NCBI RefSeq assembly: GCF_011405515.1
Contig: NZ_AP022671.1
Location: 2,356,001 to 2,420,000 of the forward strand
Direction: 5' to 3'
Length of the DNA: 64,000 nt
DNA from: Nitrospira sp. KM1
GTDB taxonomy: Bacteria; Nitrospirota; Nitrospiria; Nitrospirales; Nitrospiraceae
This document shows positions 1-64,000 of the stretch, piece after piece. Within the stretch, counting starts at the first letter, position 1; every line of letters begins with the position of its first letter. The notes under the pieces are model-generated. The model had not been told where the DNA came from and made no database searches. It saw nothing but the letters and a program-made list of their open reading frames with translations. The translations under genes and the position numbers were made by a program.

Positions 1-99
1 AGCCTCTCCGATTTCGTGAAGAAGAACGGCAAGGCGCCCGACATCGGCACACGGCTCAATGCCCTTGCGAGCACACACCACGGCGTTGGTGCGTGTTGA
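1..99 (+). CDS. C-terminal end of a gene cut by the window edge
   Basis: Frame 1 is open from the first base to a TGA at 97-99 and encodes about 32 residues beginning SLSDFVKKNGKAPDIG. The stretch has ordinary coding-like composition but is too short to assign to a family. No start is visible because the gene would begin left of the window. It could also be chance open frame; nothing in the following 60 bases supports a continuing operon. Confidence 0.3.
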   Translation, partial: SLSDFVKKNGKAPDIGTRLNALASTHHGVGAC

Positions 100-165
100 T
101 GTTGATATGGAGATGACGCAAAGAGGGCGAACGACTATGACTGCCTGGCTCTTCGCAACCTCGGG

Positions 166-590
166 ATGAAGATACTCGCCAATGTGCACGACCAGTGTAT
201 GACCTTCCCGCTGCCCGTTCCTTTTACAGAAAGATGCTTGGGCTTGAGGAGGGTCGCTCAAGCGACACGTGGGTGGATTTCAATTTCTTTGGACATCAGC
301 GGGTCATACATGAGCACCCTAAGACACCTCTCAGGAAAAGGCCCATACCACCTTGGAGATGGATACGAGGTGCCCATTCCGCATTTGGCTGCTTGTCTTC
401 CATGGGACCAGTGGGAAACTTTCGCCCAACGCATAGAGCATCAGGAACATCATTCATTATCGAACCGTACATACGCTTCAACGCGACAAGTCGGCGAGCA
501 AGCGACAATGTTTCTTCGAGATCCTTGTGGCAACGCGCTCGAATTTAAAGGCTTCAAAGACATCGAGCAGCTCTTCGCCAGATCGACAAC
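166..590 (+). pseudogene. Broken glyoxalase/VOC-superfamily protein
   Basis: Pieces of one vicinal-oxygen-chelate (glyoxalase-fold) protein lie in alternating frames. From 195 one frame reads VYDLPAARSFYRKMLGLEEG, then a stretch ending FNFFGHQRVIHEHPKT. The neighbouring frame then carries PIPHLAACLPWDQWE, the first frame returns with SGTSFIIEPYIRF, and the second finishes with QVGEQATMFLRDPCGNALEFKGF. In intact members these follow each other in one frame of about 140 residues, so at least three frameshifts are needed to join them. The gene is therefore dead unless sequencing errors are to blame. An intact member of the same family sits at the right end of the window (63546-63986, minus strand). 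Confidence 0.75.
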
Positions 591-649
591 GATTGAGGGC
601 TGCCAGCGGTGCCACGATTCGATCGCATGGGGGTAGCACCAGAGAACGT

Positions 650-1576
650 TCATTCGAAGATGTCGTTCAGTACATTGGCCAATCGAACACCAGCAAGCGC
701 CACCCGCTGTTCGGCAAGCTCGCGCGCGGCCGTTTTGTACGCATCGTCAAGCGTATACGGTCCTGCTCCAGCTCCCACTGGAAAGGCATACGCTACGGCT
801 TTTGCCGCCTGAAAACTTTCCTCAACCCATACGGCCTCATCAAGAATCATTCCGAGTTCCTTCTCCACCGGTGATAATGAATTGGCTTTCGCCATCGCGG
901 GTTCGTAGCTCTCGCTCGTGCCGAGCACATCATCCCAAAAGGCATGGAGCCTTCCATTGCAGACGGTCGGCTGTATGCAGAGATTCACGTCGTTCCCTCC
1001 GCGATCACCTTGGGGCAATTGCTGATCAAAACGCGTCGTGGCATGTAAGGGTTGGTGAACATCCCCTACCAGATGGATCAACCAGACTAGATCGTAGGAT
1101 TTCACGTCCTTCGAGGCCTTGGGATCTTTGAGTGTAGTCCGAAAGGTCGCAATTTGTGTTTGGACGTTCGGCACATCAGGCTTTGGCACCGCCATGTTGT
1201 CCGGTGAAAACGGAATGTCGATGAAGTGCCAATATCGATGCATCAACTTATCTGCATAGCCAATGTTGCGGTTCGCCTCGGGTCCATTGGGCAAATTGCC
1301 GTCATTTTGATAGCCCATTTCCTGATTCTTAATCAGATCCGGCCACGTTGCGGCTCGCATGAAGGCCGCTTTCGGTTGGTCATCAGCAGCGACTCCCCTC
1401 ACCCACGCCTCATAGAGATCGTTCTCTCGGAGTAACTCATCGATGGCAGTTCGAGCTTTTGGATTTAAGCGATCATACGCAATCGCCACGACGGTCATAT
1501 GACCGAAGCTATTCCAGCCGTGCCCAGCGGTCGTCAGTACAAAAAGAAAGAACAAACTGATCAGTATGTGTTTCAT
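650..1576 (-). CDS. Secreted S1/P1-type zinc nuclease
   Basis: A 308-residue protein of the S1/P1 nuclease family, which cleaves single-stranded DNA and RNA to 5'-mononucleotides using three zinc ions. The ATG at 1576 gives a clean signal peptide (MKHILISLFFLFVLTTAGHG) whose cleavage exposes the Trp that is the first zinc ligand in this family; WNSFGH follows, supplying the His. Further ligands are visible in RYWHFIDIPF, LIHLVGDVHQPLHA, GGNDVN and LHAFWDD. An in-frame extension to 1651 would bury the signal peptide and is not used. Family placement is secure; the substrate is inferred. It is probably exported to scavenge nucleic acid. It stands alone, convergent with the broken glyoxalase gene. 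Confidence 0.92.
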   Translation of the reverse strand: MKHILISLFFLFVLTTAGHGWNSFGHMTVVAIAYDRLNPKARTAIDELLRENDLYEAWVRGVAADDQPKAAFMRAATWPDLIKNQEMGYQNDGNLPNGPEANRNIGYADKLMHRYWHFIDIPFSPDNMAVPKPDVPNVQTQIATFRTTLKDPKASKDVKSYDLVWLIHLVGDVHQPLHATTRFDQQLPQGDRGGNDVNLCIQPTVCNGRLHAFWDDVLGTSESYEPAMAKANSLSPVEKELGMILDEAVWVEESFQAAKAVAYAFPVGAGAGPYTLDDAYKTAARELAEQRVALAGVRLANVLNDIFE

Positions 1577-1772
1577 AACTATGTTGGACAGGCTACAGCA
1601 AGTGTCATACCTGTTTAAAGAGGGCGGGCACTCGCGGGGCGATATCCACAAGAAGTAAACTCACGTATATGTGCACTTTATGGACAACTCGTTCCTGCGG
1701 CACAGTGATTGACAGGACCAAAAGAGATTCCCCCCACTCATGGGTGGTGTTTTCGGTACTGCATTTTAGCCT

Positions 1773-2570
1773 ATGCTATGGCTCCAATTGGTGATCAAGA
1801 TCGAGGGTCTCTTGACTCTGACCGTTGGCGAGCGGTTTGCCGATTTAGGCCAGTTCACCTGGCAAGCATTGGTGTTCCTCCTGATTGGAGGCATCATGAT
1901 GATGCTCATTGATTGGACGGTACGGCGGTTTGGCCACGACAAGGTGAGTCACGCGCAGTATATGACAGCATTGGCCTTGAGTGGTCTCCTCGGCTTGTTC
2001 TTGCTTTGGGAGGAGAGCTATCGCAATTTCCAACCGCTGAAGACCCACAACGAGCTTCTTTTAGCGGAGGTAGCATCTCTTAGAGAAGAACTAAAAGCCA
2101 AAGACCAAAACGTAGAGATCCTCGAACGAAGATTCGATAAGTTTACAGCTCAGCTCACAGAAGTCGGGAAGGATACGGGAAAGACGGTGCACGCGCTACA
2201 GGAGAAACTAAAGGAGAGAGAGAATCAGATAGCTTCTCTGCAGAATCAACTTCATGAGAAGATAAAAAAGGCAGCGTTGAGAAATCAGTTGGCCCAGTTG
2301 CGAGTCGAAGGGAATCGTATCATCGACAAAGCTTTATCGACTCCCACGTCTCGACCACCTTCTGATGAAAGAAAACAATGGTTCACCAGCACCATTCAGT
2401 ATTTGCAGCAGAATATGGATGCTGGGCATGTGGAAGAGTTTAGAAATCCTCTGACGCCTACGGTGCATTTCGACGGCCTGCCTGCAAGCCATGATGTATT
2501 TGCGAGTGATGTGGAATCCAGAGTAAGGGTACTGCAAAGGTTTAGCGACGAGTTGCGCGAAGCAAATTAG
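1773..2570 (+). CDS. Membrane-anchored coiled-coil protein, function unknown
   Basis: A 265-residue protein that I do not recognise. It has two hydrophobic helices near the N-terminus (about residues 28-48 and 63-80), then a long charged coiled coil (about residues 90-175, rich in Glu, Lys, Leu and Gln), then a small globular-looking tail with WFTSTIQYLQQNMD. The layout suggests an inner-membrane anchor with a cytoplasmic or periplasmic rod. The ATG at 1773 has no obvious ribosome binding site, so the start may lie downstream. It has no close neighbours: about 200 bases precede it and a long gene-poor stretch follows. Confidence 0.7.
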   Translation: MLWLQLVIKIEGLLTLTVGERFADLGQFTWQALVFLLIGGIMMMLIDWTVRRFGHDKVSHAQYMTALALSGLLGLFLLWEESYRNFQPLKTHNELLLAEVASLREELKAKDQNVEILERRFDKFTAQLTEVGKDTGKTVHALQEKLKERENQIASLQNQLHEKIKKAALRNQLAQLRVEGNRIIDKALSTPTSRPPSDERKQWFTSTIQYLQQNMDAGHVEEFRNPLTPTVHFDGLPASHDVFASDVESRVRVLQRFSDELREAN

Positions 2571-2945
2571 ACGGCTCTCACGGTGCTGTGCCCAGTCTGA
2601 TGCTAAAAGTACTCACCCTCCTGGCTAATGTGATTTAGATTCCTTAATAGGCACTCTCGAAGAAGGAGCCTTGCCTCACGATCGAGGTTCAAATGAATAA
2701 CTTTGATAGCGTTGTCCTGAGCCAAAGACGCCTAGCAGTGTGTTGACAAACTACGTGTGACCTCGGAAATGGAGTCATGTCTGAGGTCACGGGCGTCATG
2801 AGCCTGCCCTGCAGGCTGCTCAGAAAGGCCGTCCAGCAAGGCCGCAGTTCAATCCTCAACAGTCGTTCGATAACTGGGAAGCCAGGACACAAGCGGCGGC
2901 AGCGAATGGATCATCGGTGCTCGAACAACGGGGTGTCCGTTTTGG
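2571..2945. other. Gene-poor stretch with a repeat fragment
   Basis: No convincing gene is seen on either strand. Short open frames here lack family resemblance and ribosome binding sites. The only structure noticed is the hairpin and repeat fragment at 2801-2847, listed separately. The stretch leads into the MEDS-domain remnant. Confidence 0.5.
2801..2847. repeat. Fragment of the dispersed GCAGGCTG... repeat family, with a hairpin
   Basis: AGCCTGC at 2801-2807 and GCAGGCT at 2811-2817 form a perfect 7-bp stem with a 3-base loop. The right half continues GCTGCTCAGAAAGGCC, which resembles the ends of the larger element at 46.5-47.2 kb (TAGCAGGCTGTTGAAAAAC). This looks like two element ends meeting head to head. 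Family membership is judged by eye. Confidence 0.4.
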
Positions 2946-3110
2946 ATGCGAACGCAAAATGCTTGGACACAATTTATCAGCTATGAGCACGAGATCAATC
3001 GCTCAATAGAGCGCCAGCGGGTGATCTCACTCTGTACCTATCCGATCGACATCTGTGCGGCCAAAGATATGCTGGGGGCCAAAGGAAATCACTGGAACTG
3101 TTTGGATCTG
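2946..3110 (+). pseudogene. Remnant of a MEDS-domain sensor protein
   Basis: The frame from 2946 contains WTQFISYEHEINRSIERQ, then VISLCTYPIDICAAKDMLG and later NHWNCLDLRQRP. This matches the C-terminal part of the MEDS domain (the DcmR-type sensory domain found at the N-terminus of some histidine kinases and regulators), including its CTYP core and the residues that usually follow. The upstream two thirds of the domain and any kinase or PAS region are missing, and the frame runs into unrelated sequence after about 3110. It is a decayed fragment. The domain assignment is from memory of family patterns and is fairly firm because several motifs occur in order. Confidence 0.55.
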
Positions 3111-3221
3111 CGCCAACGACCCGTCACTGTCTTACTCCCCACGGTGGCATAGGACCGCGAATCAGGCTGAGTGTCCAGGAACATCCCCGTCGAACCCGCA
3201 GGTCTATTTCACCTTCACCGG

Positions 3222-3422
3222 CTACCGATATTTCGTCCACCATGTCACTAAATGGCCGCTTGCTTTATTCATAGCTACATACACTTGGAAATAGACATGC
3301 CCGACATAGGCCATGATGGCGGCGAGGTACCACCACCATTCCAATTGAAAATGATACAGGAGGATGACAGCGATAAAGAGTGTCATGTGATCCCTGAAAC
3401 AATAATGAAGCAGAGGCCTCAT
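3222..3422 (-). CDS. Possible small hydrophobic protein or fragment
   Basis: A 66-residue open frame with one or two likely membrane helices (FIAVILLYHFQLEWWWYLA, then AIMAYVGHVYFQVYVAM). The composition is typical of a real membrane protein rather than chance, but no ribosome binding site precedes 3422 and no family is recognised. It lies among gene fragments, so it may be the tail of a decayed membrane protein. The opposite strand also has an open frame here, which is probably its shadow. Confidence 0.25.
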   Translation of the reverse strand: MRPLLHYCFRDHMTLFIAVILLYHFQLEWWWYLAAIMAYVGHVYFQVYVAMNKASGHLVTWWTKYR

Positions 3423-3588
3423 GTGTTCAAGGGCTTCTCACCTGTTGCCACCATCACCTCGATAAGAGATTGGGGCACCGCAGCTGGCAAAATCGCAATC
3501 CAATTTGTATACTCCCTTCTCCTCGCTCCCTGCAGAGACCGCTTCTCACGAGTCGCCTCACTGTCCGTAGAGTGCTAGGAGATGCCGC

Positions 3589-4383
3589 ATGATTCCATTG
3601 CGGTCAGTCACGAAACTTCAGCCACACGAGCCGTCAGATCTCTATCCCTTCAATGTGCCGGCTATCAACGCTCTGGTGCGGTTGCAATTCGACTCACCCG
3701 TCACTTTCTTTGTGGGGGAAAACGGATCTGGAAAGTCGACCCTGCTCGAAGGGATCGCGGCTGCGGCGAATGCCATCGTCGTTGGCGCGGAGGATATCGT
3801 TCGAGATGGAACATTGGAACACGCCAGACAATTGGCCAACCGTCTTCGGATTTCATGGTCGAAAAAAACGCGCCGTGGCTTTTTCATGAGAGCCGAGGAT
3901 TTTTTTAACTACACGAAGCGCGTCAATCGAATGAATCAAGAGCTGCGCGATCTGGAATCGGACTTTGAAACGAATCTCAAGGGATACGGGTTGCTGTTGG
4001 CAAAGTCCTCGGCTAAGGGGCAACGTGCTGCGCTCACCAAGCGATATGGGGACAATGCCGATGGACTGTCTCATGGGGAGAGTTTTCTAAACCTGCTGCA
4101 AACCCGGCTGGTCCCTTCCGGGCTGTATCTTCTGGATGAGCCCGAGGGTCCCCTGTCTCCGCTGCGTCAACTTTCTCTCATCGCGTTGATCAGAACGATG
4201 CTGCAGCAAGATACGCAATTTATCATTGCCACCCACTCGCCGATCCTTTTGGCTTTTCCGGGAGCAACGATCTTCAGTTTTGATGCGATCCCTCCTCAAG
4301 TCACCGACTATCATAATTTAGAGCATGTGACGTTGACGAAGGCCTTCCTCAACAATCCGCAAGCCTTCTTGAAGCACATTTGA
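3589..4383 (+). CDS. AAA family ATPase (ABC/SMC-like, stand-alone)
   Basis: A 264-residue P-loop ATPase. Walker A is GENGSGKST at about residues 43-51, the ABC-type signature region is LSHGES near residue 162, and Walker B is LYLLDEPEGPLSP near 178. A switch-like IIATHSPILLAFPG follows. The arrangement matches short stand-alone ATPases annotated as AAA_15/AAA_21-like predicted ATPases, whose function is generally unknown. No nuclease, toxin or transporter partner is adjacent, so there is no context to assign a role. The start at 3589 (ATGATTCCA) is taken because the conserved N-terminus (LRSVTKL, then the strand before Walker A) begins there. It appears intact inside a decaying region. Confidence 0.85.
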   Translation: MIPLRSVTKLQPHEPSDLYPFNVPAINALVRLQFDSPVTFFVGENGSGKSTLLEGIAAAANAIVVGAEDIVRDGTLEHARQLANRLRISWSKKTRRGFFMRAEDFFNYTKRVNRMNQELRDLESDFETNLKGYGLLLAKSSAKGQRAALTKRYGDNADGLSHGESFLNLLQTRLVPSGLYLLDEPEGPLSPLRQLSLIALIRTMLQQDTQFIIATHSPILLAFPGATIFSFDAIPPQVTDYHNLEHVTLTKAFLNNPQAFLKHI

Positions 4384-4663
4384 CGTTCAGCGGATGTAAA
4401 ATATTTCGCGGCTACCGCGTCATTTAAGCATCTCTTGCCGCCGAGGGACCATTTGAGTGCCGCATGATCCGACTAATACCGACTTCCTTTTGGATCTCAT
4501 GTCAGCAGCGTGTTGCCCGAAAACTTCCCAATCCAAGTCCTCGCTGGCAATACGCGTGCGTGATCTCTTGAGATGCGAGTCGAAAAATAGAATGAAACCA
4601 GCTAATCCCGGGGCAATTGGCCGGCTCGATTCTAGTACGCCTCATTTCAGCGAATGATCAGCG

Positions 4664-5014
4664 CTACAGGTGAGATAAAATGTTGACCAGCCGGCCGAAG
4701 GGATCCCGCACGTAGAAACGACGGACACCCCAAGGCTCGTTCGTGATGTCGTACTCGATCTTAAACTTGGCTTTTTTCATTCGTCTGTATGCTTCGTCCA
4801 CCTCATCGACTTCAATGGAAATGTCTGGGATCTCGGTGCCGGATCCTCCCTGTGATAAGAAGCTGACTTGTACGCTCATTTTCGTTTCCGAGCCATACGT
4901 GGCGATCCATCCCAGATCCATCAGCAAATCCAGTCCCAGAACGCCATGATAAAATCTTTTCGCCGCGGCAATCCTTTTGACCGCTATGTTGGCGACAACT
5001 CGCTTCACTCTCAT
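4664..5014 (-). CDS. Glyoxalase/VOC-superfamily protein
   Basis: A 116-residue protein, the usual length for a single-domain VOC (glyoxalase, bleomycin resistance, dioxygenase) protein. It has two beta-alpha-beta-beta-beta modules: VVANIAVKRIAAAKRFYHGVL at the N-terminus and DISIEVDEVDEAYRRMKK followed by WGVRRFYVRDPFGRLVNIL. The closing VRDPFGRLVNIL is a strong family marker. Such proteins often bind a metal and a small electrophile or antibiotic; the ligand here is unknown. It stands alone. Confidence 0.85.
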   Translation of the reverse strand: MRVKRVVANIAVKRIAAAKRFYHGVLGLDLLMDLGWIATYGSETKMSVQVSFLSQGGSGTEIPDISIEVDEVDEAYRRMKKAKFKIEYDITNEPWGVRRFYVRDPFGRLVNILSHL

Positions 5015-5050
5015 GGAAGTTTCTCCAAGGCCATCTCGAAAGCCATTTGT

Positions 5051-5326
5051 CTATAGGCTGGGAGCCCGTATCAAGGCCTTCGCATCACTGTCGTCTTTCC
5101 ATCGCCGTTCCTCGATTCCCGGAAGCGCAAGCACCTGAACCCCTGTCATCGCCATCACCTTCTCGTAAGCACCGGGCCTAGTCTCTATCGCATTCCCATA
5201 GTACCCGTCACGACACATATCGCTATATGCGTAGGCGCAGCGCGACGAGTCCCCAATGCAAGAGTGCCGAGGAGGAGGTCCAGACAGATGGAGCTGAGTA
5301 GGGTCATTTTTGGGGCCTTCTGTCAC
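5051..5326 (-). CDS. Small Cys-containing protein, perhaps a decayed lipoprotein
   Basis: A 91-residue frame starting at a GTG, containing HSCIGDSSRCAYAYSDMCRDGYYG. The reading frame is open further upstream to a stop at 5384-5386 and encodes IISLPRIVSTILAVTC just before the GTG. That stretch looks like a lipoprotein signal with a lipobox (LAVTC), yet no ATG, GTG or TTG precedes it; an ATA stands where a start might have been. This suggests either an unusual start or a gene that lost its start codon. The family is not recognised. Confidence 0.35.
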   Translation of the reverse strand: MTEGPKNDPTQLHLSGPPPRHSCIGDSSRCAYAYSDMCRDGYYGNAIETRPGAYEKVMAMTGVQVLALPGIEERRWKDDSDAKALIRAPSL

Positions 5327-5893
5327 ACACGTGACTGCTAGGATGGTCGAAACTATACGTGGAAGGCTTATTATGACTGGCGCTCACTGGGTATGCCTTG
5401 GATTCGTGATGCTCGTCTGGACAATCGCAAAAAGATAGAAGATCAGCTGAAACCTGACTCAAAAGGGGTAGGAGACGTACTCGTGTGTCTGTCCACTCAA
5501 TGCTACAATGAGTCGTCGATGTCAAAAATAGTACGTGAGCAATTCGGTGATCTTGACTCTGCGGAGCACCAATGCGTTCCTGTATTTTCGATGATCACTC
5601 AACCTGAAGGCTTCGACTCGCTTACCTGTAAGCGCAGGGACACCGCGATGGCGTTTAGAGAACACACGATCGATTCACCGTCACTGCCGGCATCTTCTCG
5701 TCAATGACCTTCCAACGTAGGCGATCCCGTACACATCGGCCTCTTCTTCGCTGGCGTTACTGCTGTCAACGCTGAACTCTTCCATCGTGCGATCATATTG
5801 AAACACGCGTTGCTCATTTTTCCAAAAGCCAGTCGGAAGTCAAACAGAAAGATTTGATCGTGCAGGAGTCGTAAGTGACGGTGCGGCTCACCG

Positions 5894-6277
5894 CTATTTA
5901 ACGGGCTCGAGCGTGAGGCCGTACTGCTGCGGGTCATGCGCCCATGCTCCAGAGGACAAGAGTCCTAACAAGGGGACGAGAAAGAATACCCCTCCAATCA
6001 CATCCAGCAGACCGACCTGGCTGAGCTTCTTCGAGCCGACACGGGTCTGTGTTTCATAGCCCTGTTTCTTCACTTCAATCAGAAGAGCCTCTCCGCGATC
6101 AGCCTCAAACGAGACCGGCGTCTGTCCTACCGGCTTCCCATTCGAGAGGACCTGTGCGTCAGACGGCTCCGAACTGACCTGAATCATCTCCGTCCTATTT
6201 GCAAATAATGAACAGCCTCCGAGGAGATACGAGGCCAAGACGACGAGACTCATTACCCGAGTGCGGATCGAGAGCAT
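5894..6277 (-). CDS. PEGA-domain lipoprotein
   Basis: A 127-residue protein. The signal peptide ends in a lipobox (YLLGGC, about residues 17-22), so the protein is probably lipid-anchored. A PEGA-type domain follows: IQVSSEPSDAQVLSNGKPVG, then QTPVSFEADRGEA. PEGA domains are surface beta-sandwich modules of unknown partner. The C-terminus has a hydrophobic segment (LLDVIGGVFFLVPLLGLLSSG), typical of the small lipoproteins that combine PEGA with a glycine-rich membrane helix, and ends in YGLTLEPVK. It stands alone. Confidence 0.8.
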   Translation of the reverse strand: MLSIRTRVMSLVVLASYLLGGCSLFANRTEMIQVSSEPSDAQVLSNGKPVGQTPVSFEADRGEALLIEVKKQGYETQTRVGSKKLSQVGLLDVIGGVFFLVPLLGLLSSGAWAHDPQQYGLTLEPVK

Positions 6278-6631
6278 GTCATTTCCCTTTCCCTTTTACT
6301 CCTTCAGGAATTTCTGAAGCGCTTCCTCTACTGGGCAAGGTGCTGGATTTCGAGCATCCAACTCACAGTTGAGGCTTGTCACAAATGTTTTCGAATGGGT
6401 TTTCCTTCTTAGGTTGTTCATGGACGAGTACTTTAACGACACGAGAAAAGCTAGTCAACGATGGGTAGGTCATAGCACGTTCCTCGCGTGCTGATTCATC
6501 TGTACAAATCTACCCTCAGTATGTGGTGCGCTAAGGCACGGTGGACCATAGTTTCCTATGCGCATGACAGCATGCGGATACCCTCCGCGTGCATTTACCA
6601 AGATCGAGGAGTGCTGTAAAGGAATAAGGCT
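6278..6631. other. Gene-poor stretch
   Basis: No supported coding region, RNA gene or repeat was found on either strand. Confidence 0.4.
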
Positions 6632-6895
6632 ATGCCTATTGAATACGCCACACACCCATGCATTGTTCCAGCACGCTTTGAAGGCGTTCAATTGGATGAC
6701 ATTGAGATCCAGCAAGAAGGAAATGCCTTTGCCCGTGTGAAGGATAGTGAAATGAATCGTCAGGCGGATGGCTCGTCCCGTGATGGGCGGGGATCCTTCA
6801 GCCTTCAGCGCAAGATGGGTTCGTCTTGCGTTCACCAGGAAGGGCGGCGCATGATGCACGCAGCCATGAATCTACCAGGCGGGCGATGGACGTGA
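6632..6895 (+). CDS. Possible small protein upstream of the DUF2846 lipoprotein
   Basis: An 87-residue frame starting ATGCCTATTGAA with a purine-rich AAGGAATAAGG upstream. The first half (IVPARFEGVQLDDIEIQQEG) looks coding-like; the second half, from about SRDGRGSFSL, is less convincing and may be past a frameshift. It overlaps the start of the next gene by 10 bases. No family is recognised, and it could be a remnant. Confidence 0.28.
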   Translation: MPIEYATHPCIVPARFEGVQLDDIEIQQEGNAFARVKDSEMNRQADGSSRDGRGSFSLQRKMGSSCVHQEGRRMMHAAMNLPGGRWT

Positions 6896-7356
6896 GTTAT
6901 TCCCTTCGATTCCGGCTGCTTGCAGTGATCGTCGGGTGCGCGTGGTCGCTTTCTACCGGATGCTCGAAGGCCACCGGACATCTCTTCCAAGCCATTGAAT
7001 CCGTGAAGCCGACCGAGGCGCTTGTGTATCTCTACCGCCCTCACGCCACTAAGAACCGAACGGTATCCTATTCCCTCTATGCCAATGATCAGTTTGTCAC
7101 GAAGCTGGACGATGGCGGATACTTCCCCTATCTGGCCTCACCAGGAGACATCGTCTTTTCCATCCATTCTAGCTCTCACGAGCATCAAGGAATCGGGGGC
7201 ACGCTCATCACCCGCGAGGGAGAAACCCATTTTGTGAAATTGATGCTGGACGACCGGAACGACGTATTCAAGTATTCCAATGAACCGAGGCTGATTGAAA
7301 TTCCTACGACTACGGCCTTGGAAGAGATTCGAAGCTGTCGATTGATGGAACCATGA
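6886..7356 (+). CDS. DUF2846-type lipoprotein
   Basis: A 156-residue protein with a signal peptide and lipobox (SLSTGC, near residue 25), followed by a DUF2846-like domain: ALVYLYRPHATKNRTVSYS, then LYANDQFVTKLDDGGYFPYL, and GETHFVKLML later. In this family the motif order is a YxYRP strand, a small ligand-like turn and a beta-sandwich; the function is unknown and it is probably an outer-membrane or periplasmic lipoprotein. The ATG at 6886 is chosen because it starts the signal peptide; an extension to 6826 would add 20 polar residues in front of it. Confidence 0.8.
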   Translation: MDVSYSLRFRLLAVIVGCAWSLSTGCSKATGHLFQAIESVKPTEALVYLYRPHATKNRTVSYSLYANDQFVTKLDDGGYFPYLASPGDIVFSIHSSSHEHQGIGGTLITREGETHFVKLMLDDRNDVFKYSNEPRLIEIPTTTALEEIRSCRLMEP

Positions 7357-7571
7357 AACTATTCGTATAGCATGGCTTTCGGGCGGCAACCGCTCTTCTG
7401 CAGGACATTCCTCAGGGAACCAACCCACCGTAAAATATCCTGCTCACACTATTTGTCGCCAAATGCCAAGACTGATGGGTGTTCATCTTCTGAAGCGAGG
7501 GCAATATTCACGGATGCGGCTGATCAGGAACGTCGTTCATCGTCATGGGCGCCTCCATATCGACCAGCACG

Positions 7572-8057
7572 CTATAAGGCTTCCTCGACGCGGCAGGTTG
7601 GAAGGTCCTGATCATCCGGATCCATGAGTCTGCTGTTGACTTCAGAAACATACACGGACACGCCGCTTTTCTCTTCGACCGCTTGCTGCAAGCGCGGGAT
7701 CATTTCGCTCAACACGGCGTTATATTTGTCAGCGAACTGCTCCTCTATTACTTCATCCCTCGTCAGTCGGGAAGTGATCTGACGCCAGTTGTTATCGACT
7801 TCCTCTTTCATCAGTTTTGACGTCGGCGAAGGCTTGCCCTTCCCGATGTCAGCCGCGCTCGCCGCAATAAAGTACAGCGCTTCCACCGGGCTGTGGTCCT
7901 TGGTGCAGGCCGCAGCCTTGAATACACGGATATCTTGTAGATTGAAGTTGTGCTGATCAGCCTGTACATTCACGGCTACGGCTGCAACGGCAATGACGAC
8001 GCCGGTGATGCACGATACGTTGGCTCTCTTGCAGAATCTCGTGATCATGGCTTGCAT
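7572..8057 (-). CDS. Secreted protein, function unknown
   Basis: A 161-residue protein with an N-terminal signal peptide (hydrophobic VSCITGVVIAVAAVAVNVQA, cleavage likely after QA). The mature part is mostly helical and charged (KLMKEEVDNNWRQITSRLTR, then DEVIEEQFADKYNAVLSEM) with two Cys residues that could form a disulphide (AACTKD and LPTC). I do not recognise the family. An alternative start at residue 4 (ATGATCACG) would shorten the signal slightly. It stands alone, and the gene-poor stretch to its right is upstream. Confidence 0.65.
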   Translation of the reverse strand: MQAMITRFCKRANVSCITGVVIAVAAVAVNVQADQHNFNLQDIRVFKAAACTKDHSPVEALYFIAASAADIGKGKPSPTSKLMKEEVDNNWRQITSRLTRDEVIEEQFADKYNAVLSEMIPRLQQAVEEKSGVSVYVSEVNSRLMDPDDQDLPTCRVEEAL

Positions 8058-8410
8058 GAAGAGGTCCTTAGCGCACCGTCTGGATGAAGACTCGAAGCCG
8101 CGCTCGTGTCATTATTGACAGCATACGCCCGCCGCCATGCCGCATACCAGCATTGCCTGCTTGACGATTTTTTACCGTCTGCTCACGCGTTTTCGGGTAA
8201 CGGCCACCAGCCTATTGTAGGACATGGATCGTTCACGAGCATTGGAACGAAGACATCGGCACGACCACGAACAGACGCTCGAGTATCTGGGAAACATTCG
8301 CGATGTGGGATAGCTGGCCAAACGGGCATATTCCCGGGGCTCGAGGGCGGCGATCGCAAGGCGGAAGAGTTCATCGCGAACGTTCGAAAAAATTGTTTAT
8401 GGAATAGGTA
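8058..8410. other. Gene-poor stretch before the phage remnant
   Basis: No supported gene is seen on either strand. Short frames have coding-like patches (for example ETFAMWDSWPNGHIPG near 8300), but none can be joined or assigned. It probably holds decayed phage or island sequence. Confidence 0.35.
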
Positions 8411-8646
8411 ATGGCTGCACGAACAAATAAGCCCATACATAACGAACAAACTAAGCGGCGAATCCAGGCAAGTCAGCTACTTAACCGCTTGGAAGCATTC
8501 GCAAATGGGAAGTCAATATGACTCAAGCGCAGGTCATGGCGGCCATGGCCGTCATTGGGAAGAGCATTCCTGACTTGAAGTCGATCGAACATACCGGAAA
8601 GGGAAGCGCCCCAAGGAATCATCGGGCCGAGATCGAATTCGTATGA
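8411..8646 (+). pseudogene. Frameshifted phage small-terminase-like fragment
   Basis: Two overlapping short frames read as one protein. The first (8411-8521) encodes RRIQASQLLNRLEAFANGKS and stops; the second (from 8518) encodes MTQAQVMAAMAVIGKSIPDL and then KSIEHTGKG. Together they match the pattern of small phage proteins with a helical RxxxLLxRL...G start followed by QxxAAxxLIKKxLPDLxxIEhxG, commonly annotated as terminase small subunit-like. A frameshift at about 8515-8520 separates the halves. Assignment is by remembered motif order, so moderate confidence. It supports a prophage or island origin for the surrounding DNA. Confidence 0.5.
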
Positions 8647-8709
8647 GCATTGTGAATTGCATCGAGATTGAATAGGTATGAGCGACGCTTTAGGATCTTG
8701 CTTGATAAT

Positions 8710-10179
8710 ATGAGGGAGAATGGAGTTCCCGTGTCAGCCTCTGTGAAATCGGCCCGCGAGCGCGAGATCAAACTCACCGTTGATGCAGACTTCCGTCTGC
8801 CCGCGCTGAAAGGCTCACGCCTGCCCGTAAAAATCCTCACATCCGTCTACTATGACACCGCGGACCTGCGTCTGGCTCGGGCCCGGATCACCCTTCGGCA
8901 TCGAACGCAGGGGAGAAAGGGAGTATGGCAGCTCAAGCTGCCGCTTGATTGCGGCCGTCGTGAGATCGAACTGCCGGGCAAGGCATCACATCCCCCGGCT
9001 CAGGTCTTCGATCTCCTCTTTATCCATCTGCAAGGTGGAACCGTGCAACCACTGGCAACCTTGCGCACGCGGCGCACAGGGACACGCGTGGGCGGATCGA
9101 CCGGCGTGGAAGTCGTGCTCGACGAAGTGGCGGTCCTCAACAAATCGTCCGAAAGGCTAATGTTTCGCGAAGTCGAGATCGAGCGACTCAACGGCGACGC
9201 GACGCTGTCCAATAAGGTGGAAAAGACACTGCGCAAGGCGGGCGCGACGGATCACGATGGCCGGCCCAAAATCTTCCGTGCGCTGGATTGGCCGGCTCCG
9301 AGGCCGCAGCAAATTCCCGAAAGCGATGCTCCGGCTATCGAGCACCTTGGCTACCACCTACGCCGTCAGCTTGAGACCATCCTAAGGCGAGACCCAGGCA
9401 TGCGTCTGGGAGGAGAGCCTGAGGACGTGCACCAGATGCGTGTGGCGACGCGTCGGATGCGCTCCTTCCTTCGGGTAGCTCGGCCGCTGTTGGACCAGAA
9501 ATGGGAACAACCGCTGCGGGACAAGCTGGGCTGGTTAGGCCAGCAATTGGGTATGGCTCGCGATCTCGATGTCCAGCTTGCCTATTTTATGAGTCAGCTC
9601 AATGACGTCAAAGGCGAGGACAAGGACCGCAGAGCATTCGAGCGGTTTATCGAATATCTCCGACAAAAACGAAACAAAGTTCAACAGGAGCTCCTGCGCC
9701 AACTTCGGCGCTCTCGGTATGTAGGCTTGATCAACCAGCTTGTTCCCGCGGTCCAGAAGCCGGCGATCGTGTCACATGATGTTACGCTGCCAGAGCTTGC
9801 TGGAAAGGCATTCAGGAAACTACGAAAGGCGGTCAAAGCCTTAGACGATTCCTCCTCAGATGCCACGTGGCATTGCGTGCGTATTCAAGCCAAGCGGGCA
9901 CGCTACGCCACTGAGTTAGTCGAGGGATGTTTGGGTCAGGCGGCCACGCAGTTGATCGATCAGATCAAACTCATCCAGGACCTGTTGGGTGATATTCAGG
10001 ATGCCGTCATGGCCGAAGACCATCTCCGACGGTTCACCTCAAAAAAAGAGGGAAAGATCTCGTCATTCCTGGCTGGCCAAATGGTCAAACGGCAACGCCA
10101 ACGACGACGTGATGCCAAGAAGGCGTTTCTTCCAGTGTGGAAGAAGGTTAAGAAGTGTGGCGACCAGATTTGGGGTTGA
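8710..10179 (+). CDS. CYTH and CHAD domain protein
   Basis: About 489 residues. The N-terminal CYTH domain (about residues 15-205) shows the EREIKLTV triphosphate-tunnel strand, SVYYDTADLRL, LRHRTQG and KLPL motifs. A C-terminal CHAD domain (about 220-485) shows the helical hallmarks VHQMRVATRRMRSFLRVA and the matching ATWHCVRIQAKRARYATEL. CHAD domains bind inorganic polyphosphate and CYTH domains bind triphosphates, so a role in polyphosphate handling is likely. Candidate starts are TTG 8668, ATG 8710 and GTG 8731; the GTG has the best upstream GGAG, while the ATG adds seven residues. It stands alone between decayed segments and appears intact. Confidence 0.93.
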   Translation: MRENGVPVSASVKSAREREIKLTVDADFRLPALKGSRLPVKILTSVYYDTADLRLARARITLRHRTQGRKGVWQLKLPLDCGRREIELPGKASHPPAQVFDLLFIHLQGGTVQPLATLRTRRTGTRVGGSTGVEVVLDEVAVLNKSSERLMFREVEIERLNGDATLSNKVEKTLRKAGATDHDGRPKIFRALDWPAPRPQQIPESDAPAIEHLGYHLRRQLETILRRDPGMRLGGEPEDVHQMRVATRRMRSFLRVARPLLDQKWEQPLRDKLGWLGQQLGMARDLDVQLAYFMSQLNDVKGEDKDRRAFERFIEYLRQKRNKVQQELLRQLRRSRYVGLINQLVPAVQKPAIVSHDVTLPELAGKAFRKLRKAVKALDDSSSDATWHCVRIQAKRARYATELVEGCLGQAATQLIDQIKLIQDLLGDIQDAVMAEDHLRRFTSKKEGKISSFLAGQMVKRQRQRRRDAKKAFLPVWKKVKKCGDQIWG

Positions 10180-10363
10180 TCGGTGGCGGGCGCCATTGGG
10201 AATATCTTGACCGGTCTTCTCTCGCGGCAGAACCCGGTGGGGACTTGCCTGCTACTGACGGGTGCCAGAAGTCCCCCTATAGCCACACCGCTCACTACCT
10301 TCAACAGAGCCTCGGTCAGTCCGCTACCGAACAATAAAAGGGCGGGGGAGAGAAGAGTGCAAC

Positions 10364-10714
10364 CTACATCCGCAAAATCTTCTCCATGGCTTTTCCCTTT
10401 GCCAACTCGTCGATTAATTTATCCAAGTAGCGAATCTCGCGCATAGTCGGTTCTTCTATGTCTTCCACTCGGACACCGCAAACTATCCCCTTGATCAAGG
10501 CTCGCGCAGGATTCAGTCGAGGAGCTTCCCGAAGGAAGGTCTCAAAGTCTGTTTGTTTGTCCACTTGCATCTGTACCTTTTCCTGACTATACCCTGTCAA
10601 CCAACGAATAATTTCATCGACTTCTGTTTTCGTGCGTCCCTTTTTCTCTGCCTTGGCGATATAAAGGCCATACACGCTCGCGAATCTCATTGTATAGATC
10701 CGATGGTTTGTCAT
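10364..10714 (-). CDS. DUF2200 family protein
   Basis: A 116-residue protein matching the DUF2200 pattern along its full length: [19 protein letters not shown], then [35 protein letters not shown], and a highly conserved tail with CGVRVEDIE and [20 protein letters not shown]. The function is unknown; the family is widespread in bacteria and mobile within genomes. It starts at 10714, where the canonical MTxHRI begins. Confidence 0.9.
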
Positions 10715-11112
10715 GAGAGGTGATATGCGTGCGGCTTCATGGCGGTGAAGGTCTGAAATCTATTGAGCGCTCCGGTAAAGATGGAAACTCAATAGAGCAC
10801 CGTATGATAATAGAATTTGTGGATCCCGCGTGATCGACATGCCAGAGAGACCACCCTCTGAGGTTCGCATCATGCCTCTCCAAATCCCAATCGATCGTCT
10901 CGCCATCCTCTTTCCAGCTTATCCATGGCAAATCCAAGCTGCAGGCGTCGAACCTTCTTGCCTCGGAATGTCCATCCCACAACAGCCCCTTCACCTGTCA
11001 TGGCACTCTCTACTTTCCAGACGTCATTACCTACAACCTGGGTGGCCATCCCCGGTCTGACCTCGAAATCTCTTCGAAAAGGAACACAAACTTGATGGGG
11101 ATCAGTCTTGGA

Positions 11113-11395
11113 CCGAGACGACTTCTTCAACACCTCGTGCACAAAGGTCCTAATACCCGGTGTGGATGACTCTCGAGGGCCAGCCACGTTCAAAACCTCA
11201 ACGGAATGTCTTGAAGAACTCATGTACCTGCTCACGCCAGTCGCTATGTCTAGAAACATGGAGCACAGGTCGGCCGAGGCGCTTTGCGCACTCCTTGGTT
11301 AAGAGTGTGCCGCCACTGAGTACTTCGTTCCAGGTCACAATGAGCATCGCGGCACACTATCCCGGACATTCCAGCGGAAGGCAATCTGCGTGGCT
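11113..11395 (-). pseudogene. Frameshifted SLOG-fold protein (putative molybdenum carrier type)
   Basis: Reading the minus strand, one frame gives RWNVRDS, a second gives MLIVTWNEVLSGGTLLTKE then CAKRLGRPVLHVSRHSDW and EQVHEFFKTFR, and a third gives VEVLNVAGPRESSTPGIRTF. In intact relatives of the YpsA-like SLOG family (often called putative molybdenum carrier proteins) these form one continuous domain: WNVRDSDA, the GGT loop, then LNVAGPRESxxPGI. Two frameshifts are needed, one near 11361 consistent with loss of a single base. The N-terminal GGQTGAD part was not found. SLOG proteins bind nucleotide-like ligands. The third frame stays open to about 10870, but its sequence is not recognised. 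Confidence 0.55.
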
Positions 11396-11528
11396 TTTTT
11401 AGCCCCATTTTAGCTGCTTCATCCGGCGTCGTGCGCGCGGCGCGGATTTTGTCCAAGAGCCCCGAAAAGGATAGTGAACTGGCTTAATGAGGCGAGCGGT
11501 TCGCTCGATCAAGATAATGGGTCGGTAA

Positions 11529-11702
11529 TCATTCATGATGGGAAGCCTCACATTCCGGTGACTCAACTTTGGTCCCGCTGGAGATCCGGACATGAAATTC
11601 CCGCTCTAACTCCAATTGAGCTTCTTGGTCTCCCAACAGAGCGGCCTGGAACAAGATCCGCCGATAGGCCGATTCCTCTTCCCATGAATCGAGGCGCCCC
11701 AT
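11529..11702 (-). CDS. Possible 57-residue protein with a strong ribosome binding site
   Basis: An ATG at 11702 is preceded on the minus strand by GAGGGGAGTGAGGC, a good Shine-Dalgarno at normal spacing. The product begins MGRLDSWEEESAYRRILFQA and continues ALLGDQEAQLELEREFHVRI, clearly helical and coding-like, then ends in a polar tail that may follow a frameshift. No family is recognised. It is too short for routine gene calling and may be a real small gene or the start of a broken one. Confidence 0.35.
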   Translation of the reverse strand: MGRLDSWEEESAYRRILFQAALLGDQEAQLELEREFHVRISSGTKVESPECEASHHE

Positions 11703-12090
11703 GCCTCACTCCCCTCTTTGATGCGAGGAGTGTACTGACCGCGTGTTACATCCAAAGTCTCTGCCTGTTGCGACACAGTTGCATCTGGACTAGTTTATGG
11801 GTGCAGGCGACGTTCGATTTCCCCAGCGTGCAAACGTCTCACCGTACCGTGAACTCTCCCAGTGTAAGATGACCCTATTCAGGTCCCAACCATGAGGTGC
11901 TCCTCTTACGAATTAATACGAAATAAGGTAGGAAGCCGACGACATTGTCTCGGCCAGGCTGCTATGGAAGTCAACTGTTCAGGCTGAAGAATCGGCGAGG
12001 CGCTACCGGGAGGAGTGCGCGGCTAAGCAAGAGATGCTACACCCGACGATGAAAACGAATAGACGAGTCCTATGGAGTCCTGTCAGTCGA
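11703..12090. other. Gene-poor stretch
   Basis: No supported gene, RNA or repeat was seen on either strand apart from the ribosome binding site of the short gene to the left. Confidence 0.4.
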
Positions 12091-12288
12091 TTAATGGTTG
12101 AGACTTCGTCTCCTCATCAACTCTTTCACCTGCTTGATGGCAAGAATAGGGATATATTGCTTAATGCGTGCTTCCCGATCAAGACGGCACAGTTCGCTCT
12201 TCAGAATCTCATGCACTTCAGCTGATGGACGAGAAAATTGTTCGGCAATCTCTTTAACAGCCTCCGTGGCACCGTTTGATTCGTGCAT
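12091..12288 (-). CDS. DUF3562-like small protein
   Basis: A 65-residue protein starting MHESNGATEAVKEIAEQF, followed by RPSAEVHEILKSELCRLD and ARIKQYIPILAIKQVKELM. This agrees with the DUF3562 pattern (helix, VxEIxxxE, then ARIxxYxPxLxxxxVxxxL); members are small DNA-binding-like or regulatory proteins of unknown role. GGGGAGG lies just upstream at good spacing, which fixes the start at 12288. It appears intact among fragments. Confidence 0.75.
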   Translation of the reverse strand: MHESNGATEAVKEIAEQFSRPSAEVHEILKSELCRLDREARIKQYIPILAIKQVKELMRRRSLNH

Positions 12289-12735
12289 GGTTGTCCTCCC
12301 CAGCCAGATAAGCCAAAATTAGCCCATGACTGATTTCAAATAGTTGTAAGCATGTCACCTGCAGGAAGCGCTAATCTAGGCCAAAATATCGATGTACGTT
12401 TTGATTGCGTAAGTGAGGTAGGTAAACGTCTCGGCCATACTTTTCACAAGAACAACGAAGCTTACGCACTCGAATGCGTTCCTGGGCATTCATTGGAGGA
12501 TGGCTCCAAGTCTTGATTCGCGAGTGACGAGACGCCCTGTCTGATTGTTTCGATAGAAGTCATCGATTCACCCAGATAGCCCAACAACTCCCAACGAATT
12601 TTGAGCCTGCCTACACGTCTGCCACACTTTCTTGACGCCTCCTCCATCCTGAGTAGGCCATTCGAAGATCTCGTCTGTTCGGACACATTCATGCATACCG
12701 ATGCAAACACCTAACTACATACGGGAATTATTAGT
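12289..12735. other. Gene-poor stretch
   Basis: A minus-strand open frame at 12462-12710 has patches that could be coding (ELLGYLGESMTSIETIRQG) but no recognised family and no ribosome binding site. Nothing else is supported. Confidence 0.35.
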
Positions 12736-12855
12736 GCAGCTACGATCGTGGGGGAGTATTTCGAGGGAGATGCATCGTACCATTTGGTGCTCTTCTCGCG
12801 TCAAAAGAGTCGTACGGCCTTGTGGGATCAGGGGAAAACTAACTTATCAAGATGA
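12736..12855 (+). pseudogene. Fragment resembling the C-terminus of a three-Cys-motif partner (TcmP) protein
   Basis: The frame encodes VGEYFEGDASYHLVLFSRQK and then SRTALWDQGKTNL before a stop. The string YHLVLFSRQKxxxxLWD resembles the closing strand and helix of three-Cys-motif partner proteins, which are found with restriction or defence loci. No upstream domain, Cys motif or start is present, so this is at best a remnant. Assignment rests on one short motif. Confidence 0.28.
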
Positions 12856-13052
12856 GAGGAGTATTCCGCGGAGCTATTTGGTCGTCATCTTTCCATTTAT
12901 GTCCGCACTTCTGGCAGACCCATTTTGGAGGCTCCAGCTTCCGCTTAGTGACAATAGTTCCACCAATTTTGACGGGATTAGACCGACGTAATGGTCTGGC
13001 GATTGACCTTCAGGCTCTTACATTTAGGGCAGGGAGGTTTCGAGGAGGCCAT
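12839..13052 (-). pseudogene. Small zinc-ribbon protein split by a single-base frameshift
   Basis: The minus-strand ATG at 13052 begins MASSKPPCPKCKSLKVNRQT and then hits a TAA. Skipping one T at that point lets the next frame continue NPVKIGGTIVTKRKLEPPKW and then VCQKCGHKWKDDD to a stop at 12839. The joined product would be a compact zinc ribbon of about 70 residues with one CxxC pair at each end, as expected for four-Cys zinc binding. The frameshift separates the two halves, so the gene is broken or the base is a sequencing error. The role is unknown. Confidence 0.55.
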
Positions 13053-13141
13053 GTTTCATTGTGATTCAAACGGCTCGCCGGAGGGTGAGGCATGTCACGT
13101 GTTGGTCCTCTTAGGTGATTCGCTTCCAGGCGTTAGCGGTT

Positions 13142-13318
13142 TCACTTTCCTTTCGGCAATTGGCCCTTTTTCTCTAGTTCCTCTCAATGTGCATCAACTA
13201 GATCCATCAGCAGAGCCTTAACTGATTTGTTTCCCAGGGCGGCCTCAATCTTGGCCTTCACAATAGTGTCCCGAGGCACTTCCCTGAAATTCCAGGTAAA
13301 AGTTGCTGAACTGCCGAA
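13142..13318 (-). pseudogene. Small protein interrupted by an in-frame stop
   Basis: The minus strand encodes ATFTWNFREVPRDTIVKAKI, then EAALGNKSVKALLMDLVDAH, an in-frame TGA at 13184-13186, then EELEKKGQLPKGK and a second TGA. The sequence runs smoothly through the first stop, as if a sense codon had mutated. No start codon is evident upstream. The family is not recognised; it resembles short regulatory proteins. It is probably decayed. Confidence 0.35.
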
Positions 13319-13319
13319 A

Positions 13320-13583
13320 ATGCATCCGCTGCCAGGATTGTCTGATGACATAGGCGAGATAGAGCGACACGTTCAAATGTCCTACGCGGCCGTTGACTTG
13401 GCCCGCTGCCTCTCTTTTGATGCCGATTCGGTCGAGCCAGACACCATCACAGACTTTGTGGAATTGATGGCGGAACATCTTGGGACAGTGAAAGAGGGAT
13501 TGGTTGAAATTCAGCAACGTATCAACGCCGACTCCTTGGTAATGATGCCGCGCATATCGAATCTCAAGACTATGACAAGGTAG
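13320..13583 (+). CDS. Possible small helical protein
   Basis: An 87-residue frame starting MHPLPGLSDDIGEIERHVQM with a helical, acidic middle (TITDFVELMAEHLGTVKEGL). Downstream, another frame encodes KEEVEIAIEFTKEVLKAIYR up to about 13657, which might be the original C-terminus after a frameshift. There is no ribosome binding site and no recognised family, so the start and even the reality of the gene are uncertain. Confidence 0.28.
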   Translation: MHPLPGLSDDIGEIERHVQMSYAAVDLARCLSFDADSVEPDTITDFVELMAEHLGTVKEGLVEIQQRINADSLVMMPRISNLKTMTR

Positions 13584-13723
13584 GCAAGGAAGAAGTGGAG
13601 ATTGCGATAGAATTCACCAAGGAAGTTTTAAAAGCGATTTATCGATATAACTTCTAAGTAAACTCCAGGGCTTTAAAAAGCCACCCACTCCGCCGTGATT
13701 GATGTTAACTGCGTACGTGCGTA

Positions 13724-14119
13724 TTACAACTCCATGAACGGCAACTCCAACTGATCGCGTTCAGCCACTGCAAATTGGTCTTTTCTTCTCCTCTTCCTTC
13801 GGCTCTGGTAGCCGTGTAATTCATCGAACGCTGTGTTCGAGGCCTGCCGTTCTTCTGCCTTAATGATCTCAAGTACAGGTAGAAGGGCTTCAGTCAAGCT
13901 AGAGCATGACCCAGGTCCGGACAAAACAATATCCATCCGGCGACGATTCTTTGGATGCACATATAGAGGTCGGCACACATAGGAATCCCACATTACGTCC
14001 TGGGCGATACCACTGTTGCCGACAGCATGGCCCAACTCTCCAGTGCTTCCCGCTGGTAACGTCATGCAATCGGATGTCAGACGGACAGAGAGACCAATAC
14101 GGGCTTCTGCATGTTCCAT
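13724..14119 (-). CDS. Integrase-associated small protein, function unknown
   Basis: A 131-residue frame starting two bases after the integrase stop. Its beginning (RIGLSVRLTSDCMTLPAGST, then GELGHAVGN) resembles short proteins with an RVRLTxDxxxLPAGxxG motif, such as the DUF4314 type. The middle (CRPLYVHPKNRRRMDIVLSG) and a charged tail follow. Parts of the middle may be out of frame compared with relatives. The tight spacing suggests it was cotranscribed with the integrase. Function unknown. Confidence 0.4.
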   Translation of the reverse strand: MEHAEARIGLSVRLTSDCMTLPAGSTGELGHAVGNSGIAQDVMWDSYVCRPLYVHPKNRRRMDIVLSGPGSCSSLTEALLPVLEIIKAEERQASNTAFDELHGYQSRRKRRRKDQFAVAERDQLELPFMEL

Positions 14120-14121
14120 AG

Positions 14122-15234
14122 TTACTCCAATACCTTCATTACTTCATCGTAGCGCAACCTTTTCAACCCCTCCCGCAACAACTTCAGCGGTATCTGTTCC
14201 CGATGCACATACGTCCGACCATGCACGCTCTGCGATGCATGCCCTGCTAGCATCTCACACGTTATGCGGACAACCCGCGCTAGTCAGCTTTGAGATCCCG
14301 CCATGCCGCAGCGAATGAAGGACGAGCGCAGGATCAGTCAATCCGCTCTTTGTGACAAACCGCCCGAACCATTTCCCGACTGGATCAGACCAGCCGTTTC
14401 CACCTTTGCGCTTCAACTGTGGGAACAGCCTGGTGTGTCCAGCTTCCTTGATCGACCGAATATATTCCAAGAATCCCAACTCGATCAGCGAGGACTCGAT
14501 CAGCGAGGAATGGATGGGAACTCTTCGCTTGCTGCCCTCGTTCTTCAATGTTTGCCACTCCCCTTCATCCGTGATCCGTATGAACGGGATATCCTCTGCC
14601 TCTTGGATATCTGAGATAAGAAGCCGGCCGGCTTCCTCCTTCTACAAATCTCAAAGAGACAGATCAGGATCAGTCAATATCGCTCAGGCCGTTCTTGACG
14701 CTGTTGTATAAAGTCCTTCGATTCAAGCCGTGTCAATAATTGATCGTCACTGAATACCTTTCGCTTTATCGCAACCTTATTATTTGCTTGGTGCAAGACC
14801 GCGAACCGGATTGGAATTCTCGGGTATGTCTCGGCCGATGGTTTCCATGAACTTCTGGATTCCCCTTTCATGGGCTTGGCCGTCCGCTCTACGCGAGGAT
14901 TCTCAGCCATGAACTTTTCGAGGATCAAGGCTTCGTGGGCATCTTCCAACTGGTCATGCGATTCGGCCTCATCCAGTTCGGTTTCAAGCCGATGGGATAC
15001 CAGGGCCTCTCGTTCGGCTTCCGGCCTAGACTCCCCGTGCTTGTGCAGGACCAAGAATAGACGTTGTATCCTCGATTCCCAGTCAGCGGAACGGGCTTTG
15101 GCCTCGTCCTTGTCATCGGTCCTGAGACTCCTCCAGACTTCTTCCCTACCCTTGAGATAGCCTCGAAGACGCTTGGGAACGCTGGAGAGATGGTAGTACA
15201 TTTTGCGGGTTACACGAAGGAATATCGTAGACAA
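14122..15234 (-). pseudogene. Broken tyrosine recombinase (phage-type integrase)
   Basis: The N-terminal part (15234 to 14674) has a DUF6538-like start (YYHLSSVPKRLRGYLKGREE, VWRSLRTDDKDEAKAR) and stops. The catalytic C-terminus resumes in another frame (KRRVPIHSS, FVTKSGL, then the HxxR box LHSLRHGGISKL) and, after a two-base loss near 14260, continues LAGHASQSVHGRTYVHREQ, which carries the second His and the Tyr nucleophile, ending DEVMKVLE. The core-binding half and box I Arg region are missing between the parts. A 12-base tandem duplication (SLIESSLIE) is visible near 14490. It is inactive, but it marks an old integration next to tRNA-His. Confidence 0.8.
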
Positions 15235-15235
15235 A

Positions 15236-15286
15236 CCTCCAAAGTCGTAGCTCAGTGGATAAGAGCGCTATACGACTCTCTGGAGG
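15236..15286. repeat. Inverted repeat around a tRNA-like D-arm
   Basis: CCTCCA at 15236-15241 and AGTCGTA at 15243-15249 pair with TACGACT at 15271-15277 and TGGAGG at 15281-15286. The loop contains GCTCAGTGGATAAGAGC, which has the form of a tRNA D-arm. No anticodon or T-arm follows, so it is not a functional tRNA. It could be a relic of a tRNA end at an attachment site, or a terminator-like structure between tRNA-His and the integrase. Confidence 0.45.
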
Positions 15287-15332
15287 CTTTTAATCACACT
15301 CTCCGCTGCTGGAGATGATTTTGTGAGTTCGG

Positions 15333-15410
15333 TGGGGTGGATGACGGGTTTTGAACCCGCGACCTCCGGATCCACAATCCGGCGCTCTAACCAACTGAGC
15401 TACATCCACC
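15333..15410 (-). tRNA. tRNA-His (GTG)
   Basis: On the minus strand the sequence folds as a complete cloverleaf: acceptor GTGGATG with CATCCAC, D-arm GCTC...GAGC, anticodon arm CCGGA-TTGTGGA-TCCGG with anticodon GTG, and T-arm GCGGG-TTCAAAA-CCCGT. A 5' G at 15410 lies opposite C73, the extra G-1 identity element of histidine tRNAs. CCA is encoded at 15333-15335. It lies 74 bases downstream of pyrF on the same strand, and the broken integrase lies beyond it, as expected for a tRNA used as an integration site. Confidence 0.96.
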
Positions 15411-15484
15411 GTCGAGCAACAGGGGAGAGGAGGAATGTGAATCTTAACAAAGAGGGTAGAAACGTGGCAACCAGGAGTCGCGTC

Positions 15485-16252
15485 TCAGGTTCGCGCGTCA
15501 AATGCGGCTTGCATTTCTGAAAGTATCGCAGCGGTGGCAGCACCGGGATCAGTCGCTTCGCGGATAGGCCTTCCGATGACGAGATAGTCCGCCCCGGCGG
15601 AAATCGTATGAGTCGGCGTCGTCGCGCGGGCATGATCATCGACACCTCTGCCGGCCGGCCGAACTCCGGGTGTGACGATCAAGAATCGTGGACCGACTTT
15701 GGGTCGCAGCACACCGGCTTCTTCGCCTGATGCCACCACTCCGTCGCACCCAATTTCAGAAGCGAGGAGCGCTCTCGCGGTCACAAGTTCCTGAACCGTG
15801 TGTTGAATGCCCATGTCTTTCAAGTCATGGCTGTCGAAATTCGTCAGTACGGTCACGGCCAACAACTTGAGGGAAGAGGCGCCCCGTCCTTTGACGGCGG
15901 ACGCCAGCGCTTTTCTATTGGCATGCACAGTCAACAGTTCCACTCCCATCGCCGCCACGCGTTCTGTTGCTCGACGGACCGTTTCCTCGATATCGAGAAA
16001 CTTCAGATCGAGGAATACCCGCATTCCTCGTTTGAGAAGACGCTGAACGACATCGGGGCCGGCTGCTGTATATAACTCAAGCCCTACCTTTACAAAACTG
16101 ATTTGACCTTGAATCGCATCGAGCAACCGTTCCGCATCCTGAGCAGACGGTATATCCAAGGCCAATATCAATCGGTCACGCGCTTGGATTTTCGCCAATC
16201 TCTGTAATCCTCCCTCACCGACTTGTTGTCTTGACGCTTCCATGACCCCCAT
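15485..16252 (-). CDS. pyrF: Orotidine 5'-phosphate decarboxylase
   Basis: A 255-residue enzyme that converts OMP to UMP in the last step of pyrimidine synthesis. The barrel begins RLILALDIPSAQDAERLLDA, with FVKVGLELY following. The catalytic motif is DLKFLDIEETV (the usual DxKxxD, with Leu where many relatives have His), and the phosphate-binding end is VTPGVRP and YLVIGRPI. ATGs at 16252 and 16243 are both possible. The rpsT promoter lies within its 5' end, on the other strand. tRNA-His follows downstream. Confidence 0.95.
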   Translation of the reverse strand: MGVMEASRQQVGEGGLQRLAKIQARDRLILALDIPSAQDAERLLDAIQGQISFVKVGLELYTAAGPDVVQRLLKRGMRVFLDLKFLDIEETVRRATERVAAMGVELLTVHANRKALASAVKGRGASSLKLLAVTVLTNFDSHDLKDMGIQHTVQELVTARALLASEIGCDGVVASGEEAGVLRPKVGPRFLIVTPGVRPAGRGVDDHARATTPTHTISAGADYLVIGRPIREATDPGAATAAILSEMQAAFDART

Positions 16253-16260
16253 GATACAAG
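16231..16260 (+). promoter_or_regulatory. Likely sigma-70 promoter of rpsT
   Basis: TTGACG at 16231-16236 and TACAAG at 16255-16260 are separated by 18 bases (ATACAA with 17 is an alternative). The rpsT start is about 30 bases downstream with AAGGAG in between. The promoter overlaps the beginning of the divergent pyrF. Confidence 0.5.
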
Positions 16261-16291
16261 AAGCATTCTTTTAGGCCATAAGGAGTGTGCT

Positions 16292-16567
16292 ATGCCGGTC
16301 GTTCATAAATCAACTATTCGTCGTGCCCGCCAAGCCGAAAAGCGCCATGCGAGAAACCGCGCTACCCTCAGCGCAGTCAAAGGACTCATGAAGAAAGTCC
16401 AAAGTGCCGTGGCCGGCAAGCAAGTCGATGCGGCCAAGACGTCGTTGCGTGAAGCCACTGCTGCACTCGGGAAAGCCGTAACGAAGGGCGTGATGAAGGC
16501 GAATACGGCCTCGCGCCGTGTCTCGCGTCTTACAAAGCATGTCAATTCTTTGATCTCGCCACGCTGA
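16292..16567 (+). CDS. rpsT: 30S ribosomal protein S20
   Basis: A 91-residue basic protein of the small ribosomal subunit that binds 16S rRNA. Typical S20 features are HKSTIRRARQAEKRHARN near the N-terminus and KGVMKANTASRRVSRLTKHV near the C-terminus. AAGGAG lies about 7 bases before the ATG. It is transcribed alone, and its last 26 bases overlap the 3' end of the convergent holA. Confidence 0.97.
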   Translation: MPVVHKSTIRRARQAEKRHARNRATLSAVKGLMKKVQSAVAGKQVDAAKTSLREATAALGKAVTKGVMKANTASRRVSRLTKHVNSLISPR

Positions 16568-17651
16568 TCGTCCGCACATTTGACAATGTCTTTCCTCGTC
16601 CCGGTTGAACGGATTTTCCCGTTCGTTCCGGGAAGGATCTTTCGCCATCATTTTGGCCGCCGCACAGTTTGAGCACGAGCATGTCCAGAATCATGGCAGG
16701 CTTCGTACTGCTGCCTCCCTTCAGATCGTTGTCCGCAGCAAGAAAGGAGCGAAATGCCTCCTGCAAATCCGTATCTGAAAATTGCCCAAGAAATGTCCGG
16801 ACCTTGTAAGGGTCCATCCGTAACGTCCTGGCCGCCTCTCCTTCGCGCCCACCCTGACGCACGAGTTCTTTCACCTTCCACAGACGCCTGTACTGCCAGA
16901 CCAATGAACCGAGCATCCGCAACGGCGCCTCACCTGCGTCGAGGTTTCTAGCCAGGATGGTCAAAGCCCGGCCTCGATTTTTTGAGCCGATCGCTGCAGC
17001 CAGATCGAAGACCGAGGCCCCCGGTTCCGTACCGCGTATGGTCTCGACATCCTCACCGGTCACAGCGCGGCCCGCCGGCATAAATGCGCTCAGCTTCTCA
17101 AGCTCACGCTTGGCCATAGTCAGAGAGCCTCCGCATCCCTCCTTGAGAATCTGTACCGCCCCGTCGGTCAATTCGATGCCCGCCCGCCCCGCCTCTTGAG
17201 CGAACCACTGCGTGAGTTGAGGCTCTCTCAGGGGTGAGCAGTCGATCACCACTCCGGCCTTGACCAGAGTTTGTGTCCATTTCAATCTGCCATCGAGCTT
17301 GGCGGCGACAAGCACGAATACGGTAGACGGATTAGGCTCCTTAAGGTATGGGAGCAACGTGTCGGCCTGGCGGGACGGCAACTTTTCCGCAGACTTCACG
17401 ATGATCACTCTGCGTGGTGCAAAGACCGCCACCTCATTGGCGCAGGTCACAATCTGCGCGCCTTCCGCTTCATCTCCATAGAAGATGTCGCAATTGAATT
17501 CGTCGGCGCCAGATCCCAGTACGACACGTTTAAGGGCGGCAACTGCGTGATCGCGTAGCAGGTCCTCTTCGCCCAACACGACGTACACCGGAGCCACGTG
17601 CCCCTGTTCGAGTTGCTGGTCGAGTTGCGCTGGCGTAAGCGATGTCGGCAT
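16542..17651 (-). CDS. holA: DNA polymerase III subunit delta
   Basis: A 369-residue clamp-loader subunit that opens the beta sliding clamp. Recognisable features are the N-terminal APVYVVLGEEDLLRDHAVAA, the DEFNCDIFYG strand, LPSRQADTLLPYLKEPNPST and the C-terminal collar helices. The last 35 or so residues (after LKLCGGQNDGERS) are a basic extension beyond the usual end. It is the third gene of a leuS-lptE-holA unit, 11 bases after lptE. The lptE-holA pairing is known from other bacteria. Confidence 0.93.
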   Translation of the reverse strand: MPTSLTPAQLDQQLEQGHVAPVYVVLGEEDLLRDHAVAALKRVVLGSGADEFNCDIFYGDEAEGAQIVTCANEVAVFAPRRVIIVKSAEKLPSRQADTLLPYLKEPNPSTVFVLVAAKLDGRLKWTQTLVKAGVVIDCSPLREPQLTQWFAQEAGRAGIELTDGAVQILKEGCGGSLTMAKRELEKLSAFMPAGRAVTGEDVETIRGTEPGASVFDLAAAIGSKNRGRALTILARNLDAGEAPLRMLGSLVWQYRRLWKVKELVRQGGREGEAARTLRMDPYKVRTFLGQFSDTDLQEAFRSFLAADNDLKGGSSTKPAMILDMLVLKLCGGQNDGERSFPERTGKSVQPGRGKTLSNVRTISVARSKN

Positions 17652-17662
17652 GACATGCAGTC

Positions 17663-18265
17663 CTACGGCTGGGTGGTGGAAGTGTTGGCCGGAGCCGCCG
17701 CAGCCTTGACGAGCTGTCCGGATTCGAGTTGCAGTAAGAACCGTGACGCGAGGTCTTCCGCGATAAACCGGCCTGCCTGCTCCAGCGCCCGATTCTGGAG
17801 GACGCGATTGAATTGGAGATCGGGTGTGACGAAAAACTCCGAGGATCCCTTGACGACCTGCGTCCAGAGTACACGTTTGGTTCTCGTTTCTTCCACTTTG
17901 ATTCCGACGACGGCTTCGGCGCGGGTTTCCAGCGTGGTGGTCTGAGAAAAACTGAGAGTGGGAAGAAGGACGGACAGGATCTGTCCGGTGACGATCAGAT
18001 CCGCCGCCTCCGAATCGGAGACGATCTGAGCGCCGCTGCCGGAAGAAAATTCGTGCCGAATGTAATTGGTATATCGAACCTCTAAGTTCGGTTCGAAACT
18101 TTTATTTTCGAGCGTCCGTATGATCACCCGCGGCGGAGGCGCGGTGGAGGCGGAAGGGGTGGTCCCTCCGATGGTCGGCCCGGCTCCTTCGACACGGAAT
18201 TGATAGCCGCATCCGGCGACGAGACAACAGAGAACGATGCTCATCTGCGCGCGACTGATCTTCAT
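17663..18265 (-). CDS. lptE: LPS-assembly lipoprotein LptE
   Basis: A 200-residue lipoprotein. The signal and lipobox are CCLVAGCGY at about residues 13-21; the GCGYxF start is characteristic of LptE, which plugs LptD and helps insert LPS into the outer membrane. The body shows the LptE fold pattern: VIIRTLENKSFEPNLE, a helix YTNYIRHEFSS, LIVTGQILSV and the closing helix ASRFLLQLESG. The ATG at 18265 is used; a longer frame to 18370 would overlap leuS and add unrelated residues. It is 19 bases after leuS, as in the common leuS-lptE-holA order. Confidence 0.88.
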   Translation of the reverse strand: MKISRAQMSIVLCCLVAGCGYQFRVEGAGPTIGGTTPSASTAPPPRVIIRTLENKSFEPNLEVRYTNYIRHEFSSGSGAQIVSDSEAADLIVTGQILSVLLPTLSFSQTTTLETRAEAVVGIKVEETRTKRVLWTQVVKGSSEFFVTPDLQFNRVLQNRALEQAGRFIAEDLASRFLLQLESGQLVKAAAAPANTSTTQP

Positions 18266-18284
18266 GGGACACTCGGGCACTGCC

Positions 18285-20720
18285 TCATACCACAAAGTTG
18301 ACGAGCTTCTTTTCAACGTAAATGATTTTCTTGGGATCTTTCCCCTGCAGCCATTCCGCTGCCTGCGCACGCGCCAGCTGCTCGATGTCGGCTCGGGATG
18401 TCTCGGGATCCACGGCGAGCTTGCCTCTCAGTTTGCCATTGACCTGAACAGGGATCGTCAGCCGATCTTCAATCGTCAGGACAGGATCAAATCCAGGCCA
18501 TGGTTTCAGAGAAATGCTCGGTTGATGGCCCAATACCGACCACAGTTCTTCGGCCAGGTGCGGCGCAAACGGAGAGAGCAGCAAGATGAATGGCTCGAGT
18601 ACGCCGCGCGACCGCGCACCGGCCTTCGTCATTTCGTTTGTGAAAATCATCATCTGCGAGATCGCGGTGTTGAATCGAAGCGCTTCGATGTCCTCCGTCA
18701 CCTTCTTAATAGTCTGATGCAACAACCGCTGATGCTCGTGGGAGGGAACGGACGAGACCACGGCATCGGACAGCCGACCTTCCTCGCTTACGATCAGCCG
18801 CCACACTCGGTCGAGAAACCTTGTAATGCCTTCAACGCCTCTCGTGCTCCATGGCTTCATTGACTCGAGCGGTCCCATGAACATTTCATAGAGCCGCACG
18901 GCATCGGCCCCGAAGTGATCCATCATCTCGTCAGGATTAACGACGTTCCCGCGTGACTTGGACATTTTTTGATTGTCTTCTCCAAGCACGATCCCCTGAT
19001 GGACAAGCTTCTTGAAAGGCTCCGGCGTACTGACCACCCCGATATCGAACAACACCTTGTGCCAAAAACGGGAATACAGGAGATGCAGAACCGCATGTTC
19101 ACTGCCGCCGATGTAGAGATCCACCGGCATCCAGTATCGCTCCTTGTCTGCTTCCACCAACCGGGTTGCGTTGCCGGGATCGATGAATCGGAGGTAGTAC
19201 CAACAGGAACCCGCCCATTGAGGCATCGTATTCGTTTCACGTCGAGCGGGCTGCCCGGTTATTGGATCCTGTACGTCGAGCCATGCTTCAAGATTCGCGA
19301 GCGGACTCTCCCCGTTTCCAGATGGTTTGAAATTCACGGTTTCAGGCAGCAGGAGTGGCAATTGCTCCTCAGGCAACGGACGGGGTTCCCCCTCCGCCCA
19401 CACGATGGGAAATGGCTCCCCCCAATATCGCTGGCGTGCGAACAGCCAGTCCCGCAGTTTGTAATTGACCGCCTTCCGACCCTTGCCGTTAGCCTCGAGC
19501 CATTTTGTGATCACGGGGATTGCATCCATCGGCCTCAGACCATTGATGGAAAACGAACCGTCAGAGGAAGAGGAATTCACGACCATTCCATGACCGGTCT
19601 CGACATAGGCTTCCTTCTCAACGTTTCCCCCGGCGATGACTTCACGAATCGGCAGTGAATAGGTCTTGGCGAATGCCCAATCCCGGGCATCGTGTCCGGG
19701 AACCGCCATGATCGCGCCCGTGCCATAGCCCATCAGAACGTAGTCGGCGATCCAGATCGGCAAGCGTTCCCCGTTCACCGGATTGACGGCGTACCCCCCG
19801 GTGAACACGCCGGTCTTTTCTTTCTCGAGGTCCTGCCGTTGCAGATCGCTCTTGTGTGACGCCGCTTCACGATATGCGTGCACGCGGTCCCGACCTTCTG
19901 CCGGGGTTACGACGTCGACAAGCGGATGTTCCGGCGCCAGCACCATATAGGTCGCGCCAAAGAGGGTGTCCGGCCTGGTCGTAAACACACGAATCGTACC
20001 GTGGACAGCGGCAAGACTGAATTCAACCTCAGTCCCGATCGACCGACCGATCCAATTTCTTTGCATGTCCAGCGTACTGGAAGGCCATTCGACGAGCGAG
20101 AGATCATCGAGCAAACGATCGGCGTAGGCGGTGATCTTCAGCACCCATTGGCGCATCGGCTTGCGGATGACATCGAATCCGCCAACCTCGCTCTTCCCGT
20201 CGACGATCTCTTCGTTGGCCAGAACGGTTCCCAAGGCCGGACACCAGTTGACCGGCACATCGGCTACATAGGCAAGGCCCTTGTGAAACAATTGCAAAAA
20301 GATCCATTGCGTCCAGCGATAATATTCAGGGTCCGTCGTGCTGATCTCCCTGTCCCAATCGTACGACAGACCCACACGTTTCATCTGTCGCTTGAACGTG
20401 GCGATGTTCTGAGCGGTGGTCGTGGCGGGATGGATGCCGGTTTTGACGGCATATTGCTCCGCAGGTAAACCGAACGCGTCCCATCCCATCGGGTGCAGGA
20501 CGTTGAATCCCCGCATCCGCTTGTATCTCGACACGATATCCGTCGCGGTATATCCCTCGAGATGCCCTACATGCAGGCCGGAGCCCGATGGGTACGGAAA
20601 CATATCCAGGCAATAGAACTTCGGTTTCGAGCGATCCTCTCCGGTGCGGAATGGACGGTGTTCCTCCCAGTAATCCTGCCACTTGGATTCGATCGAACGA
20701 TGGTCGTAGGCGTGACTCAT
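18285..20720 (-). CDS. leuS: Leucyl-tRNA synthetase
   Basis: An 811-residue class I aminoacyl-tRNA synthetase that charges tRNA-Leu. The HIGH motif is HVGH at residues 50-53 and the KMSKS motif is present near residue 583. The CP1 editing domain is between, with [20 protein letters not shown] as its conserved threonine-rich strand. The tRNA-binding C-terminus ends [11 protein letters not shown], as usual for LeuRS. First gene of the leuS-lptE-holA unit. Its 5' end is at 20720, divergent from the methyltransferase gene. Confidence 0.98.
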
Positions 20721-20944
20721 GTGTACTGGATAAAAGCGCTAAGACAAGATGGTGACGAGACGAAGGACTCTAACACAGACCGCAAACGGGCAACAACCGC
20801 GCAGCCAATGATCACGTGCCATCAATATTCTGGACGGCCTCTTTGTGTCCCGATCCCACCTCCGCCTGTCCGACGCATCCGTTCATCCTCAGTTGAACCG
20901 CCGACCGACTTGGAGCATGCTTCGAAACGACGGGCTCAAAGAGG

Positions 20945-21589
20945 ATGGGACTCTACGCCGCTCATATTTTCCCGCGTCTCATGGATTGGATCATGAGCGG
21001 ACGCGAGTTCGCCCGTTTACGATCTTCACTCCTGGCTGACGTGAGAGGGGACGTTCTCGAAATCGGTTTCGGAACTGGACTCAATATCGCTCACTATCCT
21101 TCAACTACCGCCAGCCTCACGGTGCTCGACCCGGCCTCTTTTTTACCGAATCGAGTCAGGCGTCGTATCGCCTCAGCGACATTTCCGGTCGAGTGTGTAC
21201 GCTCAACTGCCGAAACCTTGCCGTTCGACAGCCACCGATTCGATTGGATCGTGAGTACGTGGACGCTCTGCAGCATTGCCGATCCGTCACTGGCGTTGCA
21301 GGAAGTACATCGAGTACTGAACCCAACCGGGCGCTTTGTCTTCCTCGAACATGGACGGAGCGAGGATCAATTGGTAGCCGCATGGCAAGACCGATTGAAT
21401 CCGGTTCAGAACGTGTTGGGATGCGGCTGTAATTTGAACCGCAGCATCGACCGGCTGATTGCAGGCGCAGGATTGCACATTGGCCAACTCGATCGCTTCA
21501 GTATGCCTGGGGTGCCGCGGTGGGCAGGAGAGATGTATCAAGGGCTTGCCGAGCATAGAGAGGCTGCATCCAAACGGTGCATCCGTTGA
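20945..21589 (+). CDS. Class I SAM-dependent methyltransferase
   Basis: A 214-residue methyltransferase. The SAM-binding motif is DVLEIGFGTGLNIAHYP at about residues 37-53, with an acidic LTVLDPA strand after it, then DWIVSTWTLCSI and LQEVHRVLNPTGRFVFLEHG, typical of the UbiE/phosphatidylethanolamine N-methyltransferase-like group. The tail CGCNLNRSIDRLI is found in related small-molecule methyltransferases. The substrate is unknown. The start MGLYAAHIFPRLMDW matches the conserved YxxxxFPRLMDW beginning. Its stop codon abuts the end of the convergent nucleotidase gene. Confidence 0.9.
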   Translation: MGLYAAHIFPRLMDWIMSGREFARLRSSLLADVRGDVLEIGFGTGLNIAHYPSTTASLTVLDPASFLPNRVRRRIASATFPVECVRSTAETLPFDSHRFDWIVSTWTLCSIADPSLALQEVHRVLNPTGRFVFLEHGRSEDQLVAAWQDRLNPVQNVLGCGCNLNRSIDRLIAGAGLHIGQLDRFSMPGVPRWAGEMYQGLAEHREAASKRCIR

Positions 21590-22279
21590 TCAGATGGCCG
21601 TGAGAGACCTCAAATCCTCCACGGATATGAATGTTTTAGAAGGAGCAGGTGGCAGGTGGGAACTGGATTTTGCGCTATGGATGATGCCATTGAGTCCAAA
21701 CCGATCCGCGGCCGCCAGGCAACGTTCATCATCGTCCACATACAATGACCGCTTCGGTTCGAAGCCTACCAGACGCTGACATGCCGGCCAATATTCCGCG
21801 CGCATCTTGAGATAGCCCACTTCGAACGCATCTACGATGCGATCGACCTTCTTGTCGAGACCCGTCTTGGCAGCCTTGATGGACACCCCGACCGGATGCG
21901 CATTGGTGAGAATCGTCACCCGCTTTCCGCGTGCTCTGAGCAGCCGTAAAAACTGTTCGGCTCCGGGAAGAAAGCCGATCATGTGGTCCAACTCTCGATG
22001 CATCGTGACGATGTCGAGTCCGACTCGGTCGCTCCAGTATTCCAGGTCCGTCCAAGCCAAGTCCTCCTCGACCGAATGGTACATGTCCATCAGTTGGTTG
22101 CGAGCGGTCTCAAACGTCAGACCATGGAGCTCTGCGTAGCGGCGGGGCAACTCTTCTTCGAAAAAGAAATTGTCGAAATGACGGTCCAGCAATGTCCCAT
22201 CCATGTCCAACAGGACGTCGTCGATCCGGTCCCAATCGGGAATACGTCCTTGACCATCATGCGGCATGCGCGAGTTCAC
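21590..22279 (-). CDS. HAD hydrolase, YrfG-type GMP/IMP nucleotidase
   Basis: A 229-residue haloacid-dehalogenase family phosphatase. Motif I is DDVLLDMDGTLLDRHFDNFF, motif II is TILTNAHP, the Lys is in KMRAEYW and motif IV is SLYVDDDERCLAAA. The run DMDGTLLDxHFDNxFxxEELPRRYAELHG closely follows E. coli YrfG, which dephosphorylates GMP and IMP. It is therefore probably a purine nucleotidase. It faces the methyltransferase end to end, and der begins about 100 bases beyond its start. Confidence 0.88.
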   Translation of the reverse strand: MNSRMPHDGQGRIPDWDRIDDVLLDMDGTLLDRHFDNFFFEEELPRRYAELHGLTFETARNQLMDMYHSVEEDLAWTDLEYWSDRVGLDIVTMHRELDHMIGFLPGAEQFLRLLRARGKRVTILTNAHPVGVSIKAAKTGLDKKVDRIVDAFEVGYLKMRAEYWPACQRLVGFEPKRSLYVDDDERCLAAADRFGLNGIIHSAKSSSHLPPAPSKTFISVEDLRSLTAI

Positions 22280-22414
22280 GTATCGGAGTATAGCGAAGGT
22301 CCGCCGGGAACACGAGGTTGTCTTTATGAAAATTCCTATGTTAGGGTCAGCGCGTCGCTCACGCGTTGTCTGTTCATGTCTTCACCACCGGTTTCCGTTT
22401 CACCGCCGTTGTCC

Positions 22415-23731
22415 ATGATTCCCACCGTCGCCATCATCGGCAGGCCGAACGTCGGCAAATCCACTCTGTTCAATAAAATTTTGGGAAGCCGGACGGCCAT
22501 CGTCGACGACGTCCCCGGCGTCACACGAGATCGCAATTATGCAGATGCCGCGTATCGAACCCGACCCTTCCGGCTGGTAGATACCGGTGGACTCGAGCCT
22601 TCCGCTGCCGACGGCATGCTGGCCCTCATCCGGCGACAGTCGGAAATGGCGATTGCGGAGGCCGACATCTTGGTCCTGTTGATGGATGGGCGGACAGGGC
22701 TGACGCCTCCGGACCTGGAAATCGTGGGCCTTCTGCGCGGAACAATCAAACCGTTGTTCGTCGCCATCAATAAGATCGATACCCCGCAGGTCGAGCCGCT
22801 GATCGCAGATTTTTACCAGCTGGGCACCGATCACCTCTATCCGATCTCGGCAGAACATGGCACCGGTGTGGCCGAACTCCTCGACGCTCTCTATCCATTG
22901 CTCCCCTCACCTGATGAAGGTCCGGAGCCAGCCGGCATTCCAAGGATTGCGGTGGTCGGCCGCCCCAATGTGGGCAAATCGACATTGGTCAATGCCGTGT
23001 TGGGTGAAGAACGCGTCGTGGTGAGCGATGTACCGGGGACAACGAGAGACTCCATCGATTCCTTGGCAACCTTTCAGGACCGTCGGTACCTCTTTACCGA
23101 CACTGCCGGCATCAGAAGGCGCGGAAAGGTCGATCGTGGCATCGAAGGCTACAGCGTTGCCCGATCCTTGCGGGCGATCGGCCGCTCCGATCTGGCGGTG
23201 CTGCTGCTCGACGCGGAAGAAGGCGTGACCGAACAGGACACAAAGATCGCCGGGGTGGTCATCCGTCAGGGAAGAGCGTGTATTCTGATGGTCAATAAAT
23301 GGGATCTGCGAGAGGGGGACGCAGCGGCTCGCCTCCACATGGAAAAGGATCTTCGCCGCCGCTTTCCATTCTTAGCCTGGGCTCCGGTCCTGTTTGCGGC
23401 AGCGGTGAAGCCCGAGTCTCTGCGGAAACTGTTTCCCACGATCGACGAGGTCTTCGATTCGTTTTCCGAGCGGATTCCGACCGGACAACTCAACCAGTTT
23501 CTCCAGCGTGTCCTTGCCAGCCACCCCTTGCCTGTCCGGAAGGGGAAGCCCACCAAAATCACAAAATCTGCCTTTATGACGCAAGTGGCGACCAGACCTC
23601 CCGTGTTTGCGCTCTTCGTGGGACAGCCGGACAATATTACGCCGGCGTACCTGCGCTTTCTTGAAAATCAACTCCGGGAGACGTACGGGTTTTCGGGTAC
23701 GCCCGTGCGGCTCTTGGTTAGAAAGAAATGA
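22415..23731 (+). CDS. der: Ribosome-assembly GTPase Der
   Basis: A 438-residue tandem GTPase (EngA/Der) needed for 50S subunit assembly. Both G domains are complete: GRPNVGKSTLFNK at residues 8-20 with DTGG and NKID, then GRPNVGKSTLVNA at about 181 with DTAGIRRRG and NKWD. A KH-like domain ends the protein (TRPPVFALFVGQPDNITPAY). The start MIPTVAIIGRP at 22415 matches family length; an ATG at 22376 would add 13 Ser/Pro-rich residues and cannot be excluded. Upstream open frame to 21983 is antisense to the nucleotidase and is not part of it. Confidence 0.96.
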   Translation: MIPTVAIIGRPNVGKSTLFNKILGSRTAIVDDVPGVTRDRNYADAAYRTRPFRLVDTGGLEPSAADGMLALIRRQSEMAIAEADILVLLMDGRTGLTPPDLEIVGLLRGTIKPLFVAINKIDTPQVEPLIADFYQLGTDHLYPISAEHGTGVAELLDALYPLLPSPDEGPEPAGIPRIAVVGRPNVGKSTLVNAVLGEERVVVSDVPGTTRDSIDSLATFQDRRYLFTDTAGIRRRGKVDRGIEGYSVARSLRAIGRSDLAVLLLDAEEGVTEQDTKIAGVVIRQGRACILMVNKWDLREGDAAARLHMEKDLRRRFPFLAWAPVLFAAAVKPESLRKLFPTIDEVFDSFSERIPTGQLNQFLQRVLASHPLPVRKGKPTKITKSAFMTQVATRPPVFALFVGQPDNITPAYLRFLENQLRETYGFSGTPVRLLVRKK

Positions 23732-23886
23732 CGGACAGTTCTGTCCCCGCAACGACTGGGTTTGTGCGCAAGAGGACTGTCTCTGCCGTCATGTGATCCG
23801 TTGTTGAACATTATGGCTCGATCGCTTCACAGAAAATCGGTTTGACTCTTGCACTATCGCCGGTCCGTTCTTCACTAAAGTCATCT

Positions 23887-24345
23887 ATGCATCTTTCCAC
23901 TGATCACCGTGAGCCGTCCAGGAGCGTACCGTTTGCCTGTGGCCGACCTGCCCAGTTCGACCTGACGGATCCGAACACCTGTGCGCATGTCTCCACACCT
24001 GGCATGATCATCTTCTCCCAGGCCGCGCGCATCCTCCACATGAACAACCAGGCGCGCATGCTCATGGGGTTATTCGGCGAAGTCCACGGGTTATGGCCGA
24101 ATTTGGCGACGGAATCGCTGCCGTCGACGGTCGCGGAACTGTGCTCCGAGATTTTGTCCGAACTTCACTGCCGTACCCAGACGGAGGATTGGGTACAGAT
24201 CGAAATCCGTCGCATCTGTCATATGGTCACTCCTTCGCTCCTCCTCAAAGGGTTCGGCATGCCGGGGTCTTCGAACGGGGATTCCTGGATGATCGTCACG
24301 CTTGAACCCTTCGACCCGCTGTCCCTGCCGCAGACCCGGGTGTAA
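23887..24345 (+). CDS. PAS-like small protein, function unknown
   Basis: A 152-residue protein. The middle (GMIIFSQAARILHMNNQARM, then LMGLFGE) has the look of a PAS-domain start, where a buried strand is followed by the NxxAxxLxG helix. The rest (WVQIEIRRICHMVTPSLLLK and SWMIVTLEPF) fits the strands that close a PAS fold. No output domain is attached, so it might act as a stand-alone sensor or partner of the genes downstream. An ATG at 23842 is an alternative start. The link to the sigma-factor cluster is by position only. Confidence 0.6.
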   Translation: MHLSTDHREPSRSVPFACGRPAQFDLTDPNTCAHVSTPGMIIFSQAARILHMNNQARMLMGLFGEVHGLWPNLATESLPSTVAELCSEILSELHCRTQTEDWVQIEIRRICHMVTPSLLLKGFGMPGSSNGDSWMIVTLEPFDPLSLPQTRV

Positions 24346-24393
24346 GATCCGCGCTCCTCGATTCTTCGCACGTGACCGCCTATGGCTTTCATC

Positions 24394-24422
24394 TTGACTA
24401 TGCATAGTCCCCGTGGTTTATT
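24394..24422 (+). promoter_or_regulatory. Possible sigma-70 promoter of the secreted-protein/sigma-factor cluster
   Basis: TTGACT at 24394-24399 and TTTATT at 24417-24422 are 17 bases apart, about 70 bases before the ATG at 24491. The match is fair; no other strong candidate is visible in the short gap. Confidence 0.35.
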
Positions 24423-24490
24423 CCTCGAAGACGATCGAATAACCAGAACGCCGGATTTCCCGATCTTTGTTTCAAGAATTCCCCGTCAAT

Positions 24491-25369
24491 ATGTTGAATC
24501 TGGATTGTGATAGCACCGCGGGCTCATCCAACCGTCGGCGTCCTTGGAGAACCGTGATTGCGGGCCTATTCGCCCTCGTCACGGCCCTCCCCGTCGCCAG
24601 CGCGGAAGAACCGCCGCCGCCTTCATCCATTGCAGAGCAAGCGACTTCGGAGGTGGAAATTCAGACGGAGGTGCAACCTCCGGCGGTGGAGAGACCGGCC
24701 GATCCTGCGGTAAGTCTGCGAGGATCGGTTTGGCGGACCAAGTCCGGAATCGTATTCCTGAAAACGCCGATCGGTCTGTTGACCTTGAGTTCGAAGACGA
24801 CCCTGAAAGACCTGAAAGCGTCGCATGACGTGTTGTTTTGGGTGCATGACCGAAGCATGGTCGTCGAGATCCGCAAGAAGGGAGAGGGCTCATTGGTCCA
24901 TCGCTACCTGACCGGTCCGATGACGTTCGGAGAAGACGCCCCAAAGACTCTGCAGTGGTGGACGCCTGAGGGAGAGGAAGCGACCCATTTCGGAACTCAG
25001 GAGGGACGACTCAATTCGTTTCATGAAGGAGACGTCCTGACCGTCGAAGTCGATCAATCGCACACGATCCTCGGCGTGCACGATCTGCAGTTCGACCTCC
25101 AGATCAGCCAGACACCTCCTGCCGGGTCCCAGGTTCACGTGGTGATGTCCGGCACGGTATCCAGACTCAAATCGAACTTCATTTTTTTCCGCACCCCGGT
25201 TGGAGTGGTCATGGTGAACAGCAAGATCGGAATACCCCGTGTCAAGGTTGGCCAGCCCTTGACCTTGCGCATCGACGATCATGATGTCTCCGTCGATCTC
25301 GTTCCCTCTTCATCAGGTCTTCAACCCGACGGGACCTCTCCAGCGCATTCGCCCGCGTCCCCCCATTGA
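24491..25369 (+). CDS. Secreted protein with two similar beta modules
   Basis: A 292-residue protein with a signal peptide (VIAGLFALVTALPVASA). It then contains two related modules: SLRGSVWRTKSGIVFLKTPI, followed by GLLTLSSKTTL, in the first half, and VMSGTVSRLKSNFIFFRTPV, followed by GVVMVNSKIGI, in the second. The repeated pattern (G-T/S-V-x-R-x-K-S-x-x-x-F-x-K/R-T-P-x-G) indicates an internal duplication. Family not recognised. Its TGA overlaps the ATG of the sigma-factor gene (TGATG), so the two are likely translated together. Confidence 0.75.
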   Translation: MLNLDCDSTAGSSNRRRPWRTVIAGLFALVTALPVASAEEPPPPSSIAEQATSEVEIQTEVQPPAVERPADPAVSLRGSVWRTKSGIVFLKTPIGLLTLSSKTTLKDLKASHDVLFWVHDRSMVVEIRKKGEGSLVHRYLTGPMTFGEDAPKTLQWWTPEGEEATHFGTQEGRLNSFHEGDVLTVEVDQSHTILGVHDLQFDLQISQTPPAGSQVHVVMSGTVSRLKSNFIFFRTPVGVVMVNSKIGIPRVKVGQPLTLRIDDHDVSVDLVPSSSGLQPDGTSPAHSPASPH

Positions 25370-25962
25370 TGGCCGCAATGAGCCGCGGCTCCGCAGCAGA
25401 ATCGGGAGAGGGCCCCCAAGATCCTTCCGGATTTGATAAGCTGTATCGAGATCATGTCGATCTACTTTACCGATATGCCTACCGGCTGTGCGGAGAGGCG
25501 GAAGCTGCCAAAGATCTCGTCCAGGAAACCTTTCTCAATGCCTATCGGGGGTTCAACCGGTTCCGCGGAGATGCCCGGGTCTCGACATGGCTGTATACCA
25601 TCGCGTCCCGCGCCTGCATGCGCATGCGCCGCAAACGAAAAGGCGAACCTGAACGCGAATTGTCGCTGGATGAATTCGTTCCGACGTCCGAAGGGGAATT
25701 TCATTTGCAAATCCCGGTGGAGGGTCTGACTCCCGAAGAAGCGTTGCAGAACAAAGAGCTTCGTGAGGCGCTCGACCGTGCGATTCAATCGTTGCCGAAG
25801 AAATATCGTATGACTCTCGTTCTGCGAGACATGGAAGGTCTGAGCGCTAAGGAAGTCGGAGCGATCATGGGCGTGACTGAACGCGCGGTGAAATCGCGCC
25901 TGCATCGCGCCCGTCTGTTCGTCCGCAAGGAACTCAGCGCACGAGGCATCACTGAATCCTGA
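25369..25962 (+). CDS. ECF RNA polymerase sigma factor (RpoE-like)
   Basis: A 197-residue group IV sigma factor. Region 2 is FDKLYRDHVDLLYRYAYRLC, then AKDLVQETFLNAYRGFNRFR and STWLYTIASRACMRMRRKRK; region 4 is LPKKYRMTLVLRDMEGLSAK with the helix-turn-helix VGAIMGVTERAVKSRLHRAR. It would direct transcription of an envelope or stress regulon. The start overlaps the stop of the secreted-protein gene. The next gene encodes a likely zinc-binding anti-sigma factor, the usual partner. Confidence 0.96.
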   Translation: MAAMSRGSAAESGEGPQDPSGFDKLYRDHVDLLYRYAYRLCGEAEAAKDLVQETFLNAYRGFNRFRGDARVSTWLYTIASRACMRMRRKRKGEPERELSLDEFVPTSEGEFHLQIPVEGLTPEEALQNKELREALDRAIQSLPKKYRMTLVLRDMEGLSAKEVGAIMGVTERAVKSRLHRARLFVRKELSARGITES

Positions 25963-26002
25963 GGTGGCCGGCCACCTCGTTCATCATCGCGAGACGCCCG
26001 GC

Positions 26003-26317
26003 ATGAAGAGACCCAGAAAAACATCGGGAAGGACGCCTCGACAGGTCGTGACCGCCGTCCATTCGCCGGAGGCAGGACGTTGCCTGGATATCTTGCGTCG
26101 ATTATCGGCCTTCATCGATGACGAACTGCCCGCGCAGATTTGCAAAGAACTCCGACATCATCTCGGGGCGTGCCCGAGCTGTGAAGTCTTTATCGCCTCC
26201 CTGCGCGCGACCGTGACGCTCTGCCGTCATTGCCCCACCCCGCAGCTGACGGCCCAAGACCGGGCTCGATTACGCCTCGAGGTTCTGAACGCATCGCGAC
26301 CGAGGACAAAGCGGTGA
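26003..26317 (+). CDS. Zinc-binding anti-sigma-like protein (zf-HC2)
   Basis: A 104-residue soluble protein with a CLDILRRLSAFIDDELPAQI start and HHLGACPSCEVF, which gives the HxxxCxxC motif of the ZAS/zf-HC2 anti-sigma domain. No membrane helix follows; such cytoplasmic forms can release their sigma factor when the thiols are oxidised. A GTG at 25964 would add 13 residues; the ATG at 26003 is preferred. Its stop overlaps the start of the cytochrome gene. Regulation of the preceding sigma factor is inferred from order and motif. Confidence 0.85.
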   Translation: MKRPRKTSGRTPRQVVTAVHSPEAGRCLDILRRLSAFIDDELPAQICKELRHHLGACPSCEVFIASLRATVTLCRHCPTPQLTAQDRARLRLEVLNASRPRTKR

Positions 26318-26703
26318 TTCGCCTGAATATCCTTCGGGTCATGGCCATCTGCACAGTGGCCATTCTCAACACGTGGGGACAAGTCCGCACCGCCGCCTCG
26401 ACCTCTCAGACACAGGGGCATGACATTTACGAGCGGCAATGCGCCACCTGCCACGGCACGGAGGGGCGGGGTGACGGACCGCAATCCATTTCTCTTTCGC
26501 CTCGTCCCGGAAGTCTCTTGTCCGCTCAAATTTCTGCCAAGACCGATCAGGAGCTGATGAGAATCATCGCCAACGGCAAACCTCGAACCGCCATGCCGGG
26601 CTGGAAAGATAGTCTCTCCGACGAGGAACAGCGCGCAGTGCTGGCATACATCAGGTCGCTGATACGATTCAGCCGCACGATGACCCCGCCGCCGCCTCAT
26701 TGA
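26314..26703 (+). CDS. Small c-type cytochrome
   Basis: A 129-residue exported monohaem cytochrome c. An N-terminal helix serves as signal (VMAICTVAILNTWG). The haem site is CATCHG after GHDIYERQ, and the distal Met is in PRTAMPGWKDSLSDEEQRAV, as in class I cytochromes (cytochrome_CBB3 type). Its GTG start overlaps the anti-sigma stop (GTGA). It could carry electrons in the periplasm; a role in redox signalling with the sigma pair is only inferred from the overlap. Confidence 0.9.
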   Translation: MIRLNILRVMAICTVAILNTWGQVRTAASTSQTQGHDIYERQCATCHGTEGRGDGPQSISLSPRPGSLLSAQISAKTDQELMRIIANGKPRTAMPGWKDSLSDEEQRAVLAYIRSLIRFSRTMTPPPPH

Positions 26704-26806
26704 TAACCTTCTCCAGACACTCTATCGGTCACAACCTCTTTCGCATCACGAAATGCGCATGGTACAGTGGCGCCTTTGACTTTTCCGCTCACAGGAGTAT
26801 GCGCGT

Positions 26807-28504
26807 ATGATTCATCAATGCACCCGCAGACATCACTGGTTACTGGTCCCCGCCGTCTGCATTCTGATGTCTTCCGCTTCCGTGTCGGCACTTGCGGCAC
26901 CCAAGCAATCGAAACCCAAATCGTCCCCGACTTCGACCCCCATCGCGCAGCGGTATGCTCATGCCATATCGAAGGGTGACGCGGTGGAAGCAACCAAGCT
27001 CGACTTCGCCTGTCAGTATCGGCTGGTCGCCGCGAGCGCCAAAGGGCTGAAGAACTATCCCAACACTTCCGATCCCTCCTATGACGAATGCTGGCAGACC
27101 ATCAAGGCTTCGCACGAATCTGCTCTCACGAGGGTGGATGCCGGAATGGAGATTCTGTGGCCAAGCAACGGGGGATTGGTCTTCTTCCGCGAAAACCCGG
27201 ACCACTACTCGGCGTCCGCCTTCGTGATGGATGTGGTGGGGCTTTCCCCTCCGGGAAGCGGGCTTCATCTTAAAACCGTGACGACGAAACCGCTACCGAA
27301 CGCCTCGTTTCGTCTGCATCCGCAAGCTCCCCTGGTTTCTGTTCCCGCTGCCTTATCGACGGTCTCGGTCACCTATCAAGACCCGTTGACCTCACCGGTC
27401 ACCAAGGCGCCGGGAAGCTACAAGTGGGCCAATACCGTCAAGCCCGCGCGACGCGCGCTGAAAAGCGTCAATCTCCAGTGGATCGTACTGTCCGGTTTGA
27501 AAAAGTACGGGTTTCCGGGCGACTCGGCGGTCGTCAATCTCCTGGTCAACGACGGAACCCCCATCGACGGGATCAACCAGGAAATCATTCCCTTTACGAC
27601 CGAATCCAGTAAGGCGATCAGCGGATCCCTCGCATGGTGGGGCCCTGATGATGTCCCGGGGCTGTTGGTGGCCTCCGCCGCCCGGGCGGCGTCTTTCCCT
27701 AATCTGCGCGATCGTGTCGCACTGCTCAATCGGGTACTGATCATCGATCCCAGGCAGGCAGAGTCCCTCATGGTTCTCACAAGAGATCTCTACGCCGTTA
27801 TCCTGCGTGAAGCCGCAGCCGGGCATCATCTCACCGTCAAGGATTCTGCCTTGGCCATGGCGGTCAATGAGCACTACTGGAACATTTACGCACAGGCTCC
27901 CCGCGTCGACTTGTCTCTGGGCATGGAAATGGGGGGATTCGACAAACCGACGACCGCCGACTATCTCTACCGCCTCCTTCCGGCGCTTCGTACACTCGCG
28001 GAGGTCCGCCCTGAGCAACTCGACAATCGATTCCGTTGGGGGGTCGCCCTACGCTGGAACAATGATCAGGACCTGGCCATTCAGGTTCATGAACAATTGG
28101 TGAAAGACATTCCTGCCGAGCGAAGGGCCGGGAAAGCCGAGGCGCTTCTTCAGCTGGCTTGGTCCCGGATCAATAAAGTGGCCTGGAATCGCAATCTCGA
28201 CGATCCCGAGGTCTCACTGGCGTACCAGGATGCGGATCAGGCCGGCAAGTTGGCAGACATCCCGCTCGATAAATTTCTCGTGGAATATACGAAGGCCTAT
28301 GCCCTCCTGTATGTTCCCCAACGTGACAACTCTGCCATTCTGGATCATCTGACGGAAGCCAGGCGCTGGTTCGTCGAAATCCCCGGCCAGTCATCGGACA
28401 TCTGGAACTTCTTTATCGGGGCTGATTCGTTACGTGCGGTGTTGGATGCCGATCCGATCTTCCAACCGCTGCTGGCATCTTCTGAAGAGAAGAAGGGTCC
28501 GTAA
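26807..28504 (+). CDS. Large secreted helical-repeat protein, function unknown
   Basis: A 565-residue exported protein. Signal peptide LLVPAVCILMSSASVSALAA ends near residue 31. The N-terminal half has mixed strands (MEILWPSNGGLVFFRENPDH); the C-terminal half is helical with TPR-like spacing (LRDRVALLNRVLIIDPRQAE, KAEALLQLAWSRINKVAWNR). AGGAG precedes the ATG at good spacing. The family is not recognised. It follows the cytochrome by about 100 bases and is followed, after 2 bases, by the DUF1207 gene, so it probably forms an operon with it. Confidence 0.75.
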   Translation: MIHQCTRRHHWLLVPAVCILMSSASVSALAAPKQSKPKSSPTSTPIAQRYAHAISKGDAVEATKLDFACQYRLVAASAKGLKNYPNTSDPSYDECWQTIKASHESALTRVDAGMEILWPSNGGLVFFRENPDHYSASAFVMDVVGLSPPGSGLHLKTVTTKPLPNASFRLHPQAPLVSVPAALSTVSVTYQDPLTSPVTKAPGSYKWANTVKPARRALKSVNLQWIVLSGLKKYGFPGDSAVVNLLVNDGTPIDGINQEIIPFTTESSKAISGSLAWWGPDDVPGLLVASAARAASFPNLRDRVALLNRVLIIDPRQAESLMVLTRDLYAVILREAAAGHHLTVKDSALAMAVNEHYWNIYAQAPRVDLSLGMEMGGFDKPTTADYLYRLLPALRTLAEVRPEQLDNRFRWGVALRWNNDQDLAIQVHEQLVKDIPAERRAGKAEALLQLAWSRINKVAWNRNLDDPEVSLAYQDADQAGKLADIPLDKFLVEYTKAYALLYVPQRDNSAILDHLTEARRWFVEIPGQSSDIWNFFIGADSLRAVLDADPIFQPLLASSEEKKGP

Positions 28505-28506
28505 CC

Positions 28507-29646
28507 TTGACGGAACGGGCCGTCCCTTGTGGACGCACAGCGACGTGTCCTGGTTTCATATTATCAGCTGCCCTGTTGTTCTTGTCCGTCCTGGCGCCCT
28601 CAGCCGCCGTCGCCGATGACTCGTATATCTTGGGCTACGCAGCCGCGTTGCTCGAACACGAGTTCGGCCTTTCCGCGACCATCCGCGTCACCGACGGCGC
28701 GGTCACCGTTCATACGTCCCACCTTTCCCGAGGAACCCGTGAGAAAGTCCTGGCCGGCCTGAAGAGAATTCCCGACGTGAGACAGGCTCGTGTGGTCGAA
28801 TCCGGTGACGCTCTGGCTCCCTTCCCCGAGGCTGGAACCAGTGTGTTGGAAACTCGCATCTCACGCCCCTCGAGCGAGTTTCTTCCCCGCGGGACCTTAT
28901 TCGAGCCACTCCATGCCGATCCGCGATGGCCGCACTTTTCCGCTGCCTATCGACGAGGAACGGCCGGCCCCGATCCTAAAAGCAGTTTTGCCGGAAACTT
29001 TGGAGACAGTCTCTCGCTCTATCGCCACGCGGCGGCCTTTGAGGGACAATGGGAACTTGGCTTGCAGGCAGGTGTGTTCAGCATTTTCGACGTGGGATCG
29101 CCCTCCGGTTCTCAGGACCTCTTCAATGCCGACTATCTCATTGCCATCACGACGGCCTACCGAACCGGTCCGTTATCCGGTCTGTTTCGCCTCCTTCATC
29201 TGAGTTCCCACCTGGGAGACGAATACATCCTGAATAGCACCCCTCCCGTGACCCGCCTGGGGCTGGCGCTAGAAGGCTTCGATGCCAGAATGTCTTACGA
29301 TGTCAGTGACTGGTTGCGGGTCTATGGGGGCGGCGGTTATTTCTTTAGCGTCTCGCCAAGTGATATCAAGCGGGGAACTGGCCAGTTCGGTGCCGAGCTG
29401 ACCGCCCCCAAAACCTATTTCGGCGATACGATTCGGCCGGTTGCCTATGCCGACTTTCAGTCAAATCAACGCACCGACTGGACCATCGGACGTTCGTTGA
29501 TGATGGGGGTTCAGTTCGAACATTTCGAGGTCCTGAGCCGGAATCTCCAACTCCTCTTGGAGTACTACGCCGGCCCGTCACCGAACGGAGACTTTTTATT
29601 TCAGAAGACAGAGTGGTTTGGCATCGGCCTGCATTTTTATCTCTAG
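28507..29646 (+). CDS. BON-like domain fused to DUF1207
   Basis: A 379-residue exported protein. After a signal helix (LSAALLFLSVLAPSAAVA) comes a module of about 75 residues (LEHEFGLSATIRVTDGAVTV, then LKRIPDVRQARVVES) with BON-like alternation. The rest is DUF1207: PSSEFLPRGTLFEPLHADPR, WPHFSAAYRR, an outer-membrane-like series of strands and a terminal aromatic (GIGLHFYL), suggesting a beta-barrel. The TTG at 28507 is used; it lies 2 bases after the preceding stop. DUF1207 proteins are of unknown role, often in envelope contexts. The BON call is tentative. Confidence 0.8.
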   Translation: MTERAVPCGRTATCPGFILSAALLFLSVLAPSAAVADDSYILGYAAALLEHEFGLSATIRVTDGAVTVHTSHLSRGTREKVLAGLKRIPDVRQARVVESGDALAPFPEAGTSVLETRISRPSSEFLPRGTLFEPLHADPRWPHFSAAYRRGTAGPDPKSSFAGNFGDSLSLYRHAAAFEGQWELGLQAGVFSIFDVGSPSGSQDLFNADYLIAITTAYRTGPLSGLFRLLHLSSHLGDEYILNSTPPVTRLGLALEGFDARMSYDVSDWLRVYGGGGYFFSVSPSDIKRGTGQFGAELTAPKTYFGDTIRPVAYADFQSNQRTDWTIGRSLMMGVQFEHFEVLSRNLQLLLEYYAGPSPNGDFLFQKTEWFGIGLHFYL

Positions 29647-29716
29647 CCAGCGGGCTCCCATGACCGGCCGACGGTCGACCATAGCCTTTTTCTCCCGCTT
29701 CGCGTACGGTTTGATC

Positions 29717-30415
29717 ATGTTCCGCCTGGACGCACACTCTCACGACCTCCGGTTTCCTCCGGTCGAACTGGCCTCACCGGAGGGGCTGATCGCGGTGGGA
29801 GGAGATTTACGGACGGGACGTCTGCTCGAAGCGTACCGTCATGGCATCTTTCCCTGGTACAACGAGGACCAACCGATCTTATGGTGGTCGCCCGATCCAA
29901 GGGCCGTCCTGTTTCCTGAGCGCCTGCACGTTTCACGAAGTCTTGAGCGCACGTTCCGCCGGAATCTCTTCGACATCACGTTCGACACCTGCTTTCGCGA
30001 CGTCATGCTCCAATGCGCCGGCCCGCGACCTCAATATCCCGAAGGCGGGACGTGGATCACACCGGACATGATCGAAGCGTACTGCGCGCTGCACAACGCC
30101 GGCTATGCACATTCGGTCGAGACATGGCGGTCAGGACGATTGGTCGGGGGCCTGTATGGCGTCGCTCTCGGAGGAGCATTTTATGGAGAGTCGATGTTTT
30201 CCCGTATTGACGACGCATCCAAAGTCGCCCTGGTTCGGCTCGTCCGGCAACTGTGCACATGGGGCTTTCAGATATTTGACTGCCAGCAACCCTCGCCACA
30301 CGTGATGCGTCTCGGGGCCGAGGAAATTCCGCGCCGAGAGTTTATCGGTCATCTGAAAACGGCGCTCGCCCTCCCAGACCGCCGCGGTGCCTGGACGCCA
30401 GACGGACAGTACTGA
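29717..30415 (+). CDS. aat: Leucyl/phenylalanyl-tRNA--protein transferase
   Basis: A 232-residue enzyme that adds Leu or Phe to N-terminal Arg/Lys of proteins, marking them for ClpAP. Family hallmarks are all present: RFPPVELASPEGLIAVGGDL, RHGIFPWYNEDQPILWWSPD, TWITPDMIEAYCALHNAGYA, then GGLYGVALGGAFYGESMFSR and FDCQQPSPHVMRLGAEEIPR. The ATG at 29717 starts close to the conserved region; upstream ATGs at 29660 and 29618 give less typical N-termini that overlap the preceding gene or its stop. Confidence 0.96.
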   Translation: MFRLDAHSHDLRFPPVELASPEGLIAVGGDLRTGRLLEAYRHGIFPWYNEDQPILWWSPDPRAVLFPERLHVSRSLERTFRRNLFDITFDTCFRDVMLQCAGPRPQYPEGGTWITPDMIEAYCALHNAGYAHSVETWRSGRLVGGLYGVALGGAFYGESMFSRIDDASKVALVRLVRQLCTWGFQIFDCQQPSPHVMRLGAEEIPRREFIGHLKTALALPDRRGAWTPDGQY

Positions 30416-30471
30416 ACCCGTAGTCGATCGTTTTTGAGAGAGCTTCGCGTATCCATCCAGGGTTGAAGCCG

Positions 30472-31854
30472 TCATCGCGATTGACGCAGACCGCCCAGTT
30501 TGGCCACTTCCGCGAAGTAATGCGCGAAGGCTTTGATTCCTCCCGAGGCTTGTCCCCAATCGAAATATTCGTTCGGCGCATGATACCCATGCTCGGGAAG
30601 GCTGAGGCCCAAAAATAGAATGGGAACCTTCCAGGCGTTCTGCATCGTCACGACCGCCCCGATCGAACCGCCTTCACGGATAAACGACGGCTCTTTTCCA
30701 AAGCCCTCCTTGGCGGCGCGTGTGATGCAGTCGACGTATGGGCCGTCGAAATGGCCTTTGAACGGATGGAGCGTTCCCTCGCATTCAACCTTCACGTTCG
30801 GATTCAGTTTCCCGACGAACTTCTTCAGTAGTGCAAACGCCTTCTCAGGCGTCTGATTCGGCACCAGCCGCATACTGACCTTGAGTTCCCCCTGCCCGGG
30901 CACGATAGTTTTCACTCCCGGGCCGTGGTATCCGCCCGTCAGCCCGTGTATCTCGAACGTCGGAGCCGCCCAGATCCGGCGTGTGACTTCTGCCGGGTCT
31001 TCCGTCCGGAGAGTGTGAAATCCATACGCCTCCTTAAAGCGCCTGACGTGAAACCCCGATCGCAAAAAGCTCTTGATTTCATCGTTGGTGGGCTTGACGA
31101 CATCCCGATAGAAACCCGGAATTTTCACTTCACCGGTCTTCGCGTTGACACAGGCCTGCGCAATCTCCATCAGTTCGGCCAGCGGATTTCTCGCTGCCCC
31201 ACCTGTCACACCCGAATGAGCATCTTGACTCCCTGTGCGGAGGGTCAGCCGAGCTCCGATGAGTCCGCGCAAGCCGTACGGCATGGCCGGTCGCCCTTTC
31301 GCAATCCAAATCGTGTCGGACACAACGACCGAATCTGGACGTGGGATAGAGGCTCGGTGCTTCAATCCCTGCGCGAAGTGAGGACTGCCGATTTCCTCTT
31401 CTAATTCCCAGAGAAACCGTATATTGATCGGAACTCCCTGTTCGAGAGCAAACCGGGCTCCCAGCAGCGCAGCCAGTGCAGGCCCCTTGTCGTCGGTGGC
31501 TCCACGCCCGCGATACACTCCATCCTCATTTTTGAATGCGAACGGGGCCTGCTTCCACTGCGGCTCTTGTGCGGGCTGTACGTCCATATGATTGTAAACG
31601 GTCACCGTAGGATACGTGGCGTCGGACGTCCATCCACCGCTGACAATAGGATATCCGCCCGTCTCGACGGATCGGACATCGGCTTTGAAATCTGACAATA
31701 CCTGCGAGGCCAAGATCGCCATACGCTCGATGTCCGTACTCCTGGAAGGGTCCATGCTGATCGATGGAATCTCGACCATCTGTCCAAGCAGATCTTCGAA
31801 CAGCGGACGGCTGTGTTTCACATACGCTTCAAGGTCGCTTCGCTTCACGGTCAT
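30472..31854 (-). CDS. M20 family metallopeptidase (dipeptidase type)
   Basis: A 460-residue zinc peptidase. The metal-binding sequence is VYNHMDVQPAQEPQWKQAPF, with GRGATDDKGPALA and the catalytic ELEEEIGSPHF next, then SGVTGGAARNPL in the dimerisation domain, and SIGAVVTMQNAW and PEHGYHAPNEYFDW near the end. This set matches the ArgE/DapE/PepV-like dipeptidases (CNDP-like group), probably cytoplasmic. AGGAGG lies 5 bases before the ATG at 31854. It is transcribed away from the 31961 operon. Confidence 0.93.
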   Translation of the reverse strand: MTVKRSDLEAYVKHSRPLFEDLLGQMVEIPSISMDPSRSTDIERMAILASQVLSDFKADVRSVETGGYPIVSGGWTSDATYPTVTVYNHMDVQPAQEPQWKQAPFAFKNEDGVYRGRGATDDKGPALAALLGARFALEQGVPINIRFLWELEEEIGSPHFAQGLKHRASIPRPDSVVVSDTIWIAKGRPAMPYGLRGLIGARLTLRTGSQDAHSGVTGGAARNPLAELMEIAQACVNAKTGEVKIPGFYRDVVKPTNDEIKSFLRSGFHVRRFKEAYGFHTLRTEDPAEVTRRIWAAPTFEIHGLTGGYHGPGVKTIVPGQGELKVSMRLVPNQTPEKAFALLKKFVGKLNPNVKVECEGTLHPFKGHFDGPYVDCITRAAKEGFGKEPSFIREGGSIGAVVTMQNAWKVPILFLGLSLPEHGYHAPNEYFDWGQASGGIKAFAHYFAEVAKLGGLRQSR

Positions 31855-31960
31855 GTTGCCCTCCTAGGCCCTATCTGATTAACCGCCGGATTATAGCGAC
31901 TGTTCCCTTGTCGCGAAAGCAACCGGTGGTTTCGCTACTGATGGGCCCGACAATGCTACA

Positions 31961-32437
31961 ATGGCAACCATGCCGATCATGCCAACGCCTCTACGATGCG
32001 CCCGGACCTTATGGCTGTCGGGTCTGTTGTGCCTGTGGCCGGGAGTTGCGGGAGCCTCCGGTCCAATTGCCATACGCGACATCCTTGACGAGCCGCAGCC
32101 GTTTCATCTCAAACAGGTCGTGCTCCACGGAACGGTGCGAAACGTCCACCCGCTGGATCCCTATACCCTGCGGGCCGGAAGCACCTGCTATGGAGCCTAC
32201 CTCTTCAATCTGGAAGACGACACAGCCTCGATCAACGTGGCCGTGTTCGGTATCTGCGGGATACCAACCGTCAAGGATCCTGACGTGGAAGACGGTGAGC
32301 GCATCGAACTCCATGCGACAATCCAGTCGCCATCGCACGGTGGCTATTATTTAAGTTTTCATGGGATCGCGGTGGCCGGTGAACGGGAAGGCGTGGTTCA
32401 GGCCGTGGCTGATCGCATTACGCCGCTGGTGGAATAG
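31961..32437 (+). CDS. Exported small beta protein, possibly OB-fold
   Basis: A 158-residue protein with a signal peptide (LWLSGLLCLWPGVAGA). The mature part starts IAIRDILDEPQPFHLKQVVL, then HGTVRNVHPLDPY and CYGAYLFNLEDDTASINVAV, and ends ERIELHATIQSPSHGGYYLS. The strand order resembles periplasmic OB-fold proteins that modulate binding. The family is not recognised. ATGs at 31961, 31970 and 31979 are possible starts. It is the first gene of a three-gene unit; the dehydrogenase begins 2 bases after its stop. Confidence 0.72.
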   Translation: MATMPIMPTPLRCARTLWLSGLLCLWPGVAGASGPIAIRDILDEPQPFHLKQVVLHGTVRNVHPLDPYTLRAGSTCYGAYLFNLEDDTASINVAVFGICGIPTVKDPDVEDGERIELHATIQSPSHGGYYLSFHGIAVAGEREGVVQAVADRITPLVE

Positions 32438-32439
32438 AC

Positions 32440-33372
32440 ATGGTGACTCCTTCGTCGACACGGATCGGGTGGATCGGGAGCGGCGTCATGGGAGCTGCCA
32501 TGTGCGGACATGTCCTACGCGCAGGGTATCGTACGACCGTCCACAGCCGCACTCGAGGCAAGGCCGAACCGCTTCTTGCCAAAGGAGCAATTTGGGCCGA
32601 CAGCACGATGGCGATCGCCGGCTCAAATGACGTGATCGTGACGATGGTCGGATTCCCCGCTGACGTGCGCGAGGTCTATTTCGGAGAAAAGGGGCTGTTG
32701 CACGCTGCCAATCCTTCGACCATCTTCATCGATATGACGACGACCAGCCCCGCGTTGAGCAAGGACATTCATGATCGGGCCGCATCGATGCGCTGCTTCG
32801 CCGTCGACGCGCCGGTCTCCGGCGGCGATGTAGGAGCCAGGCAAGCCACGCTATCCGTCATGGTTGGCGGCGATGCCGAACCGGTTCAGGCCGTCATGCC
32901 GTTACTCAAACTGTTCGGCAGCACCATCGTGCATCAGGGACCATCCGGGGCAGGCCAGCACGCCAAACTGTGCAATCAGATCGTGATTGCCGGAACCATG
33001 GTTGGCGTGTGCGAAGGTCTGTTGTATGGCCGGCAAGCAGGGCTGGATCTCGATCGCCTGTTGAGCTCGATCGGTGACGGAGCCGCCTCCTGTTGGACCC
33101 TCAGTCATCTGGCTCCACGAATCCGACGCCGGGATTTTGCACCTGGATTTTATGTGGAACACTTCGTCAAGGACATGGGTATCATTCTGGAAGAATCGAG
33201 GCGAATAGGGCTCACGCTTCCCGGATTGACGCTGGTACACGGACTCTATGAGACCGTTGTCTCACTGGGGCACGGTCGCAACGGCACCCATGCTCTCATG
33301 CTCGCATTGGAACAGATGTCCGGCTCGAAAGGATCGAGCGCCGCCAGGACACTGACAGGAGACCATCCATGA
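32440..33372 (+). CDS. NAD(P)-dependent beta-hydroxyacid dehydrogenase family oxidoreductase
   Basis: A 310-residue enzyme of the 3-hydroxyisobutyrate/6-phosphogluconate dehydrogenase family. The Rossmann fingerprint is IGWIGSGVMGAAMCGHVLRA at about residues 9-28, substrate-binding VDAPVSGGDVGARQATLSVM near 126, and the catalytic Lys lies in GAGQHAKLCNQ near 180. Likely substrates are short hydroxyacids such as glyoxylate/succinic semialdehyde products; the exact one is unknown. It lies between the OB-like protein and a lipoprotein, and its stop overlaps the next ATG (ATGA). Confidence 0.92.
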   Translation: MVTPSSTRIGWIGSGVMGAAMCGHVLRAGYRTTVHSRTRGKAEPLLAKGAIWADSTMAIAGSNDVIVTMVGFPADVREVYFGEKGLLHAANPSTIFIDMTTTSPALSKDIHDRAASMRCFAVDAPVSGGDVGARQATLSVMVGGDAEPVQAVMPLLKLFGSTIVHQGPSGAGQHAKLCNQIVIAGTMVGVCEGLLYGRQAGLDLDRLLSSIGDGAASCWTLSHLAPRIRRRDFAPGFYVEHFVKDMGIILEESRRIGLTLPGLTLVHGLYETVVSLGHGRNGTHALMLALEQMSGSKGSSAARTLTGDHP

Positions 33373-34103
33373 TCTTACGAAGAGACATCCTTCTCATGCT
33401 GACAGTGCTCCTCACCGGCTGTGCGGCCAGTCAAGGTTTCGACCGGCAGACCATGCGGGAGCTGTTTCATCACGACCCCGACGTCGTGACCGAACGCGAC
33501 ATCCACAATACACTGGAGTTGAAACCCCAGACCTCGATGCCGTATCGGCTGGGCCTGTATTTCGTCCGGAAGAACGTTCCGATGAAACAATCCGTCAAAA
33601 AAGCCGATTGGCACAGCGTCGACAAGGAAACGCTCCTGCGCAAGCTTCTTCCATTGCGCGATGAGGGAGTGCTGACGGATGTCGTCATGCTCGCAGAAAC
33701 GACTCTGCAGGGTACCGGCCTGCGCGACATCCGCCTCGCCGGAGCGCGTTACGGCGCGGACGCGGTGTTGGTCGTGGATGGCGCTGCCGCTGTCGACCGA
33801 TACAACAATGGCTACGCTGCGCTCTACGCGACACTGGTAGGCGCGTATTTCGCCCCTGGGACTGAGAGCTCGGCCCTGTTCATGATTGAAGGCAGCTTGT
33901 GGGATGTCCGTTCGGAATTTCTCTATGCGACGCAACTGGTCGAAGGGCAATCGACCTCTGTCGGGCCGGCCGCCATGATTGAGGACCGGGACGTCGTGGC
34001 GCAGGCCAAGGCGGAAGCGCTGGAAGAATTCGGCAGACGGATGGAAAACAAGCTGCGTCTCATGAAGGACGATCAGGATCAAGCCAGACGCACGTCACGG
34101 TGA
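33369..34103 (+). CDS. Lipoprotein, function unknown
   Basis: A 244-residue lipoprotein with lipobox LLTGCAA (about residues 15-21). The mature part contains MPYRLGLYFVRKNVPMKQSV, DEGVLTDVVMLAETTLQGTG, then RLAGARYGADAVLVVDGAAA and YAALYATLVGAYFAPGTESS. This order (small lipoprotein with a GADAVLVV strand and a long Tyr-rich turn) resembles TRASH-like or CsgG-adjacent lipoproteins, but no family is claimed. It ends in a charged helix. It is translationally coupled to the dehydrogenase before it. Confidence 0.78.
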   Translation: MILRRDILLMLTVLLTGCAASQGFDRQTMRELFHHDPDVVTERDIHNTLELKPQTSMPYRLGLYFVRKNVPMKQSVKKADWHSVDKETLLRKLLPLRDEGVLTDVVMLAETTLQGTGLRDIRLAGARYGADAVLVVDGAAAVDRYNNGYAALYATLVGAYFAPGTESSALFMIEGSLWDVRSEFLYATQLVEGQSTSVGPAAMIEDRDVVAQAKAEALEEFGRRMENKLRLMKDDQDQARRTSR

Positions 34104-34225
34104 ATCGAAGGACCATAGCAGTCCAGCCAACAGCAACTGCCGGGACGGCTTCAGCCCGATCACTCCCGGACTCGTTCCGTGATGAGTGAAGACTCCGCGA
34201 GGGGGTGTCAGCCGGACCGGCACCG

Positions 34226-34711
34226 CTATTTGAAGGGCTCCCCGAGGACGCACCACATCCGTCTCGTGCCGGACTTCTGGTCCGTCACCGCCTCGCCGCT
34301 GAAGAAACTGACCTGCCAGGCAACGATATCGTCCGTGGGATGAGGCGTTGAAGTCCAAAAGATTTCTGACTTGATGTTTGTGAAGGGATGTCCAGCCGGC
34401 AGAGCCGGGTCGTGCTGTGAGACATCAATCAAGCTCTTTAATTCCTCCACGGAGGGGCCACGCCACCCTTTTTTGCCGCCGATTTCCTTCGTGGTGCAGC
34501 GCTCATTGGAGCGACCCCAGACGTCATGCTCACGGTCCGGTTCCTGTTCCCAGACCAACCCCGTCTGACCGTCCTTGACCGCCCCACCGCCGGGGACGGC
34601 GGAAAAACGTTCCGCACCCTCTGCCGGAAATCCCATACCGACCCCTAGCAGCATAACCATTCCGGCCTCGATGATGTTGAAATATCTACATCCGGACGGC
34701 CAATTCTTCAT
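34226..34711 (-). CDS. Exported Lcl-C-terminal (DUF1566)-like protein
   Basis: A 161-residue protein. After a signal-like segment (IIEAGMVMLLGVGMGFPAEG) comes KDGQTGLVWEQEPDREHDVW, RCTTKEIGGKKGWRGPSVEE and LKSLIDVSQHDPALPAGHPF, then SEIFWTSTPHP, with RRMWCVLG near the end. D-x-x-TGLxWxxxP, GWRxPxxxEL and FWTST are hallmarks of the Lcl C-terminal/DUF1566 lectin-like domain. The ATG at 34711 is chosen; a longer in-frame extension overlaps the divergent transporter gene antisense and is rejected. Confidence 0.82.
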   Translation of the reverse strand: MKNWPSGCRYFNIIEAGMVMLLGVGMGFPAEGAERFSAVPGGGAVKDGQTGLVWEQEPDREHDVWGRSNERCTTKEIGGKKGWRGPSVEELKSLIDVSQHDPALPAGHPFTNIKSEIFWTSTPHPTDDIVAWQVSFFSGEAVTDQKSGTRRMWCVLGEPFK

Positions 34712-34868
34712 CGCGCCTCCGATCCATCTGGCACCGCAGTCAAATGCGGCCTCCAGTCTGCCGAAGGTCGCTTGTCTTTTCAATAGTCCCTCGGGCATGC
34801 TAGGTGCGGTTTGAGCCTCACCCGACAGTCGGCCATACTGTGCACGTAACCATGACCGGGAGACTTCC

Positions 34869-35519
34869 ATGCTTGAAGAGGAACGACGAAGACGGATAGA
34901 CGTGCTGGCCATCGGTTTGTTCGGCCTTGCAGTGGGAGCTTTGACTCTCGGAGTTGCGCAGATAGGCGGAATTCCTGAGTCCAACAAAGTGGGAACGCTT
35001 GTCATTGCATTGATCTTTGGCGGGGTCGTTCAAATCCTCGCCGGTATCACCGATATCCGGTACCACGAGCAGCTGGGTGGAACGGCGCTCACGATGTACG
35101 GATTTTTTTGGCTGGCCGTCTGCACCGCGAAGCTGGTCAGTGAAGGCACCTCGTTTCATCTCGACATGGTGCTCTATGCGCCCATCGATGTGGTCTATGC
35201 GGCGTTTTCTGCCGTCATGGTCTATCTGACCGCCTACCGGAACGCGACATTGTGTATCCTGCATCTCGTCATCACCATCTCATTTTCCGTCACGACGCTG
35301 GCGAGGCTAGGACTCATGAGCGAGACGCTTCCAGGCATTCTCCATATCGTGGTCGGGCTCATGGCCTTCTATCATGCGGTCGCGAGCCTCACGCTCGCCT
35401 TCACGGGAGAACAGCTCGTTCCGCTGGGCCCTGCACTTCTCCGCCAGATAAAGTCGTCGACCAAACGACCCCTCAGTCACGAAACGCGTCCATCGGGGGA
35501 CGGCACGGTCATAGCCTGA
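34869..35519 (+). CDS. GPR1/FUN34/YaaH-family membrane transporter
   Basis: A 216-residue inner-membrane protein with six hydrophobic helices. The family signatures are IGLFGLAVGALTLGVAQIGG, LIFGGVVQILAGITDIRYHE and LTMYGFFWLAVCTAKLVSEG. The family includes acetate/succinate-proton symporter SatP (YaaH), so weak-acid uptake is likely; the substrate is inferred. GGGAGA precedes the ATG. It is divergent from the Lcl-like gene and convergent with the zinc-ribbon protease gene, overlapping its end by about 43 bases. Confidence 0.87.
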   Translation: MLEEERRRRIDVLAIGLFGLAVGALTLGVAQIGGIPESNKVGTLVIALIFGGVVQILAGITDIRYHEQLGGTALTMYGFFWLAVCTAKLVSEGTSFHLDMVLYAPIDVVYAAFSAVMVYLTAYRNATLCILHLVITISFSVTTLARLGLMSETLPGILHIVVGLMAFYHAVASLTLAFTGEQLVPLGPALLRQIKSSTKRPLSHETRPSGDGTVIA

Positions 35520-36262
35520 TACCGACGATAGTGGCGAACCAGTAGAACTGCGCCCCAGAGGAGGGACAGCCCCATCAAGACGATACCCGTATAATGGATC
35601 GCTTGTGCCAGACGATGGTCGTGTTGGAGCCATCCCAGCATAGTGAGAATGTTGTTCCAATCATGCCCGTCGGTCTCCTTGCCGGTCACGCCCCCCAACA
35701 GAACGAGCTCAAGCGACCGCGCGTCATTCACATAGGGGGCAATATCCAGGCAGTTTTCCGCCACCCACCATAGCGCGACCGATGCGCCGAACGGATCACG
35801 GGTGCGAATGAGAAGTGTGCCTGCGCAGATCAGAGGCATGAGGACCTGCCCCAGACTCCCGCCCGCGAACATCAATAGTTGACCGAAGGGCATGAACAGC
35901 AGGTGTCCCGCCTCGTGAAATGGCAGGTTCACGTGGTGCAGGAATGATTCGCCCGCATCGTTGCCTTCGATCGAGCCGATGCTCAAAACCAAACCCCACC
36001 ATGTGAGCAGGACACATAGCCCGGCCCGGCCGACCAACCTCATCAGATCCGTCGCGTCATCGATGTCTAGGAGCCAATACCTCCCGAAATCGATCCAAGG
36101 TTTCGCCGCTGGATCGGGAAGGGAGGACGAAGAGCGCGCAGGCAAGGTGGTCGCTTTGAATTTTGAAAAGATGATGCCGCACCGTCGGCATTCCGTCTCC
36201 CCCTGGCGCCGCTGAAAACGGCACTTTGGGCAGACAACACCATCGAGCGCTTCCGTGATCAT
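35477..36262 (-). CDS. Zinc-ribbon membrane metalloprotease (M50-like)
   Basis: A 261-residue protein. The N-terminus is a zinc ribbon (VVCPKCRFQRR, then ECRRCGIIFSKFK). The membrane part has the metalloprotease motif HEAGH in NLPFHEAGHLLFMPFG near residue 112, helices such as LGQVLMPLICAGTLLI, and a later DGHDWNNIL that could provide the third metal ligand. It resembles M50-type proteases found as a stand-alone family. The ATG at 36262 is used; the frame remains open further upstream but runs antisense-independent into the next gene. It is the last of a three-gene unit with another protease. Confidence 0.83.
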   Translation of the reverse strand: MITEALDGVVCPKCRFQRRQGETECRRCGIIFSKFKATTLPARSSSSLPDPAAKPWIDFGRYWLLDIDDATDLMRLVGRAGLCVLLTWWGLVLSIGSIEGNDAGESFLHHVNLPFHEAGHLLFMPFGQLLMFAGGSLGQVLMPLICAGTLLIRTRDPFGASVALWWVAENCLDIAPYVNDARSLELVLLGGVTGKETDGHDWNNILTMLGWLQHDHRLAQAIHYTGIVLMGLSLLWGAVLLVRHYRRYQAMTVPSPDGRVS

Positions 36263-36321
36263 CGGCTCAGTGTAGAAAGGAGTCTGGCTTCCTTCAAGAA
36301 ATTGGCGGGAATCTGCCGGCC

Positions 36322-37299
36322 CTAATGAAAGGAAAAGGGCACGGGAGCGAAGGTGAGGATAAAGACTGCAAGGGCGATCCAGCCGACGATTGTTCTGCCG
36401 CGCCCGAGAGGCGTCGAAGGGTCGATGACCGGGGGATGCCCGATGCCCCAGATCCCAGCCATGAAAGCCCACACAAACCATCCGGCCCAACCGGCCATCC
36501 CAAGCACGATTAAGACAGGAAGGATCGCCAGCGCCATCGTGCGTTGGCGGCTGCCCCAGAGAGCATACGCCACATGGCCACCATCGAGCTGTCCAATGGG
36601 AATCAGATTCAGCGATGTCACGAACAAACCAAACCAGGCAGCAAAACCGATGGGGTGCAACACCACATCCGCCTGCGGAGGCAAGGGACCAATGACCATC
36701 CATGACATTATTTGCAGCAGCAGCGGCTCGCCCAACTGCAGTCCATACGTCGAGGTGCGGTCAACAACGGTGGAAAGATTCAGGCCAATCAGCAATGCAA
36801 CCATGGCAACGACAAATCCGGCCAGCGGCCCGGCTACTCCGATGTCGAACAAGGCCCGCCGATGCATGATCGGGCCGCGCATGCGGATGATTGCGCCGAA
36901 CGTACCGATAAAATGCGGAGGCCCGGGAATAAAGAGCGGCAACGAGGCCGGCACACGATGAATCCTCGACAGGACATAATGGCCAAGTTCGTGAGTCACG
37001 AGGATGAACAGCAACGTGCCGGCGAATGGCATTCCGTTCCAGAGTGTTTCGGGATATTGCAGGAGAAAATTGACAGGTCCGCGAACCGTTCCGCTATAGG
37101 CTTGGTATGCACCGGCCCACAGCGTAGTGAAAACGGTTAGAACAAAGAGAACAGCCGGAAGCATCCATCGGGAAAATGAACCGGCGTCAGTCTCTTCATC
37201 CGCAACAGTTTCTTCAGAGACCGGCGCAGCGTCGCTCACCCGGTCGGTCGACGCATCGACCGGCCATTCCCGATATTTATATCGATCGGATTGCTCCAT
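36322..37299 (-). CDS. Site-2 protease family (M50) membrane peptidase
   Basis: A 325-residue intramembrane zinc protease. The active site is HELGH in LFILVTHELGHYVLSRIHRV near residue 103, and the third ligand is in SLNLIPIGQLDGGHVAYALW near 240. FIPGPPHFIGTFGAIIRMRG and GVAGPLAGFVVAM are typical of the plant EGY/bacterial S2P-like group. Six or more helices follow a polar N-terminus of about 45 residues. It could release membrane-bound regulators. It lies between the HTH-MBL gene (18 bases away) and the second protease. Confidence 0.92.
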   Translation of the reverse strand: MEQSDRYKYREWPVDASTDRVSDAAPVSEETVADEETDAGSFSRWMLPAVLFVLTVFTTLWAGAYQAYSGTVRGPVNFLLQYPETLWNGMPFAGTLLFILVTHELGHYVLSRIHRVPASLPLFIPGPPHFIGTFGAIIRMRGPIMHRRALFDIGVAGPLAGFVVAMVALLIGLNLSTVVDRTSTYGLQLGEPLLLQIMSWMVIGPLPPQADVVLHPIGFAAWFGLFVTSLNLIPIGQLDGGHVAYALWGSRQRTMALAILPVLIVLGMAGWAGWFVWAFMAGIWGIGHPPVIDPSTPLGRGRTIVGWIALAVFILTFAPVPFSFH

Positions 37300-37317
37300 A
37301 CCGTTCCGGCAGATTCA

Positions 37318-38151
37318 TCATGCGAACGGATTGTGCTCCAACTCCTCTTGCACCGTCGTTGCAGGACCGTGGCCTGGTAGTAATCGATAGCCCACCGGAA
37401 GTGTGAGGACCCGCTTTCGGACGGATTCAAGGTGAACCTCATAGAGCGTAGCCGGATTCGAGCGTCCGATCGAACCGGCAAACAACGTATCTCCCACGAA
37501 ACAGAGGGGATCCTGTTGATCCGATATCACGTAGCAGATACCTCCCGGCGTGTGCCCGGGCGTCGCCATGCATCGGATGGTCTTGCGTCCGACCTGGACC
37601 ACCCGGCCATCAGGAGGTGAGGACATCAGGCGAGCCGCTGGTTTCCAACTGAGAAGATCATGATCGTCCGAACCCAGGAGGACAGGAGCCTCCTGATAAT
37701 CCAAAATTCGATCGATGCCCTCGGCATGATCAGCATGACCATGCGTGAGACAGATTCCCACCAGGCGCAGACCGCGTGCCTTCAACGTCTCGATCATCGC
37801 CGGTGCATTATAGGCTGTGTCAATGATAAGAGCCTCCCCGTTATCGTGCACGATGTACCCCTGCACGCCGTACCCTCCGATCGACCCATACACCGTCTCA
37901 ATCCATGCAGGGGGCTTCGGGACAGCCGGCTCCCAGTGGTCGAAGACGATTCGACTAAGAGCGTTTCCTCCAAGCCCCAGCCCACCGGCGACCAAGCCAA
38001 GTTGCACATGATCAGCGGGCCGGCCGCCTTTCTCAATGGCCTGCAGGTCGGCGTTCGACACACCGGTCCGACGGCTCAGGTCGGACACAGACATGGCCAA
38101 ACCCGCCCGTGCTTTTTTGATGATATCCGACAGTTCGTCTTCGAGCGGCAT
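37318..38151 (-). CDS. Fusion of an HTH (XRE) domain with a metallo-beta-lactamase-fold hydrolase
   Basis: A 277-residue protein. The first 65 residues are an XRE-type helix-turn-helix: MSVSDLSRRTGVSNADLQAI then EKGGRP. The remainder is an MBL hydrolase: GYIVHDNGEALIIDTAYN, the metal site THGHADHAEG near residue 136, ATPGHTPGGICYVI and GDTLFAGSIGRS, ending in LLPGHGPATTV. This is closest to the glyoxalase II/persulphide-dioxygenase-like part of the fold. The combination suggests a ligand- or redox-controlled regulator or an enzyme with a protein-binding HTH. First gene of the protease unit. Confidence 0.9.
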   Translation of the reverse strand: MPLEDELSDIIKKARAGLAMSVSDLSRRTGVSNADLQAIEKGGRPADHVQLGLVAGGLGLGGNALSRIVFDHWEPAVPKPPAWIETVYGSIGGYGVQGYIVHDNGEALIIDTAYNAPAMIETLKARGLRLVGICLTHGHADHAEGIDRILDYQEAPVLLGSDDHDLLSWKPAARLMSSPPDGRVVQVGRKTIRCMATPGHTPGGICYVISDQQDPLCFVGDTLFAGSIGRSNPATLYEVHLESVRKRVLTLPVGYRLLPGHGPATTVQEELEHNPFA

Positions 38152-38257
38152 CGTCTACCGGTTGTGCGAGCGCAGCATACTGCAACAGTCAACTGAGTAT
38201 AGACGAACCCTGGATAGGCTCATACCGGTTTGCCTTGACCTTGTCTGTCAAATGTCC

Positions 38258-39730
38258 TCACCCTTCCGGAGTCAACGGAATCTCTTTCACCTCCCCGAAT
38301 CCCGATAGCATCTTGGGCAAGGCCAGCCCCGGTCCGACCGCGAGGATGATGAGACGGTCCGGATGGAAATGCTTCTGTGCCGCGGCCAGAATCTCCTCCT
38401 TCGTGAGTGCTATGACACGGGCACGCACCTGCTGCAGAAAATCCTTCGGCAGACCGTCATATTCCAACTCGATGAAGCGGTTCACCACCGATGAGGCGCT
38501 CGGAAACGAGAACACAAACGAATTGACATAGGATTCTTTGGCTTCCGCCAGTTCCTCATCGGTGACGAGTTCAGTCCGCATCCGCTGCATGTTGGCCACG
38601 AAACGGCTGATCACCTCCTGGGTCGATAGCAGCTTCGTTTCAGCCCGCATGAGCCAGACGCCTTGATCATGCATTCCGCTGTTCAACCGGCTCCCGACCG
38701 AATAGGCGAGACCCCGTTGAGTGCGCACATCGTTGAAAAGCCGGCTCCGGAATGAACTGCCTCCGAGAATATCGTTGGCAATGGCCAGCGCCACGTAATC
38801 GGGATCGTTCTCTTTGATGGACAGATGCCCGATGCGCAGATGCGTTTGCGACGTTTCCTTGTTCACAAAGCGGACGACCGTATTCGGACCGGGAGCCACA
38901 TCGGGAATTTTCAACTCTGGCGCCTGCCCCTTTTTCCAATTGCCAAACAGGTCGTGAAGCAGCTGGAGCATCGCTTGCTTGTTGAAGTCCCCCGTGACCC
39001 CCAGAATGATGCCGTTCGGAAATATCGTCTTATCGTGGAATTCTCTTGCGTCGTCGCGCGTGAGCCCTCGGACTGACTCGACCGTGCTCTCGCGTGCAGT
39101 GGGATGGTCTGCTCCGTAGAGCTGCTTGACGAACTCGCGACCAACGATGGACCCGGGGCTATCCTGCCGGCGTCTGATACTCTCGATCGCCTGTAATTTC
39201 GCCACTTCCAGCCGGGCCGGCTCAAAGGATGGCGCTCGAAGCAGACCGGCAAAAATCTGAAGCCCTCGTTTGACATCCTTGCTGAGTACATCGAGCGATG
39301 CGGATCCCGAGAGGCGTCCGATAGAGATGCTGACATCCGCGGCAAATTGCTCCAGTTCCGCATCGACCTGCTCCGCCGACAGGCCTCCACCGCCGCCCGT
39401 CCGCATGGCCGATCCGGCCAGGGCGGCCAATCCGATTTTGTCGGGAGGATCAAGCCAGCCGCCGGTTCTCATGGTGGCCGTCACACTCACGAGCGGCAAC
39501 TCGTGGTCTTCGAGCAGATAGACGATCATTCCGTTATCCATCACGACGCGATCCGGATCCGGAGGCGTAAACTCCACTGGTTTGAAGGTCATCGCTCTCG
39601 GGTCTTTGAGGGTATTCGGTTCTGCATAACCTGTGACGGCAGAGGCAGCGAGGAGGAGACTCGTGCACACGGTGACGAGACCAACAGATCCTCGACTCAT
39701 CGGTGACCTTTCCGCATGCAACTTGTTCAT
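38258..39730 (-). CDS. M16 family protein lacking the HxxEH site (partner subunit)
   Basis: A 490-residue exported protein of the insulinase-like M16 family. A signal peptide (VTVCTSLLLAASAVTGYA) is followed by GMIVYLLEDHELPLVSVTAT. Where catalytic members have HxxEH this one has LAALAGSAMRTGG, so it lacks the zinc site. The C-terminal half has DILGGSSFRSRLFNDVRTQR and GLAYSVGSRL, typical of M16 C-domains that bind substrate. It is the usual inactive partner of a two-chain M16 protease. Its ATG overlaps the stop of the catalytic gene. Confidence 0.92.
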   Translation of the reverse strand: MNKLHAERSPMSRGSVGLVTVCTSLLLAASAVTGYAEPNTLKDPRAMTFKPVEFTPPDPDRVVMDNGMIVYLLEDHELPLVSVTATMRTGGWLDPPDKIGLAALAGSAMRTGGGGGLSAEQVDAELEQFAADVSISIGRLSGSASLDVLSKDVKRGLQIFAGLLRAPSFEPARLEVAKLQAIESIRRRQDSPGSIVGREFVKQLYGADHPTARESTVESVRGLTRDDAREFHDKTIFPNGIILGVTGDFNKQAMLQLLHDLFGNWKKGQAPELKIPDVAPGPNTVVRFVNKETSQTHLRIGHLSIKENDPDYVALAIANDILGGSSFRSRLFNDVRTQRGLAYSVGSRLNSGMHDQGVWLMRAETKLLSTQEVISRFVANMQRMRTELVTDEELAEAKESYVNSFVFSFPSASSVVNRFIELEYDGLPKDFLQQVRARVIALTKEEILAAAQKHFHPDRLIILAVGPGLALPKMLSGFGEVKEIPLTPEG

Positions 39731-41310
39731 CGCGCCACCTCGCTTTGCGGCCCGGTGGCCGCTTGCTTCATCGGAGCCTTTTTGACCAATGTGGCGACCG
39801 TACGGTTTGATTTCGTGAAATACTGCGTAGCGACCCGCTGGATATCCGCCGGCGTCACCGCGGCAACCTTGTCGCGGGATCGCAGGATGTAGCGCCAATC
39901 TCCGGCAACGGTTTGATACAGCGCAAGTTGTGACGCCAGCCCGCTGTTCGAGCGAAGCGCTCGCACCATGTCGGCATCGAGATTGTTAATGATCTTTTCC
40001 AGTTCCTTGGCGGTCACGGGTTCGGTCTTGAGCCGTTCCAACTCGGCCAGGATCGCCTCCTCCACTGAGGCGGTGGTGTGTGGGGCCAGCGGCGCTGCAC
40101 TCAGGACAAACAAGTTCGGCGCCCGTACGCCAGGATAATTGGAGTCGGAATTGATCGACGCCGCCAGCCGGGAATCACGAACGAGCTTCGTGTAGAGTCT
40201 GGATGTGAGCCCGTCGGTGAGGATCTCGTCAATCACGTCGAAGACATAGTCGTCGGGATGCCCCAGTCCGGGCTTGTGAAAGCCGATGGCAAGGATCGGT
40301 TCGGCATCGAACTCCACATCGATCCGCCGCTCTCCCCGCTGCGGCGGCTCGACTGTCACGATTTCCGGAGGCGGCGGCGCCGCGGGAATCTTTCCGAAGG
40401 TGTCCTCGATCAGCGCCACGACGGCCCTGGGATCGATGTCCCCCACGATGGAGATCGTCGCCCGTCCAGGGCCATAGTAGGTCTTGAAGAAGGCTTCCGT
40501 TTCGGCCGGTGTCAGTGAGAGGATATCCGACTCCCAGCCGATCGTCGGGATGCCATACGGGTGAGCGCGAAATGCCGAGGACGTAAACGTTTCGAAGAGC
40601 AGCCCGCTCGGACTGTCGTCGTTGCGGAGCCGTCGTTCTTCCATCACGACGCCCCGCTCCTTATAGAATTCCCGCAATACAGGATTAGCCATCCGGTCGG
40701 CTTCGATCGCTGCCCAGAGAGGCAACCGGTTGGAGGGGAGATTAATCATGTATCGAGTTAAATCCTTGCCCGTCGCCGCGTTCAATCCGATTCCACCATG
40801 GCGCTGATACAGGAGGGCCATTTCGTTACCGACCACATAGCGTCCAGCCTCTTCCTGCAACACCTTGAATCTCTGCTGCAACGCTTCGACGGCCGCCGGT
40901 TCGGAGGTTCCGGCATCGGACTTCTGATCATGGCTCCGCCTCGACAATTCTCGTTGCCGTCGTTCTAACTCGGTGCCCACGTGATACAGTTCGTCGAGAA
41001 TGGGTTTCTCTTTCGCAAAGTCTTTGGTGCCGACCGTCCTGGTTCCTTTGAACGCCATGTGTTCATAGAGGTGCGCGAGACCCGTCTGTCCCACCTGTTC
41101 ATTCACGCCGCCCACTCCGAACGTCATGTTGATCGACACGATTGGGGTCTGATGGCGCTCGACCATCAGAATGGTCAACCCATTCGCCAACTTATGCTCG
41201 ATCACGCGATCCGCCAATCCCGAACCGGCCAAACTCTCCGTCGCCATGAGAAGCATGCTCACCCAGCAGAACATGCGAGCCGCTGATACGTACACGGTGG
41301 TTCTGTTCAT
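39727..41310 (-). CDS. Periplasmic M16 zinc protease (catalytic subunit)
   Basis: A 527-residue M16 protease. After a signal peptide come LANGLTILMVERHQTPIVSI and the inverted zinc motif HLYEH in TGLAHLYEHMAFKGT near residue 82, with the downstream Glu in RGVVMEERRLRNDDSP. A charged insert of about 60 residues (ELERRQRELSRRS and onward) lies between the motif and NEMALLYQRHGG. The C-domain has ILTDGLTSRLYTKLVR. It probably acts with the inactive partner downstream to degrade peptides in the periplasm. It overlaps gph by 4 bases. Confidence 0.94.
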   Translation of the reverse strand: MNRTTVYVSAARMFCWVSMLLMATESLAGSGLADRVIEHKLANGLTILMVERHQTPIVSINMTFGVGGVNEQVGQTGLAHLYEHMAFKGTRTVGTKDFAKEKPILDELYHVGTELERRQRELSRRSHDQKSDAGTSEPAAVEALQQRFKVLQEEAGRYVVGNEMALLYQRHGGIGLNAATGKDLTRYMINLPSNRLPLWAAIEADRMANPVLREFYKERGVVMEERRLRNDDSPSGLLFETFTSSAFRAHPYGIPTIGWESDILSLTPAETEAFFKTYYGPGRATISIVGDIDPRAVVALIEDTFGKIPAAPPPPEIVTVEPPQRGERRIDVEFDAEPILAIGFHKPGLGHPDDYVFDVIDEILTDGLTSRLYTKLVRDSRLAASINSDSNYPGVRAPNLFVLSAAPLAPHTTASVEEAILAELERLKTEPVTAKELEKIINNLDADMVRALRSNSGLASQLALYQTVAGDWRYILRSRDKVAAVTPADIQRVATQYFTKSNRTVATLVKKAPMKQAATGPQSEVAR

Positions 41311-41954
41311 TCGAATATCTCCATCAGTTCTTCCGGCCGTTCAATAAACCAATCGGGCTGGCAGGCGGCCATCTTCTGACGGTTCCCCATGCCGTACCCG
41401 ACGGCGCACACTCGGATGCCGGCGTTGTGGCCGCCATTGATGTCGTTCGTGCTGTCGCCTACCAGCACCGCGTTCTCTTTCGGAATGTGCATCTGTTCCA
41501 TGATGTGAAGGAGCATGCCGGGATCAGGTTTCAAACCAAATCCATTGTCACCACCGACCACATATTGAAAATGGTGCGAGCCGAGGCCCTGCAGAATTAC
41601 ATTGGTGTATTCAATCGATTTATTGGTCGCCACCGCCTTGGTCGTGCGCGAAAAATGGCAGAGGACCTTTTCCACGCCGGGATAAAAGACCGTCCGATCA
41701 AGACAATGCTCCAGGTAATACCCGCGAAACACACGAAGCGCTTCCTCAAAACTGACGCGATTGTCCCCTCCGACCGCCAGCCGGAGCAGCTTCTTGACCC
41801 CATCGCCGACAAACCCGAAGATTTCCTCTGTGGGCCGCTCAGGAAGTCCCAAATATGCGAGCGTGAGATTGACCGATAGGGCAATATCCCATTTTGATTC
41901 GATCAAGGTCCCGTCCAAATCGAAGATCAGCAGATTGACCGGGGTTTTCCCCAT
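41307..41954 (-). CDS. gph: Phosphoglycolate phosphatase-like HAD hydrolase
   Basis: A 215-residue HAD phosphatase. Motif I is LLIFDLDGTLIESKWDIALS, followed by a cap with GDGVKKLL; motif II is AVATNKS, and the last motifs are GLKPDPGMLLHIME and AVLVGDSTNDINGGHNAG. This pattern fits Gph, which removes 2-phosphoglycolate arising from DNA repair or oxygenase activity. It starts immediately after the stop of the upstream hypothetical gene and overlaps the M16 gene, so the four genes form one operon. Confidence 0.88.
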   Translation of the reverse strand: MGKTPVNLLIFDLDGTLIESKWDIALSVNLTLAYLGLPERPTEEIFGFVGDGVKKLLRLAVGGDNRVSFEEALRVFRGYYLEHCLDRTVFYPGVEKVLCHFSRTTKAVATNKSIEYTNVILQGLGSHHFQYVVGGDNGFGLKPDPGMLLHIMEQMHIPKENAVLVGDSTNDINGGHNAGIRVCAVGYGMGNRQKMAACQPDWFIERPEELMEIFE

Positions 41955-42512
41955 CTATTTTACCTTTCGCAATTCGTCCTGCAGCGCCGCGAGACGTTCC
42001 CGCTTGATAGGATCGGTCTCTTGCATCCAGGCTTCCCGTATGAAATTCAGCATGCGTTTTTGCCCGACATGCGGGGGCAGGACCGGCTCAATGATTCTCC
42101 ACCTATTCTTCATGCCTTTCACCCGCACGCGCACGTCCTCGCGGCCCGGCTCAGGAACGAATCCGGCAGTCTCCAGATAGACTGAGCCGATCACCTGAAA
42201 AGTGACAGGGACCACGACTTCCAGCAAGTTGACGACTTCCCACTCACGGTAATGTTCGGCCACTGTGAAGCCGCGCACGATCACAATGCGACCCCAGGCC
42301 GGCTCTTCTTTCCAGTCCGTGTAGGGTGCAAGCGTTTCGAAAGACAAAGAATCCAGCCTGGCGCCCCGCTGATCGAGCATCAGGTATTTCTTCACCATCT
42401 CGGCCGGAGAATGCGTGACAGATCCCGTTTCTGCCATTCCCATTTCGCATGAGGCGATCGAGACGATGAGGGAAAGGAGAGTCAATTTCCAACTGGATAG
42501 ACGGTGGTTCAT
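41955..42512 (-). CDS. Exported protein of the M16 operon, function unknown
   Basis: A 185-residue protein with a signal peptide (SSWKLTLLSLIVSIASCEMG) that may carry a lipobox-like Cys. The mature part starts VTHSPAEMVKKYLMLDQRGA and contains FETLAPYTDWKEEPAWGRIV, then VIGSVYLETAGFVPEPGRED and NRWRIIEPVLPPHVG, typical of small exported proteins with an SH3- or NTF2-like fold. No family is claimed. The start at 42512 is preferred to an upstream extension. First gene of the four-gene operon with gph and the M16 pair. Confidence 0.7.
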   Translation of the reverse strand: MNHRLSSWKLTLLSLIVSIASCEMGMAETGSVTHSPAEMVKKYLMLDQRGARLDSLSFETLAPYTDWKEEPAWGRIVIVRGFTVAEHYREWEVVNLLEVVVPVTFQVIGSVYLETAGFVPEPGREDVRVRVKGMKNRWRIIEPVLPPHVGQKRMLNFIREAWMQETDPIKRERLAALQDELRKVK

Positions 42513-42717
42513 GCAGGAATGCGAAGGCCAGGAAGTTGGTTCCAAGAAAATGAATCTCATCATTCTAACAAACGGGTCCGAACCCCGCAAAGATATCCCT
42601 GATCGCGAAGCGCAGCCGCTACGGATATAACCATAGGTGCGTTGATCTTCCTCAAGGCGCATGTTACGGTCTTGTGCTGACATCTCGAAGATCGACCCGC
42701 CGACGGACCGCCTCACC

Positions 42718-43152
42718 ATGCGAGTTCGGTTGACATGTCCGCTTCTCTGCCTCTGCTGTTTCATCCTGGGCGTCTCTGTCGCTGGTGGAATCGATGCATG
42801 GGCCGCTCATCTTCCGGAGATCGATCATGCCTTTGGCCATACCGGTGAGGCCGATACCCGTGATCAGTCCGGAGGGGCGAGTATCCGGCGAGATTCTACG
42901 CCGCCTCAAAAGGCCTATGACCTGTTGGCGAGATTGCGTGAACGCGGCGGAGAGACGCTGCCCGGCTACATTGGTGGCAGGACATTCAAGAATCGGGAAC
43001 GGCGTCTGCCGGCAGGACGGTACCGGGAATACGACGTCAATCCGAAGCGGCGCGGCAGACCCAGGGACGCGGAAAGGATCGTAATCGAGCAAGACACCGG
43101 CAAAGCGTATTATACCGGAGACCACTACCGGACGTTCCTGGCCCTGAACTGA
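42718..43152 (+). CDS. Secreted barnase-like ribonuclease
   Basis: A 144-residue protein with a signal peptide (LLCLCCFILGVSVAGGIDA, cleavage near AWA). The mature C-terminus is a microbial RNase N1/barnase fold: ETLPGYIGGRTFKNRERRLP, AGRYREYDVNP, RDAERIVIE and TGDHYRTFLALN. The catalytic Glu (REYD), Arg (AERI) and His (GDHYRTF) that define barnase are all present. It should cleave RNA, with preference after purines by analogy. An ATG at 42661 would precede the signal and is rejected. A barstar-like gene begins 3 bases downstream. Confidence 0.9.
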   Translation: MRVRLTCPLLCLCCFILGVSVAGGIDAWAAHLPEIDHAFGHTGEADTRDQSGGASIRRDSTPPQKAYDLLARLRERGGETLPGYIGGRTFKNRERRLPAGRYREYDVNPKRRGRPRDAERIVIEQDTGKAYYTGDHYRTFLALN

Positions 43153-43155
43153 CCC

Positions 43156-43692
43156 ATGACGGTACGACCATCTCTCGCCGCACATATTCAATCGGTCAAC
43201 GCCCCTTGGGTATCCTTACTGGTTTGTAAGCCGGACCAGAAGCCGGAGGGCATGGCCAGACCTCCCGACGGTTTTGTCACCAAAGTCCTAAAAGGGAAGA
43301 ACTGTCGCAAGACGGCAGGGCTATTCGCTGAATTCTCTCGTGGCCTGCACTTCCCCGAGTACTTCGGTTCGAATTGGGATGCACTCGAGGAGTGTCTTGC
43401 CGATCTCGAATGGCTTCCGGCCAGAGGTTATGTCCTGATACTGACGGATGCGGAGGAGATTCTACGGGAGAATGAAGAAGAATATGCTACATTTCTCGAG
43501 ATTCTGAACGATGCCGGTGAGGCATGGGGGTCGGGGCAAGCCCGTGGAAGGCCCGTTCCATTTCACGCGTTGTTTGCCATCGCGGAACGACACCGGCGGG
43601 CCAGATCGAATTGGGGTATCGACGAGATGGACATCGGGAAACCCGTTAAGCCCGTAAAGAAGAGTATCAGGTCACGCTCCGGCCACCGTTAA
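43156..43692 (+). CDS. Barstar-like ribonuclease inhibitor
   Basis: A 178-residue cytoplasmic protein with a barstar-type domain: VTKVLKGKNCRKTAGLFAEF, HFPEYFGSNWDALEECLADL and GYVLILTDAEEIL. The FPxYFGxNWDALxDCLxDL pattern is the hallmark of barstar, whose acidic helix blocks the RNase active site. Extra residues at both ends make it longer than the 90-residue type. It has no signal peptide, so it protects the cytoplasm from the preceding exported RNase. The 3-base spacing indicates co-expression. Confidence 0.9.
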   Translation: MTVRPSLAAHIQSVNAPWVSLLVCKPDQKPEGMARPPDGFVTKVLKGKNCRKTAGLFAEFSRGLHFPEYFGSNWDALEECLADLEWLPARGYVLILTDAEEILRENEEEYATFLEILNDAGEAWGSGQARGRPVPFHALFAIAERHRRARSNWGIDEMDIGKPVKPVKKSIRSRSGHR

Positions 43693-43871
43693 ACAACAAC
43701 AGTTACCTGGGTGAAGTCGTATGTCCGCGGAACCGGCGTTCTGACAGGTTATGATCGGACTGAACCGCAGAAGGCCAATGCCGCAGGGTGTAGTTATTCG
43801 CGAAATGTTTCAGGACGTTGAGGAAGTAAGAGCTCATAAAGAAGCGGATTTTGGAAGCGTTGCCTCTGCAG

Positions 43872-44096
43872 TCACTTTGCAAACCCGACCCAGCGCGAAA
43901 GTGTTTGTGACAGACTATCCTCGATGCCCATCTGTTCATCCGGCAGACGATGCCGTGAATCCCGCCAACGAGCCTGGACCTGCTCATGGTGTACAAGACA
44001 TATCCCGTGAGTTTCTCTCGCATCATCAAAAGGAGCCTTCTCCCCAACAAACTCTTCTTTGCCCTCCTGACGGCACCACGAGCAGACGATTTTCAT
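43872..44096 (-). CDS. Small CSWC...HGIC protein (putative metal-binding)
   Basis: A 74-residue protein starting MKIVCSWCRQEGKEEFVGEK, then DARETHGICLVHHEQVQAR. A CxxC pair and a HGICxxH group fit one zinc site. Similar short proteins are common in Nitrospira-type genomes, from memory; their role is unknown. AAGGA lies 7 bases before the ATG at 44096. It stands alone, opposite to the flanking genes. Confidence 0.72.
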   Translation of the reverse strand: MKIVCSWCRQEGKEEFVGEKAPFDDARETHGICLVHHEQVQARWRDSRHRLPDEQMGIEDSLSQTLSRWVGFAK

Positions 44097-44320
44097 TTGT
44101 ATCCTTACGGTGACAACGTACGATCGCGTGAATTAGGTCTCGCAAGATTCAGACCGCATGCTGTACACATGGGAACCGGAGGATTTACCTAGATATCGAA
44201 TTGGTAATGCGTGATATCGCCACACAGTTGTATCGAATTGGCCGCAGTGCCGCATCCTCGCCACAATTTTTGGTACACCTGGTCATGTTTGAATGTGGGG
44301 ATTCGCCTCAGACGGCTTTC

Positions 44321-44350
44321 TTGACCACTTTGCGCCTACCGTGCTACGGT
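44321..44350 (+). promoter_or_regulatory. Possible promoter of hemL
   Basis: TTGACC at 44321-44326 and TACGGT at 44345-44350 are 18 bases apart. The hemL ATG is only 14 bases beyond the -10, so the leader would be very short. The -10 match is modest. Confidence 0.35.
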
Positions 44351-44364
44351 GCGCCCCCGTCCTT

Positions 44365-45648
44365 ATGAACACCTCGCGGTCCCGCAAGCTTTTTGAAGAA
44401 GCCCAACGACTCATTCCTGGTGGCGTCAATAGCCCAGTTCGAGCATTTCGATCAGTCGGAGGACAGCCTCGCTTCATCGCACACGCCAAAGGATCAAAAC
44501 TTTACGATGTGGATGGAAATACCTACATCGACTATGTCCTATCGTGGGGACCGATGATTCTTGGACATGCCAATGCCTCTATCGTCAGTGCCATCAGAAA
44601 ATCAGCCACCCGTGGAACCAGCTACGGAGCGCCGACTCAACTGGAAGTCACCCTTGCGAAGATGATCCGGCAGGCGTTTCCGTCCATGGAGAAAATTCGC
44701 CTGGTCAGCTCCGGCACGGAAGCGGTGATGAGCGCCATCCGTGTTGCCCGCGGTTTTACAAAACGAGATGGCGTGTTGAAATTCGAAGGCTGCTACCACG
44801 GTCACAGCGATTACCTCTTAGCAAAAGCGGGATCAGGGTTGGCCACGCTCGGGATCCCCGATTCGCTCGGGGTACCGGCGGATTTTGCGAAACACACTCT
44901 GACAGCGCCCTATAATGATATCCAAAGCGTCGAGCAGATCATCAGACAGCATGGGAAACAGTTGGCATGCATTATCCTCGAGCCGGTGGCAGGAAATATG
45001 GGTGTCGTGCCTCCAGCTGAAGGCTTTTTGCAGAACCTCCGGCGTCTCGCCACGGAGAACGATATTCTGCTCATCTTCGATGAAGTCATATCGGGTTTCC
45101 GCGTTCATTACGGAGGAGCGCAACGTCTCTACGGCGTACCGCCCGATTTAACCGTGTTGGGGAAGATTATCGGAGGAGGTTTACCGGTCGGAGCCTACGG
45201 CGGGCGTCAGGACATCATGGACCTCATCGCGCCATCCGGCCCTGTTTACCAGGCAGGGACCTTGTCCGGCAATCCTCTTGCTGTCACTGCGGGTATCGCC
45301 ACGCTCACCCGTCTGAAGCAACCGGGGGTGTATAGGAAACTTGAGGTAGCCGCAAGAGTTCTGGCAAAAGGTCTCGGTGATGCGGCTAAGAAGGCGGGGA
45401 TTCCTCTCGTTCAGACACGCGTCGGATCGATGATGACGGCCTTCTTCACCTCAGGGCCTGTGACCGATTGGAATTCGGTGAAACAATCCGATACAAAACG
45501 TTACGGACAGTTTTTTCATAAGATGCTCGAGCAAAACGTATATCTGGCTCCTTCCCAATTCGAGGCGGCGTTTCTCTCGACGGCACATACGGCGTCGGAC
45601 ATCGAGAAAACCATCCGGGCCGCTCACACCGCGTTCAAGAGTCTGTAA
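44365..45648 (+). CDS. hemL: Glutamate-1-semialdehyde 2,1-aminomutase
   Basis: A 427-residue PLP enzyme that converts glutamate-1-semialdehyde to 5-aminolevulinate in haem/sirohaem synthesis. Family features are LFEEAQRLIPGGVNSPVRAF, SWGPMILGHANASIV, GTEAVMSAIRVARGFTKRD, FEGCYHGHSD, and ILIFDEVISGFR. The PLP Lys is in LGKIIGGGLPVGAYGG at about residue 266, and QAGTLSGNPLA is also typical. The ATG at 44365 is the expected N-terminus; a longer frame to 44293 is not needed. It is monocistronic, with a hairpin 40 bases after the stop. Confidence 0.97.
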   Translation: MNTSRSRKLFEEAQRLIPGGVNSPVRAFRSVGGQPRFIAHAKGSKLYDVDGNTYIDYVLSWGPMILGHANASIVSAIRKSATRGTSYGAPTQLEVTLAKMIRQAFPSMEKIRLVSSGTEAVMSAIRVARGFTKRDGVLKFEGCYHGHSDYLLAKAGSGLATLGIPDSLGVPADFAKHTLTAPYNDIQSVEQIIRQHGKQLACIILEPVAGNMGVVPPAEGFLQNLRRLATENDILLIFDEVISGFRVHYGGAQRLYGVPPDLTVLGKIIGGGLPVGAYGGRQDIMDLIAPSGPVYQAGTLSGNPLAVTAGIATLTRLKQPGVYRKLEVAARVLAKGLGDAAKKAGIPLVQTRVGSMMTAFFTSGPVTDWNSVKQSDTKRYGQFFHKMLEQNVYLAPSQFEAAFLSTAHTASDIEKTIRAAHTAFKSL

Positions 45649-45684
45649 TTATCTCCTCACGCCTAACGGACTCGATCATGCCGG

Positions 45685-45707
45685 CTTCCTGTAAAGGATA
45701 CAGGAAG
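45685..45707. terminator. Hairpin after hemL
   Basis: CTTCCTGTA at 45685-45693 and TACAGGAAG at 45699-45707 form a perfect 9-bp stem with a 5-base loop, 37 bases after the hemL stop. There is no U-tract, so it is a possible terminator or mRNA 3' end stabiliser. Confidence 0.45.
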
Positions 45708-45835
45708 GAATAAATAGATACACTAGCACGACCTATGGCAGGGAAAACGCTCTAGGCATCCTCAGACCGGAAGAATGCGATAGTGACGTCAGACGCATAG
45801 AGCAGGCTCAACAAGGGTAACTGGCGAGTCATTCA

Positions 45836-46066
45836 CTACTCATCGTCCTCGTCGTCAGTATCAAGGGCCTCTTGCCGCTTCTGTTCTTCCATCGCGTTAT
45901 GAAGCAGCATCCGTATAAACATTGAATACAGCGAACCTTTTTCCAGCGTTCCGCCTGGAGGAATGGCAATTTTACCTTCCTTGATCATCTTGTCCATCCA
46001 GACCTTCTGATCTGGGGCAATCAAGATGGGAATTTCAACAAGTCCTACCCGCCCAAACATTTCCAT
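45836..46066 (-). CDS. Small acidic-tailed protein, function unknown
   Basis: A 76-residue protein starting MEMFGRVGLVEIPILIAPDQ, then KVWMDKMIKEGKIAIPPGGT and ending with an acidic tail (EALDTDDEDDE). It is conserved-looking and has an excellent ribosome binding site (GGAGG 7 bases before the ATG). The family is not recognised. It lies convergent with hemL, with about 190 bases between. Confidence 0.7.
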   Translation of the reverse strand: MEMFGRVGLVEIPILIAPDQKVWMDKMIKEGKIAIPPGGTLEKGSLYSMFIRMLLHNAMEEQKRQEALDTDDEDDE

Positions 46067-46150
46067 GGTGATTTCCTCCGATAATATGCCTTTATATGCT
46101 ATTCCAGCACGTCGTTTTCTTCCTTGTCAACTTCACCACAATGGCATGGC

Positions 46151-46537
46151 ATGTTCTCTGCTTTGTTTGCAGTCATGCAGCAGAGTTGTCCTTCAATAGT
46201 TCGAGCCATTATTTTGCTGACCGCCATTCATCTATCATCATGGCAGGTCGCCTTCGCACAGGCCTCGACGGCTCCTCCGTCCGACCTGGTAACGACACCT
46301 CTCTCTTCCTTACAAACCGACGGCCTCTCTTCGTGTGATCTGTGCAGAAGACCTGAAGGAAAACGGGGTAGTGATCTGAGGGCCAAGCGGCCACACCGGG
46401 AATCCCGCTTACCGCGCAATAAAAAGCCGGATGGCCTTTCTCATTCCCGAAACGGAGGGCTGAAGTCGCTGCCCCGTCATCCGATCTCTGATTCGGCTGA
46501 GGGGATGCCGTCCTCCTCTACCCTGCCGAAGGACTAG
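46151..46537 (+). CDS. Possible exported small protein
   Basis: The frame encodes a hydrophobic N-terminus (IVRAIILLTAIHLSSWQVAF, then AQASTAPPSD) that looks like a signal peptide, followed by a polar, low-complexity tail with one CDLC pair. ATGs at 46124, 46151 and 46175 are possible starts. No family and no clear ribosome binding site. It ends just before the inverted-repeat element. It might be a decayed gene. Confidence 0.4.
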   Translation: MFSALFAVMQQSCPSIVRAIILLTAIHLSSWQVAFAQASTAPPSDLVTTPLSSLQTDGLSSCDLCRRPEGKRGSDLRAKRPHRESRLPRNKKPDGLSHSRNGGLKSLPRHPISDSAEGMPSSSTLPKD

Positions 46538-46538
46538 C

Positions 46539-47188
46539 TAGCAGGATGTTGAAAAAGTCGCTCATGTCACCCGCCCGCCCGGACGTGCCAAGACACGTCT
46601 TCACCAGGCTTTGTTCTCGCGGGACACTGCCGCCTCACTATCTCGGCGGTGTTCACAGGCGTGCCGTGCCTTATTCGGCACGGCGTGAACCTCAGAGGCT
46701 CAGCGTACGGCACGGGTACGAGCGGCTTGGGCCGCTCGGGGCGGCGGGTGAGACCCGGGAAGACGACTGTTCCCACAGTCGGTGGGCGGGCGGGTGAGAC
46801 CTGGGAAAACGACTGTCCCCGCAGTCGGTGGGCGGGCGGGTGAGACCTGGGAAAACGACTGTCCCCGCAGTCGGTGGGCGGGCGGGTGAGAAAGGATACG
46901 CTTCGCCTCAAGACACTGGGCGCTCACCGACTCGCGCCCGTCCGCAAACGTGACGCTCATTATTCTTCGCGCCGCGGACCTCGCTGCGGCCTTGCCCGCG
47001 GAGCGGCGCGTTGCGGGATGACGATTGCAAAGCAATCGGTGGGTGGGAGGGTGGAAATGGAATCGTCGGGGCGGGTGGGTGAAAAAAGACGTCTTTTTGA
47101 ACATCCTGTGAGTTCTTCCGATCCAATCAGCGATCATACCCGGCTCTGTGTTTTCCGGGGTCCAAAACAGTTTTTCAACAGCCTGCTA
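46539..47188. repeat. 650-bp inverted-repeat element of the Nitrospira dispersed type
   Basis: TAGCAGGATGTTGAAAAAG at 46539-46557 is the inverted copy of the right end at 47170-47188 (reverse complement TAGCAGGCTGTTGAAAAAC, two mismatches in 19). A second, inner right end (CTTTTTGAACATCCTG at 47093-47108) also pairs with the left end. The interior is G/C-rich, codes for nothing recognisable and holds a tandem repeat. It looks like a non-autonomous mobile element (MITE-like) or a nested pair of them. The name and family resemblance are from memory of Nitrospira genomes. Confidence 0.65.
46746..46883. repeat. Three tandem 46-bp units, each with a hairpin
   Basis: Units start at 46746, 46792 and 46838 and are 46 bases long; the second and third are identical and the first differs at a few positions. 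Each starts GGGTGAGACC and carries CGACTG...CAGTCG, an inverted repeat that would fold as a 6-bp stem. The third unit is followed by a partial copy start (GGGTGAGAAAGG). The repeat is uninterrupted, so it is not a CRISPR array. Confidence 0.85.
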
Positions 47189-47276
47189 TCCACTTGTTGA
47201 TGTATGAACAGCCGCCAGCGGATCGAAGGTAGTATCCATCCAGATTGGGTGGGAAGAGAGACAGGAGAACAACGCT

Positions 47277-47384
47277 TTACTTTTTCTTCTTATCCGACGG
47301 ACTTTCAGAAAACAGCAGCCAACCCAGAACGATGAATCCGATGGCGACGCCGGTAATGGCAAGCCAGGTACCAAGTTTATCCAT
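47277..47384 (-). CDS. 35-residue single-span membrane protein
   Basis: A short gene not reported by length-limited calling. It encodes MDKLGTWLAITGVAIGFIVL then GWLLFSESPSDKKKK: one membrane helix with a lysine-rich C-terminus. AAGGAA lies 6 bases before its ATG at 47384, inside the last codons of the preceding thioesterase gene, and the two genes overlap by 8 bases. This suggests translational coupling. The topology predicts a cytoplasmic tail. Function unknown. Confidence 0.7.
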   Translation of the reverse strand: MDKLGTWLAITGVAIGFIVLGWLLFSESPSDKKKK

Positions 47385-47814
47385 CTGCAGTTCCTTTCAC
47401 CCTCGAATCTAGCGCGGTGAAGATGGATTTGTCGAGACGCTTGACCTTCCCATTTTTCCCGGTGACGGCCAGTCGGGCTGATCCGGTCACCACGACATGC
47501 CCGTCGGATTTATCCCTTACAACGTGATTGATCCAGAACGAGGCTGCCGTAATCTCTGAAATGGTCGTCTCCACGAGAAGCGTGTCCCCGTAACGCGCCG
47601 GAGATTGATAGCTCAGTTCAGCCCGGACGACGACGAACATCGTGTCTTCGTCCATCAATGTTCTGACGGACAGCCCTCGCGACTCGAGAAACTCAGTCCG
47701 CGCACGTTCAAAGTACCTGAGATAGTTCGCGTAATAGACCACTCCACCGCAATCGGTGTCTTCATAATAAATCCTGATTTCCATGTGGTCTCGGAGGTCC
47801 CCAATACCGCTCAT
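47377..47814 (-). CDS. ybgC: YbgC-type acyl-CoA thioesterase
   Basis: A 145-residue hot-dog-fold thioesterase. The family core is IRIYYEDTDCGGVVYYANYL, then RYFERARTEFLESRGLSVRT, with the catalytic Asp in YEDTD, and FVVVRAELSYQSPARYGD in the second half. YbgC proteins are linked to envelope/lipid metabolism and often to the Tol-Pal system. ATGs at 47814 and 47784 are both possible. It overlaps the small membrane protein downstream, and lies about 90 bases downstream of the CARF protein on the same strand. Confidence 0.9.
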   Translation of the reverse strand: MSGIGDLRDHMEIRIYYEDTDCGGVVYYANYLRYFERARTEFLESRGLSVRTLMDEDTMFVVVRAELSYQSPARYGDTLLVETTISEITAASFWINHVVRDKSDGHVVVTGSARLAVTGKNGKVKRLDKSIFTALDSRVKGTADG

Positions 47815-47907
47815 GGAGCGAGCCGGCCATCCATGAGATCAAAGGATCATGCGCAGGACCTCGGATTAATTACACACGAACCGCGCTCCCGACAGACCGG
47901 TCCCTGT

Positions 47908-49164
47908 CTAGAGTTTCAACACAGGAAATTTCGGCAATGATACGTCTTGAACACCGGTCAATTTAACAGCAAGGTCATAGAGCTGCTGGACCCGCTCGCT
48001 TTTGACTCCTTCAAATCCATGGCCTAATACGGCATGATTTACTGCGTCCAGCATGGGCTTCATCAGAGGCCACAAACGATTGAACGACTGGCCCGTCGGA
48101 TCGCCCAGTTCAGATAATGCCCGCCATTGCGCCGTCAGAGGCAATTGAAATTTACCATCAATGTCGCTGACATAACTTTTGCGACAGAGATCCTGCATGC
48201 CGGCCGGCAGCTGCTCGGGCTGTGCATCCCAAGTCTTGATGCGATGCCGTTTGAACAGTTGCCACTGCGAGAAGGCCTCGAGCGCTCGGACAAGCGAACG
48301 CATCGCTATTTCCGAATCCCCGGCCATCCGTAATCTTCGCTGGCAATAGGCCAATAGGTCGAGGGCGAGAAACTCCTTCACCTCGGCCGGATCAAGAACG
48401 AGCTTTTCCAAGAATCCGGTATTGGCTTTGACGGATGGAAGGACGTCCTTGAGTTCGGGCGGACCTCCGAACAACGCGGCCATTTCCAGCGCCTTGGATG
48501 CCGCTTTGAGCTTGTCCCATGCCGGCCGATGCTGGAGCCGGTCCCAGAAGTGATAGCCTTCGGCCAGATCAGCCAGGGCGTGATACAGAGGCTTGAGTCC
48601 TCCGCTCACCCGCGATTCGATGTGACGAAATACGGAACCTGCCGCGTGATAGTCACCTGCATTAAATAACTCGCTACCCTCCCGACGAGCGGTTTGCGAC
48701 GCCTCGTCCCACGGATTCGTCTGAATCCAGGTTTCCCGACTTTCTCCAGATGTCACGGACTCCCCATCCCGCCCGTCCACCATGCCCGCCAGGGATACGA
48801 TGCGGGAGGTAAATGGCATGGTGACGATCGCCAAGGCTGCCGCCATTGCCGGGGTGGCGCCGGTAAGGTCCACGACGAGGGAGCCCGGATCGATCCCCCA
48901 GTGCCGCAACAGTCCCGGAATGGATCGAGCCACATGCTGATAACACTCTGGGAAGCTCGTCGTATCCGCCAGGGCGATCCAGTCCCACCGTCGAGGCATC
49001 CGTGTAATCTGCGGCTGCAAGTCGCGTTCGACGGAAGGCTTGGCTGACTCCGGCAGAACAAAACACAGCGAGTCCGGCGACAGGCGATTGATTGAGCGCA
49101 CGGCCGGGGCCAGATCGTCCGTGAGGGTCACGATAAGAGCGCCCGCTGGTAGATCGGAAACCAT
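47908..49164 (-). CDS. CARF-HEPN protein of the TIGR02710 CRISPR-associated type
   Basis: A 418-residue protein. The first 130 residues look like a CARF (cyclic-oligonucleotide-sensing Rossmann) domain: GALIVTLTDDLAPAVRSINR and VVDLTGATPAMAAALAIVTM, where relatives have TGGTKPM. The remainder is the helical Cas02710-type region (GSELFNAGDYHAAGSVFRHI, LVRALEAFSQWQLFKRH) ending in a HEPN-like motif. Where active relatives have R-x6-H, here it is VNHAVLGHG (Val375 to His382), so the catalytic Arg is replaced. No cas genes or CRISPR array are in the window. Probably an orphan signalling receptor, with RNase activity doubtful. The family call is from motif memory. Confidence 0.82.
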   Translation of the reverse strand: MVSDLPAGALIVTLTDDLAPAVRSINRLSPDSLCFVLPESAKPSVERDLQPQITRMPRRWDWIALADTTSFPECYQHVARSIPGLLRHWGIDPGSLVVDLTGATPAMAAALAIVTMPFTSRIVSLAGMVDGRDGESVTSGESRETWIQTNPWDEASQTARREGSELFNAGDYHAAGSVFRHIESRVSGGLKPLYHALADLAEGYHFWDRLQHRPAWDKLKAASKALEMAALFGGPPELKDVLPSVKANTGFLEKLVLDPAEVKEFLALDLLAYCQRRLRMAGDSEIAMRSLVRALEAFSQWQLFKRHRIKTWDAQPEQLPAGMQDLCRKSYVSDIDGKFQLPLTAQWRALSELGDPTGQSFNRLWPLMKPMLDAVNHAVLGHGFEGVKSERVQQLYDLAVKLTGVQDVSLPKFPVLKL

Positions 49165-49218
49165 TTCAGACGGATCATAGCACGGCGATCAGACAAAAGC
49201 TGTTCAGCACCGGCCTGC

Positions 49219-49247
49219 TTGACGGTCCTGGGAAAGGCGCTTAGACT
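49219..49247 (+). promoter_or_regulatory. Likely sigma-70 promoter of nfeD
   Basis: TTGACG at 49219-49224 and TAGACT at 49242-49247 are 17 bases apart. The nfeD ATG is about 49 bases beyond, with GAGG 7 bases before it. The promoter would drive nfeD and the stomatin-like gene. Confidence 0.5.
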
Positions 49248-49295
49248 CCGCTCGGAAACCCGTGCGGCGACACTGAAGACTCGCGAGGCCTTTCG

Positions 49296-49730
49296 ATGAT
49301 CTGGTGGTACTGGATGGTACTGGGTCTGGTGCTGTTCGGTGCAGAAATGACGACTCCGGGAGGATTCTACATGATCTTCTTCGGACTATCGGCCATCGCC
49401 ATCGGCACACTGGGAGGACTCGACCTTGTGGTGACCGATTGGCTGCAATGGCTATTGTTCTCGGTCATTGCCGTCGCCTCTCTCCTCCTCTTTCGCGGGC
49501 CGCTCATGGAACGGATCAAACCTACTACTGAACGATCGTCCCGGATCGATTCGTTGGTGGGAGAAATTGCCGTTTCGCTCGCTCCGCTGGGAACGGGGGA
49601 AACGGGAAAAGCCGAATTGCGCGGTACCACATGGAACGTCAAAAATATCGGACCGACGACGCTCGGTAAAGGACAGCGAGGACGGGTGGCACAGGTGGAC
49701 GGTCTCACGCTGTTGATTACTGCCGAATAA
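49296..49730 (+). CDS. NfeD-like membrane protein
   Basis: A 144-residue protein with three to four N-terminal helices (WYWMVLGLVLFGAEMTTPGG, then MIFFGLSAIAIGTLGG) and a C-terminal OB-fold NfeD domain (GEIAVSLAPLGTGETGKAEL, RGTTWNV, KGQRGRVAQVDGLTLLIT). NfeD proteins partner with SPFH/stomatin proteins in membrane microdomains; here the stomatin-like gene follows 40 bases later. It is the short NfeD form without the ClpP-like protease domain. Confidence 0.93.
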   Translation: MIWWYWMVLGLVLFGAEMTTPGGFYMIFFGLSAIAIGTLGGLDLVVTDWLQWLLFSVIAVASLLLFRGPLMERIKPTTERSSRIDSLVGEIAVSLAPLGTGETGKAELRGTTWNVKNIGPTTLGKGQRGRVAQVDGLTLLITAE

Positions 49731-49770
49731 CACATGCTCTTGTGACGCGCACATGATGGAGGATGGTGGT

Positions 49771-50709
49771 ATGCCAGGTGGATTTCTCGTCGTACTCATT
49801 CTCGCCCTGCTGGTTCTATACGTCATCGCCAAAACCGCCGTCGTCGTTCCACAACAAAGCGCCTACGTGGTCGAGCGGCTGGGGAAATACTCCGCCACGC
49901 TCGATGCAGGCTTCCATATCCTGCTGCCCTTCGTCGATACGATCCGATACAAGCACTCCTTAAAGGAAATGGCTGTCGACATTCCTGAACAGGTCTGCAT
50001 CACTCGCGACAACGTGCAGGTGTCGGTGGACGGGGTGCTGTACTTGAAGGTGCTCAATCCCGAGCGGGCATCGTACGGAATTCATGATTATCACTTTGCG
50101 CTCTCGCAACTGGCGCAAACGACGCTTCGGAGCGAAATCGGCAAGATCGAGTTGGACCGCACATTCGAAGAACGTACCAATATCAATATCCAGGTCGTCA
50201 ATGAGCTGGACAAAGCATCCGAGCCCTGGGGCGTCAAAGTCCTCCGCTACGAAATCAAGAACATCACCCCTCCCAAAGACGTCCTGAACGCCATGGAGAA
50301 GCAGATGCGGGCGGAACGGGAAAAGCGCGCGTTGATTCTCACGTCCGAAGGCGCGCGGGACGCCGCCATCAATCAGGCCGAGGGTGAGAAGCAACAGGTG
50401 ATCAAAGCCTCGGAAGCGAAGAAACAGCAACAGATCAACGAGGCCGAAGGAGCCGCCGCCGCAATCCTGGCCATTGCCCAGGCCACGTCTGAAGGACTGC
50501 GCAAGGTTGCCGAATCCATCCGCGTTCCCGGAGGGGAGGAGGCCGTGCAATTGCGTGTGGCTGAACAATACATTTCAAAGTTCGGCGAGCTCGCGAAATC
50601 CACGAACACCCTGGTCTTGCCCGCCAGTGTTTCCGACGTCGGATCCATGATCGCCTTGGCCATGAACGCGGTCCGTCAATCCTCCCGTTCGAACCCGTCG
50701 AAGACGTAA
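49771..50709 (+). CDS. SPFH/band 7 stomatin-like protein (QmcA type)
   Basis: A 312-residue membrane protein. After one N-terminal helix (GFLVVLILALLVLYVIAKTA) comes the band-7 domain: VVVPQQSAYVVERLGKYSAT, LPFVDTIRYKHSLKEMAVDI and VQVSVDGVLYLKV, then the coiled coil KQMRAEREKRALILTSEGAR and a C-terminal hydrophobic ASVSDVGSMIAL. It forms membrane scaffolds with NfeD. The ATG at 49771 is favoured since GGAGG lies about 9 bases before it; 49753 would overlap that site. Confidence 0.95.
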   Translation: MPGGFLVVLILALLVLYVIAKTAVVVPQQSAYVVERLGKYSATLDAGFHILLPFVDTIRYKHSLKEMAVDIPEQVCITRDNVQVSVDGVLYLKVLNPERASYGIHDYHFALSQLAQTTLRSEIGKIELDRTFEERTNINIQVVNELDKASEPWGVKVLRYEIKNITPPKDVLNAMEKQMRAEREKRALILTSEGARDAAINQAEGEKQQVIKASEAKKQQQINEAEGAAAAILAIAQATSEGLRKVAESIRVPGGEEAVQLRVAEQYISKFGELAKSTNTLVLPASVSDVGSMIALAMNAVRQSSRSNPSKT

Positions 50710-50724
50710 CCACGGCCGTGCGGT

Positions 50725-50753
50725 TTGACAGCACCGCGCGCCTTCAATAGAAT
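50725..50753 (+). promoter_or_regulatory. Strong sigma-70 promoter of gmhA
   Basis: TTGACA at 50725-50730 (perfect -35) and TAGAAT at 50748-50753 are exactly 17 bases apart. The gmhA ATG starts 8 bases after the -10, at about the expected transcription start, so the mRNA would be leaderless or nearly so. Confidence 0.7.
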
Positions 50754-50760
50754 TCGCGCC

Positions 50761-51339
50761 ATGAACGATGTTGTCCTCGCCGCATTTACGGAAAGTGCTT
50801 CCGTCAAGACACAGTTCGCCCGTGAACAGGCCGATCGAATTCTTCAGGCGGCAAAGACGATCTCCGCGGCGTTTCGCGACGGGAGAAAAGTCTTGCTGTT
50901 CGGGAACGGAGGCAGCGCCACGGATGCGGCCCACATTGCCGCAGAGTTTGTCGGCCGTTACAAGCGCGAGCGTCATCCGCTTCCCGCCATCGCATTGGCG
51001 ACCGACATCGCCGCAATCACGTGTATCGCCAATGATTACGGATTCGACGAGTTGTTCGCCAGACAGGTCCGTGCGCACGGGCAACGGGGCGACATCGCGA
51101 TCGCCATCAGCACGAGCGGGAACTCGCCGAACGTGTTGAAGGGCGTCGAGGCGGCCGCGGTCGCAGGTTTAACCACCATGGCCTGGACGGGAAGCAAGGG
51201 TCAAACACTCGCTGGGATGGTCACCTACCCCTTCATCGTTCCCTCGGCAGTCACCGCGCGGATTCAGGAGTGTCATATCACGCTGGGACACGTCTTCTGC
51301 GAATTGATCGAGGAAGAACTCCTTGACACCGCGTCCTGA
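50761..51339 (+). CDS. gmhA: Sedoheptulose-7-phosphate isomerase
   Basis: A 192-residue SIS-fold enzyme that makes D-glycero-D-manno-heptose 7-phosphate, the first step of LPS heptose synthesis. Hallmarks are KVLLFGNGGSATDAAHIAAE, ACAI-like IACIANDYGFDELFARQVRA, GDIAIAISTSGNSPNVLKGV and VPSAVTARIQECHITLGHVF with the zinc/active-site residues (Glu, His). The ATG sits right after the -10 box of its promoter. The deoxyhypusine-synthase-like gene overlaps its end by 17 bases. A matching adenylyltransferase is at 56138. Confidence 0.95.
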   Translation: MNDVVLAAFTESASVKTQFAREQADRILQAAKTISAAFRDGRKVLLFGNGGSATDAAHIAAEFVGRYKRERHPLPAIALATDIAAITCIANDYGFDELFARQVRAHGQRGDIAIAISTSGNSPNVLKGVEAAAVAGLTTMAWTGSKGQTLAGMVTYPFIVPSAVTARIQECHITLGHVFCELIEEELLDTAS

Positions 51340-52324
51340 TCGGCGTCGTCCCTCTCGTCCGACCCGAGGCCTGATCGCTCCGATCGACGTGACGGAGCTG
51401 AAAACCTATCCCCTGACAAGACGGCACAGCAAGGTGCGGATGACCGATTTCGCCACACCCTGGCGGCCTGGTGGAAGCTTTGACCGGTTTTACCGCTCGC
51501 TTCCCGATATCCTCGGTGTGAAAACGTTGCGCGCCGTGGCGGCGGCCATCGCTCGGGCGCATCGAAACGGCAAACCCGTGATCGCGGGCTTGGGAGCGCA
51601 TGTCGTGAAGGTCGGCCTCTCGCCGGTTCTCGTGGATCTGTTGCGACGGAACATCATCACAGCGGTGGCTATGAACGGAGCGGGGATCATCCACGATTTC
51701 GAGTTGGCGCTCTCCGGACATACATCGGAGGAAGTTGACGCCGAAATCGATAGCGGTCGGTTCGGCATGGCGGAAGAAACGGGACGCATGATCAACGAAG
51801 CGATCGTTCAAGGCGCCGCGGACCGAGAAGGACTGGGGGAAGCGGTGGGTCGCTATATTAACCGACACAAGACCGTCTTTCGATACCGCGATACGAGCAT
51901 TCTCTCCATCGGAGCGCGGCTCGGCACTCCCGTCACCGTACATGTCGCGCTCGGGACTGACATCATTCACATGCATCCTTCCGCGGACGGCGCGGCAATC
52001 GGCACGACGTCGCTGTTCGATTTCCGTCGATTGGCCGCCGTTGTCGCCGGCATGGAGGGCGGCGTCTATCTCAATATCGGCTCGGCCGTCATTTTGCCGG
52101 AGGTGTTTCTGAAAACCGTATCTCTCGGGCGCAATTTGGGACGGAGCCTGTCCGACATCACGACCGTGAACATGGACTTCCTCTCCCATTATCGCCCGAT
52201 CACCAATGTCGTGCGGCGTCCCACGCAGAAAGGCGGCAAGGGGTACTCGCTGATCGGACACCATGAAATCATGGTGCCATTGCTGGCCGCCGCCGTCCAC
52301 GAAGAACTGGGATCGAGGCCATGA
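51323..52324 (+). CDS. Deoxyhypusine-synthase-like protein
   Basis: A 333-residue NAD-binding protein. The N-terminus has TYPLTRRHSKVRMTDFATPW; the body has KPVIAGLGAHVVKVGLSPVL, AVAMNGAGIIHDFELALSGH, SILSIGARLGTPVTVHVALG and a conserved tail HYRPITNVVRRPT and GHHEIMVPLLAAA. This follows the DHS-like family of bacteria, which lack the eIF5A substrate of true deoxyhypusine synthase, so its reaction is unknown. The TTG at 51323 is used because the conserved N-terminus begins upstream of the next ATG. It overlaps gmhA and the SprT-like gene, indicating an operon. Confidence 0.88.
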   Translation: MTPRPDRRRPSRPTRGLIAPIDVTELKTYPLTRRHSKVRMTDFATPWRPGGSFDRFYRSLPDILGVKTLRAVAAAIARAHRNGKPVIAGLGAHVVKVGLSPVLVDLLRRNIITAVAMNGAGIIHDFELALSGHTSEEVDAEIDSGRFGMAEETGRMINEAIVQGAADREGLGEAVGRYINRHKTVFRYRDTSILSIGARLGTPVTVHVALGTDIIHMHPSADGAAIGTTSLFDFRRLAAVVAGMEGGVYLNIGSAVILPEVFLKTVSLGRNLGRSLSDITTVNMDFLSHYRPITNVVRRPTQKGGKGYSLIGHHEIMVPLLAAAVHEELGSRP

Positions 52325-52953
52325 CCCCGAAAATCATCCCTCTCCCGACAACCGACGAACTCACCCACATCTGGCGCGACCTCAACCTCCGATATTTCAA
52401 CGGCGCGCTGCCGAGCATCGCCGTCGTGTGGAGTCGGCGCCTGACGTCCTCCGTCGGCATGTTTGTGAGCCGCACCGGCCCGCGATCAGGCTGGACAACG
52501 GGCACGGCTGCGCGCTCGTCCAGACGAGAGATCCGTATGTCAAGGCCACTCCTCGGTTTATTGATCGCGAAGGCGCCGTACGGCAAACAGGAACTCATCA
52601 GCACCCTGGCTCATGAAATGATCCATCAGTGGCAGTACGACGTCCTCAAACGACGCCCGAACCATGGCACGGAGTTCCTGCGCAAGATGCGGGATATGAA
52701 TCGCGACGGTTCGCTGGCGGTGACGATCTACCATTCGTTGCGACAGGAAGTTCAAGCGCTCCAACGATTCGCATGGCGCTGCCGGTGGTGCAATCGCATT
52801 TATCGTCGGCAACGTCGATCAATCGAGCCTGCCCGCCACAGCTGCGGCAGTTGCCGTGGCCCGTTGCAAGAACTGGCGGGGCAGAAGCCCGTGAGCGTTT
52901 CCCCTGACCCGAGTCGCGAATTATCACTTGCACAGCTTTCGTTCATTTTTTAG
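52321..52953 (+). CDS. SprT-like zinc-dependent protein
   Basis: A 210-residue protein with a SprT/Spartan-like domain. An N-terminal helix-strand (LTHIWRDLNLRYFNGALPSI) precedes the metalloprotease motif HEMIHQWQ near residue 98 with the third ligand in RPNHGTEFLRKM. The C-terminal part is a zinc ribbon (RCRWCNRIY and HSCGSCRGPL). SprT-like proteins in bacteria are poorly characterised; eukaryotic Spartan digests DNA-protein crosslinks, which would fit the DinB-like polymerase next to it. ATGA overlap with the preceding gene. Confidence 0.9.
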   Translation: MTPKIIPLPTTDELTHIWRDLNLRYFNGALPSIAVVWSRRLTSSVGMFVSRTGPRSGWTTGTAARSSRREIRMSRPLLGLLIAKAPYGKQELISTLAHEMIHQWQYDVLKRRPNHGTEFLRKMRDMNRDGSLAVTIYHSLRQEVQALQRFAWRCRWCNRIYRRQRRSIEPARHSCGSCRGPLQELAGQKPVSVSPDPSRELSLAQLSFIF

Positions 52954-52970
52954 ACGTTGCGGGAATATAT

Positions 52971-54131
52971 ATGCGGTGGGCTCGCCAGGTATTGTTCGGC
53001 GATATCGATGCCATGTACGCATCGGCCGCCGTGGTGAAGGAGCCTGCGCTGGCGGGAAAGCCCGTCGCGGTCGGAGGTCCTTCTCCCAGGGGGATCATCT
53101 TGGCAGCCAGTTACCCGGTGCGGGCATTCGGTGTCCGGTCCGCCATGCCCACGGCAGAGGCTCTGCGTCTCTGCCCAAATCTCATTTTGATTCCCCCGGA
53201 CCGTCCTCTGTACCGGCGGCTCCACGATGAGATGCGGATGGTCACCGATCGTCTGTTTCCGGTGACCGAATGGAGCAGTATCGACGAGTTTTACGCGGAG
53301 ACGACGGATCTGCAATCGCTCTATCCTGACCCACAGGTTCTGGGACAGTTGACGAAACACACCCTGCAGCAAGCCACCGGACTGCGATGCACGATCGGCA
53401 TTGCAAGTGGAAAGACCGTCGCGAAAATCGCCGCGGACTCACACAAACCCGATGGGCTTCTCGTCATTGAGCCAGGGAACGAAGCGTCGTTTCTGAGCCG
53501 TCTTCCCGTCAGGTCTCTGCCAGGAATCGGACCGAAAACCGGTGCGCTGCTGGACCGGGCAGGAATCCAACGACTTGGCGATCTATTAGACGCACGCTGG
53601 CACACTTTTCTATTGCGGCATCTCGGGAATCGGCTCTACGCGATACAGGAACTGTTGCACGGGCATGACCCCGACCCCGTCTTCGCGGATCGCGAGTCAA
53701 AAAGCCTCAGTCATGAAACGACGTTCGATCTCGATACCGCCGATCCGGGCTATTTGGAAGACGTCCTCCGTGGCTTCTTACGATCCTTGGCTCGGGACCT
53801 TCGGCAAGATTTCACAGCCGCGAACACCTTCACGGTAAAGTTAAAGGACAGCCGCTTCATCATCACAACGAAGCAGCGGTCTTTTGCCAGCCCCCTGAAC
53901 TATGATCCAGAAATGTGGCCTGCAATTCGTCAGGCACTGCATGATCTGATGCAGTCGGACATGACCTACCGCCTGGTCGGCCTTTCGCTGACATCACTGA
54001 CGCCGGCCGCGCAGGGACTTTTCAATCAACGGCGGGCGAAGGCCATCCATGTGATGGACGCATTGACGGCCAAGCATGGCCCACAGATCATCGGTCTTGG
54101 TGGCGTCGCAGCCGAGGAGGAGGACATGTAG
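52971..54131 (+). CDS. Y-family DNA polymerase (DinB-like)
   Basis: A 386-residue translesion polymerase. The palm has LFGDIDAMYASAA (DxD metal site; Tyr at the steric-gate position where many have Phe), then GKPVAVGGPSPRGIILAASY and PVRAFGVRSAMPTAEAL, and TEWSSIDEFYAETTD, which supplies the Asp-Glu metal pair. The HhH region reads RSLPGIGPKTGALLDRAGI and a little-finger domain follows. The sequence after YASA departs from the usual FAAVE, so it is a divergent DinB and not a plain Pol IV. It follows the SprT-like gene by 17 bases. Confidence 0.92.
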   Translation: MRWARQVLFGDIDAMYASAAVVKEPALAGKPVAVGGPSPRGIILAASYPVRAFGVRSAMPTAEALRLCPNLILIPPDRPLYRRLHDEMRMVTDRLFPVTEWSSIDEFYAETTDLQSLYPDPQVLGQLTKHTLQQATGLRCTIGIASGKTVAKIAADSHKPDGLLVIEPGNEASFLSRLPVRSLPGIGPKTGALLDRAGIQRLGDLLDARWHTFLLRHLGNRLYAIQELLHGHDPDPVFADRESKSLSHETTFDLDTADPGYLEDVLRGFLRSLARDLRQDFTAANTFTVKLKDSRFIITTKQRSFASPLNYDPEMWPAIRQALHDLMQSDMTYRLVGLSLTSLTPAAQGLFNQRRAKAIHVMDALTAKHGPQIIGLGGVAAEEEDM

Positions 54132-54176
54132 AGCTGCAATTGTTCGATAGTGCAGGGAGCAGCAGGAGTGCGTGTT

Positions 54177-54212
54177 GGTCTTCGAGATAGGCTGCAGCCC
54201 ATCTCGAAGACC
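54177..54212. terminator. Long perfect inverted repeat between convergent genes
   Basis: GGTCTTCGAGAT at 54177-54188 and ATCTCGAAGACC at 54201-54212 form a 12-bp stem, and the loop GGCTGCAGCC is itself palindromic. It lies in the 101-base gap between the ends of the DinB and TolB-like genes. No T-run is present on either strand, but its place and symmetry suggest a bidirectional terminator. Confidence 0.6.
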
Positions 54213-54232
54213 CGTCACGAGTGGTGTGACGA

Positions 54233-55936
54233 TTATTGCCGTTTCGTCACGAAAGCATCTCGAAGGCCATTGGTATCTCCAACCCCAGGGATCAGATTCG
54301 ATGCATCGGAATAATAGGCGACGTATTTTCCGTCTCCGCTGAGTGCAGGAAAGACACTCTGACCATTTCCGAGATTATTGTCGCTCGCGATCGAAGCCCG
54401 CTTGAATGTGCAGGGAGCACTGGCAGGTGTCCCGAAATCCGTCGAGCAGCTGCGATCGATAATGTAGGCATCCCGCACTCCGTTGTTATCTTGGGACGCG
54501 GCATCGAAATTCGTCGCCTCTGTATCGAAGGCGATGAGCTTCCCGTCTCGGCTGATCGACGGCCAGATGCTGTTGCCGTCGCCTTGATTCAGCGCCAGAT
54601 TGGCAATTAACTTTGGCGCAAGCGTGGTGGCAGTCGTGTCCACGACGAAGATGTCCGAAAAGCCACCCACATCGCTGGCGACAAGATTGCTCGCTTCCGA
54701 CCAGAAGGCGACGAATCGTCCGTTGCCACTGATCGATGGGCCGAAACTGTGCCCGTCTGCCGCGGCCCCGCCGAATCCTATGGAGACTTTGCGGAGCACC
54801 CCGGTGCCAACGGTATAGACAAAAATGTCGTCAAAAGGATCAGCTGTATCTACGGCTATGAGATTTTTTTTCTGCGACGCGAACGCGACGAACCTGCCGT
54901 CTGCGCTGACGCTCGGGCTGCCTGCCGATCCGGTGGGTGGCTCCGTACTTCCTGGATTCGCCGTCGTGATCCTCGTCAAGGTCGGCGATCCGCCTGCCAC
55001 ATAGACATAGACGTCCGCCTCATCGTCCGTATCATTCGCGAGCTTTCTGAAAGATCCGAATGCGATCACTGTTCCATCTGAGCTGATGGAAGGATCGAAA
55101 CTGTTGCAATCATTCAGGCCGCTTGGTACACACGCGACTTCGCCCCCGGTCAGCGGTTGGGAGATCCGCACCGTCGTCCCCGCGGCTCTGTTACGAACAA
55201 ACACGTCCCTGACACCATTTGTATCACCCGTCACAAGATTGGCGGAGAACGAATCGAACACCACGATGTTCCCGTCGTCGCTGACGACGGCGACGAGACT
55301 ATCCTGGTCGCCTGCCGCACCGGCTGAAGAAACCGAAACCATTTCCGTGAGGCCGGTCTGACGGTCGTGAAGATACACTTGTCGATTCACACCGTTCGCG
55401 CTGGGGGCAGAAACAAGGTTTGTTGCCAGGGAATCGAACACGACAAAACGCCCGGTGCCGCTGATTCCCTGATCGAAACTGCGATTATCGGTACCACTCG
55501 CTCCGTTCGCTTCACCCAAGGGTGCCGTCGTAGATGTGGCGCTGACGACGGAGACACGATGCGTGCTGCCCAACGTGGTCAGTTTCAGATCCTTCGTGGC
55601 CGACCCACCAGGACCTGTCACCTGTACCGAGAAAGGGAACTGCCCCTCTTCGGTCGGAGTGCCGGTCAGCAGACCTGACGATTGCAACGTTACGCCAGCA
55701 GGCAACGAGGTCTGAGCGGTGGTTAATTGCCAGGAAAAGGGGCCGGTCCCCGTAGCATCGAGCTGAACATTCAAAGATTCATTAACGCCTGATGAATTCA
55801 CAGACGATGTCGTCACGGTCGGGGGGACCGGTGGAGAAGAATCATCTCCACCGCTGCTACACGCGGCCTGCACGACATAGACCATCGCGAGCAAAACGGT
55901 GAACAGTGGTCTCCGCGATCTCCACCCAGACAACAT
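54233..55936 (-). CDS. TolB-like beta-propeller lipoprotein
   Basis: A 567-residue exported protein. Signal and lipobox are AMVYVVQAACSSGG, near residue 25. A Pro/Ser/Thr linker leads to a putative-Ig (He_PIG) domain (TTAQTSLPAGVTLQSSGLLT, GTPTEEGQFPFSVQV), then about six propeller blades with the PD40 pattern: GISGTGRFVVFDSLATNLVS, SVSADGRFVAFASQKKNLIA and ALSGDGKYVAYYSDASNLIP. Such proteins bind ligands or partners at the outer membrane. It ends convergent with DinB. Function unknown; no enzyme motif seen. Confidence 0.9.
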   Translation of the reverse strand: MLSGWRSRRPLFTVLLAMVYVVQAACSSGGDDSSPPVPPTVTTSSVNSSGVNESLNVQLDATGTGPFSWQLTTAQTSLPAGVTLQSSGLLTGTPTEEGQFPFSVQVTGPGGSATKDLKLTTLGSTHRVSVVSATSTTAPLGEANGASGTDNRSFDQGISGTGRFVVFDSLATNLVSAPSANGVNRQVYLHDRQTGLTEMVSVSSAGAAGDQDSLVAVVSDDGNIVVFDSFSANLVTGDTNGVRDVFVRNRAAGTTVRISQPLTGGEVACVPSGLNDCNSFDPSISSDGTVIAFGSFRKLANDTDDEADVYVYVAGGSPTLTRITTANPGSTEPPTGSAGSPSVSADGRFVAFASQKKNLIAVDTADPFDDIFVYTVGTGVLRKVSIGFGGAAADGHSFGPSISGNGRFVAFWSEASNLVASDVGGFSDIFVVDTTATTLAPKLIANLALNQGDGNSIWPSISRDGKLIAFDTEATNFDAASQDNNGVRDAYIIDRSCSTDFGTPASAPCTFKRASIASDNNLGNGQSVFPALSGDGKYVAYYSDASNLIPGVGDTNGLRDAFVTKRQ

Positions 55937-56137
55937 AATGGACTCCCTTGGTTATAACGAGTTAAGGCCCGTACCGCGCTGACAGAACGTTTTGTAGATG
56001 TAACCGAGTTTTCGAATATCTCGCTATCCTACGTTAGGTAGTGCCTGTCCCCCGGAGGTATGGAGGAGCAGACAGACGTCATCGTCCCAGAAATGCCACC
56101 TTCCTATAGGGCATCCATCCCGGGTATGATGAAACCC

Positions 56138-56617
56138 ATGTTCTCGAAATTGTTGACGACCTCACTGTTAACTACTCAACTCGCCGATGAAAAACGGAAG
56201 GGTCGGCGAGTAGTTTTTACTAATGGTTGCTTCGATTTGATGCATATTGGGCATACGCGTTACTTGCAGTCGGCCAGGGCGCTCGGAGATATTCTTGTGG
56301 TGGGCGTCAACAGCGACAGATCCGTCAAAACCCTGAACAAAGCTCCTGATCGCCCCATCGTTCCAGAGGATCAGCGGGCTGAGGTCGTCGCGGCCCTTGG
56401 CTGCGTCGATTATGTCGTGATCTTTGACGAACCGGATCCTCTGAACGTGATTGGAGCGGTGCAACCGGATGTCTTGGTCAAAGGTGGCGACTGGTCGCTC
56501 GATCGCATTATTGGGAAGGACCTTGTCGAACAGCGGGGCGGCCTCGTGCGGACGATTCCTCTGATTCCTGGCCTCTCCACTACGGCTCTTATTCAACGTA
56601 TACGATCGCAGACTTGA
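56138..56617 (+). CDS. Heptose 1-phosphate adenylyltransferase (RfaE2/HldE C-domain type)
   Basis: A 159-residue nucleotidyltransferase that makes ADP-heptose for LPS. The core is RVVFTNGCFDLMHIGHTRYL with the HxGH signature, then VVGVNSDRSVKTLNKAPDRP and RAEVVAALGCVDYVVIFDEP, DVLVKGGDW and the LSTTALIQRI end, matching the adenylyltransferase half of HldE. The kinase half is absent, so a separate kinase must exist elsewhere. ATGs at 56060, 56126 and 56129 are alternatives; 56138 gives the typical length. It is 6 bases before mfd. Confidence 0.94.
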   Translation: MFSKLLTTSLLTTQLADEKRKGRRVVFTNGCFDLMHIGHTRYLQSARALGDILVVGVNSDRSVKTLNKAPDRPIVPEDQRAEVVAALGCVDYVVIFDEPDPLNVIGAVQPDVLVKGGDWSLDRIIGKDLVEQRGGLVRTIPLIPGLSTTALIQRIRSQT

Positions 56618-56623
56618 TAAGCA

Positions 56624-59600
56624 GTGTCGAATCACGTTTTGGGTTCTGAACAGACTTCGTGGCTGATACCACTCGCCGCCGAATTGGCGCGCGAGGGAAG
56701 CCGTCCATGCCTCACCGGTCTGTACGGTTCGACATCTGGCTTTGCGCTGACCATTCTGCTGAATCACTCCGGTCCGTTGTCGAATAAACCTTGGTTGATC
56801 GTCACGCATTCCGATGATGCCGCGGAGCGACTATTCGACGATTTGCAATTCTTTCATCATCTCCTGGGGCTGCCGATCGCTTCGTTAGCGCAATTCCCGC
56901 GCTGGGAAACTCTTCCTTACGAGTCTACCGCCCCGCACGTCGGACTGATCGCACGGCGGATGGCGGGCCTTCAGCGAATCCGTACGTTGCGCGGCGTGCG
57001 CGTGGTGACGTCGGTTGATGCGCTCATGCAACGGCTCATTCCCGTCGACGGGTTCAGCCGCGCGCTTTTGCATTTCAAAGTCGGCAAATCCGTCGAACGT
57101 GAAGTACTCACCGGAGGCCTCGTGCGCCTTGGGTATCGCCGGGTGTCGGTCGTGGAGATTCCGGGCGAGTTCAGCGTCAGAGGAGGCATCGTTGACATTT
57201 TTTCGACGGCCTATGCCGACCCGCTCCGTGTCGAATTTCTCGGCGAAACCGTGGAATCGCTTCGTCTCTTTGACACCGCAACACAAAAATCGACTGCGAA
57301 ATTGGATGAAGCCATGGTGCTCCCGGCTCGCGAATATGTCAGAGCAGAAGGTTCGCTCGACGAGTTTGCGCAGGTGGAACCGGACGCCGAATGGCGAGCG
57401 CCGGATCTCTATCCGTCCATGGATGCTCTTCTGGACTATTTCCTCGAGCGACCATTCCTGGTGTTGGATCAACCGGCGCGCATACAGCAATCCTGTCGAG
57501 ATCTATGGGATGCCATCGACGACGGCTATCTGCGCCACAGCGATCGAGACGCCACAGCCTACCCGTCACCCGAGCGTTTGTTTCTGACCTGGGAGGAGAT
57601 CAGCGAACGGGTGACCGCCTGGCCGCAACTCGCTCTCGAGCCGCTGACTGCGCCGGATGAGTCCTGGAAACCGGTTGTGCCGTTCCCGGCGCAGTTGCCG
57701 GCAAGCGCCGGGCTCGCTGCGCGCGGAACCTCGTTCACGCAGACGCTCTCCATTCTCGAGCGTCTGCGAGCGGACTCTCGGATCATTCTCGTCGCGCGCA
57801 GTCGCGGACAAGTGGACCGGCTGCTGGCGTTGTTGAGGGAGCACGATGTACCGGCGGTCGAGTGGAGTGCTGCAAGCTGGGCGTCGATTGGATCGGCAAA
57901 ATCCCCGTTCTATGTTTTGCACGGCGACCTTTCGTCCGGCTTCCTCTCACCTGATCAACGACTGGCGGTCCTGACGGAAGAAGAACTGTTCGCGAAAGGG
58001 CTCCGGCATAAACCACAAGCAAAGAGCAAGACTTCCACCTTCCTCTCATCGCTGGAGGATCTCAATGTCGGCGATTATGTCGTCCACGTCCAACATGGAA
58101 TCGCCAAGTATCATGGACTGAAACGGCTATCCGTCCAGGATTTCGAAAGCGATTATCTCATCCTTGGTTTCGCCGGCGGAGATACACTCTATGTCCCATT
58201 GGACCGCCTCAACCAGGTACAGCGGTATAGCGGCGCCGAAGGACATGTCCCGCGACTTGATCGTTTGGGAGGAACGAGTTGGGCGAAGACGACGGCACGG
58301 GTCAAAAAAGATATCGAGGAGATGGCACAGGAACTCGTGGACCTCTATGCGAATCGTGAATTGGCCGAACGCCGCTCCTATGGACTCGACAGCACGATGT
58401 ACCATGAATTTGAAGCGGCATTCGAATACGAGGAAACGCCGGACCAATTGAAGGCCATCGCCGATATTGCGCGCGACATGGAATCGAGCAAGCCGATGGA
58501 TCGGCTGGTGTGCGGCGATGTGGGATATGGGAAAACGGAAGTGGCGATGCGGGCGGCTTTCAAAGCTGTGGAAGATAACCGACAGGTTGCGGTGCTCGTC
58601 CCCACCACGCTCCTGGCTCACCAACATTATGATAATTTCGCCGAACGGTTCGCGCCCTTCCCGACGAAGGTCGCGCTCCTGTCCCGTTTTCAATCACCCG
58701 CAGAGGCCAAAGCCATTTTGAAAGACACCGCGACCGGAACCGTCGATATCGTGATCGGCACGCATCGGCTGCTGCAAAAGGACGTCGTCTTCCGCAACCT
58801 GGGGTTGGTCATCATCGACGAGGAACAGTGGTTCGGGGTGAAACATAAGGAGCGCCTCAAGACGTTACGGACGCAGGTGGACGTTTTAACCCTGACCGCC
58901 ACACCCATTCCCCGCACGCTGCAAATGGCCATGGCCAGTGTGAGAGATCTCTCCATCATCGATACAGCCCCGGCAGGCAGGCTCTCTATCCGTACTCAAG
59001 TCGTCCGGTCAAGCGACAAACTCATCCGGGAATCGATTCTACGGGAACTGGGACGGGGCGGTCAGGTGTATTTCGTCCACAACCGCGTGGAAACCATGGA
59101 ACGCACCGGCGCCTGGCTACAGCAGTTGGTCCCCGAGGCCCGCATCGTCATGGCCCACGGCCAGATGGATGCCAAACCGCTCGAAGCGGTCATGTTGAAG
59201 TTTTTTCATCGCGAGGCAGACGTCCTGGTCGCGTCTGCGATCATACAGTCCGGTATCGATGTCCCGAATGCCAATACCATCATCGTGAACAGGGCCGATA
59301 CGTTCGGGTTGGCGCAGTTGTATCAATTGCGCGGGCGGGTGGGCCGGAGCGGCGACCAAGCCTACGCGTATTTCTTAGTCCCCGACGAAGGCACACTGAC
59401 CGGCGACGCGCAGAAACGACTGACAGCCATTCAGCAGTTCACCGAGTTGGGATCGGGCTTCAGGATCGCCGCAGCCGACTTGGAAATCCGCGGCGCGGGC
59501 AATCTGCTGGGTAAACAACAATCCGGGCACATCGCGGCCATCGGTCTCGATCTCTACCTCCAGATGGTTGAACAAGCGGTTCAGCGCTTGAAAGGTCAAG

Positions 59601-60079
59601 TCGTGGAGGAAGAACCCGACCCGTCATTACGCCTGAACGTCTCCGCCTTCATTCCCGAGGATTACGTGGCCGACCCGCATCACCGTCTTTCTTTTTATAA
59701 GCGGCTCTCTTCCAGCGCACAAATTGGGGACTTGGCGTTACTCCACGGAGAGCTGCAGGACCGCTACGGCGTGACTCCCGAACCGGTTGAACGGCTTTTT
59801 GAGGTCATGCACATCCGTCTGCAGGCCAAGTCTCTGCGCCTGGCGTCGGTGGAAGTCAAAACTCAGTCGGTCGTCATCTCGCTCAGCCCGAACAGTCCCG
59901 TACCGCCTGCCGCCGTGCAAACCATGATGGATCAGTACAAGACCCGGATCCGATTTCTGTCTCCGCGGTCATTCGAGGTACAAATGCCGCATCAGGACTG
60001 GGCTTCCATCTTTTCGGAACTCACCGCAATCTTGCAAACCCTCAGAGTCTGTGATACCAACACAAGAGTATCGACGTAA
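56624..60079 (+). CDS. mfd: Transcription-repair coupling factor
   Basis: An 1151-residue translocase that displaces stalled RNA polymerase and recruits UvrA. It has an N-terminal UvrB-homology region ([20 protein letters not shown]), an RNA polymerase-interaction domain ([20 protein letters not shown] near residue 480), the helicase core with Walker [21 protein letters not shown] near 631, [14 protein letters not shown] and [15 protein letters not shown] near 731, [13 protein letters not shown], and [15 protein letters not shown]. The TRCF domain ends it. The start is a GTG. It follows the heptose gene by 6 bases. Confidence 0.98.
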
Positions 60080-60109
60080 GCACTTTTCCCCCACACGAGG
60101 ACGTACTGC

Positions 60110-61009
60110 ATGCACCAACCGGCAACTAGGTCGGCCACTCCTCCTATTCGACTCCGTACGCTGATGATCTTTGCCGCCGGTGTGCTGCTCACTGTCTTCG
60201 AAGGGTGTACACCGCCACAGACCGAAGAGCGGGTCGTGGCATTCGTCAATGGACGGCCGATCACCCAGACCGAATTTGAGGCCGAATGGGCTGAACTGCC
60301 CGATGCAACCAAGAGCCGCTACGAGAAGGAGGGCGGAAAACCTCGCCTGCTCAGCGAGGTCATCACGCGTGAACTTCTGCTCCAGGAAGCCCGGAAGCAG
60401 GGGCTGGATCAAAGCGATCAAATCCGCGACCGCGCCCGGCGATATAAAGAAAAGCTGATGTTGGACGAATTGCTGAAAGACCGGATCAAGGCAAAAATCG
60501 AGCTGACCAAAGAAGAGCTCGACGCATACTACGAGAAGCATTCACGCCAATTGCTGACGCCTCTCAAGGTACGAGTGTCCCAGATGCTTTTGCCCAATTA
60601 TCCTGCCGCCAAGGACCTCGAAAAGCAGGTCAACCTGGGCGGAGACTTCGCACGGTTCGCACAGCGATATTCCATCGACATGAAAACGAAAGCCAATGGC
60701 GGAGACCTGGGGCCCTACCGGAAGGACCTGGTCGTACACGAAGTCGATGACGTCATCCACACATTGAGACCGGGCATGATCAGCGCGCCCATCAAAACAG
60801 AAGCAGGGTACTATCTCGTGAAGATCACTCCGCTCGATCCGGAGATCATTCAAGCCGATTTGGCTATCAGAGAGCGTCTGCGGCAGGAATTGCTCAATGA
60901 GAAGCGGCAAAAGCGGTTCGATGACGTCATCGCCGACATTCGCGCAAAGGCGGTCGTCAAGATCGCCGACGCGTCCCGTTATGGGGTAGGCGACCTCGCG
61001 AATCGCTGA
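60110..61009 (+). CDS. PpiC/SurA-type lipoprotein isomerase
   Basis: A 299-residue exported chaperone/peptidyl-prolyl isomerase. The signal ends in a lipobox (VFEGCTPP, near residue 32). The SurA-like N-domain is EERVVAFVNGRPITQTEFEA; the parvulin domain is LKVRVSQMLLPNYPAAKDLE and ANGGDLGPYRKDL with AGYYLVKITPL. It is 30 bases after mfd and is followed by a second SurA-like gene. It likely folds outer-membrane proteins. Confidence 0.88.
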   Translation: MHQPATRSATPPIRLRTLMIFAAGVLLTVFEGCTPPQTEERVVAFVNGRPITQTEFEAEWAELPDATKSRYEKEGGKPRLLSEVITRELLLQEARKQGLDQSDQIRDRARRYKEKLMLDELLKDRIKAKIELTKEELDAYYEKHSRQLLTPLKVRVSQMLLPNYPAAKDLEKQVNLGGDFARFAQRYSIDMKTKANGGDLGPYRKDLVVHEVDDVIHTLRPGMISAPIKTEAGYYLVKITPLDPEIIQADLAIRERLRQELLNEKRQKRFDDVIADIRAKAVVKIADASRYGVGDLANR

Positions 61010-61016
61010 CCCTGCT

Positions 61017-61037
61017 GGACCCGTCCCAAACGGGTCC
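61017..61037. terminator. Hairpin between the two SurA-like genes
   Basis: GGACCCGT at 61017-61024 and ACGGGTCC at 61030-61037 form an 8-bp stem with a 5-base loop, shortly after the first isomerase stop. A C/T-rich tract follows. It could terminate or attenuate transcription before the second isomerase gene. Confidence 0.5.
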
Positions 61038-61144
61038 CTTCCTCCGTTGCCTCTCAATCCTGTACAATCAGGCGCGACCCGTCCGGCTCAAGGGCTCGGA
61101 CTTACATCGACAACCACACACATGATCCGCCACGTCCAGCTGTT

Positions 61145-62146
61145 ATGACGTCCAGGCTACTACTTCTTTTCCCGTTCTTGGTGGTGACCCTGCTGTGGGG
61201 TCTTTATCCGGCTTTCGCTGCCAAAGTGGAAGATCGCATCGTGGCGATCGTGAACACCGATTTGATCATGTTATCGGAATTCAAACGGGAGCTGACTCCG
61301 GAACAGGAACGGATCCGTAAGCAATATCGTGGCGACGAACTCTACAGGCGGCTCCGGACAGCGGAGTCCATGGCTATGACCACGATGATCGAACGGAAAC
61401 TACAGTTACAGGAAGCCAAAGTCCGCAATGTCGACGTGACCGATCAGGAGGTGCGGCAGGCGTTCCAACAACTGAAGCAGCAAGGCGAAGCGGTGGACGA
61501 GAAAGATCCCAACAGCGTGCGAGGCGTGCGCGATCAATTGACTCTGCTCAAAGTTGTAGACCGAGAGGTGCGCAGCGGAGTCATGGTCGCTGAACCCGAA
61601 ATGAGGAGATACTACGCCGAACATCGGGATCGTTTTGCCTTGCCGGAAGAATATACGCTGAGTCAGATCCTGATCAAGCCGAACACTTCAGGCGATCTGG
61701 ACGATGCGAGAGTCAAGATCCGAGAAGCGACCGCATTGCTCAAACAAGGGGAATCGTTCGAAGATCTTGCGTTGCGATACTCTGACGGTCCCAACGCGTC
61801 GCGCGGGGGACGCCTCGGCCTGGTTCGGCAGGGGGAACTGCTTCCCGGCATTGAGCGGGGCGTATCGCACCTCGTGCCGGGAGGGATTTCCGATCCGATC
61901 GAAACTCCGGAAGGATTGCATATCATCCGTATGGAAGACAAGAAACCGAAGCAGTTCCGGCCGTTCGATGAAGTCCGACAGGAAATCCAGGCCCTGGTAT
62001 TCCAACAGAAAAGCGAGGACACGTTTCAGGCCTGGCTGGCGGATCTCAAGAACAAGGCCTATATTGAAATCAAGTTTGAGTCGGCGCTTTCAGTGCAGAC
62101 CACAAACGGTCTCGGCCCTCGCCCGTTGCCGACGAATAAGGAATAA
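61145..62146 (+). CDS. SurA-like periplasmic isomerase
   Basis: A 333-residue exported chaperone. Signal peptide LLLFPFLVVTLLWGLYPAFA; then KVEDRIVAIVNTDLIMLSEF, the SurA_N helices (MTTMIERKLQLQEAKVRNVD) and a parvulin domain (YTLSQILIKPNTSGDLDDAR, SDGPNASRGGRLGLVRQGEL, ETPEGLHIIRMEDKKPKQF). One parvulin domain is present where E. coli SurA has two. Its last 77 bases overlap the end of the convergent engB. It probably works with the lipoprotein isomerase. Confidence 0.9.
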   Translation: MTSRLLLLFPFLVVTLLWGLYPAFAAKVEDRIVAIVNTDLIMLSEFKRELTPEQERIRKQYRGDELYRRLRTAESMAMTTMIERKLQLQEAKVRNVDVTDQEVRQAFQQLKQQGEAVDEKDPNSVRGVRDQLTLLKVVDREVRSGVMVAEPEMRRYYAEHRDRFALPEEYTLSQILIKPNTSGDLDDARVKIREATALLKQGESFEDLALRYSDGPNASRGGRLGLVRQGELLPGIERGVSHLVPGGISDPIETPEGLHIIRMEDKKPKQFRPFDEVRQEIQALVFQQKSEDTFQAWLADLKNKAYIEIKFESALSVQTTNGLGPRPLPTNKE

Positions 62147-62672
62147 GGCCTTCATCCACAGAAAGTCCGATTTCCTGCTGCACACGACGCAGCGTCGCCA
62201 CGCGCTCGCTGGGTCTCACTTTGTCGACTTTGGTGGCCACCACGACCGGCCGATGCCCGACCGACATCAGCCAATCGCGCGTCTCCCGATCCTGCTTCCC
62301 GACGACACGGCTTTCGATGAGCAGCACCACCGCATAGAGCGTTGTCTGCCGAACAAGATATTGTTCGATCAGCGGCGCCCATTGAAGTCGTTCGGTTTTC
62401 GACACCTTGGCGTACCCGTATCCCGGCAAATCGACGAGCAGGAATCGCGGAAGGGCCGAATCGTCCGTGGCGACGGAGAATATGTTCACGGCCCGGGTCT
62501 TGCCCGGCGTACGGCTAACCTTGGCCAATCCCCGGCGCTGAAGCAGCGAATTGATGAGGGACGACTTGCCGACGTTGGAACGCCCGACAAAGGCGATCTC
62601 CGGCATTCCACCCACGGGAAATTCCTTCGGACTGACGCAACTTTTGATAAACTCGGCCTTCAGAATTTTCAC
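62070..62672 (-). CDS. engB: Ribosome-biogenesis GTPase EngB (YihA/YsxC)
   Basis: A 200-residue GTPase needed for 50S maturation. Motifs are PEIAFVGRSNVGKSSLINSL (G1, residues 24-43), RTPGKTRAVN (switch I), LLVDLPGYGYAKVSKTERLQ (G3) and VVATKVDKVRPSERVA (G4). The C-terminus (YSSATGEGRDRLWSAL) supplies G5. Length and motif spacing are typical. It is convergent with the SurA-like gene and divergent from mtgA. Confidence 0.96.
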   Translation of the reverse strand: MKILKAEFIKSCVSPKEFPVGGMPEIAFVGRSNVGKSSLINSLLQRRGLAKVSRTPGKTRAVNIFSVATDDSALPRFLLVDLPGYGYAKVSKTERLQWAPLIEQYLVRQTTLYAVVLLIESRVVGKQDRETRDWLMSVGHRPVVVATKVDKVRPSERVATLRRVQQEIGLSVDEGLIPYSSATGEGRDRLWSALKAPTQT

Positions 62673-62729
62673 GATGCCACCTTCATGATGTCCTGGCCAT
62701 AGTGCTGCTTCTCTGATACGCAGTCTTTG

Positions 62730-63464
62730 ATGCGGAAGTCAATTTCAACCCGGCGTTCAAGCATACCGCTCGTGGTCGCACTCTGTCTTGGAGGACCACT
62801 TGTCGCCCTGGGCATCGTCTGGCTGTTGGCGATGCCTGATATTTCAACCCTGGAGCGTTCCAATCCGAAAACGACGGCGCTGATCGAAGCCAGAGAATCC
62901 CGGTCGCGCGAAGAAGGCAAACGGATCAATCGAAACTGGATCTGGGTGCCGATTTCCCGCGTGTCTCCCCATCTCCGACGAGCCGTGGTGGCGGCGGAAG
63001 ATGCTTCGTTTTTCACCCATGAGGGATTCGATTGGGAAGGAATCAAGGATGCGGCGTTGTACGACCTCGAACGGGGAGAATTGAAACGCGGCGGCAGCAC
63101 CATCACTCAGCAATTGGCCAAGAATCTGTTTTTATCCTCCGAACGGAGTCTGTTTCGCAAAGCCCACGAAGCACTGATCACGACCATGCTCGAACGCAGA
63201 CTCACGAAACAACGCATTCTCGAACTGTATTTGAATGTGGCCGAATGGGGCCGTGGCGTCTATGGAGCGGAAGCGGCTGCCCGACATCACTTCAAGAAGC
63301 CGGCTCACGACCTGACAGCCGATGAGGCCGCCTGGCTGGCCGCGATGCTGCCGTCGCCGAGGAGATATGACCCGATACGTAAGACCGCCGCTCTGATGCG
63401 CCGTCAAGTGCGCATCCTCCATCGCATGGAACAGCCCGAAAAGAGACAGGTCAGAGCTGAATGA
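62730..63464 (+). CDS. mtgA: Monofunctional peptidoglycan glycosyltransferase
   Basis: A 244-residue inner-membrane enzyme of glycosyltransferase family 51 that polymerises lipid II. One N-terminal helix (SIPLVVALCLGGPLVALGIV) anchors it. The GT51 motifs are VAAEDASFFTHEGFDWEGI (catalytic Glu), RGGSTITQQLAKNLFLSSER, KAHEALITTMLERRLTKQRI, and LELYLNVAEWGRGVYGAEAA. No transpeptidase domain. An upstream TTG at 62727 is in frame; the ATG at 62730 is used. It lies in a divergent pair with engB. Confidence 0.95.
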   Translation: MRKSISTRRSSIPLVVALCLGGPLVALGIVWLLAMPDISTLERSNPKTTALIEARESRSREEGKRINRNWIWVPISRVSPHLRRAVVAAEDASFFTHEGFDWEGIKDAALYDLERGELKRGGSTITQQLAKNLFLSSERSLFRKAHEALITTMLERRLTKQRILELYLNVAEWGRGVYGAEAAARHHFKKPAHDLTADEAAWLAAMLPSPRRYDPIRKTAALMRRQVRILHRMEQPEKRQVRAE

Positions 63465-63545
63465 CCCCCTCGCTATCCATGCCGTGACTGATTGGTGAAT
63501 CTCCGCCCATGGACTTCACGTGTTCCATATCCCAACGGACCGGAT

Positions 63546-63986
63546 TTAGTCGTCGAAGGATGTATCACCGATTTCCCTGATCTCGCGCTCCCCGAGAATG
63601 GCGGACTCAAACGTGTAGTGCTTGAATTCAAGAAGGTTGTCGGAAGGGTCCTGAAGAAAAAACGTGTGGTGTTCGATCCGGCTCCCCGGGAATCTGACCC
63701 GTGGCCGCTGAAAGAAGCGAAGTCCGTGCTTCTCGGCACGGTCAGCCAAATCCTGCCATTCTTTTTGCGTGAGCAAGATCAGCCCGAAATGTCTCGGGTA
63801 GATGCCCTGTTGTCCGGGTGATTTCTCAGATGACACATGAGCGACAAGTTGATGCCCGGACAACCCGAATGTGACGGCATGTTTTGATTCTCGTCCCAAT
63901 GTGCAGCCTAGGCCAGTCACATAAAATGACTTTGCCTGCTCCAAATTATGTGTGGGGAATGCCAGATGAAATATGGGCGGTTTCAT
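63546..63986 (-). CDS. Glyoxalase/VOC-superfamily protein
   Basis: A 146-residue VOC-fold protein: PPIFHLAFPTHNLEQAKSFY, then VTFGLSGHQLVAHVSS, RHFGLILLTQKEWQDLADRA and HHTFFLQDPSDNLLEFKHYT. The His and Glu positions fit metal binding. The broken gene at 166-590 has the same layout (LPAARSFYRKMLG, HQRVIHEHP, DPCGNALEFKGF), so the window holds an intact and a dead member of one family. Substrate unknown. The ATG at 63986 with AAGGCGG upstream is preferred to the GTG at 63992. Confidence 0.9.
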   Translation of the reverse strand: MKPPIFHLAFPTHNLEQAKSFYVTGLGCTLGRESKHAVTFGLSGHQLVAHVSSEKSPGQQGIYPRHFGLILLTQKEWQDLADRAEKHGLRFFQRPRVRFPGSRIEHHTFFLQDPSDNLLEFKHYTFESAILGEREIREIGDTSFDD

Positions 63987-64000
63987 GGCCACACCGCCTT

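Follow-up and report, generated by a model that had tools for sequence, protein, structure and literature searches.

A core CARF-HEPN protein without its catalytic arginine in the order holding Nitrospira: probable exaptation of an ancient CRISPR effector

Introduction

Throughout the order holding Nitrospira, a main group of nitrite oxidisers, a family of CRISPR effectors has apparently turned into a core chromosomal gene. The best explanation for this state, with a probability of roughly 0.62 for the reading taken as a whole, is that an ancient CRISPR effector was exapted as an RNase-dead and cOA-independent core protein, which would probably serve as a scaffold binding RNA or protein. Within this reading, the exaptation of a dead enzyme is very likely, and the RNA-binding role, for which analogy with other inactive HEPN proteins is the guide, is put forward tentatively, at somewhat less than even odds. 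The degenerate condition of the protein is lineage-wide, ancient and under selection, with intact sister lineages, none of which was foreseen in the first-pass annotation of the gene.

Identity and Predicted Fold of the Protein

The window, i.e., the whole stretch of 64,000 nucleotides of Nitrospira sp. KM1 that was analysed, encodes the protein with the following features:

47908..49164, minus strand: CARF-6H-HEPN protein of the TIGR02710 type, RNase-dead as judged by sequence, 418 aa (profiles and fold)
48700..49164, minus strand: CARF domain, about residues 1-155 (fold match)
48844..48870, minus strand: degenerate CARF motif II, D99-L-T-G-A-T-P105-A-M (TTHB144 equivalent: DLTGGTK94PM)
48493..48687, minus strand: Csm6 6H domain, residues 160-224 (PF22205, E=8.6e-15)
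47956..48363, minus strand: Csm6-type HEPN domain, residues 268-403 (PF09670, E=4.1e-13)
48016..48042, minus strand: degenerate HEPN motif V375-NHAVLG-H382-G, catalytic Arg replaced (alignment)

A reading frame on the plus strand at 47908-49164 was ruled out by nine in-frame stops. The initial designation as a TIGR02710-type protein combining CARF and HEPN domains was borne out by the TIGR02710, Pfam and PADLOC profiles, since the match to TIGR02710 (E=7.6e-34, 117.3 bits versus a cut-off of 83.9) lies above cut-off, PF22205 and PF09670 are matched at the E-values listed, and the PADLOC CARF-HEPN model PDLC01812 is matched with 663 bits over 418 of 418 positions, i.e., the profile search did return a CARF hit. 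Structure prediction with AlphaFold (mean pLDDT 82, pTM 0.76) likewise yielded a Csm6-like fold along the whole length of the protein, the best PDB match of the model being TtCsm6 5fsh with Foldseek (E=1.2e-12) and the Thermus Csm6 8jh1_A with VIA-align 2 (Z 19.9, 376 residues, rmsd 12.8, a high value that fits domains hinged differently). In the predicted model, residues 7-150 superpose on CARF proteins with an rmsd of about 2 over 122 residues. On the strength of the profile matches and of the predicted fold, the CARF-6H-HEPN identity is considered secure.

Loss of Catalytic and Ligand-Binding Residues

In TTHB144 of T. thermophilus, a cA4-activated RNase, the K94A variant neither binds nor cleaves cA4 and is no longer activated as an RNase, and the substitution H368A abolishes RNase activity (PMC6599890). 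In the alignment of the two proteins, P105 of the window protein falls at the place of K94, V375 at the place of R361, and H382 at that of H368, i.e., the histidine is retained. As such, the two departures read early on from the sequence, namely a HEPN motif VNHAVLGHG missing its arginine and a CARF loop TGATPAM instead of TGGTKPM, both hold, and the protein possesses neither the R-x4-6-H catalytic pair nor the CARF motif II lysine. The accompanying suggestion of a receptor that lost its RNase function is upheld at the level of residues, where the catalytic arginine and the sensing lysine are gone; judged from these losses, the protein would neither exhibit RNase activity nor bind cA4.

The same condition prevails in a residue survey of 98 sequences of the window's order (families f1, f2, and f4), where the place of K94 is never occupied by K, P, A, S, V or T being found instead, and the place of R361 is never occupied by R, A, S, V or T standing there (three truncated sequences do not cover this site). 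The HEPN histidine is retained in all f1 and f2 sequences covering that site, and with it some residual or altered activity may remain in the proteins of these two families; it is replaced in 11 of the 22 f4 sequences, from orthologues that are still syntenic. Turning to the outgroup (f10 and f12, which are other orders of the class) and CRISPR-type sequences, the HEPN arginine is present in 12/12, and the place of K94 holds K in 10 of these 12, the other two being an f12 sequence with R and the Rubrobacter sequence with T. The larger tree set adds more CRISPR-type copies from the phylum, each of which has K, R and H. Regarding Rubrobacter radiotolerans, a CRISPR-linked TIGR02710 protein encoded on a plasmid (L118:4941-6170) exhibits GGTT for GGTK but retains both the Arg and the His of its HEPN motif.

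Several arginines were considered as relocated catalytic residues and discarded, namely R276 and R293, because both are also invariant in canonical proteins already having R361, and R328 and R391, because neither lies within an R-x4-6-H motif. A conserved catalytic arginine at another position, i.e., the finding that the first-pass annotation had named as contrary to its own interpretation, was not encountered among these four.

Vertical Inheritance Under Purifying Selection

The gene is nearly universal in its lineage, being present in 211 of the 270 genomes of the class, nearly always as a single copy, and in 159/175 genomes of the window's own family (counted from the list), with open frames in nearly all genomes carrying it. 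In a tree of 64 proteins, a quick one calculated without bootstrap and in which some CRISPR-type branches are long, the 36 sequences of the order group as one clade (SH-aLRT 100), whose sister is f10/f12 (SH-aLRT 88), followed by f23, which belongs to the same phylum (SH-aLRT 99), and a single change suffices to explain the loss of the arginine. Over 239 pairs, nearly all inside the order, the median dN/dS amounts to 0.112 for the gene versus 0.114 for YbgC and 0.101 for the SIS-domain neighbour. Moreover, protein distances within the order track those of the neighbours (Spearman 0.80 for YbgC, 0.88 for SIS, and 0.95 for the DHS-like protein), with 0/500 permutations as high. From the dN/dS values, the neighbour-tracking distances and the tree, it follows that the gene is vertically inherited under strong purifying selection and is not decaying. 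A recent horizontal import is ruled out, as the tree follows the taxonomic groups and the distances track those of the neighbours, and so is a fresh pseudogene by a dN/dS of about 0.11. Phage relatives of the window protein were sought and none was found; those on plasmids share about 25% identity with it and carry CRISPR-type annotations.

Successive stages can be followed, i.e., residues intact in the sister orders, R and K lost in the order, and H lost later in part of f4, which makes the before and after of the probable exaptation visible.

The different parts of the protein do not evolve alike. The CARF is the fastest-evolving part within the order, and the CARF/HEPN distance ratio is 1.61 in the order, 1.27 in the intact orthologues (a small sample of 9 sequences) and 0.93 in the CRISPR-type copies. 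In the HEPN half, K310, W312, C327, R328, and D373 are newly invariant or nearly invariant in the order. Taken together, a fast CARF and new invariant residues in the HEPN half suggest that sensing would have been lost and that the function would reside in the 6H/HEPN half. In f1, D99, T104, and M107 of motif II are invariant (A103, T104, M107, and A108 in 20 f1 sequences), and given the invariance of D99, T104, and M107 some ligand may still bind to the CARF of the f1 proteins.

Messenger Sources and CRISPR Systems in the Genomes

The genome from which the window originates consists of one closed 4.51-Mb contig, 99.99% complete, where profile searches gave zero matches for Cas1, Cas10 palm2, and, as regards a CD-NTase such as a CBASS effector would need, SMODS. 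The mCpol search returned zero matches in this genome and 40 relatives, the sole control matching being below cut-off. As such, the whole-genome scan for cas10 or nucleotidyltransferase genes, proposed at the outset, is negative for Cas10, SMODS and mCpol, and its PF21654 part gave no match in the genome, with a positive control that did not match either. No type III CRISPR locus with Cas10, linked or elsewhere in the genome, accompanies the protein, nor is the gene part of an mCpol + CARF-HEPN module, its neighbours being other genes. The early remark that no cas gene or CRISPR array surrounds the gene stands, and for Cas1 and Cas10 it extends genome-wide. Conversely, the new cyclic-oligonucleotide signalling branch envisaged in the first-pass annotation is not supported, with no detectable Cas10, mCpol, or SMODS cyclase and with the cA4-binding lysine gone from all 98 order sequences surveyed.

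In the search of relatives, Cas10 lies above cut-off in 6/61 genomes. Regarding the carriers of intact orthologues, Cas10 is above cut-off in one f10 genome (G016) and two f23 genomes (G285 and G307), and not in a third f23 genome, 81% complete (G317). Five f12 genomes (loci L111-L114 and L116) depart from this pattern in that they exhibit intact motifs, with one R for K, and no Cas10 above cut-off; SMODS is found in 1/5 of them, and their weak sub-cut-off Cas10-palm matches, which we take to be GGDEF-like, were left out of the counts. In f23, a CARF-HEPN gene encoding K, R, and H is located in housekeeping surroundings, adjacent to rho (Pfam), with prfA-, murA-, and his-like genes recognised by eye (L167, L168, and L169), and in two of these genomes Cas10 is encoded on a different contig; this intact copy is possibly a chromosomal cOA effector acting in trans. 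Besides their degenerate core copy, two genomes, G218 and G219, harbour a second, canonical TIGR02710 copy (L124:7873-9150 and L125:262-1605, respectively), which in G218, of the same order, is intact and adjoins cas1 (and cas2 by eye).

Conserved Linkage to ybgC

The neighbours of the gene in the window are as follows:

47377..47814, minus strand: YbgC/FadM-family acyl-CoA thioesterase, downstream and co-directional (TIGR00051 above cut-off, PF13279/PF03061)
49296..49730, plus strand: NfeD-like protein, divergent neighbour (PF01957, synteny)
49753..50709, plus strand: SPFH/Band 7 (stomatin-like) protein, divergent neighbour (PF01145, synteny)
50725..51339, plus strand: SIS-domain protein, divergent, conserved across the order (PF13580, synteny)
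51323..52324, plus strand: conserved divergent neighbour with no Pfam match, deoxyhypusine-synthase-like (DHS-like) by eye only (synteny)

Wherever ybgC was found, it lies downstream on the same strand (83/83 loci); it was not found in six loci despite more than 800 bp of downstream sequence. Most of the gaps between the two genes measure 2-24 bp in f2/f4; those in f1 are longer and vary more, with a median of 117 bp. Co-transcription with ybgC can be inferred but is uncertain in f1, because the gaps there often exceed 100 bp and other DNA intervenes in some genomes. The constancy of this neighbour suggests a link to the YbgC pathway. Upstream and divergent come the SIS and DHS-like genes, preceded in many f1 genomes by those encoding NfeD and SPFH. 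Of the downstream arrangement described initially, i.e., a co-directional YbgC and a membrane protein, the former is correct, and the latter (NfeD) is actually divergent and upstream. In the outgroups f10, f12, and f23, the surroundings differ from those of the order, and the stretches read at the f12 and f10 loci contain no recognisable cas gene.

Some other elements of the window deserve mention in their own right. A barnase-type ribonuclease (42661-43152, plus strand, PF00545, 4.4e-14) is followed by a barstar (43156-43692, plus strand, PF01337, 1.6e-26), and this pair of RNase and inhibitor, located about 4 kb from the CARF-HEPN gene, has homologues at L008 and L041. Downstream of ybgC, a GC-rich 46-bp unit is repeated in tandem (46739-46891, 3.3 copies, 95% matches); a CRISPR array was ruled out there, the units being contiguous without spacers. 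Farther away, an AbiEii/OLD-like AAA ATPase (3589-4383, plus strand, PF13304, 5.8e-11) is possibly defence-related.

Proposed Scenario and Rival Explanations

In the scenario considered best, the ancestor would have been a type III CRISPR ancillary ribonuclease, Csm6/Csx1-like and of the TIGR02710 type, which would have become a vertically inherited chromosomal gene in the Nitrospirota. The ancestor of the window's order would then have lost the cOA-binding lysine together with the catalytic HEPN arginine, and purifying selection would since have preserved its product as a core protein without cOA activation or RNase activity. This protein would adopt a Csm6-like dimeric fold and owe its present function to the 6H/HEPN half, the likeliest role being that of a constitutive scaffold binding an RNA or protein partner without cutting, as catalytically inactive HEPNs without R-x4-6-H have been proposed to play a nucleic-acid-binding role (Anantharaman et al. 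2013, PMC3710099). A more specific version, where the order-wide ancient exaptation would have produced a CARF-HEPN protein with a housekeeping role and no catalysis, directed at a new ligand or RNA and functionally coupled to the YbgC thioesterase, is conceivable and on balance unlikely.

Among the rival explanations, the one retaining most credit, improbable as it is, views the protein as a housekeeping receptor with a CARF pocket retuned to a different small molecule and a HEPN half that passes the signal on to a partner, for instance YbgC. The gene is indeed conserved and selected, and motif II stays patterned in f1 though K is gone, but a CARF evolving faster than any other part in the order, and relatively faster than in the intact relatives, with P, A, S, V, and T alternating at the place of K94, is at odds with it. 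Slightly less probable is that RNA is still cut, constitutively or on another trigger, by an altered active site combining the histidine with another basic residue such as R328 or K310. Both of these are invariant or nearly invariant across the order, and no f1 or f2 sequence covering the site lacks H382; the loss of this same histidine in 11/22 f4 orthologues, which nevertheless stay syntenic, speaks against such an active site.

The protein could also still serve defence, by buffering canonical Csm6 proteins, by acting on them as a dominant-negative partner or by serving as a cOA sponge, which the co-occurrence of degenerate and canonical copies with Cas10 in G218, G219, and G121 would suit. 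This is rather far-fetched for a lineage in which most relatives carrying the gene lack Cas10 (above cut-off in 6/61), so that there is nothing to buffer, and in which the lysine needed for cA4 binding is lost. That the gene is a functionless remnant, decaying since its CRISPR system disappeared, would fit the missing catalytic residues and the absence of cas genes, but a dN/dS of about 0.11 (239 pairs), frames open nearly everywhere and conserved synteny make this the least credible rival by far.

Significance

The repurposing of CRISPR parts is known, notably by mobile elements (PMC12669027). Here, the residue losses, the selection acting on the gene and its YbgC neighbour, mostly without CRISPR, suggest that a defence protein has been recruited for another cellular job. 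For genome annotation, the case serves as a warning: the label “CRISPR-associated” on a gene of these genomes should not be taken to imply a CRISPR system or a cOA response.

Comparison with Known Systems

The closest characterised counterpart is TTHB144, a TIGR02710-type Csx1/Csm6 ribonuclease and ring nuclease of T. thermophilus (PMC6599890), which shares with the window protein the CARF-6H-HEPN order and the HEPN histidine, with about 25% identity across 95% of the length, but is encoded in a cas1/cas2/cas10 locus and possesses K94 and R361, whereas the window protein has neither residue and no cas locus. The predicted fold matches Csm6 of the same species (TTHB152; PDB 5fsh, 8jh1) over the whole length; TTHB152 exhibits H422 as well as R415 and the lysine of a TSGTK motif, the last two being absent from the window protein. 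Likewise, the Csm6 (Cas_Cas02710) group is listed in the table of PMC3710099 as having the R-x4-6-H motif, unlike the window protein. The PADLOC model PDLC01812, “CARF1--CARF_HEPN,” is matched over its full length and by its name implies a CARF-HEPN effector, but it does not record the residue loss, the core-gene status or the YbgC linkage; given a match of 418/418 positions at 663 bits, that public CARF collection evidently includes sequences of this lineage already. In the literature, no description of the degenerate core-gene state of this lineage was found, an earlier mention in the Makarova 2020 CARF classification being possible. The sequence family as such is known, and the degenerate, core-gene state reached in this lineage is apparently the new part.
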